NCBI GenBank assembly: GCA_013002165.1
Contig: JABDKO010000220.1
Span: 1-64,000, forward strand
Source: Rhodothermales bacterium
GTDB lineage: Bacteria > Bacteroidota > Rhodothermia > Rhodothermales > JABDKH01
Length of the DNA: 64,000 nt
Direction: 5' to 3'
The notes below the pieces were generated by a model. The model was not told the origin of the DNA. It did not search any database and worked only from the letters and a program-made list of their open reading frames with translations. The translations under genes and the position numbers were made by a program. How positions within the stretch are numbered: position 1 is the stretch's first letter; every line of letters begins with the position of its first letter. This document shows, piece after piece, positions 1-64,000 of the stretch.

Positions 1-9
1 GGCGTTCAT

Positions 10-378
10 TTGACATCACTGGATGACAGGACGGATAGATTTCTTGATCGATCCAAAGTGATACTACTCGGCATGGTCAATATGGACCTGACCGAGACAG
101 GAGCCGACGATGTGGATCTGAGTCAAACTCGTCTGGTTGCGCACGAGCTTGTGAAAGAATCAGGACCACTTCGCGGCGAACTGGAAGAAGCCGACCAGCA
201 GAGGTTGATGACACTCATTGACGATCTCGAGGTCATCCTTTTGCAGATTGCAAACCTTGAAGAGGACGCTGACATCCCGGCGATTGAGATGGTGAAGGAC
301 GGAGTAGACCAGCGTGCCGTCCTGCTAAAAATTAATGTTTCGGAAATGCGAAGCACGCAGCGCGGTGATGGCTCGTAG
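10..378 (+). CDS. Small acidic helical protein, probably associated with a zinc-finger anti-sigma/HEAT locus; frame is open to the window edge so it may be 5' truncated
   Basis: ORF with TTG at position 10, frame open to base 1; followed by two HEAT-repeat genes on the same strand. Confidence 0.55.
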   Translation: MTSLDDRTDRFLDRSKVILLGMVNMDLTETGADDVDLSQTRLVAHELVKESGPLRGELEEADQQRLMTLIDDLEVILLQIANLEEDADIPAIEMVKDGVDQRAVLLKINVSEMRSTQRGDGS

Positions 379-428
379 CCTCACACGTCGCTCGGCTTCA
401 ATCACATAAGATAACGGAGTACATAGTT

Positions 429-1868
429 GTGAAAACAGGATTAATGATAGCGATTCTGTGCCTGGGGCTGAACATTTCGGCGACGGCCCAGGAAGCAGAT
501 CAGTACAAACAAGCTTACGATATGGTGCTCGCAGAAAACTGGGCAGGTGCCGAACGTGCATTCGACTCGTTTCTGGCAAGATACCCGGATGGGAAATGGT
601 CAGACGATGCGCAGTACTGGCAATGTCATGTTCAGGAAAAACGAGGGTCGGATCTGGAAGATGTCTTCGACTGCTATCAGGATTTTGTCGGCGAATACAA
701 AGGTAGTTCGTGGGCGGATGATGCTGAATCGAGCATGGTCAGGGTCGGGAATCGCCTCGTCAACTCGGGAAAAAGGGAGTACGCCGCAATCATAGAGCAG
801 ATTGGTGAAAGCGCGGAGGAGGAAGTGCGTCTGGTCGCTCTGGACGCTCTGTGGCAGATGGGAGACGAACGGGCGCTCGATGTGGCTCTCGAACTCTACG
901 ACGATAATGCGAGCGTTGCCTTTAAAAAGAAACTGATTTTTGCATTCTCACAGTTCGATTCCCCGCGGGCGACTGCGAAGTTAAAGGAGATCGCGAAAGC
1001 GGATGACGACCCGGAAATCCGGAAGGATGCCATATTCTGGATAGCAGAAAGGCGTGACAGTGAGTCCATTGATTTTCTGACCTCACTAACTACCGGCAAC
1101 GAACCAGTCGAGGTGCAGAAGCAAGTAGCGTTCGCCTTCTCACAACTTGGAGACGCCGGAGTCACGGCACTGATCAAGCTTGCTCGCAACTCGCGCCACG
1201 AAGAAGTTCGCAAGGACGCCATTTTCTGGCTTGGTCAAACAGGTGGTCCCGAAGTGGCATCGTTCTTCGACGAACTCCTTGCGACATCGAAAGACCCCGA
1301 GGTAATGGAGCAGGTGATCTTTGCATTTTCTCAGATGGGCGGAGAAGAGAGTCTTAATCGTCTTGCACGAATTGCGCAGTCACACGAAAATGATGAACTC
1401 AGAAAGGAAGCCATTTTCTGGATCTCCCAGACCGGAGGCTCGAGAGCAGCTTCCCTCATGGAGTCTATCGAAAAGTCGAATCCCTCCGAGGAGGTTATGG
1501 AATCTGTCGTATTTGCGTATTCGCAGATGGGCGAGGAAGGACTCAAGCGACTCGGAGCGCTCGCAAGTACTCATCCGAGTGCGGAGGTACGCAAAGAGTC
1601 GATCTTCTGGCTGGGGCAGTCCGGAGGGAGTCAGGCGACAGAGGTCTTTGATGACATACTTGAAACCTCCGACAACAAGGAGCTGATTGAGCAAGTAGTA
1701 TTCGCCCTAAGTCAACTGCCTGATGATCAGGGCGTCGACCAACTAATCGATCTGGCAAAAAATCATCCAAATGCGGACGTTCGCAAGAGCGCTGTGTTCT
1801 ATCTCGGACAAAATGATAGCGACAGGGCCAGGCAGGCACTCGTCGAGATTATCCGGGGCAGGGACTAA
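429..1868 (+). CDS. Secreted TPR-like plus HEAT-repeat protein
   Basis: Signal peptide (MKTGLMIAILCLGLNISATAQ); repeated motifs AIFWLGQ / FAFSQ with ~31-32 aa spacing. Confidence 0.85.
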   Translation: MKTGLMIAILCLGLNISATAQEADQYKQAYDMVLAENWAGAERAFDSFLARYPDGKWSDDAQYWQCHVQEKRGSDLEDVFDCYQDFVGEYKGSSWADDAESSMVRVGNRLVNSGKREYAAIIEQIGESAEEEVRLVALDALWQMGDERALDVALELYDDNASVAFKKKLIFAFSQFDSPRATAKLKEIAKADDDPEIRKDAIFWIAERRDSESIDFLTSLTTGNEPVEVQKQVAFAFSQLGDAGVTALIKLARNSRHEEVRKDAIFWLGQTGGPEVASFFDELLATSKDPEVMEQVIFAFSQMGGEESLNRLARIAQSHENDELRKEAIFWISQTGGSRAASLMESIEKSNPSEEVMESVVFAYSQMGEEGLKRLGALASTHPSAEVRKESIFWLGQSGGSQATEVFDDILETSDNKELIEQVVFALSQLPDDQGVDQLIDLAKNHPNADVRKSAVFYLGQNDSDRARQALVEIIRGRD

Positions 1869-1886
1869 TACCGAAGAGGCCATTTT

Positions 1887-2933
1887 ATGAAAGCTGTAAT
1901 ATTTGTTTGTGCTCTGTTGGTGCTACCTGTTAGCGGCATAGCTCAGGAGGTAGCCAGGTACGGCGGTACATCAACAGAACTGGAAACCAGATGGACGTGG
2001 GCCGAGAACGAACTCGATAGGCGCTCGGGAGATATCTGGTTCGGTTATTCGATTGAACGCCTGATGCGCGCTGATTCGCACATGGGCAGGTATTCAAGCA
2101 GGAAAAACTATCCAACATTCGGGGAACTGCTCTACGGGATAAAGACTGAGCGGACGCCTGGCCTCGATAGCCGGTCAGACAGGATGATCATGAAGGAGAT
2201 GGTAATGATGTTCCTTATGAGCAAGCAGGGCAAAATACAAGATGTGTTGTTTTCAACGCTCGACGGTGACGTGCACGTTGACAATGACATTTTGTGGCTG
2301 GGTAATGTCGACACGGGTGCTAGTCTTGCAAATACAAAAATCCTGTTTCGGAACTCAACCGAAAGCGATGTGCGGGAAGATCTCGTAGCTGCAATTTCAA
2401 TGCACGATTCGCCCGAAGCCCTCGATATGCTGAGGTCTATTCTGAAAGCCGACGACGTTCCTGAGGTACGCGAGCAGGCGGCGTTCTGGATGAGCCAGGT
2501 ATCAGACACTGAGGTCGTTCTTGATGACCTCGTATCGGCAGCGACGAACGATCAGTCAGAAGATGTTCAGGAGCAGGCAGTGTTTGCAATCAGTCAGATT
2601 GAAACAAAGAGTGCGACGGACGCTCTGATTAGACTGGCCCGTACCGGACCATCCGAGATTAAAGATGAGTCGATTTTCTGGCTCGGGCAGAAGGCGACCG
2701 ACCGGGCGACGGAAAGTCTTGCGGAGATTGTCGAAAACGACCCTGATTACGAAGTCAAGAAGCAGGCCTTGTTCGCACTTTCTCAACAAGAAAACCAGGC
2801 CGGTATTGACATGTTGATTCAAATAGCCCGTACGCACGACAGCGCTGCCCTTCGCAAGGATGCAATATTCTGGCTGAGTCAAAGTGACGACCCGGCAGCA
2901 CTCGACGCAATCGTCGCGATCGTCAAGGGCTAG
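1887..2933 (+). CDS. Secreted HEAT-repeat protein (paralogous to upstream gene)
   Basis: Signal peptide; repeated AVFAISQ / SIFWLGQ / AIFWLSQ HEAT motifs. Confidence 0.85.
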   Translation: MKAVIFVCALLVLPVSGIAQEVARYGGTSTELETRWTWAENELDRRSGDIWFGYSIERLMRADSHMGRYSSRKNYPTFGELLYGIKTERTPGLDSRSDRMIMKEMVMMFLMSKQGKIQDVLFSTLDGDVHVDNDILWLGNVDTGASLANTKILFRNSTESDVREDLVAAISMHDSPEALDMLRSILKADDVPEVREQAAFWMSQVSDTEVVLDDLVSAATNDQSEDVQEQAVFAISQIETKSATDALIRLARTGPSEIKDESIFWLGQKATDRATESLAEIVENDPDYEVKKQALFALSQQENQAGIDMLIQIARTHDSAALRKDAIFWLSQSDDPAALDAIVAIVKG

Positions 2934-2943
2934 GGCTCCCGTT

Positions 2944-4215
2944 CTAGCGGTAGAGCAGATAGGGCTCTCTTTGCGTCTGGAATGACTCGACCTGGTCCTG
3001 CCACCCCGCAAGTATTTCGCGGGCGGATTCTCCAGCGAGGAGGCTGCGGCGAAGTTCATCGGACCCTGACAGCAAAACCATCCAGCGTTCATTGATGGTG
3101 TTCTCGAGGTACGAGTCCGGGCTAGCATCCCGTATGGCGGTTAGTACATGAACGCCCGTTTCAACGGGGCGGTAAATGTCTGCATCAAGTAGAGTCAATC
3201 TGACCCCGTTGATCGTAACATCCTGATGCTTTGGTGACGCTGCAACACCGGGGATGGATCGCGGAGTGTACGTTTGCATGCTGAACTCGGCACCCGGGAG
3301 AGAAGCGTCGTTCAGCAGCTCAACTACCGACTGCGCGTCTACCTCCGGCGCGCCGAAGATTAGAAATGGCTCATCGGTGCCGCGGCCCTCGTTCAACGCC
3401 GTGGCCTCAAGAAGGCAGATGCCGGAATACACAACAGCTGTCTGCACTGTCGGAATATTCGGGCTTGTCGGAATCCAGTGTTGTGGATCGAATGGCCATC
3501 CGTCGGACCGTTGCCACCCGATGATTTCGACAACCGTCAACTGCAGATCTTCCAGGCCTTCAATCCAGCGCTCACCTGCAATCATTTGCGCGAGTTCTCC
3601 GACAGTCAAACCGTGAGCAATCGGGATCGGGTACAGACCAACGAACGATTCGTTGCCCGACTCAACCAGCGGTCCCCCGATGTAGTTGCCCCCCAGGGGA
3701 TTTGGTCTGTCCAGGACAACAAATTCGATTCCGGCGTTGGCCGCAGACTGCATCGCTAGTCCGAGGACGGAAATGTACGTGTAGAATCGTGCCCCGATGT
3801 CCTGAATGTCGAAGACGAGCACGTCCACATTCTCAAGCATGTCAGGTGTTGGCGCGCGAGTGTCACCGTACAGGCTATAGACTGGTATTGCATCAAGTGA
3901 ATCAGAATCGACCTTCTGTCCGGCTTCTACGTCACCCCGGTAGCCGTGCTCGGGTCCAAATATTGCAGTCAGACTGAGACCCTCGTGTGCTCGAAGTACA
4001 TCCACAAGGTGCTGGTCCTGATACCGCGTGGTCTGGTTGGCAATCAGGCCAACACGCTTCCCCTCAAGTACCGCAAAATCTGATTCCACGAGTACCGCCG
4101 CACCTGTTTTAACCACAGGTGCCGGGTCCGGCAGGCGGTCTCCGGATTGGCAGCTAATTCCAACGAGGAGTGCAAGTAGAATCGACAGGTGATTAGGAAT
4201 TCGCGACAACAACAT
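2944..4215 (-). CDS. DUF1343 family lipoprotein (NamZ-like exo-beta-N-acetylmuramidase)
   Basis: [29 protein letters not shown] motifs; lipoprotein signal [23 protein letters not shown] favours start at 4215 rather than 4323. Confidence 0.8.
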
Positions 4216-4621
4216 GCTCCGGGAAGAAATATGCGGACTCGATGAGGCCATTCTCCACAGAGTCAGAACCATGCGCAATGTTTTCGCCGACGGAATCAGC
4301 AAACAACTTTCTGATCGTTCCATCTGCAGCCTCTGCCGGGTTCGTTGCGCCGATCAGCGTTCTGTAGTCAGCGATCGCATTCTCTTTTTCAAGGACGATC
4401 GGAACACACGGGCCGCTCGACATAAACGTGGTCAACTCTCCAAAAAATGGACGATCCTTATGTACAGCGTAGAACCCCTCGGCTTCAGATTTCGAAAGAC
4501 GAACGAGTTTCATGGCGCGGATGGTGAATCCAGCGTCCTGAATACGTTTGATTACTTCGCCGATCAGATTTTTGCGTACACAATCCGGTTTCAGGATCGC
4601 TAATGTTCGTTCGAGTGCCAT
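4193..4621 (-). CDS. ndk: Nucleoside diphosphate kinase
   Basis: [23 protein letters not shown]...; [15 protein letters not shown] active-site region. Confidence 0.95.
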
Positions 4622-4751
4622 GTATTTTTGTTAATTGAATGAAGGCTGGAATGCTATGTATTCACCGATCCACAACTGGATTACACTTTTGCAGGTGCAT
4701 CAGCGTGAGCTTCATCGGGTCAGCGGGGAAAAATATGTGTAACCGGTAACT

Positions 4752-5918
4752 CTACACACCACCAAGGTGATCCGCTATTATTTTTGAATCCGTATTAATA
4801 ATACCAAGTACTCCGCCGGCCCGGTAGTTGTCGAAACCGATGAAATATGCCCCGTCGACGGATTCCTTGCCGATCACGATTGTCGGATTACCATACTCAT
4901 CTGTGTATGGAGCCACTGCCGGAAAGATGTCCGTGACTCCCGATTTGTATCCCGTGCAGATGATTACGGCATCAAAATCATCAACGCGGCCATCGGCAAA
5001 CTCAACTCCCGCCTGCGTGAACCGTTTGATTTCCGGACGGATCACGATGTTACCCTCCCGAATCTGTTTCACGGTGCCAAGATCAATTACCGGGGTCTTG
5101 CCAAAGCGTCGAAGCTGGGCAGTCGGTGCGATAGAAGGTGTGCGCAAACCAAATTTTGAAAGGTTTCCGATCGTCAACTTCTGGGTGAGTTTTGCAAGCG
5201 CATCCTGCAGCCAGAGCGGTAGGCCCGACAGATGAATGGCGGTTTGCTGCGTTGGTCGTCCGAAAGCGTCTCTCGGAACAATATTGACGGGTCCGCGCAC
5301 GGAAATTGCCACGGCGATTCCACTTTCAGCGAGGTCGAGAGCTATTTCAGCGCCGGTGTTGCCCATCCCGACAACAAGGCACCGTTTGTTTTCAAACGGG
5401 TTTGCAGTTCTATAGTCTCGGCTGTGCACCACGGTGCCGGTGAACGAGTCCAGTCCCGGCCAGCTCGGCGTAAGCGGAACACGATTGATTCCTGTTGCCA
5501 GCACTACCCGATCTGCTGACATTTTTTCGCCGGTTGTTGAAAGAATCCATTTATCGGCCGCGCGTTCTACTGACTGGACCTGCGTGTTGAATCGCGGACT
5601 GATTTCGAATTCACTGGCATAGTCAATGAGATAGTCAGTCAGCTGCTGCCGGGAAACGTAGGTCGGATAGCCGGAGGGGAATGGCATGAACGGCAGTGAC
5701 GAATACTCTTTTACCGTATGCAGATGCAGTCGCTCATAATGATTGTGCCACGATGGAGCAACGGATGTACCCTGCTCAACCATATCGAAGTCTATGCCCA
5801 TCTTCCGCAGACGGGCACCAACGGCCAGTCCGGCAGGTCCGGCACCAACGATGATGATAGAAGGGGATCCCAAGATGTTTTCGTGTTTGATGCCCAAGGT
5901 ATGAATGATTTGATACAC
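4752..5918 (-). CDS. Flavin-containing monooxygenase-like NAD(P)/FAD-dependent oxidoreductase
   Basis: IIVGAGPAGLAVGARL FAD motif and CLVVGMGNTGAEIALDLA NADP motif. Confidence 0.85.
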   Translation of the reverse strand: MYQIIHTLGIKHENILGSPSIIIVGAGPAGLAVGARLRKMGIDFDMVEQGTSVAPSWHNHYERLHLHTVKEYSSLPFMPFPSGYPTYVSRQQLTDYLIDYASEFEISPRFNTQVQSVERAADKWILSTTGEKMSADRVVLATGINRVPLTPSWPGLDSFTGTVVHSRDYRTANPFENKRCLVVGMGNTGAEIALDLAESGIAVAISVRGPVNIVPRDAFGRPTQQTAIHLSGLPLWLQDALAKLTQKLTIGNLSKFGLRTPSIAPTAQLRRFGKTPVIDLGTVKQIREGNIVIRPEIKRFTQAGVEFADGRVDDFDAVIICTGYKSGVTDIFPAVAPYTDEYGNPTIVIGKESVDGAYFIGFDNYRAGGVLGIINTDSKIIADHLGGV

Positions 5919-6072
5919 AGGTCTCCGGTCAGTATCGGATGGTCTCGATCCCTGTCTCCGCGTACCGCAGATGTTTTTGAAGAACGGGCAAAGACGGCGG
6001 TTTGCGCTAAGACTTCGGTTGAAGTGATCCGATTGAATAGTATATTAAGACAAAAGAGTCATAAATCAGATA

Positions 6073-6543
6073 ATGCTTTCACGAGCCTGTCATATAGCGA
6101 TTCGAGCTACCGTCTACCTGGCGCTGCATTCCGGTGCCAGCTACGTAAATACGAAGGAGATAGGGCGGGTGCTGGGCGAGTCTCATCATTTTGTTGCCAA
6201 GGTGCTGAATCAGCTGGCCGGTGCCGGTATACTGCACTCTTACAGAGGCCCGAATGGAGGCGTAGCCCTCTCAAAAAGCCCCGATAAGCTCTATTTGAAG
6301 GATATTATTGCGGTTGTTGACGGCAAAGGGGCACTGGAGGGATGTGTGCTGGGCAACGCGAAATGTTCAGCTTCAAATCCGTGCGCCTTGCACGAGGACT
6401 GGAGTCCGATCCGACAGCAAATTATGGACCTTGTAGAGAATCGGTCACTTGGCCAGATTGCCGAACGAATCCGAATTCTGTCTGCTAACTCAGAGGGGGC
6501 TCTAACCTCTTCAGATTTTTATTTAAGACAAAAGACGCACTAA
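6073..6543 (+). CDS. Rrf2 family transcriptional regulator with three-Cys motif
   Basis: Rrf2 winged helix (ARATVYLALHSG...VAKVLNQLAGAGILHSYRGPNGGVAL) and C-X6-C-X5-C. Confidence 0.9.
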   Translation: MLSRACHIAIRATVYLALHSGASYVNTKEIGRVLGESHHFVAKVLNQLAGAGILHSYRGPNGGVALSKSPDKLYLKDIIAVVDGKGALEGCVLGNAKCSASNPCALHEDWSPIRQQIMDLVENRSLGQIAERIRILSANSEGALTSSDFYLRQKTH

Positions 6544-6557
6544 TCATATATACTGTC

Positions 6558-7034
6558 ATGCGTAATAGACCTCACATACCAGCTCTCACAGCCACGCTAG
6601 TACTTTTCCTGATCGTTGGATGCGGTGGCGCGAGCGACTCTGAGCAGGCAACACCAGATCAGGCAGGGGACCAATCTTCCCTTACAGCCGACCAGATCGA
6701 AAATGGCATCGGCCCGGCCGTGGAAGTCAATCTGGGACCAATTGACGAAGCCATGGCAGCGAAAGGAGAGGCCATCTTCACATCGAAATGTGCCGCATGC
6801 CACAAGATGGACAAGCGATATGTTGGCCCGCCCCTTGCCGACGTGACGAAGAGACGATCGGCTCGCTTCATTATGAACATGATGCTGAATCCGGATCAGA
6901 TGATCCGCGAGCACCCGACTGGCAAGGAAATGTTCGCGACCTACATGACACCGATGCCGAGTCAAAACCTGACCGAAGAAGACGCACGCCATCTTCTGGA
7001 ATACCTGCGAACGCAAGTACCAGTCGTCGAATGA
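6558..7034 (+). CDS. Lipoprotein c-type cytochrome, probable electron donor in nos cluster
   Basis: Lipobox (LIVGC), CAACH heme motif, immediately upstream of nosZ. Confidence 0.88.
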   Translation: MRNRPHIPALTATLVLFLIVGCGGASDSEQATPDQAGDQSSLTADQIENGIGPAVEVNLGPIDEAMAAKGEAIFTSKCAACHKMDKRYVGPPLADVTKRRSARFIMNMMLNPDQMIREHPTGKEMFATYMTPMPSQNLTEEDARHLLEYLRTQVPVVE

Positions 7035-7079
7035 TTTTTTGAATTTAGAACTACACACATACACTATCAGATCAAAGCC

Positions 7080-9038
7080 ATGAAACGTAACAACAGAAAC
7101 ACAGTGATCGCGGTAGCCGGAGTGCTCGTCGCCGTCATAGTGCTCGCCACTTCGTGCCAGCAGGCGCAGAGGGGTGTAATCAGTGGAAGCGATGCGGCTT
7201 CAAAGGTCTATGTACCTCCAGGAAGCTACGACGACTATTATGCATTCATGTCCGGAGGATACTCCGGCCAGGTGACGGTAATGGGACTACCATCCGGAAG
7301 ACTGCTCAAGAACATAGCAGTATTCTCGCAACACGCCGAGAACGGGTGGGGTTACTCTGAAGAAACGAAAGCGATGCTGAACACTTCCTACGGATTCATA
7401 CCGTGGGACGACAGCCATCATCCGCAGCTATCCCAGACGGACGGTGTGCCTGACGGGCGATGGTTGTTTATCAATGCAAACAATACGCCGCGTATTGCTC
7501 GCATTGACCTCGCTACATTCGAGACTGAAGAGATTCTGGAGATCCCCAATTCTGCGGGTAACCATGCCTCTCCGTTCATTACCGAGAATTCAGAATACCT
7601 CGTTGCCGCCACGCGTTTCAGTGTGCCGATCCCGCAACGCGATATGTCGATAGACGAATTCAAGGAGCAGTTCAAGGGAACGATTTCCTTCATTAAAGCC
7701 GACGTCGTCGGCGATATGGACGTCGAATTCCAGATTATGCTGCCGGGATACGACTACGACGTGTCACATGCAGGTAAGGGCCCGTCGCACGGCTGGGCGT
7801 TCTTCAGTACATATAACACAGAGCAGGCTCATACACTCAAAGAGGTCAATGCCTCCCAGAATGATAAAGACTTCATAGCAGCCGTCAACTGGCGTCGCGG
7901 TGAAGAGTGCCTGGCAGAGGGCGTCGGTCGCCAGTTTGGTGGTGAATACGTTCATAACATCGTCGGTGAAAACCGGATCGCGGTCTCCCACGCTCGCTCG
8001 GGAACCACCATGATCTATCCTGAAGATTGCGATGGTCTGGTATATTTCCTGCCGACACCAAAGTCACCTCACGGAGTTGATGTTGACCCGACAGGCGAAT
8101 ACATCGTGGGCGGCGGCAAGTTGGCAACCGTCCTTCCTGTCCATTCGTTCTCGAAGATGCTGCAGGCAATTGAAGACGAAGCCTTTGAAAGCGAAGTCGA
8201 CGGTATCCCGGTCCTTGACTACGATGCTGTTATAGCCGGTGAGGTTGCCAATGCAGGGCTCGGACCGCTCCATACAGAGTTCGACGGAAAGGGTAACGCA
8301 TATACGACCGCATTCCTGTCTTCCGAGATCGTCAAATGGAAACTGGGTACATGGGAAGTCGTCGACCGCATACCGGTATACTACAGTGTCGGTCACCTGA
8401 TGATACCCGGTGGCGATAGCCGCGAACCCTGGGGACAGTACCTGGTCGCGATGAACAAGATGACGAAGGATCGCTATCTCCCGACCGGACCGGAGCTGGC
8501 TCACTCAGCTCAGCTCATTGATATCACGGGCGAGAAGATGGAAATGCTACTTGACTTCCCGACGATGGGTGAGCCACACTATGCTCAGGGTATTGCAGCT
8601 GACCTTATCGCCAGTAATGAAGTAAGAATGTTTCCGATCGAGGAAAACAGTCATCCGTATGGTGTCAAGAGTGAAGCTGAAGCACGTGTCGAGCGCGACG
8701 GGAACGATGTTCACGTCTATATGTCATCGATCCGGAGTCACTTTGCTCCCGACAACATTGAGGGCATTCGTGTCGGCGACAAGGTTCACTTTCATGTTAC
8801 GAACCTTGAGCAGGACTGGGATGTACCGCACGGTTTCGCAGTGATCGGAGCCCGTACGTCGGAGTTGCTTATCATGCCTGGGGATACGCGAACACTTATC
8901 TGGAATCCACAACGTGAAGGAGTATATCCGTTCTACTGCACGGACTTCTGTTCTGCTTTGCATCAGGAAATGCAGGGATATGTTCGAGTGTCGCCTCGCG
9001 GAAGCAATACACCTCTGACATTTGGTACTGGCTCATAG
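7080..9038 (+). CDS. nosZ: Nitrous-oxide reductase, Sec-type (clade II)
   Basis: C-terminal CuA motif YCTDFCSALHQEMQGY; N-terminal Sec/lipoprotein-like signal without twin arginine; downstream nosL/D/F/Y. Confidence 0.96.
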   Translation: MKRNNRNTVIAVAGVLVAVIVLATSCQQAQRGVISGSDAASKVYVPPGSYDDYYAFMSGGYSGQVTVMGLPSGRLLKNIAVFSQHAENGWGYSEETKAMLNTSYGFIPWDDSHHPQLSQTDGVPDGRWLFINANNTPRIARIDLATFETEEILEIPNSAGNHASPFITENSEYLVAATRFSVPIPQRDMSIDEFKEQFKGTISFIKADVVGDMDVEFQIMLPGYDYDVSHAGKGPSHGWAFFSTYNTEQAHTLKEVNASQNDKDFIAAVNWRRGEECLAEGVGRQFGGEYVHNIVGENRIAVSHARSGTTMIYPEDCDGLVYFLPTPKSPHGVDVDPTGEYIVGGGKLATVLPVHSFSKMLQAIEDEAFESEVDGIPVLDYDAVIAGEVANAGLGPLHTEFDGKGNAYTTAFLSSEIVKWKLGTWEVVDRIPVYYSVGHLMIPGGDSREPWGQYLVAMNKMTKDRYLPTGPELAHSAQLIDITGEKMEMLLDFPTMGEPHYAQGIAADLIASNEVRMFPIEENSHPYGVKSEAEARVERDGNDVHVYMSSIRSHFAPDNIEGIRVGDKVHFHVTNLEQDWDVPHGFAVIGARTSELLIMPGDTRTLIWNPQREGVYPFYCTDFCSALHQEMQGYVRVSPRGSNTPLTFGTGS

Positions 9039-9119
9039 TGTGTGAATGACAGGTCAGGCGGCCGTCTTCGGACGGTCGCCACCCCGTCGTTCCTTAACCC
9101 ATGAATCCTGTAGAAGACA

Positions 9120-10163
9120 ATGGAAATCGCGAAAAGAGACAGCCGAATTCTGGGAATCGCCAGCCTGTTGCTGCTACTCATGTACGTTTTTCCGCTATGG
9201 ACAATCGATCTCGAGGCTCCACAATACCCGGAAGGGATTGGTCTGGAGATCATGATTTCGACCGTGCAAGGCCAGAGTAAGCACGACCTTCGGAATATCA
9301 ACAATCTGAATCACTACATCGGCATGAAGCGAATCGAACCAGAGTCGATCGCTGAGTTGAAAATCATGCCGATCCTGATAGGCATACTCATTGCATTCGG
9401 GCTCGTTGCTGCCTACACCCGAAAGCGCTGGATGCTGTACACGTGGGCAGTCACTTTTCTAATTCTAGCCCTGGTTGGACTTGTCGATTTCTACCTGTGG
9501 GAATATGACTACGGACACAATCTGGACCTCGAAACGGCGGCAATAAAAGTTCCGGGGATGTCCTATCAGCCCCCATTGATCGGATCCAAACAGCTACTCA
9601 ATTTCACCGCTCATTCGTGGCCTGGAATCGGCGGCTGGGCTGCCTTCGCTTCGCTCACAACCGGCTTGTGGTTGATGTTTATAAATGTGAGGAAAGGACG
9701 AAAGACTGGAGCGGCGATCGGAACAGCTGTAGCACTACTGTTCGTGACGTCCGGTTGTGCCCGCGGTCCGGAACCCATCCACTATGGAGAAGATCAGGGA
9801 GCGAATTGCCGGATGACTATTGTAGATGAGCGCTTCGGCTCGGAGATCGTAACCACGACCGGTAAAGTCTACAAGTTTGATTCAATCGAATGTCTGGCCA
9901 ACTATATCTCTTCCGGAAGCCTCTCGTCGGATCAGATTGCCTCGGTGTGGGTGACTGACTTCAACGCTCCCGGAACCCTTATCGAGGCGGAGACTGCCAC
10001 GTTTGTTAAGACAAATGCTGTTCACACCCCGATGGGTGCGGGGCTAGTCGCGTACCGCGTGACATCGGACGCTGCTCCGATACTGCGTGAGCCGGAATCC
10101 TACTCCATGACCTGGAGCGAACTTCTGACAAACGCAGATTCAATAGCTATCCTGCACCGATGA
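9120..10163 (+). CDS. Multi-TM membrane protein fused in frame to NosL-like copper chaperone lipoprotein
   Basis: Hydrophobic N-terminal half; C-terminal half CARGPEPIHYGEDQGANCRMTIVDERFGSEIVTTTGKVYKFDSIECL resembles NosL; located between nosZ and nosD. Confidence 0.8.
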   Translation: MEIAKRDSRILGIASLLLLLMYVFPLWTIDLEAPQYPEGIGLEIMISTVQGQSKHDLRNINNLNHYIGMKRIEPESIAELKIMPILIGILIAFGLVAAYTRKRWMLYTWAVTFLILALVGLVDFYLWEYDYGHNLDLETAAIKVPGMSYQPPLIGSKQLLNFTAHSWPGIGGWAAFASLTTGLWLMFINVRKGRKTGAAIGTAVALLFVTSGCARGPEPIHYGEDQGANCRMTIVDERFGSEIVTTTGKVYKFDSIECLANYISSGSLSSDQIASVWVTDFNAPGTLIEAETATFVKTNAVHTPMGAGLVAYRVTSDAAPILREPESYSMTWSELLTNADSIAILHR

Positions 10164-11386
10164 AGCTAGCTGGTATCATAACGTTTTCATGTATCCTCTG
10201 TCTTTCGGTTGAGGCGCAGATGGTGCACACCGTGTCACCAGCTGACTCCATCCAGATCATTGTGGACAACTCATCTCCGGGCGACACAATTTTGTTTACG
10301 GCCGGCATTTATCAACAACCGGTATTGAAGATCGAAAAGGCGCTGGTTCTTACGGGTGAGGTCGGTGCAACTCTTGATGGCAGCGCCGGGCAGCGACTCG
10401 TTGAGATCTATGCAGATGACGTGGAGATCAGCAGTCTCACGTTTAGGAATGTACCGAAGACATTTGTCGATGACCGGTCAGCCATTCGGGTCGAGTCAGC
10501 ATCCAACTGCCGCATCGAGGACAATGTTTTTGACAACACATTCTTTGCGGTCTACCTGGCCAATGCCGACACGTGTCAGATAACAGGTAACACGATGCGT
10601 ACATACGCCCGTCGCGAGAGCGAGGGGGGCAATGCGATACACAGCTGGTATAGCCGGGAGCTCCTGATATCTGACAATAAAATTGTCGGGCACCGTGATG
10701 GAATATATCTGGAGTTCACCAAAGACTCGGTGGTTCGTAATAATACATCCACGTCAAATCTCCGGTACGGTTTACATTTTATGTTTTCTGATCGCTGCCG
10801 TTACGAGAACAACATCTTTGACAACAATGGTGCGGGTGTCGCCGTCATGTATGCTAATGATATTGGCATGGTGGGAAACACATTCTCAGACGCGTGGGGA
10901 CCAGCATCGTACGGTCTCCTTCTGAAAGAGATCAAGGGCGGGGAGGTCGGAGGAAATACATTCACCGGAAACTCTGTGGCGCTGCTGGTGGAGGGGACGG
11001 ACAGACTGTCGTTCGACGGCAACACGTTTGAGAACAATGGCTGGGGAATCAAATTGATGGCCAACTCAACAGACAACGAGTTCACGCGCAACGCATTTAT
11101 GGGTAACTCATTTGATCTCTCAACAAATAGCCTGACGGCCCCGAGCACGTTTCGCGGAAACTACTGGGATCGTTATCGCGGGTATGACCTTGATCGTGAC
11201 GGGGTCGGCGATATCCCATTCCGGCCCGTGCGACTGTTCTCGGTAATTGTCGAAAAATATGAGGCCAGCCTCATCTTGCTGCATAGCGTTCTGGTCGACG
11301 CGCTGGACGCAGCTGAGAGAATAATTCCGGCACTGACTCCAGACCAACTGATTGACGCTGAACCCTTAATGAGACGGCCAGCATAA
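10160..11386 (+). CDS. nosD: NosD-type periplasmic beta-helix copper-insertion protein
   Basis: Parallel beta-helix repeats (NNTSTSNLRYGLHFMFSDRCRYENN); C-terminal FRGNYWDRYRGYDLDRDGVGDIPFRPV; 4-bp overlap with upstream gene. Confidence 0.93.
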   Translation: MKLAGIITFSCILCLSVEAQMVHTVSPADSIQIIVDNSSPGDTILFTAGIYQQPVLKIEKALVLTGEVGATLDGSAGQRLVEIYADDVEISSLTFRNVPKTFVDDRSAIRVESASNCRIEDNVFDNTFFAVYLANADTCQITGNTMRTYARRESEGGNAIHSWYSRELLISDNKIVGHRDGIYLEFTKDSVVRNNTSTSNLRYGLHFMFSDRCRYENNIFDNNGAGVAVMYANDIGMVGNTFSDAWGPASYGLLLKEIKGGEVGGNTFTGNSVALLVEGTDRLSFDGNTFENNGWGIKLMANSTDNEFTRNAFMGNSFDLSTNSLTAPSTFRGNYWDRYRGYDLDRDGVGDIPFRPVRLFSVIVEKYEASLILLHSVLVDALDAAERIIPALTPDQLIDAEPLMRRPA

Positions 11387-12120
11387 TGTATCTCGTATCT
11401 GAAGCAACTGCTCCTGTCGAACTCATTGGACTGCACAAGTCCTTCGGTCAGAACCACGTACTTGGAGGTGTCGATCTGACCCTGAAACACGGTGAGGCGA
11501 CCGCAATCGTCGGTCCCAACGGTGCCGGAAAGACGACGCTCATCAAGTGTCTCCTCGGGTTGACGCATCCCGACGATGGCGTGATAAGGATTGGTGGCCG
11601 CGAGGTCGATGACGACGTCTCGTACCGATCAGCAATCGGATACATGCCGCAGCATCCTGATTTCCCCGACAATCTGTCTACACGTGAAATAATCGATCTA
11701 CTGCAACAGCTGCGCGGAAACGAACACGTTGATTTGAGTCTCCAGAGATTGATGGAACTCGATCGCGAGATGGATAAACCGGTGCGGGCTCTGTCAGGTG
11801 GCACACGGCAGAAACTGAGTGCTGTTCTGGCATTTATGTTCAAGCCGCCCATACTGGTTCTCGACGAGCCTACCGCTGGGCTTGATCCGATCGCAAGTTC
11901 GGCATTGAAGGATCACATTATGGCAGAAAAAAAGCGTGGAGCAACGATGATCCTGACGTCTCACGTAATGTCGGATCTTGAGGAGTTAAGTGATCGTGTA
12001 GTCTTTCTCCTTGACGGGATTATCAGATTCGACGGATCGCTTCAAGACATCCGTCAGCGGACCGGTGAAAGCAAACTGGAGCGGGCAATCGCGCAGATGC
12101 TACGAGGGGAGGCAGCATGA
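11386..12120 (+). CDS. nosF: NosF ABC transporter ATPase
   Basis: Walker [10 protein letters not shown], signature LSGGTRQKL, Walker B ILVLDEPTAGLDP; context. Confidence 0.93.
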   Translation: MYLVSEATAPVELIGLHKSFGQNHVLGGVDLTLKHGEATAIVGPNGAGKTTLIKCLLGLTHPDDGVIRIGGREVDDDVSYRSAIGYMPQHPDFPDNLSTREIIDLLQQLRGNEHVDLSLQRLMELDREMDKPVRALSGGTRQKLSAVLAFMFKPPILVLDEPTAGLDPIASSALKDHIMAEKKRGATMILTSHVMSDLEELSDRVVFLLDGIIRFDGSLQDIRQRTGESKLERAIAQMLRGEAA

Positions 12121-12923
12121 AAGTAACACAATCGAATAACCTGTGGACGATCGTTCGATACCAATTGAACAATGCACTTCGGAGTAGATGGGTACTTTTC
12201 CACGGCCTGCTGTACTTCGTTCTTGCCGAGGGGCTTCTCGTGTTGACAGGTTCATCAGACAAGTCACTGCTGAGTATGGTCAACGTGGTGCTTCTGCTGA
12301 CACCGCTCATCAGTCTCATGTTCGGGACCATACACCTCTACAACGAGAGGTCGTTTATCCTTCTTATGCTTACGCAGCCGATAAAACGGCGGCTCTTGTT
12401 TACTGCGTTGTTTGTTGGACTCGCAGCTCCACTGGCCGGAACGTTTGCGCTGGGAATGGCAGTGCCGTTTGCGATCCACGTCAAAATTACCGGTGCTACA
12501 CTGGAGCGCCTGTTGCTGCTCATCGGTTCGGGAGCACTACTGACTTTGATTTTCACGGCGCTCGCCTTTCTGATTGCTGTTCGTCAGACGGATCGAATTC
12601 GAGGGGTCGGTGTGGCCCTTATCGTCTGGCTCGCTTTTGCGGTAGTCTATGACGGTTTGATTCTCGTCGTTGTCAGCACATTTGCTGCCTATCCGGTTGA
12701 GAAACCATTACTGGCACTAATGATGGGAAATCCGATTGACCTCGCACGAATTATCATAATGATGTCGTTCGATGCAGGCGCTCTCATGGGCTACACGGGC
12801 GCTGTCTTCACCAGGTTTTTCGGGTCGATAGTTGGAACCGGAATCGCTTTCACGGCAATGGCCATCTGGACGATCGTACCGTACAGATTTGCCGGCCGGG
12901 CGTTTCGAAAACAGGATTTCTAG
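12117..12923 (+). CDS. nosY: NosY ABC transporter permease
   Basis: Multi-TM protein, overlaps nosF by 4 bp, last gene of nos operon. Confidence 0.9.
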   Translation: MKVTQSNNLWTIVRYQLNNALRSRWVLFHGLLYFVLAEGLLVLTGSSDKSLLSMVNVVLLLTPLISLMFGTIHLYNERSFILLMLTQPIKRRLLFTALFVGLAAPLAGTFALGMAVPFAIHVKITGATLERLLLLIGSGALLTLIFTALAFLIAVRQTDRIRGVGVALIVWLAFAVVYDGLILVVVSTFAAYPVEKPLLALMMGNPIDLARIIIMMSFDAGALMGYTGAVFTRFFGSIVGTGIAFTAMAIWTIVPYRFAGRAFRKQDF

Positions 12924-12945
12924 AATACCATCCCTGCCTGTTTCA

Positions 12946-13377
12946 TCATTCGCCCTTGAGGCGGATACCACCGGACGCGTAACTATCGCCAAGGCTGGAT
13001 ATGGTTGAAGAATCGAACGTTTTCTGGATCTGCTGACGTGTCTGTGCCCATTCCTGATGCATCGGGCAGGGAGCGTCGTTGCCGCAGTTCGGAAGTCCGA
13101 GGACACAGGCTTTAAAGAGCGCATCGCCGTCGACCGCTTCTACGACTTGTCGAACTGTGATTGTAGATGCTGCGCGTGCAAGCCGGACTCCGCCCGTCGG
13201 CCCACGGTGTGTGTCGACGAGATCATGTGCTAAGAGGTTCTTCAGGATCTTGGCGAGAAACGTAGCCGAGATATTCAGCTCGGCACTGATCGTCCGCACG
13301 GCGACATAATCGTTAGAGTCAAGTGATCCAAGGTAAATCATTGACCGGATTGCGTAGCGTGCAGCGTGCGAAATCAA
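12946..13377 (-). CDS. Rrf2 family transcriptional regulator with three-Cys motif (TTG start)
   Basis: ARYAIRSMIYLG...LAKILKNLLAHDLVDTHRGPTGGVRLAR; C-X6-C-X5-C (CVLGLPNCGNDAPC). Confidence 0.88.
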   Translation of the reverse strand: MISHAARYAIRSMIYLGSLDSNDYVAVRTISAELNISATFLAKILKNLLAHDLVDTHRGPTGGVRLARAASTITVRQVVEAVDGDALFKACVLGLPNCGNDAPCPMHQEWAQTRQQIQKTFDSSTISSLGDSYASGGIRLKGE

Positions 13378-13453
13378 GAGTGGTCCCGGCGTTTACGGAA
13401 GTGATCAACTGCTTCAATATAGTCGATTGCCAACTCTCCCTGAAAATAAACTG

Positions 13454-14437
13454 CTAGACGTGTCTTTCGGCGTGATATGATGAGCGGACAAGTGGTCCGC
13501 TTTCGACGTGTTCAATGCCCAGGTCTTCTCCAACCTGCTTGTATCGTCTGAACGTGTCAGGATGGATAAACTCCTCCACTGGCAGATGCATCCGCGTTGG
13601 CTGCAAATACTGGCCGATCGTCATTACATTCACCCCGTTTGCAACGAAATCTTTCATGAGTTCGACCACTTCATCTTCAGTTTCGCCAAGGCCGACCATG
13701 ATGCCGCTCTTCGTCCGAAGTCCCTGTTCCTTGGATATGCGAAGGACCTCTAACGATCGCTCGTAGTTTGCCTGCGGACGAACGCGCCGGTACAGCCTTG
13801 GAACTGTTTCGACGTTATGGTTCAGTATCTCCGGTCGTACGTCGAGGACAATTTGCAGGGCATCCCACAGGCCACGAAAATCGGGGATCAGAACTTCAAT
13901 GGTACAACCCGGTCGCACCTTCCGGATTTCCTTAATAGTCTCTGCAAAGATAGGCGCGCCGCCGTCCTTCCTTTCGTCACGATTGACGCTGGTAATCACG
14001 GCGTGGTTGACACCCATCAATCGCACTGCGTCAGCGACTCGTCTGGGTTCGTCCCAGTCAAGTCCCTCGTCCGGTCGACCGGTCAAGACTGCACAGAAGC
14101 CGCACGAGCGGGTGCACACATTACCGAGAATCATAAATGTCGCAGTGCCGGCAGTCCAGCATTCACCCATATTCGGACAGCGCGCACTCTGGCACACGGT
14201 ATGCAGGTCGTGAGACTCGATGATGTCAACCAGGTTCTTGTAGGTCTCACCGTACGGTAGTTTCACCCGGAGCCAATCCGGGCGCTTTCCGCGAGTGGTG
14301 GTAAGATTCTGGCCGAGGACAGGTAGCTCCTCGAAAACTTCACCGTCACCTGAGGTATCCCGGACGCTTTTTAAACGTATCTCTCCTGGTCTTAATACCT
14401 TTTTTTCAGGATTCGAATCGCTGTTTTGCGTTGACAT
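13454..14437 (-). CDS. lipA: Lipoyl synthase
   Basis: [13 protein letters not shown], radical [27 protein letters not shown] motifs. Confidence 0.97.
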
Positions 14438-14576
14438 TGATATTCCGTTGCATCAATCGGTTTTTGCGTACCCGTCCAATTGTCAATTGATCCCGCTTTA
14501 AAGCCCTCTAAAAACGACGGGTTATCTTTATATTTAAGTCTACTCGTCAGGCGCAAATTTCACAACAAGTCGTCGT

Positions 14577-15920
14577 ATGGAAATAGTTGTCAATAAATCG
14601 ATCCAGGCCTCCAATGTCCGCAGCATACTGGGCAGGCACATGCTTGCTGATGGCCTTCCAATGGTTCTTGATATGGACAAGAGCGATGGTGTCAATTTGT
14701 TTGATGCGGCGACTGGTCGCAAGTACATAGATTTCTTTGGTTTTTTTGCGTCGAATGCTCTCGGCATGAATCATCCCAAGCTCGTCAATGACGAAGAGTT
14801 CAAGGCGCGGCTGATGTCATCGGCGCTAAACAAGGTTACCAACTCTGATGTCTACACGGTGCACCTCGCGCGTTTCGTCGACACATTCAGTAGAGTCGGT
14901 ATTCCCGAGTATCTCCCCTATGCATTTTTTGTATCGGGCGGAGCACTGGCAGTCGAGAATGCATTGAAAGCATCATTTGATTGGAAAGTCAGAAAGAATT
15001 TTCAGAAAGGGTACCGTACGGAACGCGGTCATCAGGTAATGCATTTTGACCAGGCGTTTCACGGTCGGACCGGATATACTCTGCCGCTCACAAATACGTC
15101 CGACCCGAGAAAGACACAGTACTTCCCGAAGTTTAATTGGCCACGCGTGCTCAACCCCATGATTCATTTTCCGCTAACGGATGAGTCACTGGACGATCTT
15201 GAGAAGCGGGAAAAGCAATCTCTGGCGCAGGCCAAGATGCATTTCCACAACAATCCTGACGATATCGCGTGCGTAATCATTGAGCCTATCCAGGGTGAGG
15301 GTGGAGACAACCATTTCCGACCCGGGTTTTTACAGAAACTCAAGGACCTTGCACACGAGAATGATACGTTGCTGATTTTTGACGAGGTGCAGAGCGGTGT
15401 CGGAATCACCGGTCGTTTCTGGGCGCATCAGGGGATCGGGGTTGAACCCGATATTATTTCGTTCGGGAAGAAAACTCAGGTTTGCGGCATCCTCGCTGGT
15501 CGTAAGCTGGACGAAGTCCACGGCCATGTTTTCGAGACAGCCAGTCGAATCAATTCAACGTGGGGCGGCAATCTTGTCGACATGGTTCGGTTTGATCGGA
15601 TTCTGGAGGTCATCGAAGAAGACAATCTGGTGGCCAACGCCGAGCTCTCCGGGGATCATCTGTTAAACAGATTGAAGGATCTGGAGCAGAAGCATGATGT
15701 CATTTCCAACGCCCGTGGTAGAGGTTTGATGTGTGCATTCGATCTCGAAACGAGAGACCTTCGTGACCGTGTGAGAGGCAAATGCATGGAGAAAGGATTA
15801 ATTATTCTTGGTTGTGGCATCTCGGCGTTACGATTCAGGTCACCGTTGACGATCAAATCCGAAGAGATCGATGAAGGGATCGATATCGTTGAATCCGCGA
15901 TAATTGAAGCAACTGGTTGA
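14577..15920 (+). CDS. lat: L-lysine 6-transaminase (class III PLP aminotransferase)
   Basis: Class III aminotransferase (LLIFDEVQSGVGITG; SFGKKTQVCGI) with overall LAT-like sequence. Confidence 0.85.
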   Translation: MEIVVNKSIQASNVRSILGRHMLADGLPMVLDMDKSDGVNLFDAATGRKYIDFFGFFASNALGMNHPKLVNDEEFKARLMSSALNKVTNSDVYTVHLARFVDTFSRVGIPEYLPYAFFVSGGALAVENALKASFDWKVRKNFQKGYRTERGHQVMHFDQAFHGRTGYTLPLTNTSDPRKTQYFPKFNWPRVLNPMIHFPLTDESLDDLEKREKQSLAQAKMHFHNNPDDIACVIIEPIQGEGGDNHFRPGFLQKLKDLAHENDTLLIFDEVQSGVGITGRFWAHQGIGVEPDIISFGKKTQVCGILAGRKLDEVHGHVFETASRINSTWGGNLVDMVRFDRILEVIEEDNLVANAELSGDHLLNRLKDLEQKHDVISNARGRGLMCAFDLETRDLRDRVRGKCMEKGLIILGCGISALRFRSPLTIKSEEIDEGIDIVESAIIEATG

Positions 15921-16176
15921 TCTTGAATCAGTTAAGCTTATCGTGGGGGATATGCAGACGTTCGCACTTCGCTCGACAGGTAGATATTTTCCGCTAATTG
16001 CCGATAATAATCGGGATTGCGCTTGAGAATCGGATCGGATTTTGCGTTTTATAATATGATATCTCTTTGAGACATTTTGCCCGGTTCGGAGTACTCGGTC
16101 TTTTCACGTCATCCAGGCATTCTTTTAACCACAACGTTTGGCGCTAGCCGAATCGTCAATTATCCAGGTTGGATAC

Positions 16177-19100
16177 ATGATTAACGTTACAAAAATTGGT
16201 ATTGCTTCTATTCTGGTCATCCTCGGGGTTGGCTTGCTGGCGATTGAGAGTCAGAAGTCAGAAGTGACGGAGGATGGGAACCGCCCGTCGATCTCGTCAC
16301 AGGGATATTCGGCCGGTACGGCTGATGATCCACGAGCACGGAATAACTGGGAATTGGCCCGTCTCAAGGACCCGGCAACGAACTCGATACCTGCTGATAT
16401 CCGAAGAAAGGAATTAGCATTTGCGCGGACACTACCACAGCGCTCCAGTTTCGGAAAATCGATGGCCGACGAGTGGGTCCGCATGGGTCCCTTCAATCTT
16501 GGTGGTCGAACTCGTGCATTGGGTGTTGATGTGACGGATCCGGACGTCCTGCTTGCGGGTGGGGTTTCCGGTGGCATCTTCCGTTCGACCGACGGTGGTA
16601 CGACGTGGTCACAGTCATTTGGTGCAGCGGACCTGAAAAGTGTGACGTCAATCTCACAGGATACACGAACGGGCGAGACTACCACCTGGTACGCAGGCAC
16701 CGGTGAAGCCCGGGGAAACTCGGCTTCAGAATTCACCGCATTTTTTAGAGGAGACGGAGTTTATAAATCGACGGACAATGGAGCGTCATGGTCACAGATC
16801 CCGTCTACGGTATCAGGTACGCCTGCTGCCAATGATCAGCATTGGGATTTCGTTTGGGAAGTCGCGACGGATCCCTCCAATACGGTTGATGACGAGGTGT
16901 ATGTCGCTACACAAGGCGGTATTGTTCGCAGTACCGATGCAGGCAGCTCTTGGTCAGCTGCACTTGGGGACACGCTTCTTGCGTCGAACTCCTGCTACTC
17001 CGACGTCGCGGTTTCTGGGTCAGGAGTGGTATACGGTACCGGTAACTTTGGCTCGGGTCCTTCATTTTGTGACTTTGAAGGTGTTTGGAGAAGCAACGAC
17101 GGTATCTCATGGTCTGATATTACGCCGCCAGCTGTCGCTTCCGACACGCTTTCAAGAGGCGAAATCGCTATTGATCCTTCAGACGAAAGCAAGATTTATT
17201 TGCTTGCCTGGCTTGGTACTGATGCCACAAATGAACATGGTCTGTTCCAGTACGACACGTTAACCACTACGTGGACCGATCTTTCGGGGCTTCTTCCCGC
17301 GAATGGTGGAACTTTTGGAGACTACGAATCGCAGGGTGGATACAATCAGAAAATTGCCGTCCATCCCGACGATAGCGATATACTGTTTGTCGGAGGGCGA
17401 AATCTCTGGCGAATCGACGTATCGGGCATGACGGATACATGGATTGGGGGTTATGCGACATCGAATGATGGCACGCGCTATACTGACCATCACCCGGATC
17501 AACATGCTATCGCTTTCCATCCTACGAATCCCGACACGATGTTTACAGGGAGTGATGGTGGGGTTCATGTCACGTTAAATAATATGGCCGCGGGCGATGG
17601 ATCAGTTGCCTGGGTTGATCTTAATAATGGCTATTACACGACCCAGTTCTACGCCGTCTGTATGAACAGCACTACCTCAGATCCATTTCTCGGTGGTGGT
17701 ATGCAGGACAATGGTACCTGGGGAACGGTATCTGCATCGGGCACTGCGGACTGGTCCGAGGAGCTCGGCGGAGATGGCGGCTTTTGTCAGGTTACCGATG
17801 ATGCGTCCCCGGCGACGAGTACGTCCCGATACGTCAGCGCACAGTTTGGGGAAATCTATCGACGTCAGTATTCAGCAGGTGGTACTTTCGTAGCCGACGT
17901 TCGCGTCGATCCGAGCGGAACTGCTGGCAATTACATCTTTCTTCCACCGTTCGTACTGAATCCCGATGATCCGCAGATGATGTTGCTTGCGGAGGGCGAG
18001 ACGATCTGGAGAAACTCCGACCTCGAAGGCATTACACTTGATGGAAGCACAACGACAAAGTCGACTAACTGGACTAATCTGACACCAACGACGTCGCCAG
18101 TTATTGATCCTGCCCTTGAGAGGGTTACTGCGGTTGGCATATCGGCAGCGGGATCCGCCAACGTGTTGTACTACGGGACGTCATCAGGTAACATCTTTCG
18201 AATTGACGACGTCCACACGGCAACTGCCGGTGTTTCCGCCACGAATGTCACTGATGGATCATTTCCCACGCCAGCGTGGGTTAGCGATATCGCAGTCGAT
18301 CCAACGGATTCTGACCACGCGATTGTTGTCTTTTCCAACTACGGGATAGCAAGTATCTGGCGTACAACTGACGGCGGGACGTCGTGGACAGATGTCGAGG
18401 GGAATCTCGCCGGTGTAGAAGCTCCGTCAATCCGTTCAGTTACGATTGTACCGGGGACCATCACGCCATACTATGTTGGTACCAGTACCGGGCTTTATTC
18501 GACAACAGCGTTTGCCGGAGCGTCAACGGTATGGACCCACGAGGGAGATATCGCCATCGGAAATGTGGTGGTCGATATGGTCCGTGGACGTTCCCAGGAT
18601 GGACGTCTTATCGTCGGTACACACGGAATCGGATTCTTCATGAACGAGACGCTGCTTAGAGTCGAGTTAGCTGATTTCCGGGTAGTCGCAGACGAGCGGG
18701 AAGTGTCCTTCCTGTGGTCAACAGACAGTGAAACCGAGAATGGTGACTTTGTGATTCAGTACAGAACTGATGATCAGGCTGAATTTGCCGCTCTTGCCAC
18801 GGTTCCAAGCAAGGGTAGCAGCAGTCAGTCGACTGAATACCGATACGCTGCGACAGATATGGAAGCAGGTGTTTATTCGTTCAGGTTGAAAATGACGGAT
18901 CTGAATGGCGGATCCACATACAGTGATGTTGTGGAAGCTGCGGTCGGAATTCCAGAGACCTATGAGCTGACGGCTGCATATCCGAATCCGTTCAACCCCG
19001 AAACGCAGTTTTCGCTGTTGCTTAGAAATGAGCAGACGGTTCGCATCGAAGTTTACGATGTTAGCGGTCGGCGGGTGCAGGTGTTGCATAACGGAAATCT

Positions 19101-19221
19101 TGCAGCGCTTGAGCGGCATTCATTCCGGATCGATGGTTCTACACTTTCGAGCGGCACGTACATTGTGCGTGTAGCTGGTGAGGACTTTACGGACTCGCAA
19201 TCGTTGTCGCTGTTAAAGTAA
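16177..19221 (+). CDS. Secreted BNR/VPS10-like beta-propeller protein with T9SS-type C-terminal sorting domain
   Basis: STDGGTTW, STDNGASW, TTDGGTSW Asp-box motifs; C-terminal YPNPFNPETQFSLLL...VYDVSGRRV...GTYIVRV. Listed ORF begins 16138; MINVTKIGIASILV start at 16177 gives a signal peptide. Confidence 0.85.
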   Translation: MINVTKIGIASILVILGVGLLAIESQKSEVTEDGNRPSISSQGYSAGTADDPRARNNWELARLKDPATNSIPADIRRKELAFARTLPQRSSFGKSMADEWVRMGPFNLGGRTRALGVDVTDPDVLLAGGVSGGIFRSTDGGTTWSQSFGAADLKSVTSISQDTRTGETTTWYAGTGEARGNSASEFTAFFRGDGVYKSTDNGASWSQIPSTVSGTPAANDQHWDFVWEVATDPSNTVDDEVYVATQGGIVRSTDAGSSWSAALGDTLLASNSCYSDVAVSGSGVVYGTGNFGSGPSFCDFEGVWRSNDGISWSDITPPAVASDTLSRGEIAIDPSDESKIYLLAWLGTDATNEHGLFQYDTLTTTWTDLSGLLPANGGTFGDYESQGGYNQKIAVHPDDSDILFVGGRNLWRIDVSGMTDTWIGGYATSNDGTRYTDHHPDQHAIAFHPTNPDTMFTGSDGGVHVTLNNMAAGDGSVAWVDLNNGYYTTQFYAVCMNSTTSDPFLGGGMQDNGTWGTVSASGTADWSEELGGDGGFCQVTDDASPATSTSRYVSAQFGEIYRRQYSAGGTFVADVRVDPSGTAGNYIFLPPFVLNPDDPQMMLLAEGETIWRNSDLEGITLDGSTTTKSTNWTNLTPTTSPVIDPALERVTAVGISAAGSANVLYYGTSSGNIFRIDDVHTATAGVSATNVTDGSFPTPAWVSDIAVDPTDSDHAIVVFSNYGIASIWRTTDGGTSWTDVEGNLAGVEAPSIRSVTIVPGTITPYYVGTSTGLYSTTAFAGASTVWTHEGDIAIGNVVVDMVRGRSQDGRLIVGTHGIGFFMNETLLRVELADFRVVADEREVSFLWSTDSETENGDFVIQYRTDDQAEFAALATVPSKGSSSQSTEYRYAATDMEAGVYSFRLKMTDLNGGSTYSDVVEAAVGIPETYELTAAYPNPFNPETQFSLLLRNEQTVRIEVYDVSGRRVQVLHNGNLAALERHSFRIDGSTLSSGTYIVRVAGEDFTDSQSLSLLK

Positions 19222-19245
19222 ACAGTAGATAGTATTGAATACGAC

Positions 19246-19283
19246 AACAGCCCCGCGGTCTTTTGGCCGCGGGGCTGTTTCAA
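19246..19283 (+). terminator. Rho-independent-like terminator after T9SS protein gene
   Basis: Perfect 13-bp stem AACAGCCCCGCGG / CCGCGGGGCTGTT with 8-nt loop, followed by TCAATTT. Confidence 0.8.
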
Positions 19284-19316
19284 TTTGATGGGTCCGCGCC
19301 GGTCTGGTAATCACGT

Positions 19317-19416
19317 GGGGGCCGCCACTCCTCCTCCCCGGTTTCAACTTAATCACAAAAGTGCGAACTGCGCCAATGATAAAGTGCTAGACAAACTCTA
19401 GATATTTCCCTAGGAA
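19317..19416 (+). repeat. Copy 1 of ~100-bp intergenic repeat element
   Basis: Hand alignment ~90/100 identical to 26335-26434, no gaps; contains CCTCCTCCC and inverted repeat CTAGA-CAAAC-TCTAG. Confidence 0.92.
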
Positions 19417-19583
19417 TCTGCCCCGCGTACCGCATTCCCTGGATCAACGGCAGCGAGTCAGGCATTCGGCAACTGGGGCCGACACTTCTCATCCGCGCTG
19501 AATCGACGGCAGACAGGCTTCTCTCAGACTATCCGCTAAGCCGAACATGCCTGTAGCTATCCAAAGAGAACGGAGCTCCTTAC

Positions 19584-22178
19584 CTACGCCGATGGCGAGA
19601 CGTCAGGCGGCTCAGTTGCTGCACCATCCGATGATATAGCAGCATCCGCCTCGTCGTCTTTTTCCTCCACCACGCGCGTTACATCAGCGATAGCATCATC
19701 TCCTTTCAGCTTGATCAGTCGCACACCCTGGGTATTTCGACCAAGCATGCTGATTCCGCCGACATTGATCCGTATCAGAATCCCCGCTTCGGTAACAATC
19801 ATGAGGTCGTCAGTGGGAAGGACCCCTTTGATGGAAACAAGATCTCCTGTGCGCGACGTTGTCTTCATCGTAATAATACCCATGCCGCCACGGCTCTGTA
19901 CACGGTAGTCGTCCAAAGCCGTCCTCTTCCCGTAGCCATTCGAGCTGATGGCAAGCACGCTGCGCTCCTCTCCCTCTACAACTATCATCCCGACAACCAC
20001 ATCCTTCGGGCCAAGCTTGATGCCTCGAACACCCTGTGTATTTCGGCCCATCGAACGAACATCACCTTCCTTGAAACGAATGGACTTGCCACTGGATGAT
20101 GCCAGTACAATGTCCGTGCTTCCATTGGTCAGATGAGCTTCGTACAACTCGTCTCCATCATTGACAGATATAGCAATGATACCGTCCGATCGTGGGCGGC
20201 TGAATGCTTCGAGGCTCGTTTTCTTCACCTGTCCACGTCGGGTCGACATGAACACGAAGTGATTGTTCAAAAACTCCTCACTGCGGAAATCATCTTTCGC
20301 CACCGCTAGCACGGCACGAACTCGATCTTGCGGTCCAATCTGGATAATATTCCGGATGGAACGACCCTTGGAGGTTCGACTTCCTTCGGGGATTTCATAC
20401 ACGCGTACCCAGTAGCACTTACCCTTATCTGTAAAAAACAGCAGGTAGTCATGGTTGTGCGATGCGAACAGATGCTCGATGTAATCCTCATCGCGCATAC
20501 CGGTCCCCCGAGAGCCTTTACCGCCGCGTCCTTGCTGGCGGTACTCGGACACATCAGTACGCTTGATGAGGCCCTGGTGCGTTATCGTGACAACCATATG
20601 GTCATCTTCGACCAGATCCTCATAGATGATGTCCCCGCCGCCTGTGTAATCGATTTCCGTTCGACGCTCATCCCCGTACTTCTCACTGATCTCCATGAGT
20701 TCATCCTTGATGATGGTCATCCGAATAGACTCATCGCCCAGGATTTCTTGAAGTCGCGTTATCAGCGCCATTACTTCCTTGTACTCATCTTCGATCTTTT
20801 GCCGTTCGAGGCCGGTGAGACGACTCAACCGCATGTCAAGAATTGCCTTCGCCTGGATTTCTGATAGCTGAAACATCGAGTTGCCATGCGTCGGCAAATC
20901 AAGACGCTCCAATTGATCAACAGTGAGCCTGGCTGGGAGGACTCCCTTCATCAGATTCTCTCTAGCAGAATCTGTATCCGGCGAGTTGCGGATGATCGTA
21001 ATGACCGCGTCAAGATGATCCAGCGCTATCGTCAGACCCTCGAGGATATGCGCGCGCTCTTCGGCCTTACGAAGGTCATACTGGGTCCGGCGAGTTACGA
21101 TCTCATGCCGATGCTCGACGTAATACTGGACGGCTTCTTTCAGATTCAGCGTCCGCGGTCGGCCGTTTACGAGGGCAACGAAGTTAACGCCGAATGTCTG
21201 CTGGCACTGAGTGTACTTGTACAACTGATTCTGCACGACAGCGGAAACAGCGTCCCGTCGCAGCTCGATGACAATGCGCATTCCGTCACGGTCGCTTTCG
21301 TCCCGAAGGTCGGAGATGCCGTCAATTTTCTTGTCCCGCGCAAGCAGCGCAATCTTTTCTATCAGGTAACTCTTGTTTACCTGGTAGGGGATCTCGGTTA
21401 TGATCAAGGCGATGCGACCTGACTTTCGCTCCTCTTCCTCGATCTTTGCGCGCATCACAACACGTCCGCGGCCGGTATGATACGCGAGCCTGACGCCCGA
21501 GTGGCCATATATTATTCCAGCAGTCGGAAAGTCCGGCGCAGGGATATGCTGGATGAGATCGTCAATTGAAATCTCCGGATCATCGACATAGGCGAGGATA
21601 CCCGAGATAACTTCCTTCAGATTGTGAGGCGGAATCTTCGTTGCCATCCCCACGGCGATTCCATCCGTGCCGTTTACGAGCAGGTTCGGGAAAGCGGACG
21701 GCATCACGATCGGTTCTTGAAGCGAACCGTCGAAATTGTCCTGATAGTCTACCGTCTCTTTGTTGATGTCTCGAAGCATTTCCTCGGCAAGCCGGGTCAT
21801 GCGTGCCTCTGTATACCGCATTGCGGCCGCCGAGTCACCATCAACCGAACCGAAGTTTCCCTGGCCGTCGACAAGGGGATAGCGCATTGAGAAACTCTGC
21901 GCCATTCTTACCATCGTATCATACACAGCGGTATCGCCGTGTGGGTGGTACTTACCGAGAACCTCACCAACGATTCGAGCACTCTTTTTGTAGCTGGCTC
22001 CGGCAGTCATACCGAGCTCGCTCATTCCATACAAGACACGACGATGGACCGGCTTCAGTCCATCGCGAACATCGGGAAGGGCCCGGCCAACAATTACCGA
22101 CATCGAGTAGTCGATATACGAGGACTTCATTTCGTCCTCAATGTTGATCGGAATTACCCTGAGATTATCAGCTTCCAT
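19584..22178 (-). CDS. gyrA: DNA gyrase subunit A
   Basis: [64 protein letters not shown]-terminal GyrA-box-like QGRGGKG. Confidence 0.97.
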
Positions 22179-22557
22179 GCGATACTATGCCTGCCTGACA
22201 GTGGAAAATGCTCATGCGCATCACGTCAAAATTGTCTGCGCATGGATAGGTGGGTCTGGTCGAAACCGGGACTATCGAGACTTGACTGGAATATAGTCTT
22301 AAATGGCCAAAATCGCTATAAATGACGGCAATAATGCTGATTTTGAGCGGCTATTCACGGGTTCTCTAACAACCGCATGACCACTCCGGTACATCACCGG
22401 CAGGTGTTTCACAGAATACCCGTCGGCAGCGGTGTTTTTACCCACAATCCACATAGCGATGACACTATACATGACCGAGCCGAAACCGTCTGAATCGCAG
22501 CCATAATCTTGTATCTTGTTAGTTCTGCATACCCTTCATTTTTTCGAGCAAAGTACT

Positions 22558-24717
22558 ATGAGTCGCTTTCTTAGGAATCTATCGTTCATCCTGCCCATCG
22601 TCCTGCTATCTGCCGGCCTGTGCACCGCACAAGAGGCAGCAGTAAAAGCCGGGAAATATGACAACGGCAAGATGTGGACGTTTGACTATCCGCCCACAGA
22701 ATTTATTTCAGAGACATACGGATTTACGCCTGACAATGGCTGGTTTGAAAAGGCACGTCTGGGCTCACTTCGGTTGCCGAACTGTACAGCCTCATTTGTT
22801 TCTCCTCACGGTCTGGTAATGACCAACCATCACTGTGGTCGCGGTTCTGTCGCGCAGGTAGCTATGGATGGGGAGGACTTGCTCAACGACGGCTTCGTAT
22901 CCTCGTCGCTCGATGAAGAACGTGCTGTACCGGGACTGTATGTTGATCAGCTTGTGGCAATCCAGGATGTAACGGACGAGGTGTTCGCTGCAGTAGAGGA
23001 TGCTGAAACTGACGCGGAGAAAGCATCTGCACGTCAGGAGGCTATTGCCGCCATTACGAATCGAATCACCGATGCGGCGGGAGGAGCAGATGCCGGTTTC
23101 GTCGCTCAGGTAATAAACCTGTACAACGGAGGAAGGTATTCAGCATACACGTTCAGGCGATACTCGGATGTTCGCCTGGTCATGGCTCCGGAACTACAGC
23201 TGGGGTATTTCGGCGGTGATACCGACAACTTTACCTATCCCCGATATGCCCTCGACATGACGTACTTCCGCGTCTATGAAAATGACGAACCATTCGAGCC
23301 TGAGTATTTCTTCCAGTGGAGTAAGGAGGGGGCGTCATTGGGAGATGCAGTGTTCGTTATCGGTAATCCGGGCTCTACGCTCCGCCTCGAAACGATGGCA
23401 CAATTGGAGTGGAGACGGGATGTCCAGGAGAAAGCAATCGTCGATCTTCTAAACTCCAGGATTGGTTCGCTCATGAGTTACTATGAGGATAATCCATCTC
23501 CTGCTTTGCTGAATCAGATCTTTGGTCTCCGAAACGCACAGAAGCTCTATACGGGACGTGTAAAAGGATTGAACGATATGGTCATAATGGCCAAACGAGC
23601 GGATACGGAGCGCCAGTTCCTTTCCGACATGGATGCAAAGTTCGCGAACATGGATGCCGACGTGCAGGTCCCGTATCTCACCGTCATCAATGACCTTGCG
23701 AATATCGTCGAACAAAAACGCGAATTCGCGGCTGAGTTCGCTGCGTTTATCGCCATGCAGCCAGGGGGCAACCTGTCATCGGCAACACTCGGCCGTGCCT
23801 CAGTGGGCCGGGCATACCTGAACCAGAAAGATGCCGGTGCGACTGCCGAGCAACTTCAACCATATGTCGACCAGATGTCATCAATGACACAGGATCCGAC
23901 GATCGACAAACTATTTCTGGCAAACAGGCTGGCGGATTTCAAGGCAAGTTTCGGAGATGATGACCCTATTGTGCAGGGAATCATGAAAGGGATGTCTCCC
24001 GCCGAGGTTGCCGAGTCGATCACGTCAAATTCGGTTTTCAGCGACGCCGCGAAACTTATGGAAGCCATGGAAAACGATGGTATTCCAGCTGACGATCCCG
24101 CACTGGGAGTTGCGAACATGATTGCGGACAGACTTCAAGCATTCCAGAGTGCGTTCGCAGGTCTGGGCGCTCAGGAAACAGAGCTAAACGCTCAGCATGG
24201 CCGGGCAAGATTCGAGATCTATGGAACGGAACGTCCACCGGATGCCACGTTCTCTCTGCGAATCGCTGACGGCGTAGTTAGCCCGTACGAGTACAATGGG
24301 ACTGAAGCACCACCGTTTACAACATTCTTCGGGCTGTATAACAGATACCACGCTCACATGGCATCAGAGGATGGAGCTGAGTGGGTCCTGCCGGAACGCT
24401 GGTTAAACCCTCCAGCGACTTTCGATATGTCGACGAAACTGAATCTGGTTTCGACAAATGATATTATTGGCGGAAACTCCGGATCGCCGCTCCTGAATAA
24501 GGATCTTGAAGTAGTCGGCCTGATCTTCGACGGTAACATTGAGTCGCTACCTTCGGCATTTATTTACCAGACTGAAGTAGCCCGTGCGGTGAGTGTTGAT
24601 GTACGCGGAATGCGCGAAGCGCTTGACGAAATCTATGACGTCGATAGAATTGTGCTCGAGCTTGATGAGGGAGTTCTGGTGGCAACCGAGGCCGAGGCAG
24701 ACGCCAGACAGAACTAG
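22558..24717 (+). CDS. S46 family serine peptidase (DPP7/DPP11-like)
   Basis: NCTASFVSPHGLVMTNHHC (catalytic His region) and GGNSGSPLLN (catalytic Ser); signal peptide from 22558. Confidence 0.92.
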   Translation: MSRFLRNLSFILPIVLLSAGLCTAQEAAVKAGKYDNGKMWTFDYPPTEFISETYGFTPDNGWFEKARLGSLRLPNCTASFVSPHGLVMTNHHCGRGSVAQVAMDGEDLLNDGFVSSSLDEERAVPGLYVDQLVAIQDVTDEVFAAVEDAETDAEKASARQEAIAAITNRITDAAGGADAGFVAQVINLYNGGRYSAYTFRRYSDVRLVMAPELQLGYFGGDTDNFTYPRYALDMTYFRVYENDEPFEPEYFFQWSKEGASLGDAVFVIGNPGSTLRLETMAQLEWRRDVQEKAIVDLLNSRIGSLMSYYEDNPSPALLNQIFGLRNAQKLYTGRVKGLNDMVIMAKRADTERQFLSDMDAKFANMDADVQVPYLTVINDLANIVEQKREFAAEFAAFIAMQPGGNLSSATLGRASVGRAYLNQKDAGATAEQLQPYVDQMSSMTQDPTIDKLFLANRLADFKASFGDDDPIVQGIMKGMSPAEVAESITSNSVFSDAAKLMEAMENDGIPADDPALGVANMIADRLQAFQSAFAGLGAQETELNAQHGRARFEIYGTERPPDATFSLRIADGVVSPYEYNGTEAPPFTTFFGLYNRYHAHMASEDGAEWVLPERWLNPPATFDMSTKLNLVSTNDIIGGNSGSPLLNKDLEVVGLIFDGNIESLPSAFIYQTEVARAVSVDVRGMREALDEIYDVDRIVLELDEGVLVATEAEADARQN

Positions 24718-24748
24718 TATTCTCAACCATACGCCAGTGCCAGGTATT

Positions 24749-24784
24749 GAACGCACTATCCTGACGGGTAGTGCGTTCTTTTTT
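24749..24784 (+). terminator. Rho-independent terminator after S46 peptidase
   Basis: GAACGCACTA / TAGTGCGTTC 10-bp stem followed by TTTTTT. Confidence 0.9.
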
Positions 24785-24917
24785 CCTGAACATCAGGGCT
24801 TTGCTTTGCGGTTACTTTGTGATTTGAAAGATGAGTCCCGAATTATCGATATTGGTCTCGCGTAGACCTTGATTGGTCACCTCCCCAAAGTCAAAATTAA
24901 GTCAACATAACAGCATT

Positions 24918-26210
24918 ATGTACGTCAAGCGTTTTTCATTGCTGGCAGCCGCGGCCGCCACGGTCGTACTATGTACCGCGCCTCGCATTTCGGCGCAGGA
25001 TATATCGGCAACCGTGCTGCATGCCGATAGAGTCTTCGACGGGTTAAAAATGTACGATGACTGGGTCGTCGTTGTATCCGGTAACAGGATTGTTGATGCG
25101 GGACCTGTGTCTTCAGTCAGTATCCCCGAAGACGCAGACATGCTCAGGTTTGAGGGAGCAACTTTGCTGCCCGGTCTGATAGATGCTCACTCACACCTTC
25201 TGCTCCATCCATACAACGAGACATCCTGGAATGATCAGGTTCTTAAGGAGTCATTCGCCGAGCGCGCAATACGAGCTGGTGTCCACGCAGGAAATACGCT
25301 GCGAGCTGGATTCACATCGCTGCGCGATCTTGGCTCGGAAGGTGCCGGCTATGTAGATGTCGGCGTCAAACAGGCCATCGAAAAAGGGGTCATCCCCGGA
25401 CCGCGACTGATCGTCTCCGGAAAGGCCATCGTCGCGACAGGCAGCTATGGACCCAAAGGATTTGCAGAACATGTCCATGTACCTCTAGGTGCTGAAGAAG
25501 CTGACGGGCTGGAGGGTATTCAGCGGGAGGTACGAGATCAGATTGGCAACGGTGCTGACTTCATCAAGGTGTACGCCGACTATCGTTGGGGACCCAATGG
25601 AGAGGCGCGTCCGACTTTCTCGATCGAGGAGCTGCAGCAAGCGGTCGCAACTGCTGGATCATCCGGTCGGACGGTGGTCGCTCATGCCAGCACTGCCGAG
25701 GCCATGCGAAGGGCAACGATTGCCGGTGTGGAATCTATTGAGCATGGTGACGGAGGGACCCCGGAGGTTTTTCAGATGATGGCGGAGGCTGGAGTCATTT
25801 TGTGTCCGACTATTGCAGCGGGTCATGCGATTATGCAGTATGGAGGATGGGACCCCGGGACCGATTCCGACCCTGAACGAATCGTTCGCAAGAAGCAAAG
25901 TATCGAGGATGCGCTTGAGGCTGGTGTAACCCTGTGCAATGGCAGTGATGTCGGTGTCTTCTCGCACGGAGACAACCCGCGCGAGCTTGAATTGATGGTC
26001 GACTATGGAGTAAGTCCACTTGGAGCGCTGACTGCAGCGACGTCGGTGAATGCGAAACTAATGCACATGGAAGATGCCGTAGGTAGAGTCCAGACAGGCT
26101 TTCTCGCTGATATCGTCATTGTCGATGGCAACCCGGCCGAAGCGATCTCTGACATCCGAAACGTCGTTCTGGTCATGAAAGATGGTGAAATTGTCGTCGG
26201 TCCGCGGTGA
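24918..26210 (+). CDS. Secreted amidohydrolase family protein (imidazolonepropionase-like)
   Basis: LLPGLIDAHSHLLLH metal motif, VVAHASTAEAMRRA, GSDVGVFSHGDN; signal peptide from 24918. Confidence 0.9.
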   Translation: MYVKRFSLLAAAAATVVLCTAPRISAQDISATVLHADRVFDGLKMYDDWVVVVSGNRIVDAGPVSSVSIPEDADMLRFEGATLLPGLIDAHSHLLLHPYNETSWNDQVLKESFAERAIRAGVHAGNTLRAGFTSLRDLGSEGAGYVDVGVKQAIEKGVIPGPRLIVSGKAIVATGSYGPKGFAEHVHVPLGAEEADGLEGIQREVRDQIGNGADFIKVYADYRWGPNGEARPTFSIEELQQAVATAGSSGRTVVAHASTAEAMRRATIAGVESIEHGDGGTPEVFQMMAEAGVILCPTIAAGHAIMQYGGWDPGTDSDPERIVRKKQSIEDALEAGVTLCNGSDVGVFSHGDNPRELELMVDYGVSPLGALTAATSVNAKLMHMEDAVGRVQTGFLADIVIVDGNPAEAISDIRNVVLVMKDGEIVVGPR

Positions 26211-26334
26211 TCCGGGCCAGTTTTGAAGGAGCTACACTCGCGAGGATAATGGTCCGGACACGCTGCCGGCCACAACGGGGTTTCATGTACTCGATAGGGA
26301 CACGCTCACCGAGACCGTGCCCAGCCAATCGCAA

Positions 26335-26434
26335 GGGGGCCACCACTCCTCCTCCCCGGTAGCAACTTAATCAGAAAAGTGCGAACTCCGCCAATGACAA
26401 AGTGCTAGACAAACTCTAGATCTTTTTCTAGGAT
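26335..26434 (+). repeat. Copy 2 of ~100-bp intergenic repeat element
   Basis: ~90% identical to 19317-19416, same strand, also in a convergent intergenic region. Confidence 0.92.
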
Positions 26435-26496
26435 TGCAGCAAATCTCTTTGAATACCCTTCGCTGGCGCTCAGGGTGACAGACAAAAAGCCCCATC

Positions 26497-28875
26497 CTAC
26501 AAGTCGATGTCCCTCTTCCTGACGAGAAACAAACCCTCCGCCTGGCTGCTCACCGCTATCACGCCGCTCTTGAAGTAGGGATAGTTACTCCAGGACCCAC
26601 CGAATCCAAATGTGTCATCCGAGAACGGTGCCGTATCAAAATGACCGGACTCAACCGGATTGACGGGATCTGAGATATCGAGAATTCTGAGACCAGCCTG
26701 ATAATTCGATTGGTACATCAGATTGCCTTTGATGTACAGGTTATGATCGCTCGCACCCACGCTGTGTGTAAACTCCTTCACAAGGATCGGATCATCCAGA
26801 TCACTCACATCCCATATCAAGGTGCGCGTCTTGTCGACAATCTTGTTCATCTCATCGAGTTCGTCGTTCATGTAGAAGTAGTTCTGATCATCAGTCAACC
26901 ATCCCTGATGTGTATATGCTGTCTTCGGATAGGTAGCGACTGCGACTGTCTGTGGATTACTCTTATTCGTGACATCGGCGATGATGAACGCATTCCCGTT
27001 CGAGTTCAGGCAGATCTCGCGTCCTGTGTAGTCGGCATCAGGGCCACGATACATCACACATTGAGCATCATGCGTTCCGCCATAGTCCGGGTGTGTATAG
27101 CAACCGACAAAAATTGGATTCAACGGATCTCGGATATCCATCATATGAAGCTGCCCGCCGCAGCCCTCGCCGCCAGCGCGACTGCCGATAGCATATGCAA
27201 ATCCCGATTCTTCATTGATGATGATATTGTGGGAGCTGGCAATACCCGAGTAGTGAGCCGACTCCTGAAAGTCGACTGGCATGTCTGCCGGATCCACGTC
27301 CCGAAGTTGACCAAGATCGAAGATTTGCATCCCGTGATCGCGGGCACCGTCTGCGACGATAAACGCATGGTCCTTGTAGACCTTGATATCGCGCCACCAG
27401 CTGCCCGGAGTGCCAGCGGTTCTCATTAGCTGGCCAACCACCATCGGCTGCCCTGGATTACTAATATCGATGAATGATACGCCATCGGTTCTGCCGGCGA
27501 GTACATACTCCTTGCCGGTCTGTGAGTCTTCCCATCCCCAGATGTCGTTCAATGTAGCACCACGGTCATTTGCAAGGTCGCCCGTCGAGATCATCGAGAG
27601 CAGATCGACGTTGTCGCAGGGAAAGATGTCGTTGGCCATACCGTCTTCACACTCGACCATATCACCTGACATGGATTCAAATCTGTTTACGTCATTCTCG
27701 ACGGCAGCCACGAGTGCCCACTCGCCGGCGTCGTCACGTTCATAGATCGTTGCCCGGCCAGATTCAAAATCGGCACTGGGTGCTCCGACGGCGAGGATGT
27801 CGCCTTCGATCGCCAGACCGACTCCAAATCCTCGGCCTTTTTGATCTGCAGGAGCTTCGAGTTTTGAGTACGGCCCTTCAAGGTTGTCCGTGTTAAAGAT
27901 GAAAACACTTCCTCGGGCGCCTACCACAAGATCACTTCCAGAAATTGCGAGTCGGCCTCCAAATTGACCGGACTTGCTCTCGCCTTCAGCAGGTTCTGCC
28001 TCCTCGATCATGGCAATGCGATTCCACGTGGCACTTTCGTCTTTCTCATAGACGATCACTACTCCGTCCTGCTCGTGTCCGATCGCTCCTGCAAATAATC
28101 GTCCCTCGTGCACTACAACTGACCTACCCAGTTGCGCATTGTCCGACAGATCGTCGCTGCCCAGCTCTGCGACCAACTCGGGACTCTGATTATTGGAGAT
28201 ATCATAAACCAGTACACCTCCCTTGCCATCGTTTGATTGGGGCGTGCCGGCAAAGAGTAAATCGTCCTCCGATACGAGTGACCAGACTGGAGCATCAATA
28301 ACAGGTCCCATGTCGTGCCACGCGCCGTCCATCTCATGAACGTAATGCACAGATCCCGCTGCATCATCAGCATTGAAGGCGGTTACCATTACTGTGCTCC
28401 GGGCCAGGGTAATCGTCTGAGTCCGATAACCACCTCGGGCATAGGCACCTCCGAATTCAAAACCATCGGCCAGGCCTTCAGCCGGGCTCACTTTCGCCTG
28501 TTCGGTCCACTCGCCGTCCATGTGCTTGTAGAGATAGATGGCCTCAACGCCGGGGGCACCAACTATCATTCTATCACCGTGCACGAGGAGAGAGCGGCCA
28601 AATTCATCACCATGAGCACCATCAGAGGCACCGATTCTCCCGGTCTCTACCCATTGCCCCTGGGCGTTTCGTGCGTAACGGTAGACTTGCCCGGCCGGAT
28701 CAGAACCGGATGGCCAGCTTATCGGGGCCGACCCGATATAAACTTCTCCATCAGCAACAGCGATCGTTCCGCCGAAACCAAGCAGTGCACTCGTGTTGTC
28801 GGAGAATTTAGTCTGAGCAGTGGCTGGACTCGATGCGAGTATCAGTATGAGGGCAGAAAACAGGAAACGATGCAT
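26497..28875 (-). CDS. Secreted choice-of-anchor-B/LVIVD-repeat protein with N-terminal FG-GAP-like repeats
   Basis: SHNIIINEESGFAYAIGSR, GGQLHMMDIRDPLNPIFVGCY, HDAQCVMYRGPD, LRILDISDPVNPVE; signal peptide. Confidence 0.85.
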   Translation of the reverse strand: MHRFLFSALILILASSPATAQTKFSDNTSALLGFGGTIAVADGEVYIGSAPISWPSGSDPAGQVYRYARNAQGQWVETGRIGASDGAHGDEFGRSLLVHGDRMIVGAPGVEAIYLYKHMDGEWTEQAKVSPAEGLADGFEFGGAYARGGYRTQTITLARSTVMVTAFNADDAAGSVHYVHEMDGAWHDMGPVIDAPVWSLVSEDDLLFAGTPQSNDGKGGVLVYDISNNQSPELVAELGSDDLSDNAQLGRSVVVHEGRLFAGAIGHEQDGVVIVYEKDESATWNRIAMIEEAEPAEGESKSGQFGGRLAISGSDLVVGARGSVFIFNTDNLEGPYSKLEAPADQKGRGFGVGLAIEGDILAVGAPSADFESGRATIYERDDAGEWALVAAVENDVNRFESMSGDMVECEDGMANDIFPCDNVDLLSMISTGDLANDRGATLNDIWGWEDSQTGKEYVLAGRTDGVSFIDISNPGQPMVVGQLMRTAGTPGSWWRDIKVYKDHAFIVADGARDHGMQIFDLGQLRDVDPADMPVDFQESAHYSGIASSHNIIINEESGFAYAIGSRAGGEGCGGQLHMMDIRDPLNPIFVGCYTHPDYGGTHDAQCVMYRGPDADYTGREICLNSNGNAFIIADVTNKSNPQTVAVATYPKTAYTHQGWLTDDQNYFYMNDELDEMNKIVDKTRTLIWDVSDLDDPILVKEFTHSVGASDHNLYIKGNLMYQSNYQAGLRILDISDPVNPVESGHFDTAPFSDDTFGFGGSWSNYPYFKSGVIAVSSQAEGLFLVRKRDIDL

Positions 28876-28976
28876 AGCGGAAGCGCGATTGATAGGTATT
28901 GAACTGCGATTCCTGATAATACGAAACGATCGTCAGCAACTCGGCCTTTAACGAACCAATTTTTCGCCACGTCAGA

Positions 28977-29016
28977 ATCTTGAGATACAAGCACAGATGA
29001 GCCTGTATCTCAAGAT
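28977..29016. repeat. Perfect 13-bp inverted repeat (14-nt spacer)
   Basis: ATCTTGAGATACA ... TGTATCTCAAGAT. Confidence 0.9.
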
Positions 29017-29092
29017 CGTTATCGGAAGGTATTATTATGCGTGCGTCCTTGCTCTTTGTGATCGAAGGCAGCCTGCCCAGCTCATAAAGCCG

Positions 29093-29716
29093 CTATTTAC
29101 CCTGCATCATAGAGCATTCGTGACCGGCCGAAGAAGTGCTGTCAGCGCCATGGTTCATTCGGCCGTTTCCCATGCCTTCCTTCATTCCTCCTTTCATGCC
29201 TTCCTTCATTCGGCCGTTTCCCATGCCTTCCTTCATTCCTCCTTTCATTCCTGACATATCGCCGCCCATCATGTTGCAGGTGTCCCCGGCGTTAAGGGAC
29301 ATCACAAACTCAACCACCGCTGCGCGATCCTCTTCAGACAAGGCTTGTTCGGGCATCAGGCCATGGTGCTCGATCGCCTTTGCCGGAAGCTGAGATCGTG
29401 CCGAATCTGGCTTGATCAGCCACTCGGTCATGGCCGTCCTCACTGCATCATCTGAGTCGAGATTATTGAAGTAGTGCATAGAGATCATCTGTAGCGGCGG
29501 TGCTATCGGCCTCGTGGACATGTCAGCAGGCTTCGCAACACTGTGACAGGTTGAGCAAACCTGATCGTAAACGGCCTCTCCACGAGCAGCGGCCACTTCG
29601 GACTGCGCGAATCCATCTGATACACTCAGCAGACAAACTGCCAGCACGAAGGCGCCCAGAAAACGAGCGACAGAATGAGTGGTACGCAAGGTTGGATAGA
29701 TAAATTGTAATCTCAT
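29093..29716 (-). CDS. c-type cytochrome with C-terminal Met/Gly-rich repeat tail
   Basis: CSTCH heme motif, LMPEQALSEEDRAAVVEFV; tail MKEGMGNGRMKEGMKGGMKEGMGNGRMNHG...HECSMM; likely start MRLQFIYP at 29716. Confidence 0.82.
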   Translation of the reverse strand: MRLQFIYPTLRTTHSVARFLGAFVLAVCLLSVSDGFAQSEVAAARGEAVYDQVCSTCHSVAKPADMSTRPIAPPLQMISMHYFNNLDSDDAVRTAMTEWLIKPDSARSQLPAKAIEHHGLMPEQALSEEDRAAVVEFVMSLNAGDTCNMMGGDMSGMKGGMKEGMGNGRMKEGMKGGMKEGMGNGRMNHGADSTSSAGHECSMMQGK

Positions 29717-29906
29717 GTCGAAACTCGCTCGGTTATTATAGAAAATATGCATAGATGGACACCTGCCACCCTACCATTATGCGAAATTCTACAGGTCTGG
29801 ATTCAGGGCTTTTTCGACGATGATAGTCTGGATCCGGCGGTGCTGACTGTGGGAGAAATCCCGACACGCGTGAATGCGCGGTTGGGCCCTGCTGAACCGT
29901 TCCGCT

Positions 29907-30722
29907 CTAGTTTGTATCTGGAATCCAGGCGACGATTCGCAATGGGGCTCCACTGCCTTTGTCAATCTTCATAGGCAGCGCCATGACAAACGACCCGGCT
30001 GCCGGAAGCGCTTCAAGGTTCGCGACGTTCTCAAATCCGGGGATGTTCTGCTCAAATAGAACCTGATGACTTTCAAATAGTGTCGACTGCCCCCGATCAA
30101 GGCTGGCAGTGTCAATTCCCACAGCTGCGATTTTTCTATTGTTCACTATCCATTGAGCAGCTTCCGGATGAATTCCGGGAAAATGCAGTTTTGCGACCGC
30201 CTCGGACCCGCGTTCGTCTGTTCCGAGATAGCTGGCTCTGTCGGGCCAGAACTGTCCAAAACCGGTTCTGAAAAGGAGAATACTACCCTCCGGAATCCGC
30301 CCGTTCATCTCCTCCCAGGCAAGAAGATCACCGGGACGAATCTGATAATCCGGATCGTCGGATACATCCGTAGAAACGTCTACCACAACAGCAGCTCCGA
30401 TCAAATTAGCAACTGGAATCTGGTCAACAGTCTGTCTGTCCCGAAAGAAATGAATCGGTGCATCCAGGTGAGTTCCACCGTGTTCTGCTCCACGATAGCT
30501 GTGCGCCTCATAATAGAAGCCGCCGGGTGTTTCTCCGGCCGTACCGAACTCGAACTCGAAGCCCTCAGCAGTTGGCCAGTAAACAGTCTGCTCGTTGAAG
30601 GTGTACGTGAGATCTACAAATGATCCACTAGCAAGCAGACTGGCTATCGAATCTGAATCGGTCTGTTTCGTCGCGCAGCCTGCGAGAATCAAAAGGCTAC
30701 ATAGAGCAATACATTTCATCAT
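29907..30722 (-). CDS. Cyclase family lipoprotein (kynurenine-formamidase-like fold)
   Basis: FVDLTYTFNEQTVYWP, GGTHLDAPIHF metal motif, lipobox LILAGC. Confidence 0.85.
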   Translation of the reverse strand: MMKCIALCSLLILAGCATKQTDSDSIASLLASGSFVDLTYTFNEQTVYWPTAEGFEFEFGTAGETPGGFYYEAHSYRGAEHGGTHLDAPIHFFRDRQTVDQIPVANLIGAAVVVDVSTDVSDDPDYQIRPGDLLAWEEMNGRIPEGSILLFRTGFGQFWPDRASYLGTDERGSEAVAKLHFPGIHPEAAQWIVNNRKIAAVGIDTASLDRGQSTLFESHQVLFEQNIPGFENVANLEALPAAGSFVMALPMKIDKGSGAPLRIVAWIPDTN

Positions 30723-32347
30723 TATTGAGTTGGCGGTGTGACGCTGATTCTGGCTAGCAGATTGACATCGGGGTCCACAACTACTCGTTCAGGTTTAACA
30801 TCTGCGGGGAATGTGTACCGACCACTACCGGCAGACATCCGGAACTGATGAACCTCTGATTGACTGCCATCAGGATTGTCAAACCTCAGCTGTACGGGGA
30901 GTTGGTACACATACCTTCCGATATGCGATTGACGAGCATCAACTATGACCCGCCTTTCCAATTCGTTGTAACTCCACGACACATCCAGTGCAGGGATGGA
31001 AGGTGTAAATATCCATTGATCAAAAAACCAGGCAAGATCTACGCCTGACACATCTTCCATCACCGCTGCAAAGTCCGACGTCAAGGCGTTCGAGTCGCGA
31101 TGCTTTGCGTAGTAGTTCCTGATCCCTTCCCAGAATGTTTCATCGCCGATTTCCCTCCGCAACATATGCAGGACCCAGCCGCCTTTCTGATAAGTGTTTG
31201 TTGAGAGCAGGTTTGTCAGCACCGTTATCGAAGTATCGACCACCGGACTGTCCGGATTGGCATCGGCATAGTTACTGATGGACTGACGCGATGATGTCAG
31301 TCTTTCGTTCATCCGTGCTGTTCCATACATGTGCTCCATGTATAGATTCGTAAAGTACGTAGCAAAGCCCTCACTGAGCCACACGTGATGAAAATGTTGC
31401 TCTGTTACCGAGTCGCCAAACCATTGGTGCGCAATTTCATGAGCGAATAATGTCTCCGAACCTCGCCGGCCGTCAATAGAGTTCTCGTGATAGAAGATAC
31501 TGCCAGCATTCTCCATGCCACCGTAAATCGTCTTGGACTGGACATTGGCCAGTTTCTCATATGGGAACGGTCCAATCTTGTCTACGAAATAGTCTAGGAT
31601 AGGCCATGCCATACGGTAGTCGTAAAATCCCTTGTCTCTTTCCTGCGGATACACCCAGCTTTGCAGCGGCACAGAGTGAAAGACCCCTACATGGTCTACA
31701 GCAAAGCGTGCAACACCAATTACCATAACCTTGGTGGCAAGCGGCACACCGGACTCCCATCGGGTCAAGCGTGATCCATCTGCGTTGTGGCTCTCTTCTC
31801 TCAGCCTTCCATTTGCTACAACCTGGTAGTGATCAGGAGCCGTGACGGCAAACGCAACCGTCGCCTTGTCGGCCGGTTTGTCGACGACGGAAAGCCAGTT
31901 CCGGGCTCTATTCGGCCAGTTGTCTCCGAAAAAAGTGCGGTCGCCATGCTTGTTTCTGGAAATGATCAGCCCATCCCGGGGAATACCGGAATACGCGATC
32001 TCGACCAGTACTTCGTCACCAGGGCTCGCCGGTGCGACGAGATCAATAGTCACTCGATCATCAGAGTGCATGAAGGATGTATTCAATCCATCAACGGAAA
32101 CACTGGAAATCGCCATCCCTTTTCCGTCGGCTCCAGTGCCGACGAGGTCAAGTGTGACGGAAGACGTCGACTGTAGCACGATTAGATGGATAGCCGCTGC
32201 AACCTCAACTCTATCCGAATCGTCACTGAGCGTGATGTCAAACGCGTAGTGCGTGATATCTACTGTGTCGTCTGCACGAGATTCCGAAAAAGCAAAAAGA
32301 ACTATAACACAAACTGTGCAATAAAAGACACGAGCGATGCGTATCAT
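30722..32347 (-). CDS. M1 family metallopeptidase
   Basis: GGMENAG exopeptidase-type motif and HEIAHQWFGD...WLSEGFATY zinc site. Confidence 0.94.
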   Translation of the reverse strand: MIRIARVFYCTVCVIVLFAFSESRADDTVDITHYAFDITLSDDSDRVEVAAAIHLIVLQSTSSVTLDLVGTGADGKGMAISSVSVDGLNTSFMHSDDRVTIDLVAPASPGDEVLVEIAYSGIPRDGLIISRNKHGDRTFFGDNWPNRARNWLSVVDKPADKATVAFAVTAPDHYQVVANGRLREESHNADGSRLTRWESGVPLATKVMVIGVARFAVDHVGVFHSVPLQSWVYPQERDKGFYDYRMAWPILDYFVDKIGPFPYEKLANVQSKTIYGGMENAGSIFYHENSIDGRRGSETLFAHEIAHQWFGDSVTEQHFHHVWLSEGFATYFTNLYMEHMYGTARMNERLTSSRQSISNYADANPDSPVVDTSITVLTNLLSTNTYQKGGWVLHMLRREIGDETFWEGIRNYYAKHRDSNALTSDFAAVMEDVSGVDLAWFFDQWIFTPSIPALDVSWSYNELERRVIVDARQSHIGRYVYQLPVQLRFDNPDGSQSEVHQFRMSAGSGRYTFPADVKPERVVVDPDVNLLARISVTPPTQ

Positions 32348-32453
32348 ACGAGCTTGTCCTCTGAAGCGATACTACTGGAAACGATTACGGTAGGGTAAAA
32401 GTCTGTAACAAGCAACAGAACTACCTGCGATCGAAAGCCGTACTGTTGTACCT

Positions 32454-34253
32454 ATGCGGCCACTTGCCCATCTCAATAAGTTCTACTGGAAGTACCGGTG
32501 GCTTTTCATTCCCGGTCTCTTGTGTGCGGTCGGCTCAGCGATATTCTCGCTGATGGTTCCAATGATTGTCCGGCAGGCTGTCGACAATATCCCGATATTT
32601 GTTCGAGTGTACGCACCGTTGTCAGATTCGTCTGTTGCGGAGTCGCTTCATGGCTCGTTCTTCACGACGCTCCTGCTGTACGGACTGATTATAATTTCTC
32701 TGAGTCTGTTTTCCGGGGTTTTTTCGTTTCTCATGCGACAGACTATCGTTGTGGCATCACGGCACATCGAATACGATCTGCGAAACCGTCTCTACGATCA
32801 CATCCAGGGAATGTCGAGACGTTTCTATATAGACAATTCCACCGGTGACATCATTACGCGCGCGACGAGCGATATCGAGCAGGTACGTCGATACATTGGT
32901 CCGGCAATAATGTACCTGACACGAGCACTGGTCATTGTTGTGACGGCCATCACGGTGATGTTTATAATCTCGCCCCGGCTGACGCTTTTCGCAATAATTC
33001 CGATGCCGTTCCTTGCTGTTGCCGTGTTCTTCGTTGCCCACCTTGTTCACAAGCGAAGCGACGAGCTGCAGAAGCAATACTCCAGTCTCACGACCCTGGT
33101 GCAGGAAGCTCTCTCAGGGATCCGGGTCGTCAAGGCATACACCCGGGAGGAGCACGAGGCGAAGTCCTTCTCTCGTGAGAGTGATGAATACCGGAGGCGG
33201 ATGCTCGACCTCGCGGCAGTCGAAGCGGCATTTCGTCCTGTCTTTATCCTTCTGATAGGCATGTCAACCATCATTGTCGTCTGGGTTGGCGGCCGGCTTG
33301 CTATGGAAGGTGCCATTTCCATCGGTAATATTGCCGAGTACATCATTTATGTTGCACTCATGACCTGGCCCGTCGCGGCCGTCGGGTTTGTGATTACGAT
33401 GGTGCAGCGAGCCTCGGCTTCCATGTCGCGTTTGCAGGAGATCCTGGACTCTGAGCCCGATGTCACAGATGGCTCACAGACGGACACTTCTATAGATCGC
33501 GTCGATGGTAGAATCCGGTTCTCAGATGTCAATTTCAGCTACAAGGATGGCCAGAATGTCCTGTCCGATATTCGTTTCGAACTCGATGCGGGTCAGATGC
33601 TGGCCATTGTCGGTCGAACCGGTGCCGGCAAGAGTACACTCGTCTCCCTGATTCCGCGCCTGATGGATCCGACTGGCGGGACCGTCTACATAGGCGGTAA
33701 AGATGCTCGCACGATTCCGATCGCAGTGCTGAGAAAGGCGATCGGGTACGTTCCACAGGAGGTATTCCTTTTCAACGAAAGCATCGACAACAATATTCGA
33801 TTTGGAGATATCGAGGCCACGGAGTCGACAGTTGAGGCCGCTGCTCGAAATGCCGTTCTTTTCGATAATATCATGGAGCTCCCGGAGAAATTTGAGACAA
33901 TGGTCGGGGAGCGCGGCGTTACTGTCTCCGGCGGCCAGAAACAAAGGACGTCAATTGCCAGAGCACTTGTTCGCGCACCCGAGATTCTCATCTTTGATGA
34001 CGCACTGTCTGCCGTGGATACCGACACAGAGCGTCGGATTCTCCGCAACCTCAAAACGCAGCAAGGTGAGCGTACGCTGGTGATCGTAAGCCATCGAATT
34101 TCTGCCGTTCAGGATGCAGACTTGATTCTCGTTCTCGACGATGGCAACGTTGTTCAGCGAGGCACACACGATGACCTTGTCAGGGAGGAGGGACTGTACG
34201 CAAACCTTTACCGGCAACAACAGCTCGAAGAAGAAATCGAGGCGATTGCGTAG
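32454..34253 (+). CDS. ABC transporter, fused permease/ATPase (exporter type)
   Basis: TM domain plus GRTGAGKST, VSGGQKQRTSIARAL, ILIFDDALSAVD. Confidence 0.93.
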   Translation: MRPLAHLNKFYWKYRWLFIPGLLCAVGSAIFSLMVPMIVRQAVDNIPIFVRVYAPLSDSSVAESLHGSFFTTLLLYGLIIISLSLFSGVFSFLMRQTIVVASRHIEYDLRNRLYDHIQGMSRRFYIDNSTGDIITRATSDIEQVRRYIGPAIMYLTRALVIVVTAITVMFIISPRLTLFAIIPMPFLAVAVFFVAHLVHKRSDELQKQYSSLTTLVQEALSGIRVVKAYTREEHEAKSFSRESDEYRRRMLDLAAVEAAFRPVFILLIGMSTIIVVWVGGRLAMEGAISIGNIAEYIIYVALMTWPVAAVGFVITMVQRASASMSRLQEILDSEPDVTDGSQTDTSIDRVDGRIRFSDVNFSYKDGQNVLSDIRFELDAGQMLAIVGRTGAGKSTLVSLIPRLMDPTGGTVYIGGKDARTIPIAVLRKAIGYVPQEVFLFNESIDNNIRFGDIEATESTVEAAARNAVLFDNIMELPEKFETMVGERGVTVSGGQKQRTSIARALVRAPEILIFDDALSAVDTDTERRILRNLKTQQGERTLVIVSHRISAVQDADLILVLDDGNVVQRGTHDDLVREEGLYANLYRQQQLEEEIEAIA

Positions 34254-34258
34254 GACGA

Positions 34259-35194
34259 TTGAGGCAAGTTTTTGATATAACACCCCTGGGTACAAGTTCA
34301 GCAGCTCCGATGCATGGGCGACATTTATCGTCTGTACTTGTCAGGGTTGGCTCCACACAGCTACTTATCGATTGCGGTGAGGCGACACAATTTCAACTTT
34401 CTGCCTCTCGCTACAAGCCCGGTAAGCTATCCACAATCTTGATATCGCATCTCCATGGCGATCACTGGTATGGCCTTCCCGGACTGCTCGCATCTCTTTC
34501 ACTGGCTGGAAGAACCCGGCGTCTGCAGATTGTTGGCCCGGACGAACTGGAGGGAGTGCTGCGAAGGATTCCCGGATTAAAGGAAGATGAGCTGGCATAC
34601 CCTATCGATTTCATATCTACTAACTCGTCGGATTCGCTAAACCTGAAAAAAGGAATACGCATTTCCTGGGCAGCGCTTGACCATGGAGTACCGTGCGTCG
34701 GATATCGAATTGAAGAGCCGGGCGGCGAGGGGAATCTCGACGTGGACAAGGCGAGGAGCTTCGGAGTTGTGGATTTTCAGGACTACCAACGCCTAAAGGA
34801 TGGTCAATCGGTAGAGAACAAGCTTGGTCAGGAAATCAGCCCATCGGAAGTCATCAGTCCCGGCAAGCCGGGCAGGGTATTCGCGTACGTGAGCGACACG
34901 CGCCCCTGCGAGAATGGAATTATGCTGGGACGAAACGCCCAGCTGCTGATGCACGAGGCCACGTTTATGGAGGACATGCGATCCCGGGCCGAGGCTACGG
35001 GACATTCGACCGCTCTCGATGCGGCCCGGGTTGCGAAGCAGGCACGCGCGGCACGATTACTTCTAACTCATTTCAGTGCTCGATATGAGGATGCAGAAAT
35101 AGTTGCTCTCGAAGCCCAGACAGTATTTCCGAATACGTCGGCAGCTGTTGAACTCGCACCCGAAGCCGTCGAGGAACTTGCTGAACGAATATGA
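34259..35194 (+). CDS. rnz: Ribonuclease Z (TTG start)
   Basis: LGTSSAAPMHGRHLSS, LISHLHGDHWYGLPGLL, HSTALDAARVAKQARAARLLLTHFSARY. Confidence 0.92.
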   Translation: MRQVFDITPLGTSSAAPMHGRHLSSVLVRVGSTQLLIDCGEATQFQLSASRYKPGKLSTILISHLHGDHWYGLPGLLASLSLAGRTRRLQIVGPDELEGVLRRIPGLKEDELAYPIDFISTNSSDSLNLKKGIRISWAALDHGVPCVGYRIEEPGGEGNLDVDKARSFGVVDFQDYQRLKDGQSVENKLGQEISPSEVISPGKPGRVFAYVSDTRPCENGIMLGRNAQLLMHEATFMEDMRSRAEATGHSTALDAARVAKQARAARLLLTHFSARYEDAEIVALEAQTVFPNTSAAVELAPEAVEELAERI

Positions 35195-36999
35195 GCGACA
35201 AGGAAAAAGATAGTCAGGGACTTGACGGCAAGCTTCTGCGGCGAATCATTCGATTCTTGCTGCCCTACAAATACTGGGTCGCGCTGGCATTCGTCACAGT
35301 TATTACCGCAGCCTTCCTCGGTCCACTGCGCCCCAAGCTGGTACAGCTGGCCATTGATGAGCACGTGGTTCAGGGAGATATGGATGGTCTTCAGAGGATG
35401 GTGTCCCTGCTGTTCATCGTCCTCTTCGCCGAGGGTGTCCTGTCGTTTTTCAATACCTACCTGACGCAGTGGATCGGTCAGCAGGCCATTTACGACCTGA
35501 GACACAAGGTGTATCGCCACATTCAGAAGCAGTCACTGAGCTTCTTTGATCGGAATCCCATCGGTCGACTAATAACCCGTGTAACAAGCGATGTTGAGTC
35601 GCTGAGCAATGTACTCTCAGCCGGAGTCGTAACGATCCTCGGTGATCTGTTCAAACTCATCTTCATTGCGTACTTCATGTTTACGCTGAACTGGGTACTT
35701 GCGCTGGTTACACTGGCAGTACTGCCGATCATGATCCGCGTAACGTTCTGGTTTCGTGCAGTGGTACGCGATCAGTATCGAGAAACTCGCAAGCAGGTCG
35801 CAAGGCTCAACTCGTTTCTCCAGGAGCACGTGACAGGGATGCAGATTGTTCAGCTGTTCGGCCGGGAGAAGGCTGAGATGGCCCGGTTCGAAGAGATAAA
35901 CAACGACCACCGCGCCGCGCAGATCAAGACTATATTTTACTTCGCTCTTTTCTGGCCGGCAATCGACATCGTTGCATCTACTGCGCTCGGTCTGGTTATC
36001 TGGATCGGCGGTCTCCGCGCACTGGGTGGAACATTGACGCTCGGAGTACTGATCGCCTTTATCCAATACGCCCGGCAGTTCTTCGAGCCAATCAGAAATT
36101 TGAGCGATCAGTACAATACACTGCAGAGTGCTATGGCTGGAGCGGAACGAATCTTCGGACTTCTCGACCACCAGCAATCTTTGCCGGAATCCGGGTCGCC
36201 AGTTGCAATTGAACGAGCAAAAGGAAAAATCGAATTCCGGAATGTGTGGTTCCGATACGATTCCGCCGAGCCACCCTCGGATGAAGAGTCTGAACACAGG
36301 GAAGAATCCTGGGTGTTGAAAAACGTCTCTTTCGTAGTAAACCCCGGCGAGAGCTGTGCAATTGTAGGTGCGACGGGTGCAGGGAAGACAACTATAATCA
36401 GTCTCTTGCTCCGGTTTTATGATATACAGAAAGGGCAGATCCTGCTTGACGATATCGATATCAAGGAGTATGCCCTCCAGGACCTGCGACACGTTATCGG
36501 TCTGGTTCTACAAGATGTCTTTCTCTTTTCTGGATCAATCGAAAAAAACATTACACTCGGCAACGAGTCCATCACGCGGGAGATGGTCGTGGAAGCTGCA
36601 CGGCTGATTGAGGCGGATCGCTTCATCGACCGCTTGCCCGATGGTTATGACCAGAATGTACGGGAACGAGGTATGGTCTTGTCGTTCGGGCAGCGACAAC
36701 TCCTATCGTTCGTTCGGGCAGTCGTATACAATCCTTCTATTCTCGTTCTCGACGAGGCTACGTCCAGTGTTGACACGGCTTCGGAAGAAGTGATCCAGCG
36801 CGCGCTTGAGAAGCTTCTGGAAGGCCGGACGTCAATCGTAATTGCGCACCGACTGTCGACTATTCAGCATGCTGACAATATTCTGGTCATGCACAAGGGT
36901 CAGATCCACGAACAGGGGAACCATCAGCAGCTGCTTGCCATTGACGGCCTGTACAGGAAGCTGTATGAACTCCAGTACAAGGAGCAGGAGGCAGCGTAA
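35191..36999 (+). CDS. ABC transporter, fused permease/ATPase (exporter type)
   Basis: TM domain plus GATGAGKTT, LSFGQRQLLSFVRAV, ILVLDEATSSVD; 4-bp overlap with rnz. Confidence 0.93.
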   Translation: MSDKEKDSQGLDGKLLRRIIRFLLPYKYWVALAFVTVITAAFLGPLRPKLVQLAIDEHVVQGDMDGLQRMVSLLFIVLFAEGVLSFFNTYLTQWIGQQAIYDLRHKVYRHIQKQSLSFFDRNPIGRLITRVTSDVESLSNVLSAGVVTILGDLFKLIFIAYFMFTLNWVLALVTLAVLPIMIRVTFWFRAVVRDQYRETRKQVARLNSFLQEHVTGMQIVQLFGREKAEMARFEEINNDHRAAQIKTIFYFALFWPAIDIVASTALGLVIWIGGLRALGGTLTLGVLIAFIQYARQFFEPIRNLSDQYNTLQSAMAGAERIFGLLDHQQSLPESGSPVAIERAKGKIEFRNVWFRYDSAEPPSDEESEHREESWVLKNVSFVVNPGESCAIVGATGAGKTTIISLLLRFYDIQKGQILLDDIDIKEYALQDLRHVIGLVLQDVFLFSGSIEKNITLGNESITREMVVEAARLIEADRFIDRLPDGYDQNVRERGMVLSFGQRQLLSFVRAVVYNPSILVLDEATSSVDTASEEVIQRALEKLLEGRTSIVIAHRLSTIQHADNILVMHKGQIHEQGNHQQLLAIDGLYRKLYELQYKEQEAA

Positions 37000-37038
37000 C
37001 AAAAAAATGAGCTCCGGGCTGCAACTATTGATTATATC

Positions 37039-37054
37039 ATCGTATATTTACGAT
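37039..37054. promoter_or_regulatory. Candidate ArsR operator
   Basis: Inverted repeat ATCGT-N6-ACGAT 17 bp upstream of arsR start. Confidence 0.55.
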
Positions 37055-37070
37055 AAACGATAGAATAACC

Positions 37071-37400
37071 ATGACAACGGCAAAAACAGACGCTTTCGAA
37101 TTGACGGTATCGAGGGCTGCAGCATTTGCGAAGGCACTTGCTCACCCGGCACGAATTCAGATACTACAGGTCCTGGCGCGTAAGAAAACTTGTGTGTGCG
37201 GCGAAGTGGTTAGTGAACTGCCACTGGCTCAGTCGACGGTTTCCCAGCATCTGAAGGCCCTGAAACAGGCTGGATTGATTACCGGAGAGATCGACGGACC
37301 CGCAGTATGCTACTGCATTGATGCACGAGCATTCAATAGTATCAGGAAAGAGTTCGTCAGTATCCTTGATTCGATCACCGCTGATGTGGACTGCTGTTAA
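37071..37400 (+). CDS. arsR: ArsR family transcriptional regulator
   Basis: [48 protein letters not shown]. Confidence 0.93.
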
Positions 37401-37412
37401 TGAGGCACAACG

Positions 37413-38291
37413 ATGATTACTACCATAGAAATTGAAAAAGAAGACGTTGCGTGCTGCGGCGATGATTGCTGCTCAGATACGTCTGAAGCTGAATCACTCG
37501 AAACGGCACAGGAGAGTGATATTAAAATTGCAGTGAAAGAGAACTACGGACGCATCGCTGATGCTGCTGCCACTGGCGCAGGATGCGGATGCGGGTGTGG
37601 TGACTCGAAGAGCATTGCGCCAACAAAATACAATCAGATGGATGGCTATGCGATTGACGCGGACCTCGGTCTCGGTTGTGGTCTTCCAAATCAATTTGCC
37701 GAACTGCAGGATGGCGAGTTCGTCCTCGACCTGGGCTCCGGCGCTGGTCTGGATGCGTTTATATCCCGCAAGGCGGTAGGAGAAGCCGGAAGCGTTGTAG
37801 GTGTCGATATGACACCATCAATGATTGAACTCGCAAACAAGAACAAGGCGAAGCTTGGCTATTCCAATGTCGACTTTCGTCTCGGAGAGCTTGAAGATCT
37901 ACCTGTAGAAACCAACGTAGTTGATGTAGCCATCAGCAATTGCGTTTTCAATCTCGTGCCAGACAAACGCAAGGCGTTTGCCGAGCTATTCCGCGTCCTG
38001 AAAACCGGTGGTCGATTTAGCATATCCGACATTGTTTACAGTGGAGAGCTTCCACAATCCGTGAGAGACTCGGTCAACCTTTATGTTGGATGTGTTGCGG
38101 GTGCTGTGAGTCTTGAAACCTACGTGAACATGCTACTGGAAACAGGATTCTACAACATTGCAATACGATCAATCTCCACAATACAGCTGGATGGTTTTAC
38201 TGCAACAGATGACGATGAGAAAGCTGTGGCGGAGTTCCTGGAATCTGGAGGACGCGTATTGAGCATAACAGTGACCGGTGATCGCGCTTAA
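37413..38291 (+). CDS. arsM: Arsenite S-adenosylmethyltransferase
   Basis: VLDLGSGAGLDAFISRKAVG, LGCGLPNQFAEL, SNCVFNLVPDK; adjacent to arsR. Confidence 0.94.
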   Translation: MITTIEIEKEDVACCGDDCCSDTSEAESLETAQESDIKIAVKENYGRIADAAATGAGCGCGCGDSKSIAPTKYNQMDGYAIDADLGLGCGLPNQFAELQDGEFVLDLGSGAGLDAFISRKAVGEAGSVVGVDMTPSMIELANKNKAKLGYSNVDFRLGELEDLPVETNVVDVAISNCVFNLVPDKRKAFAELFRVLKTGGRFSISDIVYSGELPQSVRDSVNLYVGCVAGAVSLETYVNMLLETGFYNIAIRSISTIQLDGFTATDDDEKAVAEFLESGGRVLSITVTGDRA

Positions 38292-38390
38292 AAGGGGAAT
38301 TTGCGTGGAGGCAGTAACAATTGGCACTGGATGACTACAAATGCGTATCATGGTCACTTTTGAATCATTCCAGGGTAAAGGACAATCAAT

Positions 38391-38726
38391 ATGCCTGATA
38401 CGTATTACCGCCCGGAGGATCTGGGTAAGTTCGGCGAAATCGCAGAGGGTAGTCCCGATCTGGCTAAAGCCTTCTTCTCCTACTACGGCCAAGTATTTGA
38501 AGATGGCGCCCTCAGTGCACGCGAGAAGGCCCTAATAGCACTTGCCGTTGCACATACGGTTCAATGCCCGTATTGCATCGACGCATTCACAACCGATTGC
38601 CTTGAGAAAGGATCGGACCTTGAACAGATGACGGAAGCGGTCCATGTTGCCGTAGCCATCAGGGGTGGTGCATCACTCGTACATGGTGTGCAAATGCTCG
38701 AACAAACAAAACGGATGACCATGTAG
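38391..38726 (+). CDS. Carboxymuconolactone decarboxylase/AhpD-like protein (arsenosugar-associated peroxidase-like)
   Basis: LSAREKALIALAVAHTVQCPYCIDAFT CxxC motif; between arsM and arsS. Confidence 0.88.
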   Translation: MPDTYYRPEDLGKFGEIAEGSPDLAKAFFSYYGQVFEDGALSAREKALIALAVAHTVQCPYCIDAFTTDCLEKGSDLEQMTEAVHVAVAIRGGASLVHGVQMLEQTKRMTM

Positions 38727-38734
38727 GAGGTGGA

Positions 38735-39868
38735 ATGGCGCTGAAGAGTAGAGTGGATAGTGATTTGATCGAGATCCCGACCCTGGATGTTGATGGCCCG
38801 AGGCGTACAACATCCCTTCAGGAACGGCGATCGCCATTGACTGTGCCGGATGAGCAACTCCGGGAACTGGATAGGTTGCATCTGAAGATTGGTCCTTCGC
38901 AAACAGGTAACTTCGACGAAGATCTTCAAGTATCAGGATGGTCTGATTTCCGGCCGAGTTCACTGGACATATTCCAGATTAATGTCGGAAAGCTGTGCAA
39001 CATGACATGCGCACATTGTCATGTTGACTCCGGTCCTGATCGGGTCAGTGAGAACATGGATCGGGAGACCATCGACGAATGCATCGACGCCATCAAAAGA
39101 TCTGGTGCGCACACTGTAGATCTCACCGGCGGCGCACCCGAGCTCAACCCGCATTTCGAATATCTGGTCGATGCCTGCATCGATATGGGATTGCACGTAA
39201 TTGATCGCTGCAATCTGACAATCCTTACAGTCAACCGTTTCCAGCACTTGCCGGAGTGGTTCGCCGAACGAGGCGTTGAAGTCGTCTGCTCGCTCCCGCA
39301 CTACCGCCGGACCGGGACAGATGCCCAGCGGGGTGACGGCACGTACGACAAATCGATACGTGCGCTCCGGTCCCTGAATGATGCAGGTTACGGACTGGGG
39401 CACGAGGATAAGATTTTGACGCTCGTGACAAATCCGGTTGGCGCTTTTCTGGCGGGAAGTCAGAGTTCACTGGAGTCCGAATGGCAGGCGGCGCTGAAAA
39501 AGAATCACGATGTTTCTTTCGATCGGCTTCTCGCGCTGAATAACATGCCGATGTCTCGTTACCTCGAGTGGCTTCTCTCCAGGGGTCACCTTGAGACGTA
39601 CATGATCAAGCTGGTGAACGCATTCAATCCAGCGACCATCTCGGGACTGATGTGCAGAAATACACTTTCTGTAAACTGGGAAGGCTACCTGTTTGATTGT
39701 GATTTCAATCAGCAGCTTGAAATGAGCTTGCACCTCAACGGATCTACAAGACCACACGTTCGGGATTTCGATCTGGAGCACTGGCTAGCGCATGAGATTC
39801 GTACGGAACGACATTGCTACGGCTGCACCGCAGGTGCGGGCAGTGGATGCGGCGGTGCCATAACCTGA
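38735..39868 (+). CDS. arsS: Arsenosugar biosynthesis radical SAM protein
   Basis: QINVGKLCNMTCAHCHVDSGPDR radical SAM motif; C-terminal HCYGCTAGAGSGCGG; strong GGAGGTGG SD upstream. Confidence 0.92.
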   Translation: MALKSRVDSDLIEIPTLDVDGPRRTTSLQERRSPLTVPDEQLRELDRLHLKIGPSQTGNFDEDLQVSGWSDFRPSSLDIFQINVGKLCNMTCAHCHVDSGPDRVSENMDRETIDECIDAIKRSGAHTVDLTGGAPELNPHFEYLVDACIDMGLHVIDRCNLTILTVNRFQHLPEWFAERGVEVVCSLPHYRRTGTDAQRGDGTYDKSIRALRSLNDAGYGLGHEDKILTLVTNPVGAFLAGSQSSLESEWQAALKKNHDVSFDRLLALNNMPMSRYLEWLLSRGHLETYMIKLVNAFNPATISGLMCRNTLSVNWEGYLFDCDFNQQLEMSLHLNGSTRPHVRDFDLEHWLAHEIRTERHCYGCTAGAGSGCGGAIT

Positions 39869-39900
39869 CGTCCTTCCTGACGAACTGGGGGTCTGGCTGA

Positions 39901-40716
39901 TTAATACAGGATCATGTCGAATGTTCGGCGCAGCTCTCTGGTAACGGGATGTCCTGGTCCCAACAAAGTGAAGAGGGCTATGCATGCCTTTCGCGATCCG
40001 TCGTCATCGTAGTAGCGCTCTTTCCCGATTACGTCGATATATTTCTTGATCGCAGCGGACAGTTTTCCATCGACTACATCTTGCCCCGCTTTCATGTACA
40101 AATCGCGGACATCGCCCTCTGGCAACTGTAGCTCTCCGGAGGCGATCCCATGGATGTGCTTCAGGGTTTCGATACTGTCCCGAATCTGTATCTGCGATGG
40201 TTCACTGGCTTCCATGTTCGCGATGATTTTTTCAGCGGCGACAGGATCGCTGATCGCCCGTCGCTCTGCCAGGCTGTACGCCAGGAACGGATCCGCTGGA
40301 TCTTCAAGGATTGCTTTTTCCAGCATTTTTTCTGCGCGTTCACTGTCACCTGCTTCTATCGCTTCGAGAATCTGGGCTTTCACCGATTTGTCACCAGAGG
40401 GAAGTGTCGTTCCCAGCCAGTCGCGAATAGCATGCTCAGGTAAAGCTCCTGTGAACTCGCCGACTATTTGCCCTTTCCAGAACATTTTTACAGCTGGAAT
40501 CCCGCGTATTCCGTATTCGACCGCAAGATTTTGATTCTCATCAGTATTAACTTTTACCAATGTCCATTCGGGACCGGATTCACTGTCCAGCTTTTCCAGT
40601 GTGGGTCCGAGTACGCGACACGGTCCACACCAGGGAGCCCAGAAGTCAACTACGACAGGGCGTTCTTCGCTGGCGGAAATAACATCTTCTTGGAAATTCT
40701 GCACGTCAGATAACAT
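39901..40716 (-). CDS. Thioredoxin with C-terminal TPR-like region (CnoX/YbbN-like)
   Basis: VVDFWAPWCGPCRVLGPTLE active site; GIRGIPAVKMF; helical C-terminal extension. Confidence 0.9.
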   Translation of the reverse strand: MLSDVQNFQEDVISASEERPVVVDFWAPWCGPCRVLGPTLEKLDSESGPEWTLVKVNTDENQNLAVEYGIRGIPAVKMFWKGQIVGEFTGALPEHAIRDWLGTTLPSGDKSVKAQILEAIEAGDSERAEKMLEKAILEDPADPFLAYSLAERRAISDPVAAEKIIANMEASEPSQIQIRDSIETLKHIHGIASGELQLPEGDVRDLYMKAGQDVVDGKLSAAIKKYIDVIGKERYYDDDGSRKACIALFTLLGPGHPVTRELRRTFDMILY

Positions 40717-40763
40717 CCAGCAGTACCTTTATTTTCTCAGGGATTCAACAATTTTACGAGTCA

Positions 40764-41864
40764 ATGCACACAAATCTTATTCTAGCGTTTGCAGTCTCCA
40801 GCGCCGTAATTGTTTCCGGTTGTTCTCCTCAACAAAGCGCCGAATCATACGACCCCGCAAGTGATTCGCTCCGGTTCGACGGAGAAGTGCACCTGCGTAA
40901 CATCAAGCAATTGACGTTCGGCGGAAATAACGCCGAAGCTTACTGGAGTTTTGATGGAACCGAACTCGTATTTCAAAGCGATTGGGACGAGATCAATGAC
41001 CAGGGATGTGATCAAATCTTCACCATGCCGATCGACGCAGACGGCCGGCCGGACTACAAGTTGGTCTCTACCGGCGATGGCCGCACGACCTGTTCATACT
41101 TTCTGCCGGATGGTCGCGTCGTTTATGGATCGACACACGAAGGTGGTCAGGAGTGCCCGGTGGGTGCACCGGTTGTGGGAGGTAGTTATGTCTGGTCGAT
41201 CTACGATTCGTATGACATCTATGTCGCGAACGCTGATGGTTCTGAAACTGAGCTCCTCATCGGCGGGCCGGGCTACGATGCCGAGGCCACTGTATCCCCG
41301 GATGGAAAGTGGATCATCTTCACATCTACCCGCACAGGCGATCTGGAACTGTGGCGCTATGAAATCGAAACCGGAGATCTGCTTCAGCTTACCAGCGGAC
41401 TTGGCTACGACGGTGGCGCGTTCTTCTCACGCGACTCACAGCAAATAGTCTGGCGAGCGAGCAGGCCAACCGGAGAGGCTGCCGAAAAGTACAAGACTCT
41501 CCTGGCAGCAAACTCCGTTGAACCTTCGGATCTGGAAATTTTTGTTGCCGATATCGATGGATCAAACGCACGTCAGGTTACTAACCTTGGAGGAGCAAAC
41601 TGGGCTCCATTTTTTCATCCTTCCGGTGAAAAGATTCTGTTCACGACGAATCATCATATGATGGATACTGATCCGCGCCAGTTTGACATCTTCATGATGG
41701 ATCTGGATGGAACGGGGCTCGAGCAGATCACGTACTCGGGGACGTTTGATGCATTCCCCATGTTCTCTTATGACGGCTCGAAGCTCGCCTTCTCGTCCAA
41801 TCGCAATGTCTCCAGAACACCGACACGCGACACCAATGTGTTCGTTGCGGACTGGGTAGAATAG
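40764..41864 (+). CDS. TolB-like/PD40 beta-propeller lipoprotein
   Basis: Lipobox VIVSGC; repeated SPDGKWIIFTSTRTGDLELWR, SYDGSKLAFSSNRN. Confidence 0.85.
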   Translation: MHTNLILAFAVSSAVIVSGCSPQQSAESYDPASDSLRFDGEVHLRNIKQLTFGGNNAEAYWSFDGTELVFQSDWDEINDQGCDQIFTMPIDADGRPDYKLVSTGDGRTTCSYFLPDGRVVYGSTHEGGQECPVGAPVVGGSYVWSIYDSYDIYVANADGSETELLIGGPGYDAEATVSPDGKWIIFTSTRTGDLELWRYEIETGDLLQLTSGLGYDGGAFFSRDSQQIVWRASRPTGEAAEKYKTLLAANSVEPSDLEIFVADIDGSNARQVTNLGGANWAPFFHPSGEKILFTTNHHMMDTDPRQFDIFMMDLDGTGLEQITYSGTFDAFPMFSYDGSKLAFSSNRNVSRTPTRDTNVFVADWVE

Positions 41865-42235
41865 CAGCTGCCAGTAGCCAGGGTTTGCCGAGCATCGCTG
41901 GTCAATAAATTCCCTGGTGAATATTGCGTCGCCGGGTCAGACAACACTTCCCGGCCAGCCACCATTCTCACGTTCGGTCGAGACACGGTTACCCGCGTCT
42001 CGCTGTCCAGACTGAGAACAGCGATTCCTCGTTGCCGTCACCGAATCGATCCTGAATAAATATGATCACCCGGGACGCGGCTGGTCCTATCGCCCGAAAA
42101 AGGCGATTCGGCTAGTTCGTCACGTTTTTGTGCCCCGAATCGCTTGGCGTTCAGACTGCAAATATCCGCCCTCTGATCATGAAACCGGCTTTTCTGGACT
42201 CTGAGGCCTGCTGAAACCTGATAGAGACTGAAAAG

Positions 42236-42249
42236 TTAGACGAGTCTAA
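42236..42249. promoter_or_regulatory. Candidate DtxR/MntR-family operator
   Basis: Perfect palindrome arms TTAGAC-GA-GTCTAA, 24 bp upstream of the metal ABC operon start codon. Confidence 0.6.
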
Positions 42250-42273
42250 AAATCTTGTCAAACTCCGGGATCC

Positions 42274-43215
42274 ATGTCGAAACAGATTACTGTCGTTGCA
42301 TTATTCACCTTGTTGATCTCCGCCTGTGCCCCGGCCGGTAGCGGTGAGAAAGATCTGTCATCTGCGCCAACCCTGAAAGTAGTCGCCACGACGAACATGG
42401 TAGCCGACCTGGTCCGGACCATCGGAGGCGACCATGTCGATCTTGTTTCATTGATGGGCCCCGGTATTGATCCACATCTGTACAAGGCAAGCGAGGGTGA
42501 CGTGGCAAGGATGGCTGGCGCCGACGTGATATTTTATGGCGGCCTCCATCTTGAGGGCAAGATGGTCGATATTTTTGAACAGATGGACTCGCGAGGGAAG
42601 AGAGCCGTAGCGGTAACAGATGGAATAGATCGCGAGAAGCTTATCGAGTCAGAGGTTTTTGGAGGACACTACGACCCGCATGTATGGTTTGATGTCACAC
42701 TCTGGCAGGATGCCGCACAGTATGTCACGGAGTATCTATCCGACATCAATAGTGTTAATCAAGCCGTGTACCGGTCCAACCTTGACACATACCTGCAGGC
42801 ACTTTCTGAAACGGATACGTGGGTACGAACAGAGGTCAACACACTTGATCCCGGCCAACGCGTTCTCATAACATCGCACGATGCTTTCGGTTATTTTGGC
42901 CGCGCTTACGATTTCGAAGTATATGGGCTTCAGGGCATCAGCACAGTGGCAGAAGCAGGCACAGCAGACGTACAAAGTCTATCGACCATGGTCGCTGAAA
43001 GACGCATCCCGGCCATGTTCGTAGAGTCGTCAGTACCACGGAGGGGGATCGAGGCTGTACAGCAGGCAGTCCGCGCAAAAGGATTTGATGTGACCATCGG
43101 AGGAAGTCTGTTTTCGGACGCACTTGGAGTAGAAGGAACTCCCGAAGGTACGTATACTGGTATGATTCGGCACAACGTAACCACAATCATTAGTGGCCTG
43201 AGCGCTACAGAGTGA
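42274..43215 (+). CDS. Metal (Mn/Zn/Fe) ABC transporter substrate-binding lipoprotein, TroA/MntA-like
   Basis: GPGIDPHLYKASEGD, YDPHVWFDV, LITSHDAFGYFGRAY. Confidence 0.93.
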   Translation: MSKQITVVALFTLLISACAPAGSGEKDLSSAPTLKVVATTNMVADLVRTIGGDHVDLVSLMGPGIDPHLYKASEGDVARMAGADVIFYGGLHLEGKMVDIFEQMDSRGKRAVAVTDGIDREKLIESEVFGGHYDPHVWFDVTLWQDAAQYVTEYLSDINSVNQAVYRSNLDTYLQALSETDTWVRTEVNTLDPGQRVLITSHDAFGYFGRAYDFEVYGLQGISTVAEAGTADVQSLSTMVAERRIPAMFVESSVPRRGIEAVQQAVRAKGFDVTIGGSLFSDALGVEGTPEGTYTGMIRHNVTTIISGLSATE

Positions 43216-43226
43216 CACTCGATTGA

Positions 43227-44012
43227 ATGCCCTTGACTGATCAAAGACGGCACGCCATTGAAGTACGCGACCTGACAGTCGCTTACCATGAAAAACCTGT
43301 CCTGTGGGATATTGACCTTGACGTTCCAGCTGGCGTGTTGATGGCCATTGTCGGGCCAAACGGTGCCGGAAAGACAACCCTTATCAAGGCTATTCTCGGG
43401 CTTATTAGAACCGCGGCCGGGGAGGTGTCGATTCTCGGCCACAAGTACAAGCGACAACGCAACCGGGTAGCATATGTCCCGCAGCGTGGATCCGTTGACT
43501 GGGACTTCCCCACAAGCGTCCTGGACGTCGTTACTATGGGACGCTACGGTCGGATCGGGTGGGTGCGAAGGCCTTCTCGAACGGACAAAGACCTTGCGGT
43601 CAAGGCACTTGAAAAGGTCGGGATGGATCAATTCAGAAAACGTCAGATCAGCGAGCTATCTGGAGGTCAACAGCAGCGAGTATTTCTCGCACGTGCACTC
43701 GTTCAGGACGCGGACGTGTATTTCATGGACGAACCGTTTCAGGGAGTAGATGCGGTTACCGAACGGGCGATTGTCGAAATCCTGCGTGACTTGCGTCGGC
43801 ACAACAAAACAGTCGTTGTAGTGCATCATGATCTCCAGACCGTAGAAGAGTATTTCGACTATGTGATGCTGCTGAATATCAGAAAGATTGCGAGCGGGCC
43901 GGTCGCGGAAGTATTCAATTCTGAAAACTTGAGAATTACGTATGGCGGTAGAGTCGCTTTCTTGAAGCCGACAGCTTCTGCAGATATTACGCAATCTCAA
44001 AAGCCAGGTTAA
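43227..44012 (+). CDS. Metal ABC transporter ATPase
   Basis: [43 protein letters not shown]. Confidence 0.94.
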
Positions 44013-44023
44013 GTCCAATTCAA

Positions 44024-45148
44024 TTGATGGATCTACTCCAGCAGCTCATAACGGATTATACACTGCGCAATGTTGCGCTGGGATCTGCAGTACTTGGGAT
44101 GGTTGCCGGTACGCTCGGGTCGTTTGCACTGCTGCGTCAGCAGAGTCTTCTTGGAGATGCCGTGTCTCACGCCGCACTTCCCGGCGTTGTCATCGCATAC
44201 ATGTTAACCGGCTCAAAAGCACCTCTTGTGCTTATCCTCGGCGCCGCGTTAGCGGGCTGGGTAGCAACAGGCCTCGTCATGCTGACCGTTGCCAATACCC
44301 GAATCAAGTATGACTCGGCCCTCGGGATCGTCCTCTCTGTATTTTTCGGATTCGGCCTGGTGCTCCTGACCTTTTTGCAGAAAACACCCGATGCCAACCA
44401 GGCTGGTCTGGATACATTTCTCTTTGGACAGGCAGCGGCACTCGTGCATCGCGACGTCATCACGATGAGCATCGTCGGCGGGATATCCATCGTACTAATC
44501 ATTGTATTCTGGAAAGAGTTCAAGATGCTCTCGTTCGATTCCGACTTCGGCAAGAGCCTCGGATTCAATATGCGCTTTGCCGACATTTTACTGACTGCCC
44601 TCATAGTAATAGCGATCGTAATAGGCCTGCAAACAGTCGGAGTTGTCCTTATGAGTGCAATGATCATCGCCCCGGCTGCTGCTGCTCGGCAATGGACAAA
44701 TCGCCTGAGCGGTATGATCGCGCTGTCGGCCCTTTTCGGTGCCGTGGCCGGTGTGGCTGGTGCAACGATCAGTAGTGTGCAATCCAATCTGCCGACCGGG
44801 CCCGTGGTCGTGTTGGGCGCTGGTGTTATTGTCACCGTCTCGATACTATTTGCTCCGGCACGAGGAGTGGTGTGGACGTGGATTCGTCAGTGGCGGAATG
44901 GTAAGCGATTAAGAATGGAGGCCGTAATGGTTGACCTGTTCACGCTGGCTGCCCATCACCATCGCGCAGACTACCCTCACGATGAGGCCGTCATCAACAT
45001 GATGACTAACATCACCGGCCGGTCTTTGAAGACGCTGGAAGCTCTGGAGGATCGGGGCCTGGCAACGAGGCTCGGTCCGTCCCAGTGGGCGCTTACCGAT
45101 GCAGGTGTCGCGCGCGTCCGAAGTATACTGGAGACGAGTGGTGCATAG
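44024..45148 (+). CDS. Metal ABC-3 permease with C-terminal winged-helix-like extension
   Basis: ABC-3 permease (LLGDAVSHAALPGVVIAYML); C-terminal ~78 aa predicted soluble/wHTH-like. Confidence 0.9.
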   Translation: MMDLLQQLITDYTLRNVALGSAVLGMVAGTLGSFALLRQQSLLGDAVSHAALPGVVIAYMLTGSKAPLVLILGAALAGWVATGLVMLTVANTRIKYDSALGIVLSVFFGFGLVLLTFLQKTPDANQAGLDTFLFGQAAALVHRDVITMSIVGGISIVLIIVFWKEFKMLSFDSDFGKSLGFNMRFADILLTALIVIAIVIGLQTVGVVLMSAMIIAPAAAARQWTNRLSGMIALSALFGAVAGVAGATISSVQSNLPTGPVVVLGAGVIVTVSILFAPARGVVWTWIRQWRNGKRLRMEAVMVDLFTLAAHHHRADYPHDEAVINMMTNITGRSLKTLEALEDRGLATRLGPSQWALTDAGVARVRSILETSGA

Positions 45149-45238
45149 TATGTTGCATGTCATACCGCCCCGTTCGCCAGTGTCGGACCTGTTCGGTTCG
45201 GTTAACGCTCTCAGGTCACGCTTCGCCGAGGGATCAGG

Positions 45239-46351
45239 ATGACATCGGTCCAGTTCGAAATACAATTGATTGCGATCCTTGTGGCAGTGGCATGCGCCAT
45301 TCCAGGTGTGTTTCTGGTTTTGCGGAAAATGGCCATGATGTCCGACGCTATCAGTCACTCCATCCTTCCGGGCCTCGTCATCGCGTTCTTCCTTACTGGC
45401 ACTCTGAATTCGCCGTTGTTGATTGTCGGAGCTACTGCAACAGGATTGCTGACGGTACTTCTTGTCGAGAGTATCTCCAAAACGCGATTGCTTAAGGAGG
45501 ATGCCGCTATTGGACTGGCGTTTCCGGTGTTCTTCAGTATCGGCGTAATTCTTATTGCCCGCTTTGCCGGCGACATACATCTCGACGTCGACTCGGTACT
45601 GTTGGGTGAACTTGCATTCGCACCATTCAATCGTGTCTCACTGTTTGGGCGAGATCTCGGTCCGGCCGCGATGTGGACGATGATAGTTGTTGTTGTTATA
45701 AACGCGGCTTTCGTGGCTGTATTTTATAAAGAGCTGAAAATTGCCAGTTTCGATTCGGGATTGGCGGCGGCACTGGGATTTGTCCCGGCAGGCATACACT
45801 ACGGACTGATGACGTTGGTTTCTGCAACAGCGGTTGCAGCGTTCGATGCTGTGGGGTCCATTCTTGTTGTGGCTCTAATTGTTGGTCCGCCGGCGACTGC
45901 CTACCTGCTTACAAACAGACTGTCCGTAATGATTGGACTCAGTATTCTACTGGGCATGCTATCGGCGATCCTTGGTTACTGGTTCGCTCACTGGCTGGAT
46001 GCGTCGATTGCCGGTGCAATGGCAACGATGGTGGGCGTGGTATTCGTCATCGTCCTCTTTCTGGCACCGGGTAGAGGTGTGGCAGCAGTCTGGCGTCGCA
46101 GGTATCGCCAGAAGTGGACATTCGCTGAAAAAATGTTGGCGATACACCTGCACCACCACGAGGGTATGGTAGATGAAGCGCGCGAAAACAGAACCGCCCA
46201 CCTGCAGGAACACTTCAGCTGGGACGCGCGGTTCGCTGGTTCCGTCGTCGAGCGTGCAAAAGATGATGGATTCGTAACCGAAGGCGGTGGACTTCTGAAC
46301 CTTACCGAAGCCGGTAGGGCCCTGGCGAGAGAAGCGATAGTGCAAGCGTAA
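45239..46351 (+). CDS. Second metal ABC-3 permease with C-terminal winged-helix-like extension
   Basis: ABC-3 permease (MMSDAISHSILPGLVIAFFL); C-terminal soluble extension from ~46114. Confidence 0.9.
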   Translation: MTSVQFEIQLIAILVAVACAIPGVFLVLRKMAMMSDAISHSILPGLVIAFFLTGTLNSPLLIVGATATGLLTVLLVESISKTRLLKEDAAIGLAFPVFFSIGVILIARFAGDIHLDVDSVLLGELAFAPFNRVSLFGRDLGPAAMWTMIVVVVINAAFVAVFYKELKIASFDSGLAAALGFVPAGIHYGLMTLVSATAVAAFDAVGSILVVALIVGPPATAYLLTNRLSVMIGLSILLGMLSAILGYWFAHWLDASIAGAMATMVGVVFVIVLFLAPGRGVAAVWRRRYRQKWTFAEKMLAIHLHHHEGMVDEARENRTAHLQEHFSWDARFAGSVVERAKDDGFVTEGGGLLNLTEAGRALAREAIVQA

Positions 46352-46425
46352 CCAGGAACTGGCAACTAGCAACTAGGAACTGGCAACTAGGAACTAGGAA
46401 CTAGCAACTAGGAACTAGGAACCAG
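46349..46425 (+). repeat. Heptanucleotide tandem repeat, 11 units including a degenerate first one, consensus SAACTRG
   Basis: taaccag gaactgg caactag caactag gaactgg caactag gaactag gaactag caactag gaactag gaaccag. Confidence 0.95.
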
Positions 46426-46469
46426 AAACAAACAACCCCGAACCTGCAATCGAAGATCACAGGCCGGGG
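46421..46469 (-). terminator. Probable intrinsic terminator downstream of the candidate ncRNA
   Basis: On minus strand CCCCGGCCTG...CAGGTTCGGGG then TTGTTTGTTTCTGG. Confidence 0.6.
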
Positions 46470-46481
46470 CTATTCGTCAAA

Positions 46482-46667
46482 ATGCTGCCACAACCCCGCA
46501 TGTATGAAGAACCCCTTCATGACACAGTGGGCACCGCTCGCGCTCTTTCGCCTTCCGCGGTCCGTAGAATACGGTGACTCTTTCGAGATGCGGCCTGGTG
46601 GCCGAGCACGAAGGATGGTTCCCTCAAGTATAGCTGTTAGGTTCTTACTTGATCAGGGCTGCAGCAA
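46482..46667 (-). ncRNA. ssrS: Candidate structured ncRNA, possibly 6S RNA
   Basis: ~186-nt noncoding stretch downstream of zapA; closing helix TGCTGC/GCAGCA; internal hairpins; downstream terminator; zapA-ssrS synteny known from other bacteria. Confidence 0.5.
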
Positions 46668-46711
46668 CTACCTACTTGTACCACTTTGGTGGTTACAAGA
46701 TTCAAATTCAA

Positions 46712-47044
46712 TTACACTTCCTGAGGTTCGAGATCGAGTTGTATTTTACTACTAACTTCTTCTCCGAGTGCTTTAGCAAGTAGAGTATCCATCGCAAACA
46801 ACTCACGCGTAATTCGAGAATCGGTTTCATCCGCGTGCTGCTTAAGCTGATACAGTTCTTCCGTTACCGAAAGTGCCGTTATCACTGCAGTGGTCAGTTC
46901 ATGCGCCTTGGGATGTGCAGCTTGAAATGCTCTCATGCGTGTGTCAAGATTAGAGGCAACCTCGAGTGTGAAGTCGACTTGTGACTCTTTGACCCGAAGT
47001 GAATAATCCTTACCAAGGATTCTGACACTGACTGACTTTTCCAT
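46712..47044 (-). CDS. zapA: Cell division protein ZapA
   Basis: VSVRILGKDYSLRVKE...VASNLDTRMRAFQ...TTAVITALSVTEELYQL. Confidence 0.88.
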   Translation of the reverse strand: MEKSVSVRILGKDYSLRVKESQVDFTLEVASNLDTRMRAFQAAHPKAHELTTAVITALSVTEELYQLKQHADETDSRITRELFAMDTLLAKALGEEVSSKIQLDLEPQEV

Positions 47045-47047
47045 GTG

Positions 47048-47287
47048 CTACTTCTCCTCCAGAAATCGATCAATGGTGGCGATATACCCTTCAAGCTGAC
47101 CACGAAGAGCATCCCGATCGGAGTCGACAACAATTGCGAGACTGTCGCCCTTTCTCTTCCGGTCGCCCCAAACGTCATCAATAGTATCCGACATCCTTTG
47201 GTTATCCGATTTCAGTCGGTCAATTTCATGCGCTGCAGACGCAACCCGTTTTTTCAATTGGGCGAGCCCGTCCGGTTGGTGTGCCAT
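47048..47287 (-). CDS. Small coiled-coil protein (ZapB-like by context)
   Basis: Short heptad-rich ORF abutting zapA on the same strand. Confidence 0.65.
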   Translation of the reverse strand: MAHQPDGLAQLKKRVASAAHEIDRLKSDNQRMSDTIDDVWGDRKRKGDSLAIVVDSDRDALRGQLEGYIATIDRFLEEK

Positions 47288-47328
47288 GTCGATCCCGTCA
47301 GTCGAGTTATACGATCGTAATATAACAG

Positions 47329-49794
47329 TTATTGACGAAGTATTGCATCGTGATCTCTCGAAAGACTATTCACAATCTTTCCAACCGCTTTGTCAACTTC
47401 TTTATCCGTTAATGTACGGTCTGCACCAAACCGGATGTTAAGAGCGACACTTTTTTTCCCGGCGTCGATTCCTTTTCCGGAATAGATATCAAAAACGTTC
47501 ACTGATTGAAGTAACTTGCCGCCGTAGTTCCGTACGGTCTTGACCACATTCGCGACTTCGGTAGATTCCGCGACGATCACGGCGATGTCTCTCGAAACCA
47601 CCGGAAACCTGTTTACAGGTGCATACCGGTGCTCAGGTTTGGCCCGGTACAGGTTAACCAACAGCCCCCAGTTGATCTCGGCGAAATAAACCGGTTGTTC
47701 CAGATCAATCTGCTGTCCTAAACCACCTCCGACACAGCCGATCGTTGCTACAACCTGAGCTTCGTGCATGAGCCTGATACTGTAGGAGGTCAGGTGCCCG
47801 GGCGTGTAGTTCGGGTCAACTTCAACATCATCGCAGACAAGGCGCACGATTGTTTCCGTAATCCCTTTTACGTCGAATACATCGGTCGAATGTTCGCTGC
47901 TGTTCCATGAAGCACTTCTGGAACCGCACATAGCAATGCAAAGAGACTCCAGCTCGATATATCCATCAATCACGTTCGACGGCACATCCCCTTTTCTGAA
48001 GACATGACCAAACTCGAAAAACCGCGTCTCTTCCTGGCCGTGATTAATGTTATGAGAAACTGCACCAAGTGCTCCCGGAAGCAGTGACGGGCGAAGGGCA
48101 GACATCTCTGACGAGATAGCATTAGCTGTCATTACGCGTTCTCCCTGATACTTCTTACCGAAGAGCTCGGGCCCGTTGGCAGCAGCGGCACTGTCCGGGC
48201 TGATCAGACTGTTGGTATAGATTTCAGAGAACCCCGAACCGGTCAAGATCGACTCGACGCGTCCACGCAGTTCAGCCTCCGGCTGCGTTCGAGGGAGATA
48301 GTGACGAAGCGACGTTGTCTCTGGCTCTTCTATATTATCGTAACCGAAGACACGAGCAATTTCTTCGACCACATCAATTTCCCGTGTTACGTCATGCCGG
48401 TAGCTCGGGACATCACAACGAAGAACTTTGTCAGACTCTGTGACCTCAAATCCGAGACGTACAAGAATGTCAACCATCTCCGCTGTAGGAATCTGGGTGC
48501 CTGCAATCAGATTCACGCGTTCCGGCCGGACGTCTATTGACACCGGTGCCGGAATCGAGACTATTACATCTGCTGCGACATCGTCGATTTTTCCGCCACC
48601 CAGTTCAGCAATCAGGTCGGCGGCACGAGCGGCCGCAATAAATTGCCGTTCCGGGTCTACTCCGCGCTCGAATCGGTACGACGCATCCGTCTGCATTCCA
48701 AGGAGTTTTGCCACTTTCCGAACCGTTGGCGGATCGAAGTAGGCACTTTCGATCAGGATATTCTTTGTGTTGTCGCCAACTTCCGAGTTTTCGCCGCCCA
48801 TGATTCCGGCTATGGCGACCATATGCTCTCCGTCGACAATCATTGACGTTCCTGCGGGAAGCTTTCGCTCCTTGCCGTCGAGGGTGACAAATTCTTCCGA
48901 CTTTGCAGTCGCGCGGACTCCCACTGTGGAACCGTTCAGCTTATCCAGGTCAAACGCATGTAACGGCTGACCAAGCTCATGCATGACATAGTTTGTAATG
49001 TCGACAACGTTGTTTCGGGGTCGAAGCCCGATTGCAGCCAACCTGTTTGCCAGCCATGCAGGGGAGTCCTTGATTGATACATCGCGTACGATTATCGCCG
49101 AGTAGCGTTTGCATCCATCGGTGTCATCAATGAACACCGATACTGCAGATGCATCGTTATCAACCGCTGGAGTTTTTATACCCGGCAGACGAAAATCCAG
49201 CTTGTTCAACGCGGCAATGTCTCGCGCAACGCCTGTATGGCAGATCGCGTCCGGACGGTTTGGTGTAAGCGCAATATCGAAGACCGTATCGGAGTAGAGC
49301 TGTCCCTGTCGATCCAGATAGGTTGCAAATGGTTCGCCAACACTGGCTTCGCCGGCAAGCACCATAATTCCCGAATGATCTTCGGAAAGACCGAGTTCAT
49401 CCTCGGCGCAGATCATTCCGGCAGAAGCAACACCGCGTATCTTCGCCTTCTTGATTTTGATTGACGCCTGCTTACCATCCTCATCTTCAGGAAACGTGAG
49501 CGTCGTTCCTACCGTAGCGACCGGGACCAGCTGACCACTGGCGACGTTCGGTGCGCCGCAAACAATTTGAAGCGATTGTTCTTCTCCAATGTTGACCTCG
49601 CAAACAACAAGCCGGTCGGCGTCGGGATGAGCTTCAACTGAAAGAACTTCACCAACAACAATGCCTTCGAAATCTGATCCAATTGAGGTCAATCCGTCAA
49701 CCTCAAGTCCCAGCATGGTCAACTGATCGGCAAGCTCTTCCGGTGTTATATCGACGGGGACGTATTCCCGTAACCAGTTATAGCTAATATTCAT
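47329..49794 (-). CDS. pheT: Phenylalanyl-tRNA synthetase beta subunit
   Basis: MNISYNWLREYVPVDITPEELADQLTMLGLEVD; tRNA-binding, B3/B4, B5 and FDX-ACB regions. Confidence 0.97.
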   Translation of the reverse strand: MNISYNWLREYVPVDITPEELADQLTMLGLEVDGLTSIGSDFEGIVVGEVLSVEAHPDADRLVVCEVNIGEEQSLQIVCGAPNVASGQLVPVATVGTTLTFPEDEDGKQASIKIKKAKIRGVASAGMICAEDELGLSEDHSGIMVLAGEASVGEPFATYLDRQGQLYSDTVFDIALTPNRPDAICHTGVARDIAALNKLDFRLPGIKTPAVDNDASAVSVFIDDTDGCKRYSAIIVRDVSIKDSPAWLANRLAAIGLRPRNNVVDITNYVMHELGQPLHAFDLDKLNGSTVGVRATAKSEEFVTLDGKERKLPAGTSMIVDGEHMVAIAGIMGGENSEVGDNTKNILIESAYFDPPTVRKVAKLLGMQTDASYRFERGVDPERQFIAAARAADLIAELGGGKIDDVAADVIVSIPAPVSIDVRPERVNLIAGTQIPTAEMVDILVRLGFEVTESDKVLRCDVPSYRHDVTREIDVVEEIARVFGYDNIEEPETTSLRHYLPRTQPEAELRGRVESILTGSGFSEIYTNSLISPDSAAAANGPELFGKKYQGERVMTANAISSEMSALRPSLLPGALGAVSHNINHGQEETRFFEFGHVFRKGDVPSNVIDGYIELESLCIAMCGSRSASWNSSEHSTDVFDVKGITETIVRLVCDDVEVDPNYTPGHLTSYSIRLMHEAQVVATIGCVGGGLGQQIDLEQPVYFAEINWGLLVNLYRAKPEHRYAPVNRFPVVSRDIAVIVAESTEVANVVKTVRNYGGKLLQSVNVFDIYSGKGIDAGKKSVALNIRFGADRTLTDKEVDKAVGKIVNSLSRDHDAILRQ

Positions 49795-49806
49795 GTCTGG
49801 CGGGGG

Positions 49807-50817
49807 TTAGAACTGCGAAAGAAATCGCAAGTCGTTTTCGTAAAGCAGGCGAATATCCGGGATGCCATGCTTGAGCATGGCAATACGTTCGATTCCCATT
49901 CCAAACGCATATCCAGTGTATTTTTCGGAGTCGATGTCCAGTGCATCGAGAACGTTAGGATCTACCATTCCTGAACCGAGTATCTCCAGCCAGCGTCCAC
50001 CTTCGGGGTGTGAATCATCCTTCCACCAGATGTCGACCTCCGCACTTGGTTCGGTAAACGGAAAGAAGCTCGGACGAAAGCGCATGACCACATCATCTCC
50101 AAAAATAGTTCTGGAAAACATGTGGAGCAGATGTTTCAGGTCCGCCATCGACACACCTTCGTCGAGGTAAAGGCCCTCGACCTGGTGAAACAGGCAGTAC
50201 GATTTGTACGAGATAGATTCGTTCCGATAGACCCGGCCGGGAACGATCACGCGTACGGGAGGCTTCTGTTCTTTCAACACACGGACCTGCACAGGTGAGG
50301 TGTGTGTGCGCATCAGTATCCCGTCGTGCTGGTCTCCCGGCGGCTCAATGAAAACGGTGTCCTGCATATCACGAGCAGGATGTTCAGGCGGAAAGTTGAG
50401 CGCAGTAAAGTTATGCCAGTCGTCTTCCAGCTCCGGGCCATCGGCAACCGTAAAACCGTAACGTTCGAAGATGTTTACAATTTCGTTACGGGTCTCGGTT
50501 ATTACATGAAGAGTACCTGTATCAAAGGCTGAGCCCGGAAGAGTAAGGTCACTGGGTACGTCACTGGACCGTTGTGTCGATTCGAGGCGAGTTCGAGCTT
50601 CGCCGACCATACCCTCAGCAATCGTTTTGAGAACATTGACCTGTTGCCCGAACGCTTTGCGGTCAGCGGGCTCTATTGTTGGAATGAGTTTCAGCAGTTC
50701 GGTTATCCGACCCTGCTTCTTGCTCAGATATCGAATGCGAAACTCCTCAAGCTCCTCACCGGTCAGGATGTTTGCCTGCTCGAGTTCGCCTTTGATTTTT
50801 TCAAGCTGATCGACCAT
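49807..50817 (-). CDS. pheS: Phenylalanyl-tRNA synthetase alpha subunit
   Basis: HPARDMQDTVF, RTHTSPVQVRVL, FRPSFFPFTEPSAEVD, GMGIERIAML. Confidence 0.97.
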   Translation of the reverse strand: MVDQLEKIKGELEQANILTGEELEEFRIRYLSKKQGRITELLKLIPTIEPADRKAFGQQVNVLKTIAEGMVGEARTRLESTQRSSDVPSDLTLPGSAFDTGTLHVITETRNEIVNIFERYGFTVADGPELEDDWHNFTALNFPPEHPARDMQDTVFIEPPGDQHDGILMRTHTSPVQVRVLKEQKPPVRVIVPGRVYRNESISYKSYCLFHQVEGLYLDEGVSMADLKHLLHMFSRTIFGDDVVMRFRPSFFPFTEPSAEVDIWWKDDSHPEGGRWLEILGSGMVDPNVLDALDIDSEKYTGYAFGMGIERIAMLKHGIPDIRLLYENDLRFLSQF

Positions 50818-50837
50818 TGGGCCAATATGTTAGGGTT

Positions 50838-50876
50838 AAAAAAAATCCCGCCAGGCCTGCGTGCAGGGGCGGGATT
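50838..50876 (-). terminator. Intrinsic terminator/attenuator between rplT and pheS
   Basis: Minus strand AATCCCGCC ... GGCGGGATT stem followed by an eight-T run. Confidence 0.88.
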
Positions 50877-50910
50877 ACTAAGAAGTTTAAAACCGGCTAT
50901 GCCGTACCAC

Positions 50911-51258
50911 CTACGCAGAAAGTTGTTTTACAACTTCCGTAAAAGCCTTGGGCTCATTTACGGCGAGGTCTGCAAGAACCTTGCGGTTTAATTCGATGTC
51001 TGACTTTCTAAGCTGTCCGATCATCCGGGAATACGTTGTTCCATTTAACCGCGCAGCTGCATTGATCCTGAGGATCCAGAGCTTGCGGAACTGACGCTTC
51101 TTCTGGCGGCGGTCACGGTAGGAATACTGCAGCGCCTTGTCTACAGCATGTTTTGCGACGGTGTAGATGGTGCCACGACGACCCCAGTACCCGCTAGCCA
51201 TCTGCAAGACCTTCTTGCGGCGGCGTCTTGATGCGACTCTATTCTTTGCGCGAGGCAT
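50911..51258 (-). CDS. rplT: 50S ribosomal protein L20
   Basis: [42 protein letters not shown]. Confidence 0.97.
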
Positions 51259-51273
51259 AACTAAAACCTGGTA

Positions 51274-51468
51274 TTAAGAGCTAATAAGCTTTTTTATTCG
51301 AGGGGTATCCACGTCGGAAACAAGTGTCCCGGCACGCAAACTGCGTTTGCGCTTCTGGGACTTCTTCGTCAGAATATGGCTGTGAAAAGCCTTCTTCCTC
51401 TTGATCTTCCCGGTACCCGTCGTCGTGAAGCGCTTCTTCGCTCCACTATTTGTTTTCATTTTTGGCAT
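51274..51468 (-). CDS. rpmI: 50S ribosomal protein L35
   Basis: [36 protein letters not shown]. Confidence 0.97.
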
Positions 51469-51614
51469 AAAACTATCAAACCTGATCCATCAACGAACGG
51501 AAAAACGGTTTTCCGACGAAGCCTGAAAAAATACAGCGATTAATCTCCAACATCAAACGAAAAAGCTGCGTCGCACCGCTCGATTCGTTGGATTCTTTGT
51601 GAAAGTGGTTTCTG

Positions 51615-52154
51615 TCAGGCTTTCTTTTTGATCGGGCTGAGGATAGTCGTCATTCGCCGACCTTCCATTTTGGGCTCCTGATCAATTTTAGCCACATCTG
51701 CCAGTTCTTTGATGAAGCGCACAAGGAGGGTCATCCCATGATCCTTGTAAACGATATCTCTACCCCGGAACTGTACGTACGCCCGAACTTTATCGCCATG
51801 CTCCAAAAACTCGCGGGCGTGCTTGGTTTTGAAGTCAAAGTCGTGCGTGTCCGTGTGGGGACGAAATCTGATCTCTTTGAGAGCGATCGTATGCGATTTC
51901 TTTCGCGCCTCCTTTTCCTTCTTTTGGAGCTCGTAACGGTACTTTCCGTAGTCGATAATCTTGCAAACCGGTGGATCTGCGTTGGGAGAGATCTCGACCA
52001 GATCAAGCCCCCTGCTTTCTGCGAGGGTGACTGCCTCTTCAAGTGGATATATACCGTGTTGACCCTCGGGGTCGACGACACGGACAGTCTCCGCTCTAAT
52101 CTCGTTATTAATCCTGACTTTGCTTACTCGAGCGTTCTTGTTGCTAATTGCCAT
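51615..52154 (-). CDS. infC: Translation initiation factor IF-3
   Basis: RINNEIRAETVRVVDPEGQHGIYPLEEAV, DYGKYRYELQKKEKEARK; ATG start. Confidence 0.96.
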   Translation of the reverse strand: MAISNKNARVSKVRINNEIRAETVRVVDPEGQHGIYPLEEAVTLAESRGLDLVEISPNADPPVCKIIDYGKYRYELQKKEKEARKKSHTIALKEIRFRPHTDTHDFDFKTKHAREFLEHGDKVRAYVQFRGRDIVYKDHGMTLLVRFIKELADVAKIDQEPKMEGRRMTTILSPIKKKA

Positions 52155-52223
52155 TCAATAGTAGTTGGTTCGTAATTCAAATATGGGACAAGCTAGCACA
52201 ATTGCCAGCAAAAATCAGACGAC

Positions 52224-54176
52224 TTAGCCGATTGCAGCTTCTATTTCTGTAGCAATTCGCTTTTTGAAGTCGTCCAGAGAAGAAGTCTCCTGTGCACCCT
52301 TACGGTGTTCACGAACTGCGACCGTGCTTGTTTCAACCTCTTGCTGCCCGACAACGAGCATATATGGAATTTTCTGGGTCTCTGCACCGCGAATCTTGTA
52401 CCCTACTTTTTCGCGTCTGTCATCTACCTCTACGCGATAACCACTCGCTCTGAGCTCTGTTGCTACCTCTTTGGCGTAGTCGAGAAACAAGTCGGAAACT
52501 GGAATAATCGCCACCTGCACGGGTGCAAGCCAGGTTTTGAAGTGACCGCCACAATGCTCAATCAGGACACCCATGAATCTTTCAAGCGACCCGAACGGTG
52601 CCCGGTGAATCATGACCGGACGGTGTTTCTGGTTGTCTTCACCTGTGTACCATAGGTCAAAACGCTCGGGAAGATTATAATCCTGCTGGACCGTTCCCAG
52701 TTGCCACTCGCGACCCAGTGCGTCTCTCACCATAAAGTCGAGCTTCGGGCCGTAAAACGCTGCCTCTCCCTCGACTTCGGTGTACTCAAGTCCCATTTCG
52801 AGGACGGAATCGCGTATCGATTGTTCAGCTTCGTCCCAGGTTGCCGGGTCGCCGACGTACTTGTCCGGGTCGTTGCGATCCCTGACGGAAACTTGCAGAC
52901 GATAGTCTTCGAAGTCGAGTGCCTTCAGCACCTTGAGTGTAAGTTCGATAGCGTCCTTGAATTCAGCTTTGACCTGATCAGGTCGGCAAAAGATGTGTGC
53001 GTCATCCACGGTGAAGCCACGCACGCGGGTCAGGCCACCGAGTTCACCGGACTGCTCGTAACGGTAGACATTTCCGAACTCCGCAAGTCGGACCGGAAGC
53101 TCGCGGTACGACCTCGGCTTGTCATCATAAATCTGAATATGATGAGGGCAGTTCATGGGTTTCAGGAGATACCCCTGGTCCTCGTCGTCATCCTCCATCA
53201 TGGGCGGGAACTGGCTATCGCTGTAATACGGATAGTGTCCGCTTATTTTGTATAACTCGAGCCTGCCAATATGAGGTGTAATCACCGGTTGATATCCTCG
53301 CTTGAGCTGCTCCTGCTTGAGAAAGCTCTCCAGAGTGTCTCTGACAACCGTACCTTTGGGCAACCAGAGAGGCAAGCCCGGTCCCACTTTCTGGCTGAAA
53401 GTGAATAACTCGAGTTCTTTGCCCAGTTTGCGGTGATCGCGCTCTTTGGCCAGGCGCACTCTTTCAAGGTATTCCTCCAGTTCGGCCTTCTTCGGAAAAG
53501 AGACACCGTAGATCCGTGTAAGCTGAGGCCGCTTTTCATCGCCGCGCCAGTAGGCGCCCGCAACGGTCAAAAGTTTTGGGTACTTGAGAACGCCGGTGGA
53601 CGGTACATGTGGACCGCGGCAGAGGTCGGTGAAGTCGCCCTGCGTATAGAACGTAATGGTCCCGTCCTCAAGTTCATCAATGAGCTCGAGCTTGTATTCA
53701 TCACCTTTTTCGTTGAAGTAGTCTGTCGCATCGGCCTTACTCACCTCCTTTCTTTCGAAAGTCGAATTAGCCTTTATAAGCTCCTTCATCCTGGCTTCGA
53801 TAGCTTCGAGTTGCTCCGTGCCGATTTTCTCGTCTCCAAGATCCACATCGTAGTAGAAACCTGTTTCAATCGGGGGGCCGATGCCGAACTTGACATCCGG
53901 ATAAAGCGATTGGAGGGCCTCGGCCATGACATGTGCGGTAGAATGCCAGAAGACATTTTTTCCTGCATCATCACGCCAGGTCAAGATGCTTACAGAGGCG
54001 TCTGAGGTAAGGGGTCTGGATAAATCCCACACATCACCGTCAACGTCAACTGCCAGAGCCATCCGGGCAAGTCCGGACGATATGGAAGACGCAATTTCGG
54101 CACCCGTTATGCCGGACTGAAATGGCTTGACCGTCCCGTCGGGGAAGGTGATGTGTATTTCCTCGTTAGCGATAAT
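52224..54176 (-). CDS. thrS: Threonyl-tRNA synthetase; N-terminus extends upstream of the listed Met (54062), start codon non-canonical or unresolved
   Basis: Class II aaRS motifs (RFMGVLIEHCGGHFKTWLAPVQ); upstream in-frame TGS sequence ITFPDGTVKPFQSGITGAEIASSISSGLARMALAVDVDGDVWDLSRP; in-frame TGA at 54177-54179. Confidence 0.95.
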   Translation of the reverse strand: MIANEEIHITFPDGTVKPFQSGITGAEIASSISSGLARMALAVDVDGDVWDLSRPLTSDASVSILTWRDDAGKNVFWHSTAHVMAEALQSLYPDVKFGIGPPIETGFYYDVDLGDEKIGTEQLEAIEARMKELIKANSTFERKEVSKADATDYFNEKGDEYKLELIDELEDGTITFYTQGDFTDLCRGPHVPSTGVLKYPKLLTVAGAYWRGDEKRPQLTRIYGVSFPKKAELEEYLERVRLAKERDHRKLGKELELFTFSQKVGPGLPLWLPKGTVVRDTLESFLKQEQLKRGYQPVITPHIGRLELYKISGHYPYYSDSQFPPMMEDDDEDQGYLLKPMNCPHHIQIYDDKPRSYRELPVRLAEFGNVYRYEQSGELGGLTRVRGFTVDDAHIFCRPDQVKAEFKDAIELTLKVLKALDFEDYRLQVSVRDRNDPDKYVGDPATWDEAEQSIRDSVLEMGLEYTEVEGEAAFYGPKLDFMVRDALGREWQLGTVQQDYNLPERFDLWYTGEDNQKHRPVMIHRAPFGSLERFMGVLIEHCGGHFKTWLAPVQVAIIPVSDLFLDYAKEVATELRASGYRVEVDDRREKVGYKIRGAETQKIPYMLVVGQQEVETSTVAVREHRKGAQETSSLDDFKKRIATEIEAAIG

Positions 54177-54245
54177 TCAAGCGAGTTTTAAACGTGATTA
54201 CAAACAATGAGCGCCCCAACTATGTGGAGCGCGCAATTGTGAGAG

Positions 54246-54319
<74 letters not shown>

Positions 54320-54457
54320 GAAAGGCCGACAAATATATCGATTTGTAGGTGCCAATGCCAAGTTGGGTACTCTCTTGGAACGCTCTTGAACCCCCTTTAC
54401 AGCAAACAGATTCATTCCTACCGCCAAATTCAAATTTTGTGTTAGCAGCTTAAATCG

Positions 54458-54904
54458 ATGACACTGCTCGACGATACCGATAATCGGTTAAAGGTGAACA
54501 TCAGAATGACGTACGACCTCTTTGTTTCAGGTAATCCAAGTCAGGGAATAAAAACCCCTGACCAGACTGGTAATAACGGTGAAGCCAGACTAGGCTCGCC
54601 AATACCTGTGCTTCGACGTTTTCCTCCGATGTTGCAGTTCCTGACAATTAACTCGACTCCTGTAGACAAACAACTCGAAGGTATCGCCGTCCAGGCCTTT
54701 CGCAACGGCAGCGACCTTGAGGAAATCTGTTCGGAGATCTACAACTTCGCGATGTCGCTCGGTTATAAAGCCACCATCGGAATGCAGGAAGTGTACTGCT
54801 CGGATATGCCTTCATTTCCAAATCAGACTCTTATGACGGCGCTACTGATGATTGATCTGCAGCCATTGCAGGAGACCGGCCTGGGGTATACGCGGGCGGG
54901 GTAG
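54458..54904 (+). CDS. Hypothetical protein
   Basis: 148-aa ORF with no strong competing frame; no recognised domain. Confidence 0.45.
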   Translation: MTLLDDTDNRLKVNIRMTYDLFVSGNPSQGIKTPDQTGNNGEARLGSPIPVLRRFPPMLQFLTINSTPVDKQLEGIAVQAFRNGSDLEEICSEIYNFAMSLGYKATIGMQEVYCSDMPSFPNQTLMTALLMIDLQPLQETGLGYTRAG

Positions 54905-55005
54905 GACTGCTGTTCTAGAATCATCTGCGAAGCGTGCAGGTAACCCCGGTGTCCCCGGCGAATCTTTGTTAACTTCGGGTTTTCGGTATTGCCAGCCTGT
55001 GACCT

Positions 55006-55569
55006 ATGACCCCGGACGAGAACTACCTTTCCTACATTATCCGATCGCGACGGACGATTCATTCCTTTACTCCGGACAAGGTCCCTGACGAGGTCGTCTA
55101 CTCTGCCATAGAATGTGCCAGATGGGCACCAAACCATAAATTGACAGAGCCATGGAGAGTTATCCTCGTTGGCGACACTACGGCACGGAAGATTGTCGAT
55201 TTGAACACCCGGCTGGTTAAAGAGAAACGAGGAAAAAAATCCGCGGAGGCAAAGCGGGAGAGGTGGAAACGCGTTCCCAACTGGATTGCGATCACCAGCA
55301 CGATATCAGATGACTCGGTCCGCACGAGGGAAGATTACGCGGCGACGTGTTGCTTCATCCAGAACCTGACGTTGTACCTCTGGTCAAAGGGGATCGGGGC
55401 AAAATGGACGACCGGCGCCGTAACCCGATATGATGACGTTTACGAGCTGATCGGGGTTGATCCGCAGAAAGAGGATCTGGTTGGCCTTCTCTGGTACGGC
55501 TATCCGGCAGGAGAGCCACAGTCGTCACAACGGAAACCCGTTGCCGGAATAACACGTCAGGTAGACTGA
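55006..55569 (+). CDS. Nitroreductase family protein
   Basis: SRRTIHSFTPDKVPDEVVYSAIECARWAPNHKLTEPWRVILV. Confidence 0.92.
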   Translation: MTPDENYLSYIIRSRRTIHSFTPDKVPDEVVYSAIECARWAPNHKLTEPWRVILVGDTTARKIVDLNTRLVKEKRGKKSAEAKRERWKRVPNWIAITSTISDDSVRTREDYAATCCFIQNLTLYLWSKGIGAKWTTGAVTRYDDVYELIGVDPQKEDLVGLLWYGYPAGEPQSSQRKPVAGITRQVD

Positions 55570-55589
55570 GTTTGCTCCGACTGGAGCGA

Positions 55590-56252
55590 TCAGAATCGAG
55601 CGTCTATCCTGATAGCCGGAGAGCCATCGAGTACCGTCGCGGACATTGATACAGGATTCGAGTTATGCCTGCGGACTGCAAGCATCGATGTGATTCCCGA
55701 AAATGCGCGGTTTGCAACCAGAACAGCTACAAGCACCGAGCGCCGCCGCTCGAGTGATTCCGTCCGCTCTCGAAGTCGTCTGTACGCGGCGAAATCTTCG
55801 TCGGTCTCCCATGCCCATTGAAACGATGCGTCAGACACGTAGTCGATCTGGTCCCAGGCGCGATTCCGCAGTGCGGATTCCAGGAAAGAATCCGACGATG
55901 AGTATGTCGCCAGGTTAAGAAAGAATTGCCTGTCCTTGCCTTCGACATCTGCCGCAGCCCTGGACGCTGCAAGCACTGTGTAGCTGTCGATAGACTGGTT
56001 GCGCCGCCAGGAGGACTCCGTTATTCCAAGCCATGTAGTGACGTCAGCCATGACAAGAAAAGAAGCTCGAGTGTTCCAGCGTGAGTCGTTCACGTACCGA
56101 TGTCCAAGCCCCGGAAGTACGATACTCAGCAAGGCTGCCTTCCCGGCAGACTTCGACTCCCGTGCCTGGGCGGATACGTCGAACTGGCTGAACGAGGTAA
56201 GGACAAAGACGAGTATGACAATTCTACTAAAAGCGAACACTTGCACGGACAT
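55590..56252 (-). CDS. DUF5683-like exported/membrane protein
   Basis: Signal peptide followed by KAALLSIVLPGLGHRYVND. Confidence 0.65.
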   Translation of the reverse strand: MSVQVFAFSRIVILVFVLTSFSQFDVSAQARESKSAGKAALLSIVLPGLGHRYVNDSRWNTRASFLVMADVTTWLGITESSWRRNQSIDSYTVLAASRAAADVEGKDRQFFLNLATYSSSDSFLESALRNRAWDQIDYVSDASFQWAWETDEDFAAYRRLRERTESLERRRSVLVAVLVANRAFSGITSMLAVRRHNSNPVSMSATVLDGSPAIRIDARF

Positions 56253-58707
56253 TTATGGTTCGTGGCGTAAGTCGTGTCGGTATTCGATTCCAGAGCCCCT
56301 GACTGTCCGGTACCCAGTAATATGAAATCGTATTTACCTGATCGAAAACATTGAGCAGTTCACCGGTGAGTTCAAGAACAACGGGGAGGCCCGAGAAACC
56401 ATTCTGGAACACAGTCACGTCACGCGAGGCACCGATATCGAATCTGAAATATACGGGATAACGAGCCGAAAGCCGGTCGCCCGGTATTTGTGTTAGCAGA
56501 CTTCCAACCTGCTCGCCGGGGACAGGTGGTGTGTACGGAAGACCACTACCGAAGAGCGTCCTCATGTGGATTTTCCAATTCGGGTCGTTTGGGATGTAGT
56601 CCTGTATGAAGATCGAAACGGTATGCCTCTGATCCGTCGGTCGCGGATTTGAGCCCGTAGTGAACTCGTCCTGGAACCCCGGAAGGAAAGACTCGGTGGC
56701 ATGCAGGTATCCATAATTTATCCAGCTCTCAAGGCCGGGTACAAGCTCACCGCGGACCTGCACGTCAAGACCGTACATCGTTCCCTTCGCATCATTCACT
56801 CCTGAATATTCCACCCGAACATTGTCGATGTCGTACGAGATCAGATTGCTAACCCTTTTCAGATAGGCTTCCGTTCGCAACGTGAGCCGCTTCTCTGTAA
56901 AGAAGTGTTCAAGTCCCGCAACAAACTGAAGTGACCTTTGCGATTTCAGGTCCCGATTCAGGCTGCCGAGAATAGTTTCACCAGGATCGGGCTTGCCCCG
57001 TAGCTCTCTGTAAACCGGCGTCTGGTGATACACTCCGGCGCTGCCGAAAAACGACGTGACCGAAGACTGCTGGAACCGCATCGACAGACGAGGTGATACG
57101 GTAAATTCATTACTGAACGAATAGTAGTCACCGCGAAGGCCTCCAGAAATCAGGAGCCGCCCGGGACTTGATGCAAGGGCATCAAAGTCGTTGTGCAGAT
57201 AAAAACCAAATTGCTCCTCGGAAAAGGATGCGCTGTCAATGAGGCTGTCGGCCACAATTCGAATAGTACCGCCTTCGGTCGACGGTCCTGTCACGACCGA
57301 CTTTTCATTAATCCTGTCAGTGAACTCGAGCCTGCGGGCATACCATCCCACCTCCGGTATCGTTCGACCGAGATTCAAGCGGTATGCTCCATTGGCCGTT
57401 GTTGATCGAACATCGATTCGATTATCTGCGGTTTCCTCCTGAGACGACGTGCCTGCCTCAAGCAGCCCTTCTCCGGTATCCGGATCGCCACTGCCCGGAT
57501 TAACCTGAAACAGAACAGCGGTTCCGCTAATTTCAAACCGCTCTTCCTCACTGGTGTCGAATATCGAGACATCATGTGTGACGGTAATCCTGTCGTCGAT
57601 GGTGTTTACCAATCGGGCGCCTGCAAATGACGTTTGATAACCGTCTATTTCGAAATTGTCCGGGTCAAACGTAGTCCAGAGTGATTTCAGGTTGGAAGGT
57701 GCGATGCGTGGATCCTGACTGACGGTACCAAAGAACGTCTTTCTGGTGTTGGGGTCGAGGGTGAACTCGTGCTCCGCGTACATACCCAGTAGTTCAAGCT
57801 GCGTCGATCGAGTTATCGATACATTGATACCAAGCTGAACATCTGTGAAGTTCGGATCATACGTTCCTTTTAATTCCTGCGTCGCAAAGAAACGTCGCGC
57901 CCGTGCGCGCCGGGCTCCACCAACCACGCTTACTCGTCCATTCGGGGACGCCGTCTTGATTGCCACGCCTGCATCAAGGAGGGATGAGTAAGCCTTGCCT
58001 GAAATGGTTCCCGGCTGAGGATCGGTGTACTGTACGTCCAGTGCAGAAGATAACTTTCCTCCGTAGCGAACAGGAAACCCGCCCGTGTAAAACGTAAGCG
58101 ACTCCGTCAGATCCGGATTAAGCAGACTGAGTCCTTCTTGCTCGCCCTGGCGAGGACGGAAAGGGAGGTAGACCTCGAAGCCGTTTACAAAGAGGAGATT
58201 TTCGTTAAAGCCGCCACCGCGGACGGAGTATTGATTCGACAATTCATTGTTTGTCGCAACACCCGGTATGACTTTGAGCGACCGAAGGACGTCCTTCATC
58301 GGGGCAGGAATCGATTCAATTGTCTCGGCATCTAGCTGAAATACACCTGCGGCAATAGCCTGCCTGGAACCCTCAATGGTGATTTCATCCAGACCTACAG
58401 TCGCCGGGCTAAGCACAACAAGCTGTTCAGTAGCCTCGTCTCTAAAAACGATGGCAGAGTCCGCTACAGATTCGTAGCCGACTGCACTGAAACGGATTAA
58501 GTACCGGCCGGCGGGAATGCGCATCAGGAACGAACCATCATCTCGCGAGGCGGTCCCGTAATTTGTCCCGGCTACAACTACCGTGACTCCTGGAATAGTT
58601 TCAAGGGTTGCCTGGTCGCGAATCTCTCCGCGAATTTCGCCCCAGCTCTGCGCACTGGCGACTGAAGGCAAAAGGAAAACAACGAGGAGTAACGGGATAA
58701 ACCGCAT
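56227..58707 (-). CDS. TonB-dependent receptor with N-terminal carboxypeptidase-like regulatory domain
   Basis: GEIRGEIRDQATLETIPGVTVVVAGTNYGTASRDDGSFLMRIPAG; plug NQYSVRGGGFNENLLFVNGFEV; signal peptide from 58707. Confidence 0.93.
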   Translation of the reverse strand: MRFIPLLLVVFLLPSVASAQSWGEIRGEIRDQATLETIPGVTVVVAGTNYGTASRDDGSFLMRIPAGRYLIRFSAVGYESVADSAIVFRDEATEQLVVLSPATVGLDEITIEGSRQAIAAGVFQLDAETIESIPAPMKDVLRSLKVIPGVATNNELSNQYSVRGGGFNENLLFVNGFEVYLPFRPRQGEQEGLSLLNPDLTESLTFYTGGFPVRYGGKLSSALDVQYTDPQPGTISGKAYSSLLDAGVAIKTASPNGRVSVVGGARRARARRFFATQELKGTYDPNFTDVQLGINVSITRSTQLELLGMYAEHEFTLDPNTRKTFFGTVSQDPRIAPSNLKSLWTTFDPDNFEIDGYQTSFAGARLVNTIDDRITVTHDVSIFDTSEEERFEISGTAVLFQVNPGSGDPDTGEGLLEAGTSSQEETADNRIDVRSTTANGAYRLNLGRTIPEVGWYARRLEFTDRINEKSVVTGPSTEGGTIRIVADSLIDSASFSEEQFGFYLHNDFDALASSPGRLLISGGLRGDYYSFSNEFTVSPRLSMRFQQSSVTSFFGSAGVYHQTPVYRELRGKPDPGETILGSLNRDLKSQRSLQFVAGLEHFFTEKRLTLRTEAYLKRVSNLISYDIDNVRVEYSGVNDAKGTMYGLDVQVRGELVPGLESWINYGYLHATESFLPGFQDEFTTGSNPRPTDQRHTVSIFIQDYIPNDPNWKIHMRTLFGSGLPYTPPVPGEQVGSLLTQIPGDRLSARYPVYFRFDIGASRDVTVFQNGFSGLPVVLELTGELLNVFDQVNTISYYWVPDSQGLWNRIPTRLTPRTINVRASVRF

Positions 58708-58828
58708 CGAATGAGTTAGTCGGTAACTAAAGAATGATTCGGTAGCGATTTTTATCGATATGGCAATCGTTAGCGATTGATTGGATGGCGGACTGTTACT
58801 CTGACTTTTGTAGCTCGTTCCGGCAGCC

Positions 58829-59506
58829 TCAGGTAAATAATGGTGACAATGCCAGCAACTCAAGCGGTGGTAGAACGAGACCGAAGGCTGTGCCCCATGC
58901 CAGCTCTACTTCTGTATGCGCTTTCAATCGGGTTCGTGCCCACCACAGAACAGGTATGAAAAGGGCGCATGCGATCGCAATGGAAAGCAGCATGGTACCC
59001 TTACCAGTCAATATCGGCATTGCGCCATATCGCATAAAGAACAGAATAGCGGCTGTTCCTGCAATGGATGCCATATGCAGCGATATTTTGAATCGCAGAT
59101 TGATAAGCAGCAGCCCGATATTGTTGATCAGGTATACGATCATCAGGCATACCATGAGAGGCTTTAGTGCTGACTCCCATCTCAAAAAAAACAGTAACGC
59201 CGCAATGTTGGCAATGACAGATACAGTAAAGGGAATCGTGCGGGACGTACGATCTCGAAGTTCAATGGTAACGTTTTTTCGCGATTGGACGACCAGCAGC
59301 ATCACACCAAACGGAATCAGTGCAAAGCACACGGTAACAACGATGACTGCCGTGATGGTCGATGACAATGGATTCCCCATTGCTGACAGTGTCACAAACG
59401 TAGTAATTGGTGGAAGGATGAGCGGGTTCACCACAAGCGTTAACAGATAAGCAAGCCGTTCACTAACGGGGCCACTTGAAAGATCTGGTGCTGCTGAATC
59501 CGTCAC
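58829..59506 (-). CDS. Integral membrane protein, PAP2-like
   Basis: Multi-TM; GTG start at 59506 proposed because the listed ORF start lies inside proS. Confidence 0.6.
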   Translation of the reverse strand: MTDSAAPDLSSGPVSERLAYLLTLVVNPLILPPITTFVTLSAMGNPLSSTITAVIVVTVCFALIPFGVMLLVVQSRKNVTIELRDRTSRTIPFTVSVIANIAALLFFLRWESALKPLMVCLMIVYLINNIGLLLINLRFKISLHMASIAGTAAILFFMRYGAMPILTGKGTMLLSIAIACALFIPVLWWARTRLKAHTEVELAWGTAFGLVLPPLELLALSPLFT

Positions 59507-59510
59507 AGTC

Positions 59511-60986
59511 CTAGTACGCCTTCGCGTAGATAACCTTTTGTGCCGACGGTTTTCCTGAAAAAGGATCGACCCCTTCTTCCATCGGCTCGCCGATCGGAAC
59601 ACAACGGATTGTCGCTCCCGTTTGCTCTTTTACAAGGGCCTCGGTTTCATCTGTTCCGTCCCAGTGAGCCCGAATGAAGCCACCTCTGGATTCCAGGATG
59701 TCGACAAATTCAGCTTGATCGTTCGCATCACTTGTCATCGACGTCCTGAAAGACACCGCAGATTCGAACATCCGCGTCTGCATCGTTTCGAGTTCACCTA
59801 CGATTAGTTCAGTAATACCATCCAGGGAGACAACCGATTTGTCCCGAGTATCCCGTCTGGCAAGTTCCACCGAGTTATTTGCGAGATCCCTTGGACCAAT
59901 TGCAATTCGAAGCGGCACTCCCTGCAACTCATACTCGTTGAATTTCCAGCCGGGCCGATATTGCTCGCGATCATCAAGTTTTACCCGCACACCGGCAGAG
60001 CCAAGACTCTCCTTGATTTCAGTAGATCTGGTAAGAACATTCTGGCGGTCTTCTTCCGACCGGTAAATAGGTACAATCACAACCTGGGTTGGAGCCAGAC
60101 GCGGAGGGACTACAAGTCCCTGATCGTCGGAGTGTGCCATTACGAGGGCACCAACGAGTCGGGTCGAGACGCCCCAGGAGGTCGCCCAGACATATTCGAG
60201 TTCATTGTTCTTGTTCTGGAACTGACAATCAAATGCTTTTGCGAAGTTTTGTCCCAGGAAATGACTGGTCCCGGCTTGCAAAGCTTTGCCATCCTGCATA
60301 AGCGCTTCGATGCAATATGTATCAACGGCACCGGCAAACCTTTCGGACGGCGTTTTGACTCCTTTGATTACAGGCAGCGCCATGTACTCCTCAGCAAAAG
60401 TTGCGTAGACATCAAGCATTTGCTTCGTTTCTGCAACTGCTTCTTCCCTCGTTGCATGTGCAGTGTGTCCTTCCTGCCAGAGGAATTCGGATGTACGCAA
60501 GAAAAGTCGTGTCCTCATCTCCCAGCGAACAACATTCCCCCATTGATTCAGCAGGATGGGTAGGTCGCGCCACGACTGTATCCAGTTCGAGAAAGAATCC
60601 CATATGATTGTCTCGCTTGTCGGTCTGATGACAAGGTTTTCTTCGAGCCTGGAATCCGGAGCGGGTTCGACACCATTGCCCGCCTCATTGACCTGAAGGC
60701 GCGAGTGCGTAACGATCGCACACTCTTTGGCAAACCCCTCGACGTGTGCTGCTTCCCTCGCAAGAAATGACTCGGGAATCAGGAGTGGGAAATATGCATT
60801 TTCATGACCAGTCTCTTTGAACATGCGGTCCAACTCAGACTGCATATTCTCCCAGATGGCATAACCGTTTGGCCGGATGATCATGCTGCCGCGAACTGGC
60901 GAGTAATCAGCCAGCTTCGCCTTTCGCACAATGTCGATGTACCACTTGGAGAAATCCTCCGATCGCGCTGTGATGGCTTCAGCCAT
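59511..60986 (-). CDS. proS: Prolyl-tRNA synthetase (archaeal/eukaryotic-type, no INS editing domain)
   Basis: [54 protein letters not shown]-terminal KVIYAKAY. Confidence 0.95.
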
Positions 60987-61215
60987 TGTATACTTTTTGG
61001 GTCAGGTTGGACGGGCTGAAATCAGAAAACGGCTTTCAAGGGTCACGAAACGACGCTTTCAATGTCGGCCCGATATTTGTATATAGATAGAGCAGTCGGC
61101 GGGATGAAGCTATATGGTGCCACTCGCCACTGGATAGCTCGAAAATATACCGAGCGACAGGGCATTCAACGTGGAATGTCTGACGAATTACTGAAGCGGT
61201 ACTCTTAACTCACGG

Positions 61216-62574
61216 TTGGCAGCAATGAATTCCAACAGCTACAACTCCCGAAACAGCAAACTCGTACCGATCCTGATACCCGTGGTCTTGCTGGTTTTTT
61301 CAGGATGCTATACTCAACTCGCCGTCGTTGACGACAGGCCGATACCCACACGAGTAGAAATAGTCGAGACGGAAGACGGCACTATTGTAGAGCGCGAGTA
61401 CTACGAGGACGACTATTACGAAGATGACTACTACTACCAGGAAACACTCCCGTATAGTTACCGCAGATATTTCGGTCTTTACTACGACGATCCGTTCTAT
61501 TTCTCATATGCCGATCCGTACTACGGGCGATATCATTTCTATGACCCCTACTTCTACGATCCATTTCACTACGACCCGTATTACTACGGTTCGAGCCTCT
61601 ATTTCGGATTTACATTTGGCAGACCGTACTGGTATCGACCGTACAACTACGGCTACGGCTACGGGTATGGCTACAACAACCGCTACTACACGCACGGGTA
61701 CGGCGGATATGGTGGATACGGATACGGCTATTCGCCATACTACTATGACTACCATCCCGACCGTCGAATCGCGCGACGCGGCACATACGAGCCCCGCGGA
61801 TCATCGATTGGTCGTGGCGGAATAACCCGCGGCGCAACAGTTCGGGGTTCCGGACGAGGGGGCAGCTCGGCTACTGCCGGGTCAGGAGATGTTGTATACC
61901 CTTCTTCGCGAACAGTCGTGCGCGGCGGAAGCTCATCAGCGGGATCCGGCACATCGACAAGAACAGGGCGCTCTACTACAGGTTCAGCCGAGGGCGTTAC
62001 TCGCTCGGGCGGGTCTAATACTGAAGGAACACTCGGCAGGTCAACGTACCGCGGAAGAACTGACAGGACGCGGAGTACTGACGGATATACGCGTGGGTCG
62101 TCTTCAGATGCCACGCGCTCATCGACTACGCGCGGATCGTCAACGCGAGGTACCACGACACGAAGTTCGTCAGGCTCGACAGGATCCTCAAGTGGATCGT
62201 CGACCCGATCATCCAGCGGATCGTCGCGATCATCGTCTGGTACGACTACACGAAGCTCGTCAGGGTCGAGCACCAGGTCTTCGAGTGGAACACGAACGCG
62301 TTCATCAAGCGGATCCTCAACACGCGGTACGACGACACGAAGCTCGTCAGGTTCGAGTACAAGGTCATCCAGCGGAACGAGGACGCGCTCTTCGAGCGGC
62401 TCATCGCGCACGTCGTCAGGTGCATCAACACGATCAAGTAGCGGCAGCAGGAGTTCGTCGCGCGCAACGACATCTTCGTCCCGCAGGTCGGGTTCGTCCG
62501 CGAGTAGTTCAAGATCGTCTCGAAGCTCCGGCAAGTCGAGCTCCCGAAGTTCGCGCAAGAATAATCAAGATTAA
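61216..62574 (+). CDS. Low-complexity lipoprotein: Tyr/Gly-rich N-half and Ser/Arg/Thr-rich repetitive C-half
   Basis: Lipobox LVFSGC; YGYGYGYG and TRSSSGSSTRSSSGTR repeats. Confidence 0.75.
   Translation: MAAMNSNSYNSRNSKLVPILIPVVLLVFSGCYTQLAVVDDRPIPTRVEIVETEDGTIVEREYYEDDYYEDDYYYQETLPYSYRRYFGLYYDDPFYFSYADPYYGRYHFYDPYFYDPFHYDPYYYGSSLYFGFTFGRPYWYRPYNYGYGYGYGYNNRYYTHGYGGYGGYGYGYSPYYYDYHPDRRIARRGTYEPRGSSIGRGGITRGATVRGSGRGGSSATAGSGDVVYPSSRTVVRGGSSSAGSGTSTRTGRSTTGSAEGVTRSGGSNTEGTLGRSTYRGRTDRTRSTDGYTRGSSSDATRSSTTRGSSTRGTTTRSSSGSTGSSSGSSTRSSSGSSRSSSGTTTRSSSGSSTRSSSGTRTRSSSGSSTRGTTTRSSSGSSTRSSSGTRTRSSSGSSRTSSGASTRSSSGSRSSSRATTSSSRRSGSSASSSRSSRSSGKSSSRSSRKNNQD
62239..62412 (+). repeat. Two tandem 87-bp units within the Ser/Arg-rich domain
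   Basis: GTTTRSSSGSSTRSSSGTRTRSSSGSSTR then GTTTRSSSGSSTRSSSGTRTRSSSGSSRT, 29-aa offset. Confidence 0.8.
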
Positions 62575-62674
62575 ATCCAGCGTTATAAGTTCATTTTTTA
62601 ATGTTTCAAGGCCCGTGTGGGCACCATGCGGGCCTTTCCTATGTCCAATCATCACTGATTGATGCAAGATTGTC

Positions 62675-64000
62675 ATGAGAAGAGATACAAAAATATTCAA
62701 GAGATCGAACCGAATTGCAGGCGTGGCTATCATCGCTTCGCTGATACTCTTCGGTGCCGGGTCCAGGGCCACCTTGGCCCAGACAGCATTTGATGCCCTG
62801 CGCTTCTCCGAGCGGCAGCCTGGCTCCGGTGTTCGCTCCCTCGGTATGGGTGGTGTCGGTGCAGCAGGTATTGCCGACTACTCCGCTGTTTACACTAATC
62901 CCGCAGGGCTAGGCCTTTTTAAGAAGTCAACGCTGAGCGGCTCACTTGGAATCTACTCGATTACCGACGATGCGATCTATACAGTCGGATCGAATTCCAC
63001 CAGTCTGTCAAACGACCAATCTGACACGCGGCTTGGGCATATCGCGTATGTACACAAATATCCGACGGCCCGAGGAAGCCTCGTCATGGCGATCGGAATT
63101 AATCAGGTCCAATCGTTTAGTCGTGAACTCGTGTATAGTGGAGATAACGGCGACAACTCGGCTACAGATTTCTTCATGCCACTACCAGGCGAGTTTGAAA
63201 TCGACGCCGACAGTGGACAGGACGGAATTTTCGGAACCGACGATGATGTGTTCTTCCCATCGTTCTCCCGACCTTTATCATTTATTGCATTCGAGCTCTT
63301 TGCAATTGATTTCGATGCTGATCTATATGATTCAGGAGATCCGATTCCGTTCTTTCCGGCAGTAACCACCGGCACGGTACGGCAAACGGGTTCTGTGACC
63401 GAAAGTGGAGCCATGACAGAGTTCAATTTGGCCGGTGCATACGAAGCCGCGCAGGACGTCTTCCTGGGTGCCTCGGTGAATATCCCGTACGGCAAATGGG
63501 ACTTTGACAGGTTTCTCTCCGAGGAAGATTTGCAGAATGACAACGACGGCTCAGGCGGAACCATTGATTTTGAATTTCTCGAATGGGACCAGTTTGTAGA
63601 GTCTGAGCTGGTCGGAATAAACGCCCGTGTGGGAGCTGTAATAAGGCCCGACAACGGTGTGCGTGCCGGCCTTTCTATCGAGTCACCGACGTACTATTCA
63701 ATCACCGAAACTTTCGGTACGATTATGACGGTCGGTTTTGATGACGGATACGTAGATACATATGGCGACAGCGTTCAGGAAGATGTTGGTGCAGGTGAAT
63801 TCGAATATGAAATCCTGACTCCGTGGCGTTTCAGCGGCGGCGTCGGATTTACGACTGGTGACCTTACCGTCATGCTGGACGGAGAGTACGTCGACTGGTC
63901 AACTCTGGAACTCGACTCCGGAACGTTCTCGTTTACGGATGAGAACAGGTTCATTCGGCAAAATTTTGAAAGCGTCGTAAATGTGTCGGCTGGCCTGGAG
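62675..64000 (+). CDS. Outer-membrane beta-barrel protein (OMPP1/FadL/PorV-like), truncated by window end
   Basis: Signal peptide, then SERQPGSGVRSLGMGGVGAAGIADYSAVYTNPAGLGLF; frame open to position 64000. Confidence 0.85.
   Translation, partial: MRRDTKIFKRSNRIAGVAIIASLILFGAGSRATLAQTAFDALRFSERQPGSGVRSLGMGGVGAAGIADYSAVYTNPAGLGLFKKSTLSGSLGIYSITDDAIYTVGSNSTSLSNDQSDTRLGHIAYVHKYPTARGSLVMAIGINQVQSFSRELVYSGDNGDNSATDFFMPLPGEFEIDADSGQDGIFGTDDDVFFPSFSRPLSFIAFELFAIDFDADLYDSGDPIPFFPAVTTGTVRQTGSVTESGAMTEFNLAGAYEAAQDVFLGASVNIPYGKWDFDRFLSEEDLQNDNDGSGGTIDFEFLEWDQFVESELVGINARVGAVIRPDNGVRAGLSIESPTYYSITETFGTIMTVGFDDGYVDTYGDSVQEDVGAGEFEYEILTPWRFSGGVGFTTGDLTVMLDGEYVDWSTLELDSGTFSFTDENRFIRQNFESVVNVSAGLE

Follow-up and report, generated by a model that had tools for sequence, protein, structure and literature searches.

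DtxR-type winged-helix tails predicted on both permeases of a Mn/Zn-type ABC importer from a Rhodothermales bacterium

The importer operon and its permease tails

Fusions of a metal importer permease to a DtxR domain are known from YtgCR of Chlamydia, and orthologous fusions have been reported from 11 phyla, as a review relates (PMC5599777). In Chlamydia, the full DtxR domain, YtgR, is cleaved off YtgCR and represses transcription (PMC5599777, PMC7755916). Feedback at the protein level through fused cytosolic domains is established for the importers MetNI and ModABC; in MetN and ModC, the C-terminal domains form a cytosolic pair that binds substrate and keeps the ATPases apart (PMC10710835). 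The operon described here lies in a 64,000-nucleotide stretch of contig, referred to below as the window. It resembles the YtgCR operon in the order binding protein, ATPase, permease, permease and in having an ABC-3 permease with a C-terminal DtxR-derived domain. YtgR, however, keeps the metal-coordinating residues of DtxR, is cleaved and represses transcription, whereas the window has only the winged helix (wHTH), has it on both permeases and belongs to a genome with a separate DtxR. An earlier sequence-only reading of this DNA had allowed that permease-DtxR fusions might already be known, as they are (PMC5599777). The YtgCR arrangement itself, a full DtxR on one permease, is found in relatives (families f3 and f17) and not in the window. 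One winged helix per permease is a distinct variant of the known fusions. We found no description of the truncated and double tails, of their exchange with the full fusion, of the conserved histidine set or of a TroD tail in the open-licence literature, our coverage of which is incomplete.

Table 1. Features of the importer locus, in window coordinates.
Feature	Position	Strand	Evidence
Operator-like palindrome TTAGACGAGTCTAA, predicted DtxR box	42236..42249	.	exact TTAGN6CTAA; first start codon of the operon lies 25 bp downstream
Metal-binding lipoprotein of the periplasm (ZnuA/MntC type)	42274..43215	+	PF01297, Pfam 248 bits
ABC ATPase of the importer	43227..44012	+	PF00005, 108.7 bits
Permease 1 (ABC-3/COG1108), carrying a short wHTH tail	44024..45148	+	PF00950, 229 bits, residues 12-276
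Tail 1, predicted DtxR-type winged helix without dimerisation/metal domain	44888..45145	+	AlphaFold pLDDT 90.3; hhalign; conservation
Permease 2 (ABC-3), carrying a short wHTH tail	45239..46351	+	PF00950, 151.6 bits, residues 10-274
Tail 2, predicted DtxR-type winged helix	46094..46348	+	AlphaFold pLDDT 93.8; Foldseek; conservation

The four genes (42274-46351) are predicted to encode a Mn/Zn-type ABC importer (Table 1). The permeases belong to the ABC-3/COG1108 class of metal importer permeases by their PF00950 membrane domain and by sharing an operon with a ZnuA-type binding protein and an ABC ATPase. The best NCBIfam models for the lipoprotein are AztC, EfaA and MntC, and the closest for the ATPase are Mn/Fe importer ATPases, all of them scoring under their cut-offs. 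The permease 1 frame, with an ATG at 44027, is 374 aa long, and its closest solved structure is pneumococcal PsaC (7kyp); the permease 2 frame is 370 aa long. A short tandem array at 46350-46422 immediately follows the permease 2 stop codon. It consists of 3.5 copies of the 21-base unit AACTAGGAACTGGCAACTAGG and can also be read as 10.4 copies of a 7-base period.

Since the Pfam domain ends at residue 276 in permease 1 and at residue 274 in permease 2, both tails are outside it, with about 85 residues past its end on each permease. Positively charged stretches in membrane proteins face the cytosol by the positive-inside rule, and the tails should therefore be cytosolic because an Arg/Lys-rich stretch separates each from the last membrane helix. 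Searched alone, neither tail matched any Pfam or NCBIfam model over its curated cut-off, PF01325 included. AlphaFold2, given alignments of tails from relatives (31 rows for tail 1 and 34 for tail 2), predicted the same order of elements for both, H1-H2-H3-strand-strand(wing)-H4, at the pLDDT listed in Table 1, with helix 1 running straight on from the membrane helix. The best Foldseek matches of tail 2 in the PDB are IdeR (7b1y), DtxR and MntR, with a TM score of about 0.67 on the query and an rmsd of 1.6-2.5 Å, none of them at E < 0.001. The many winged helices matched by tail 1 include IdeR, MntR and an E. coli DtxR-like protein. In hhalign, tail 1 aligned to the full permease-DtxR fusions at 95.4% and tail 2 to tail 1 at 92%; against standalone DtxR, the values were 90% for tail 2 and 76% for tail 1.

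By these models and profiles, the tails are winged helices of the DtxR type, as the sequence-only reading had said of both permeases from tail sequences that are indeed present in the two frames. They would be derived from the DNA-binding half of DtxR or be its homologues. They are like the N-terminal domain of DtxR, IdeR and MntR (PF01325) in fold and profile but are below Pfam detection, lack the recognition-helix motif and stop after the winged helix, without the metal and dimerisation domain (PF02742).

Conservation of the tails and exchange with the full fusion

Conservation was scored with redundancy weighting over 104 tail-1 and 102 tail-2 sequences. The most conserved polar residues are histidines. 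In tail 1, H24 (44957-44959) and H31 (44978-44980) are present in 100%. In tail 2, H18 (46145-46147) and H22 (46157-46159) are each at 98%, H36 (46199-46201) is at 86% and H40 (46211-46213) at 94%, accompanied by E31 (46184-46186) at 98% and W43 (46220-46222) at 100%. On the predicted secondary structure, these His, Glu and Trp positions fall at the end of helix 1, in the next loop and in helix 2. The fold core is also conserved (L50, L53, W67, L69, T70 and G73 in tail 1; L68, L70, T71 and G74 in tail 2). Tails that align across many phyla with invariant positions are far from chance. The histidine-rich starts pointed out earlier were thus partly a good guide: the middle His of AHHHR (H24) and the first and last of HLHHHE (H18 and H22) are near-invariant, but the other histidines there are not, and a later one, in a PH pair (H31), is invariant.

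The recognition helix is not conserved. Its exposed face carries about 0.9-1.8 bits in the tails, versus 3.4-4.1 bits for A37, S38, V39, T40, M42 and K/R45 in 52 standalone DtxRs from operons of these kinds; the counterparts there of the exposed tail positions (A37, S38, V39, T40 and K45) carry 3.4-3.7 bits. The six metal ligands of the DtxR dimerisation domain are all absent from the tails (0 of 6), so any metal site in them would have to be a new one.

Permease 1 was matched over its full length, tail included, in most carriers among 148 related genomes. The operons inspected, 40 from relatives and 8 from elsewhere in the phylum, fall into three states. One, seen in families f3, f17 and three others, combines a complete DtxR on permease 1 with a tail-less permease 2; these fusions have both the winged helix and a PF02742 domain, at 87-93 bits and with all ligands kept. 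Another has a bare winged helix on permease 1 together with one on permease 2, as in the window's operon and most of its order. In the remaining state, found in part of family f13, the permease 1 tail is gone and the permease 2 tail is kept. A scan of named genomes added 80 loci from Bacteroidota, Rhodothermota, Chloroflexota, Actinomycetota, Spirochaetota, Thermodesulfobacteriota, Gemmatimonadota, Calditrichota, Poribacteria, Zixibacteria and others, with phyla taken from record titles. The short tail is on all permease 1 sequences readable as far as the C-terminus and on every permease 2, which gives no estimate of prevalence because the loci were found with a tail-bearing permease 1 as query and many are metagenome bins.

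Counting all operons (n = 121), 109 have both short tails, 8 pair a full DtxR on permease 1 with a tail-less permease 2, 4 have the tail on permease 2 only, and no other combination occurs. The doubly tailed operons span at least 14 phyla by record title, and the window's operon fits them, with H24 and H31 on permease 1 and H18, H22, E31, H40 and W43 on permease 2. A full DtxR on permease 1 goes with a bare permease 2 in 8 of 8. In a tree built from the membrane domains only, the gain of the permease 2 tail is a single change (support 99) with almost no losses, and a single split separates the full from the short forms of permease 1, with losses later. The linkage of the tails is therefore essentially one evolutionary event and not many independent ones. 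The linkage and the single origin together suggest that tail 2 took over the role of partner when permease 1 lost its dimerisation domain.

A few tails are decaying (permease 2 of L073 and both tails of L202), and there most of the histidines have been lost too, although the permease 2 winged helix is kept. Other lineages without tail 1 retain the permease 2 histidines, so this predicted site can work alone. In Flavobacteriaceae (L088-L091, L150-L178), permease 2 runs on for about 25 residues beyond the winged helix and closes with a conserved (D/R)FFLFRG motif.

The permease 2 tail profile was found in 10 of 247 spirochaete genomes. In a spirochaete genome of 1.14 Mb (L198), the ATPase, permease 1, permease 2 and DtxR are 266, 298, 367 and 153 residues long, as published for TroB, TroC, TroD and TroR of T. 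pallidum (PMC2628430). Spirochaete genomes of 2.8 Mb have 255, 304, 366 and 222 residues, the published lengths of the T. denticola Tro proteins (PMC2628430). By this match of lengths and genome sizes, a TroD of the Treponema type appears to carry the permease 2 tail with its histidine set, and TroC none, in the 1.14 Mb and the 2.8 Mb genomes alike. H18, H22, E31, H36, H40 and W43 are all kept in the tail of the TroD-length permease of L198, and the TroC-length permease has no tail. On this identification, the Treponema troABCDR operon is like the window's in gene set and in its association with a standalone DtxR-type repressor (TroR) but differs in having a tail on TroD only.

The operator and the standalone DtxR

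The DtxR-like palindrome reported earlier ahead of the operon is there as an exact TTAGN6CTAA and is a probable DtxR box. It is one of four such sites in the 3.98 Mb genome. Of 44 homologous operons, 32 have the motif no more than 120 bases ahead of their first gene. Spacings other than exactly 6 are essentially absent among the 44, and about one match would be expected by chance for the shorter TAGN6CTA core. In operons that begin with a dtxR gene, the palindrome is usually located ahead of dtxR, in an arrangement resembling autoregulation.

That no separate DtxR is seen nearby is correct for the window, which has no DtxR gene over cut-off, but not for the genome. A standalone DtxR with winged-helix, dimerisation and FeoA domains is encoded on another contig (G000:C256:6820-7467), and it is the only PF02742 match in the genome. 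Most relatives also have one. Within the class, 33 of 34 operons have the operator where the genome encodes a DtxR, versus 1 of 3 where it does not (Fisher p = 0.013, a small sample uncorrected for kinship), and it is still present where the permease 1 tail has been lost (L072-L075). Since the operator tracks the DtxR gene and not the permease 1 tail, the C256 DtxR is the simplest regulator, and the operon is most likely controlled by it at the TTAGN6CTAA site. One operon (L069, in G042, a genome 98% complete) is an exception to this link, having the operator and both tails in a genome where no DtxR is detectable by PF01325 over cut-off or by PF02742.

Another TTAGN6CTAA site in the genome (L098:1501-1514, G000:C300:1683-1696) is 25 bp upstream of a frame (L098:1526-2257) for a protein of 243 aa resembling an outer membrane barrel (Phenol_MetA_deg, 28.5 bits), which is perhaps a second DtxR target. 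The three other sites do not make a firm regulon: one stands ahead of this barrel gene, the one in L096 precedes no obvious ORF start and the one in L095 has no obvious metal gene beside it. A looser pattern, TTTAGACNNGTCTAAA, with 3 mismatches allowed gave 80 matches, below its reversed control, and was uninformative.

Possible functions of the tails

Feedback on transport itself is well known for Mg2+ channels and a few ABC importers; among Mn/Zn/Fe ABC importers, no case is known to us. We propose that the tails are cytosolic metal-sensing domains acting back on the importer, a reading to which we give an even chance. Imported metal arriving on the cytosolic side would bind the putative cluster of conserved histidines in one or both winged helices, and these would then change their packing against each other or against the ATPases and so throttle transport in the manner of the MetN and ModC C-terminal domains. 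Since one complete DtxR has been exchanged for two bare winged helices, the permease heterodimer would now supply the pairing once given by the dimerisation domain. The analogy is to a proposed working in which a paired cytosolic domain binds substrate and restrains the importer; the MetN C2 and ModC domains have unrelated folds and are fused to the ATPase, whereas the tails are on the permease. We infer that the tail histidines bind metal, that the tails touch the ATPases and that the outcome is inhibition, and the histidines could be structural rather than metal-binding. Against the proposal, the regulatory domains we know of in ABC importers are on the ATPase and not on a permease of the ABC-3 type, and L202 and L073 retain the permease 2 winged helix with most histidines gone. 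Its loss in several lineages (the f13 loci and Treponema) makes tail 1 not essential everywhere.

The fold and the near-invariant histidines keep alive the sensor and gating options of the sequence-only reading, but its DNA-binding option fares poorly. In Chlamydia, YtgCR does act as a repressor, with a full DtxR domain freed by cleavage (PMC5599777, PMC7755916), and the tails, tethered or released by proteolysis, might likewise bind the operon's operator in a metal-dependent way. They are DtxR-type winged helices, the permease heterodimer brings two of them together in a way that could substitute for the lost dimerisation domain, and G042 has the operator with no detectable DtxR. Yet the recognition helix is not conserved, the DtxR metal and dimerisation domain is missing, this genome and most relatives encode a standalone DtxR, and the operator persists without the permease 1 tail and is lost in two of the three sampled operons from genomes without DtxR (the small comparison given above). 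Because of the variable helix, the distribution of the operator and the standalone DtxR, the tails are probably not the operon's repressor, a role we consider improbable. A function in assembly or stability, in which the winged helices dock to the ATPase or to each other and hold the complex together while the histidines are structural or bind a structural zinc, is unlikely. In its favour, the core Leu, Trp, Gly and Thr residues of the wing and H4 are conserved as strongly as the histidines, and helix 1 of the predicted fold directly extends the membrane helix. Tail-less members of the importer family do function, however (PsaC 7kyp, ZnuB 9oko), near relatives have lost tail 1, and structure alone does not account for invariant histidines in a solvent region.

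Slightly less likely still is a hand-over of metal, in which the His-rich winged helices would collect the ion where it emerges into the cytosol and deliver it onward, as a metallochaperone or sink, with no gating. The tail 2 histidine pairs at i,i+4 (H18/H22 and H36/H40) do look like transition-metal ligands, and the permease 2 site is kept without tail 1 in L072, L074, L075 and Treponema, but winged helices are not known as a fold of chaperones, and why the two tails occur as a fixed pair would be left unexplained. The tails could finally be functionless remnants of an ancient permease-DtxR fusion, given that full fusions are present in related lineages and that some tails are visibly decaying (L073 permease 2, L202). 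We regard this as very improbable because the residues invariant over the 104 and 102 sequences from many phyla, and a permease 2 tail of single ancient origin with almost no losses, require selection.

Returning to feedback on transport, we tentatively suggest a widespread, unnamed class of importers in which a heteromeric pair of repurposed DtxR winged helices senses cytosolic Mn, Zn or Fe at a new histidine site and gates transport directly, beside a separate transcriptional DtxR. If the tails sense metal, a transcription-factor domain would have been turned into an allosteric brake, twice per complex, in many phyla and in the Treponema Tro importer. If they merely stabilise the complex, they still correct the expectation derived from YtgCR that DtxR domains fused to permeases are repressors. 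The full fusions L053, L062, L080-L082 and L092-L094 may likewise not be repressors. Their metal and dimerisation domain is well kept, a standalone dtxR heads the same operon, and their winged-helix half is too diverged for PF01325, as tested on L080.
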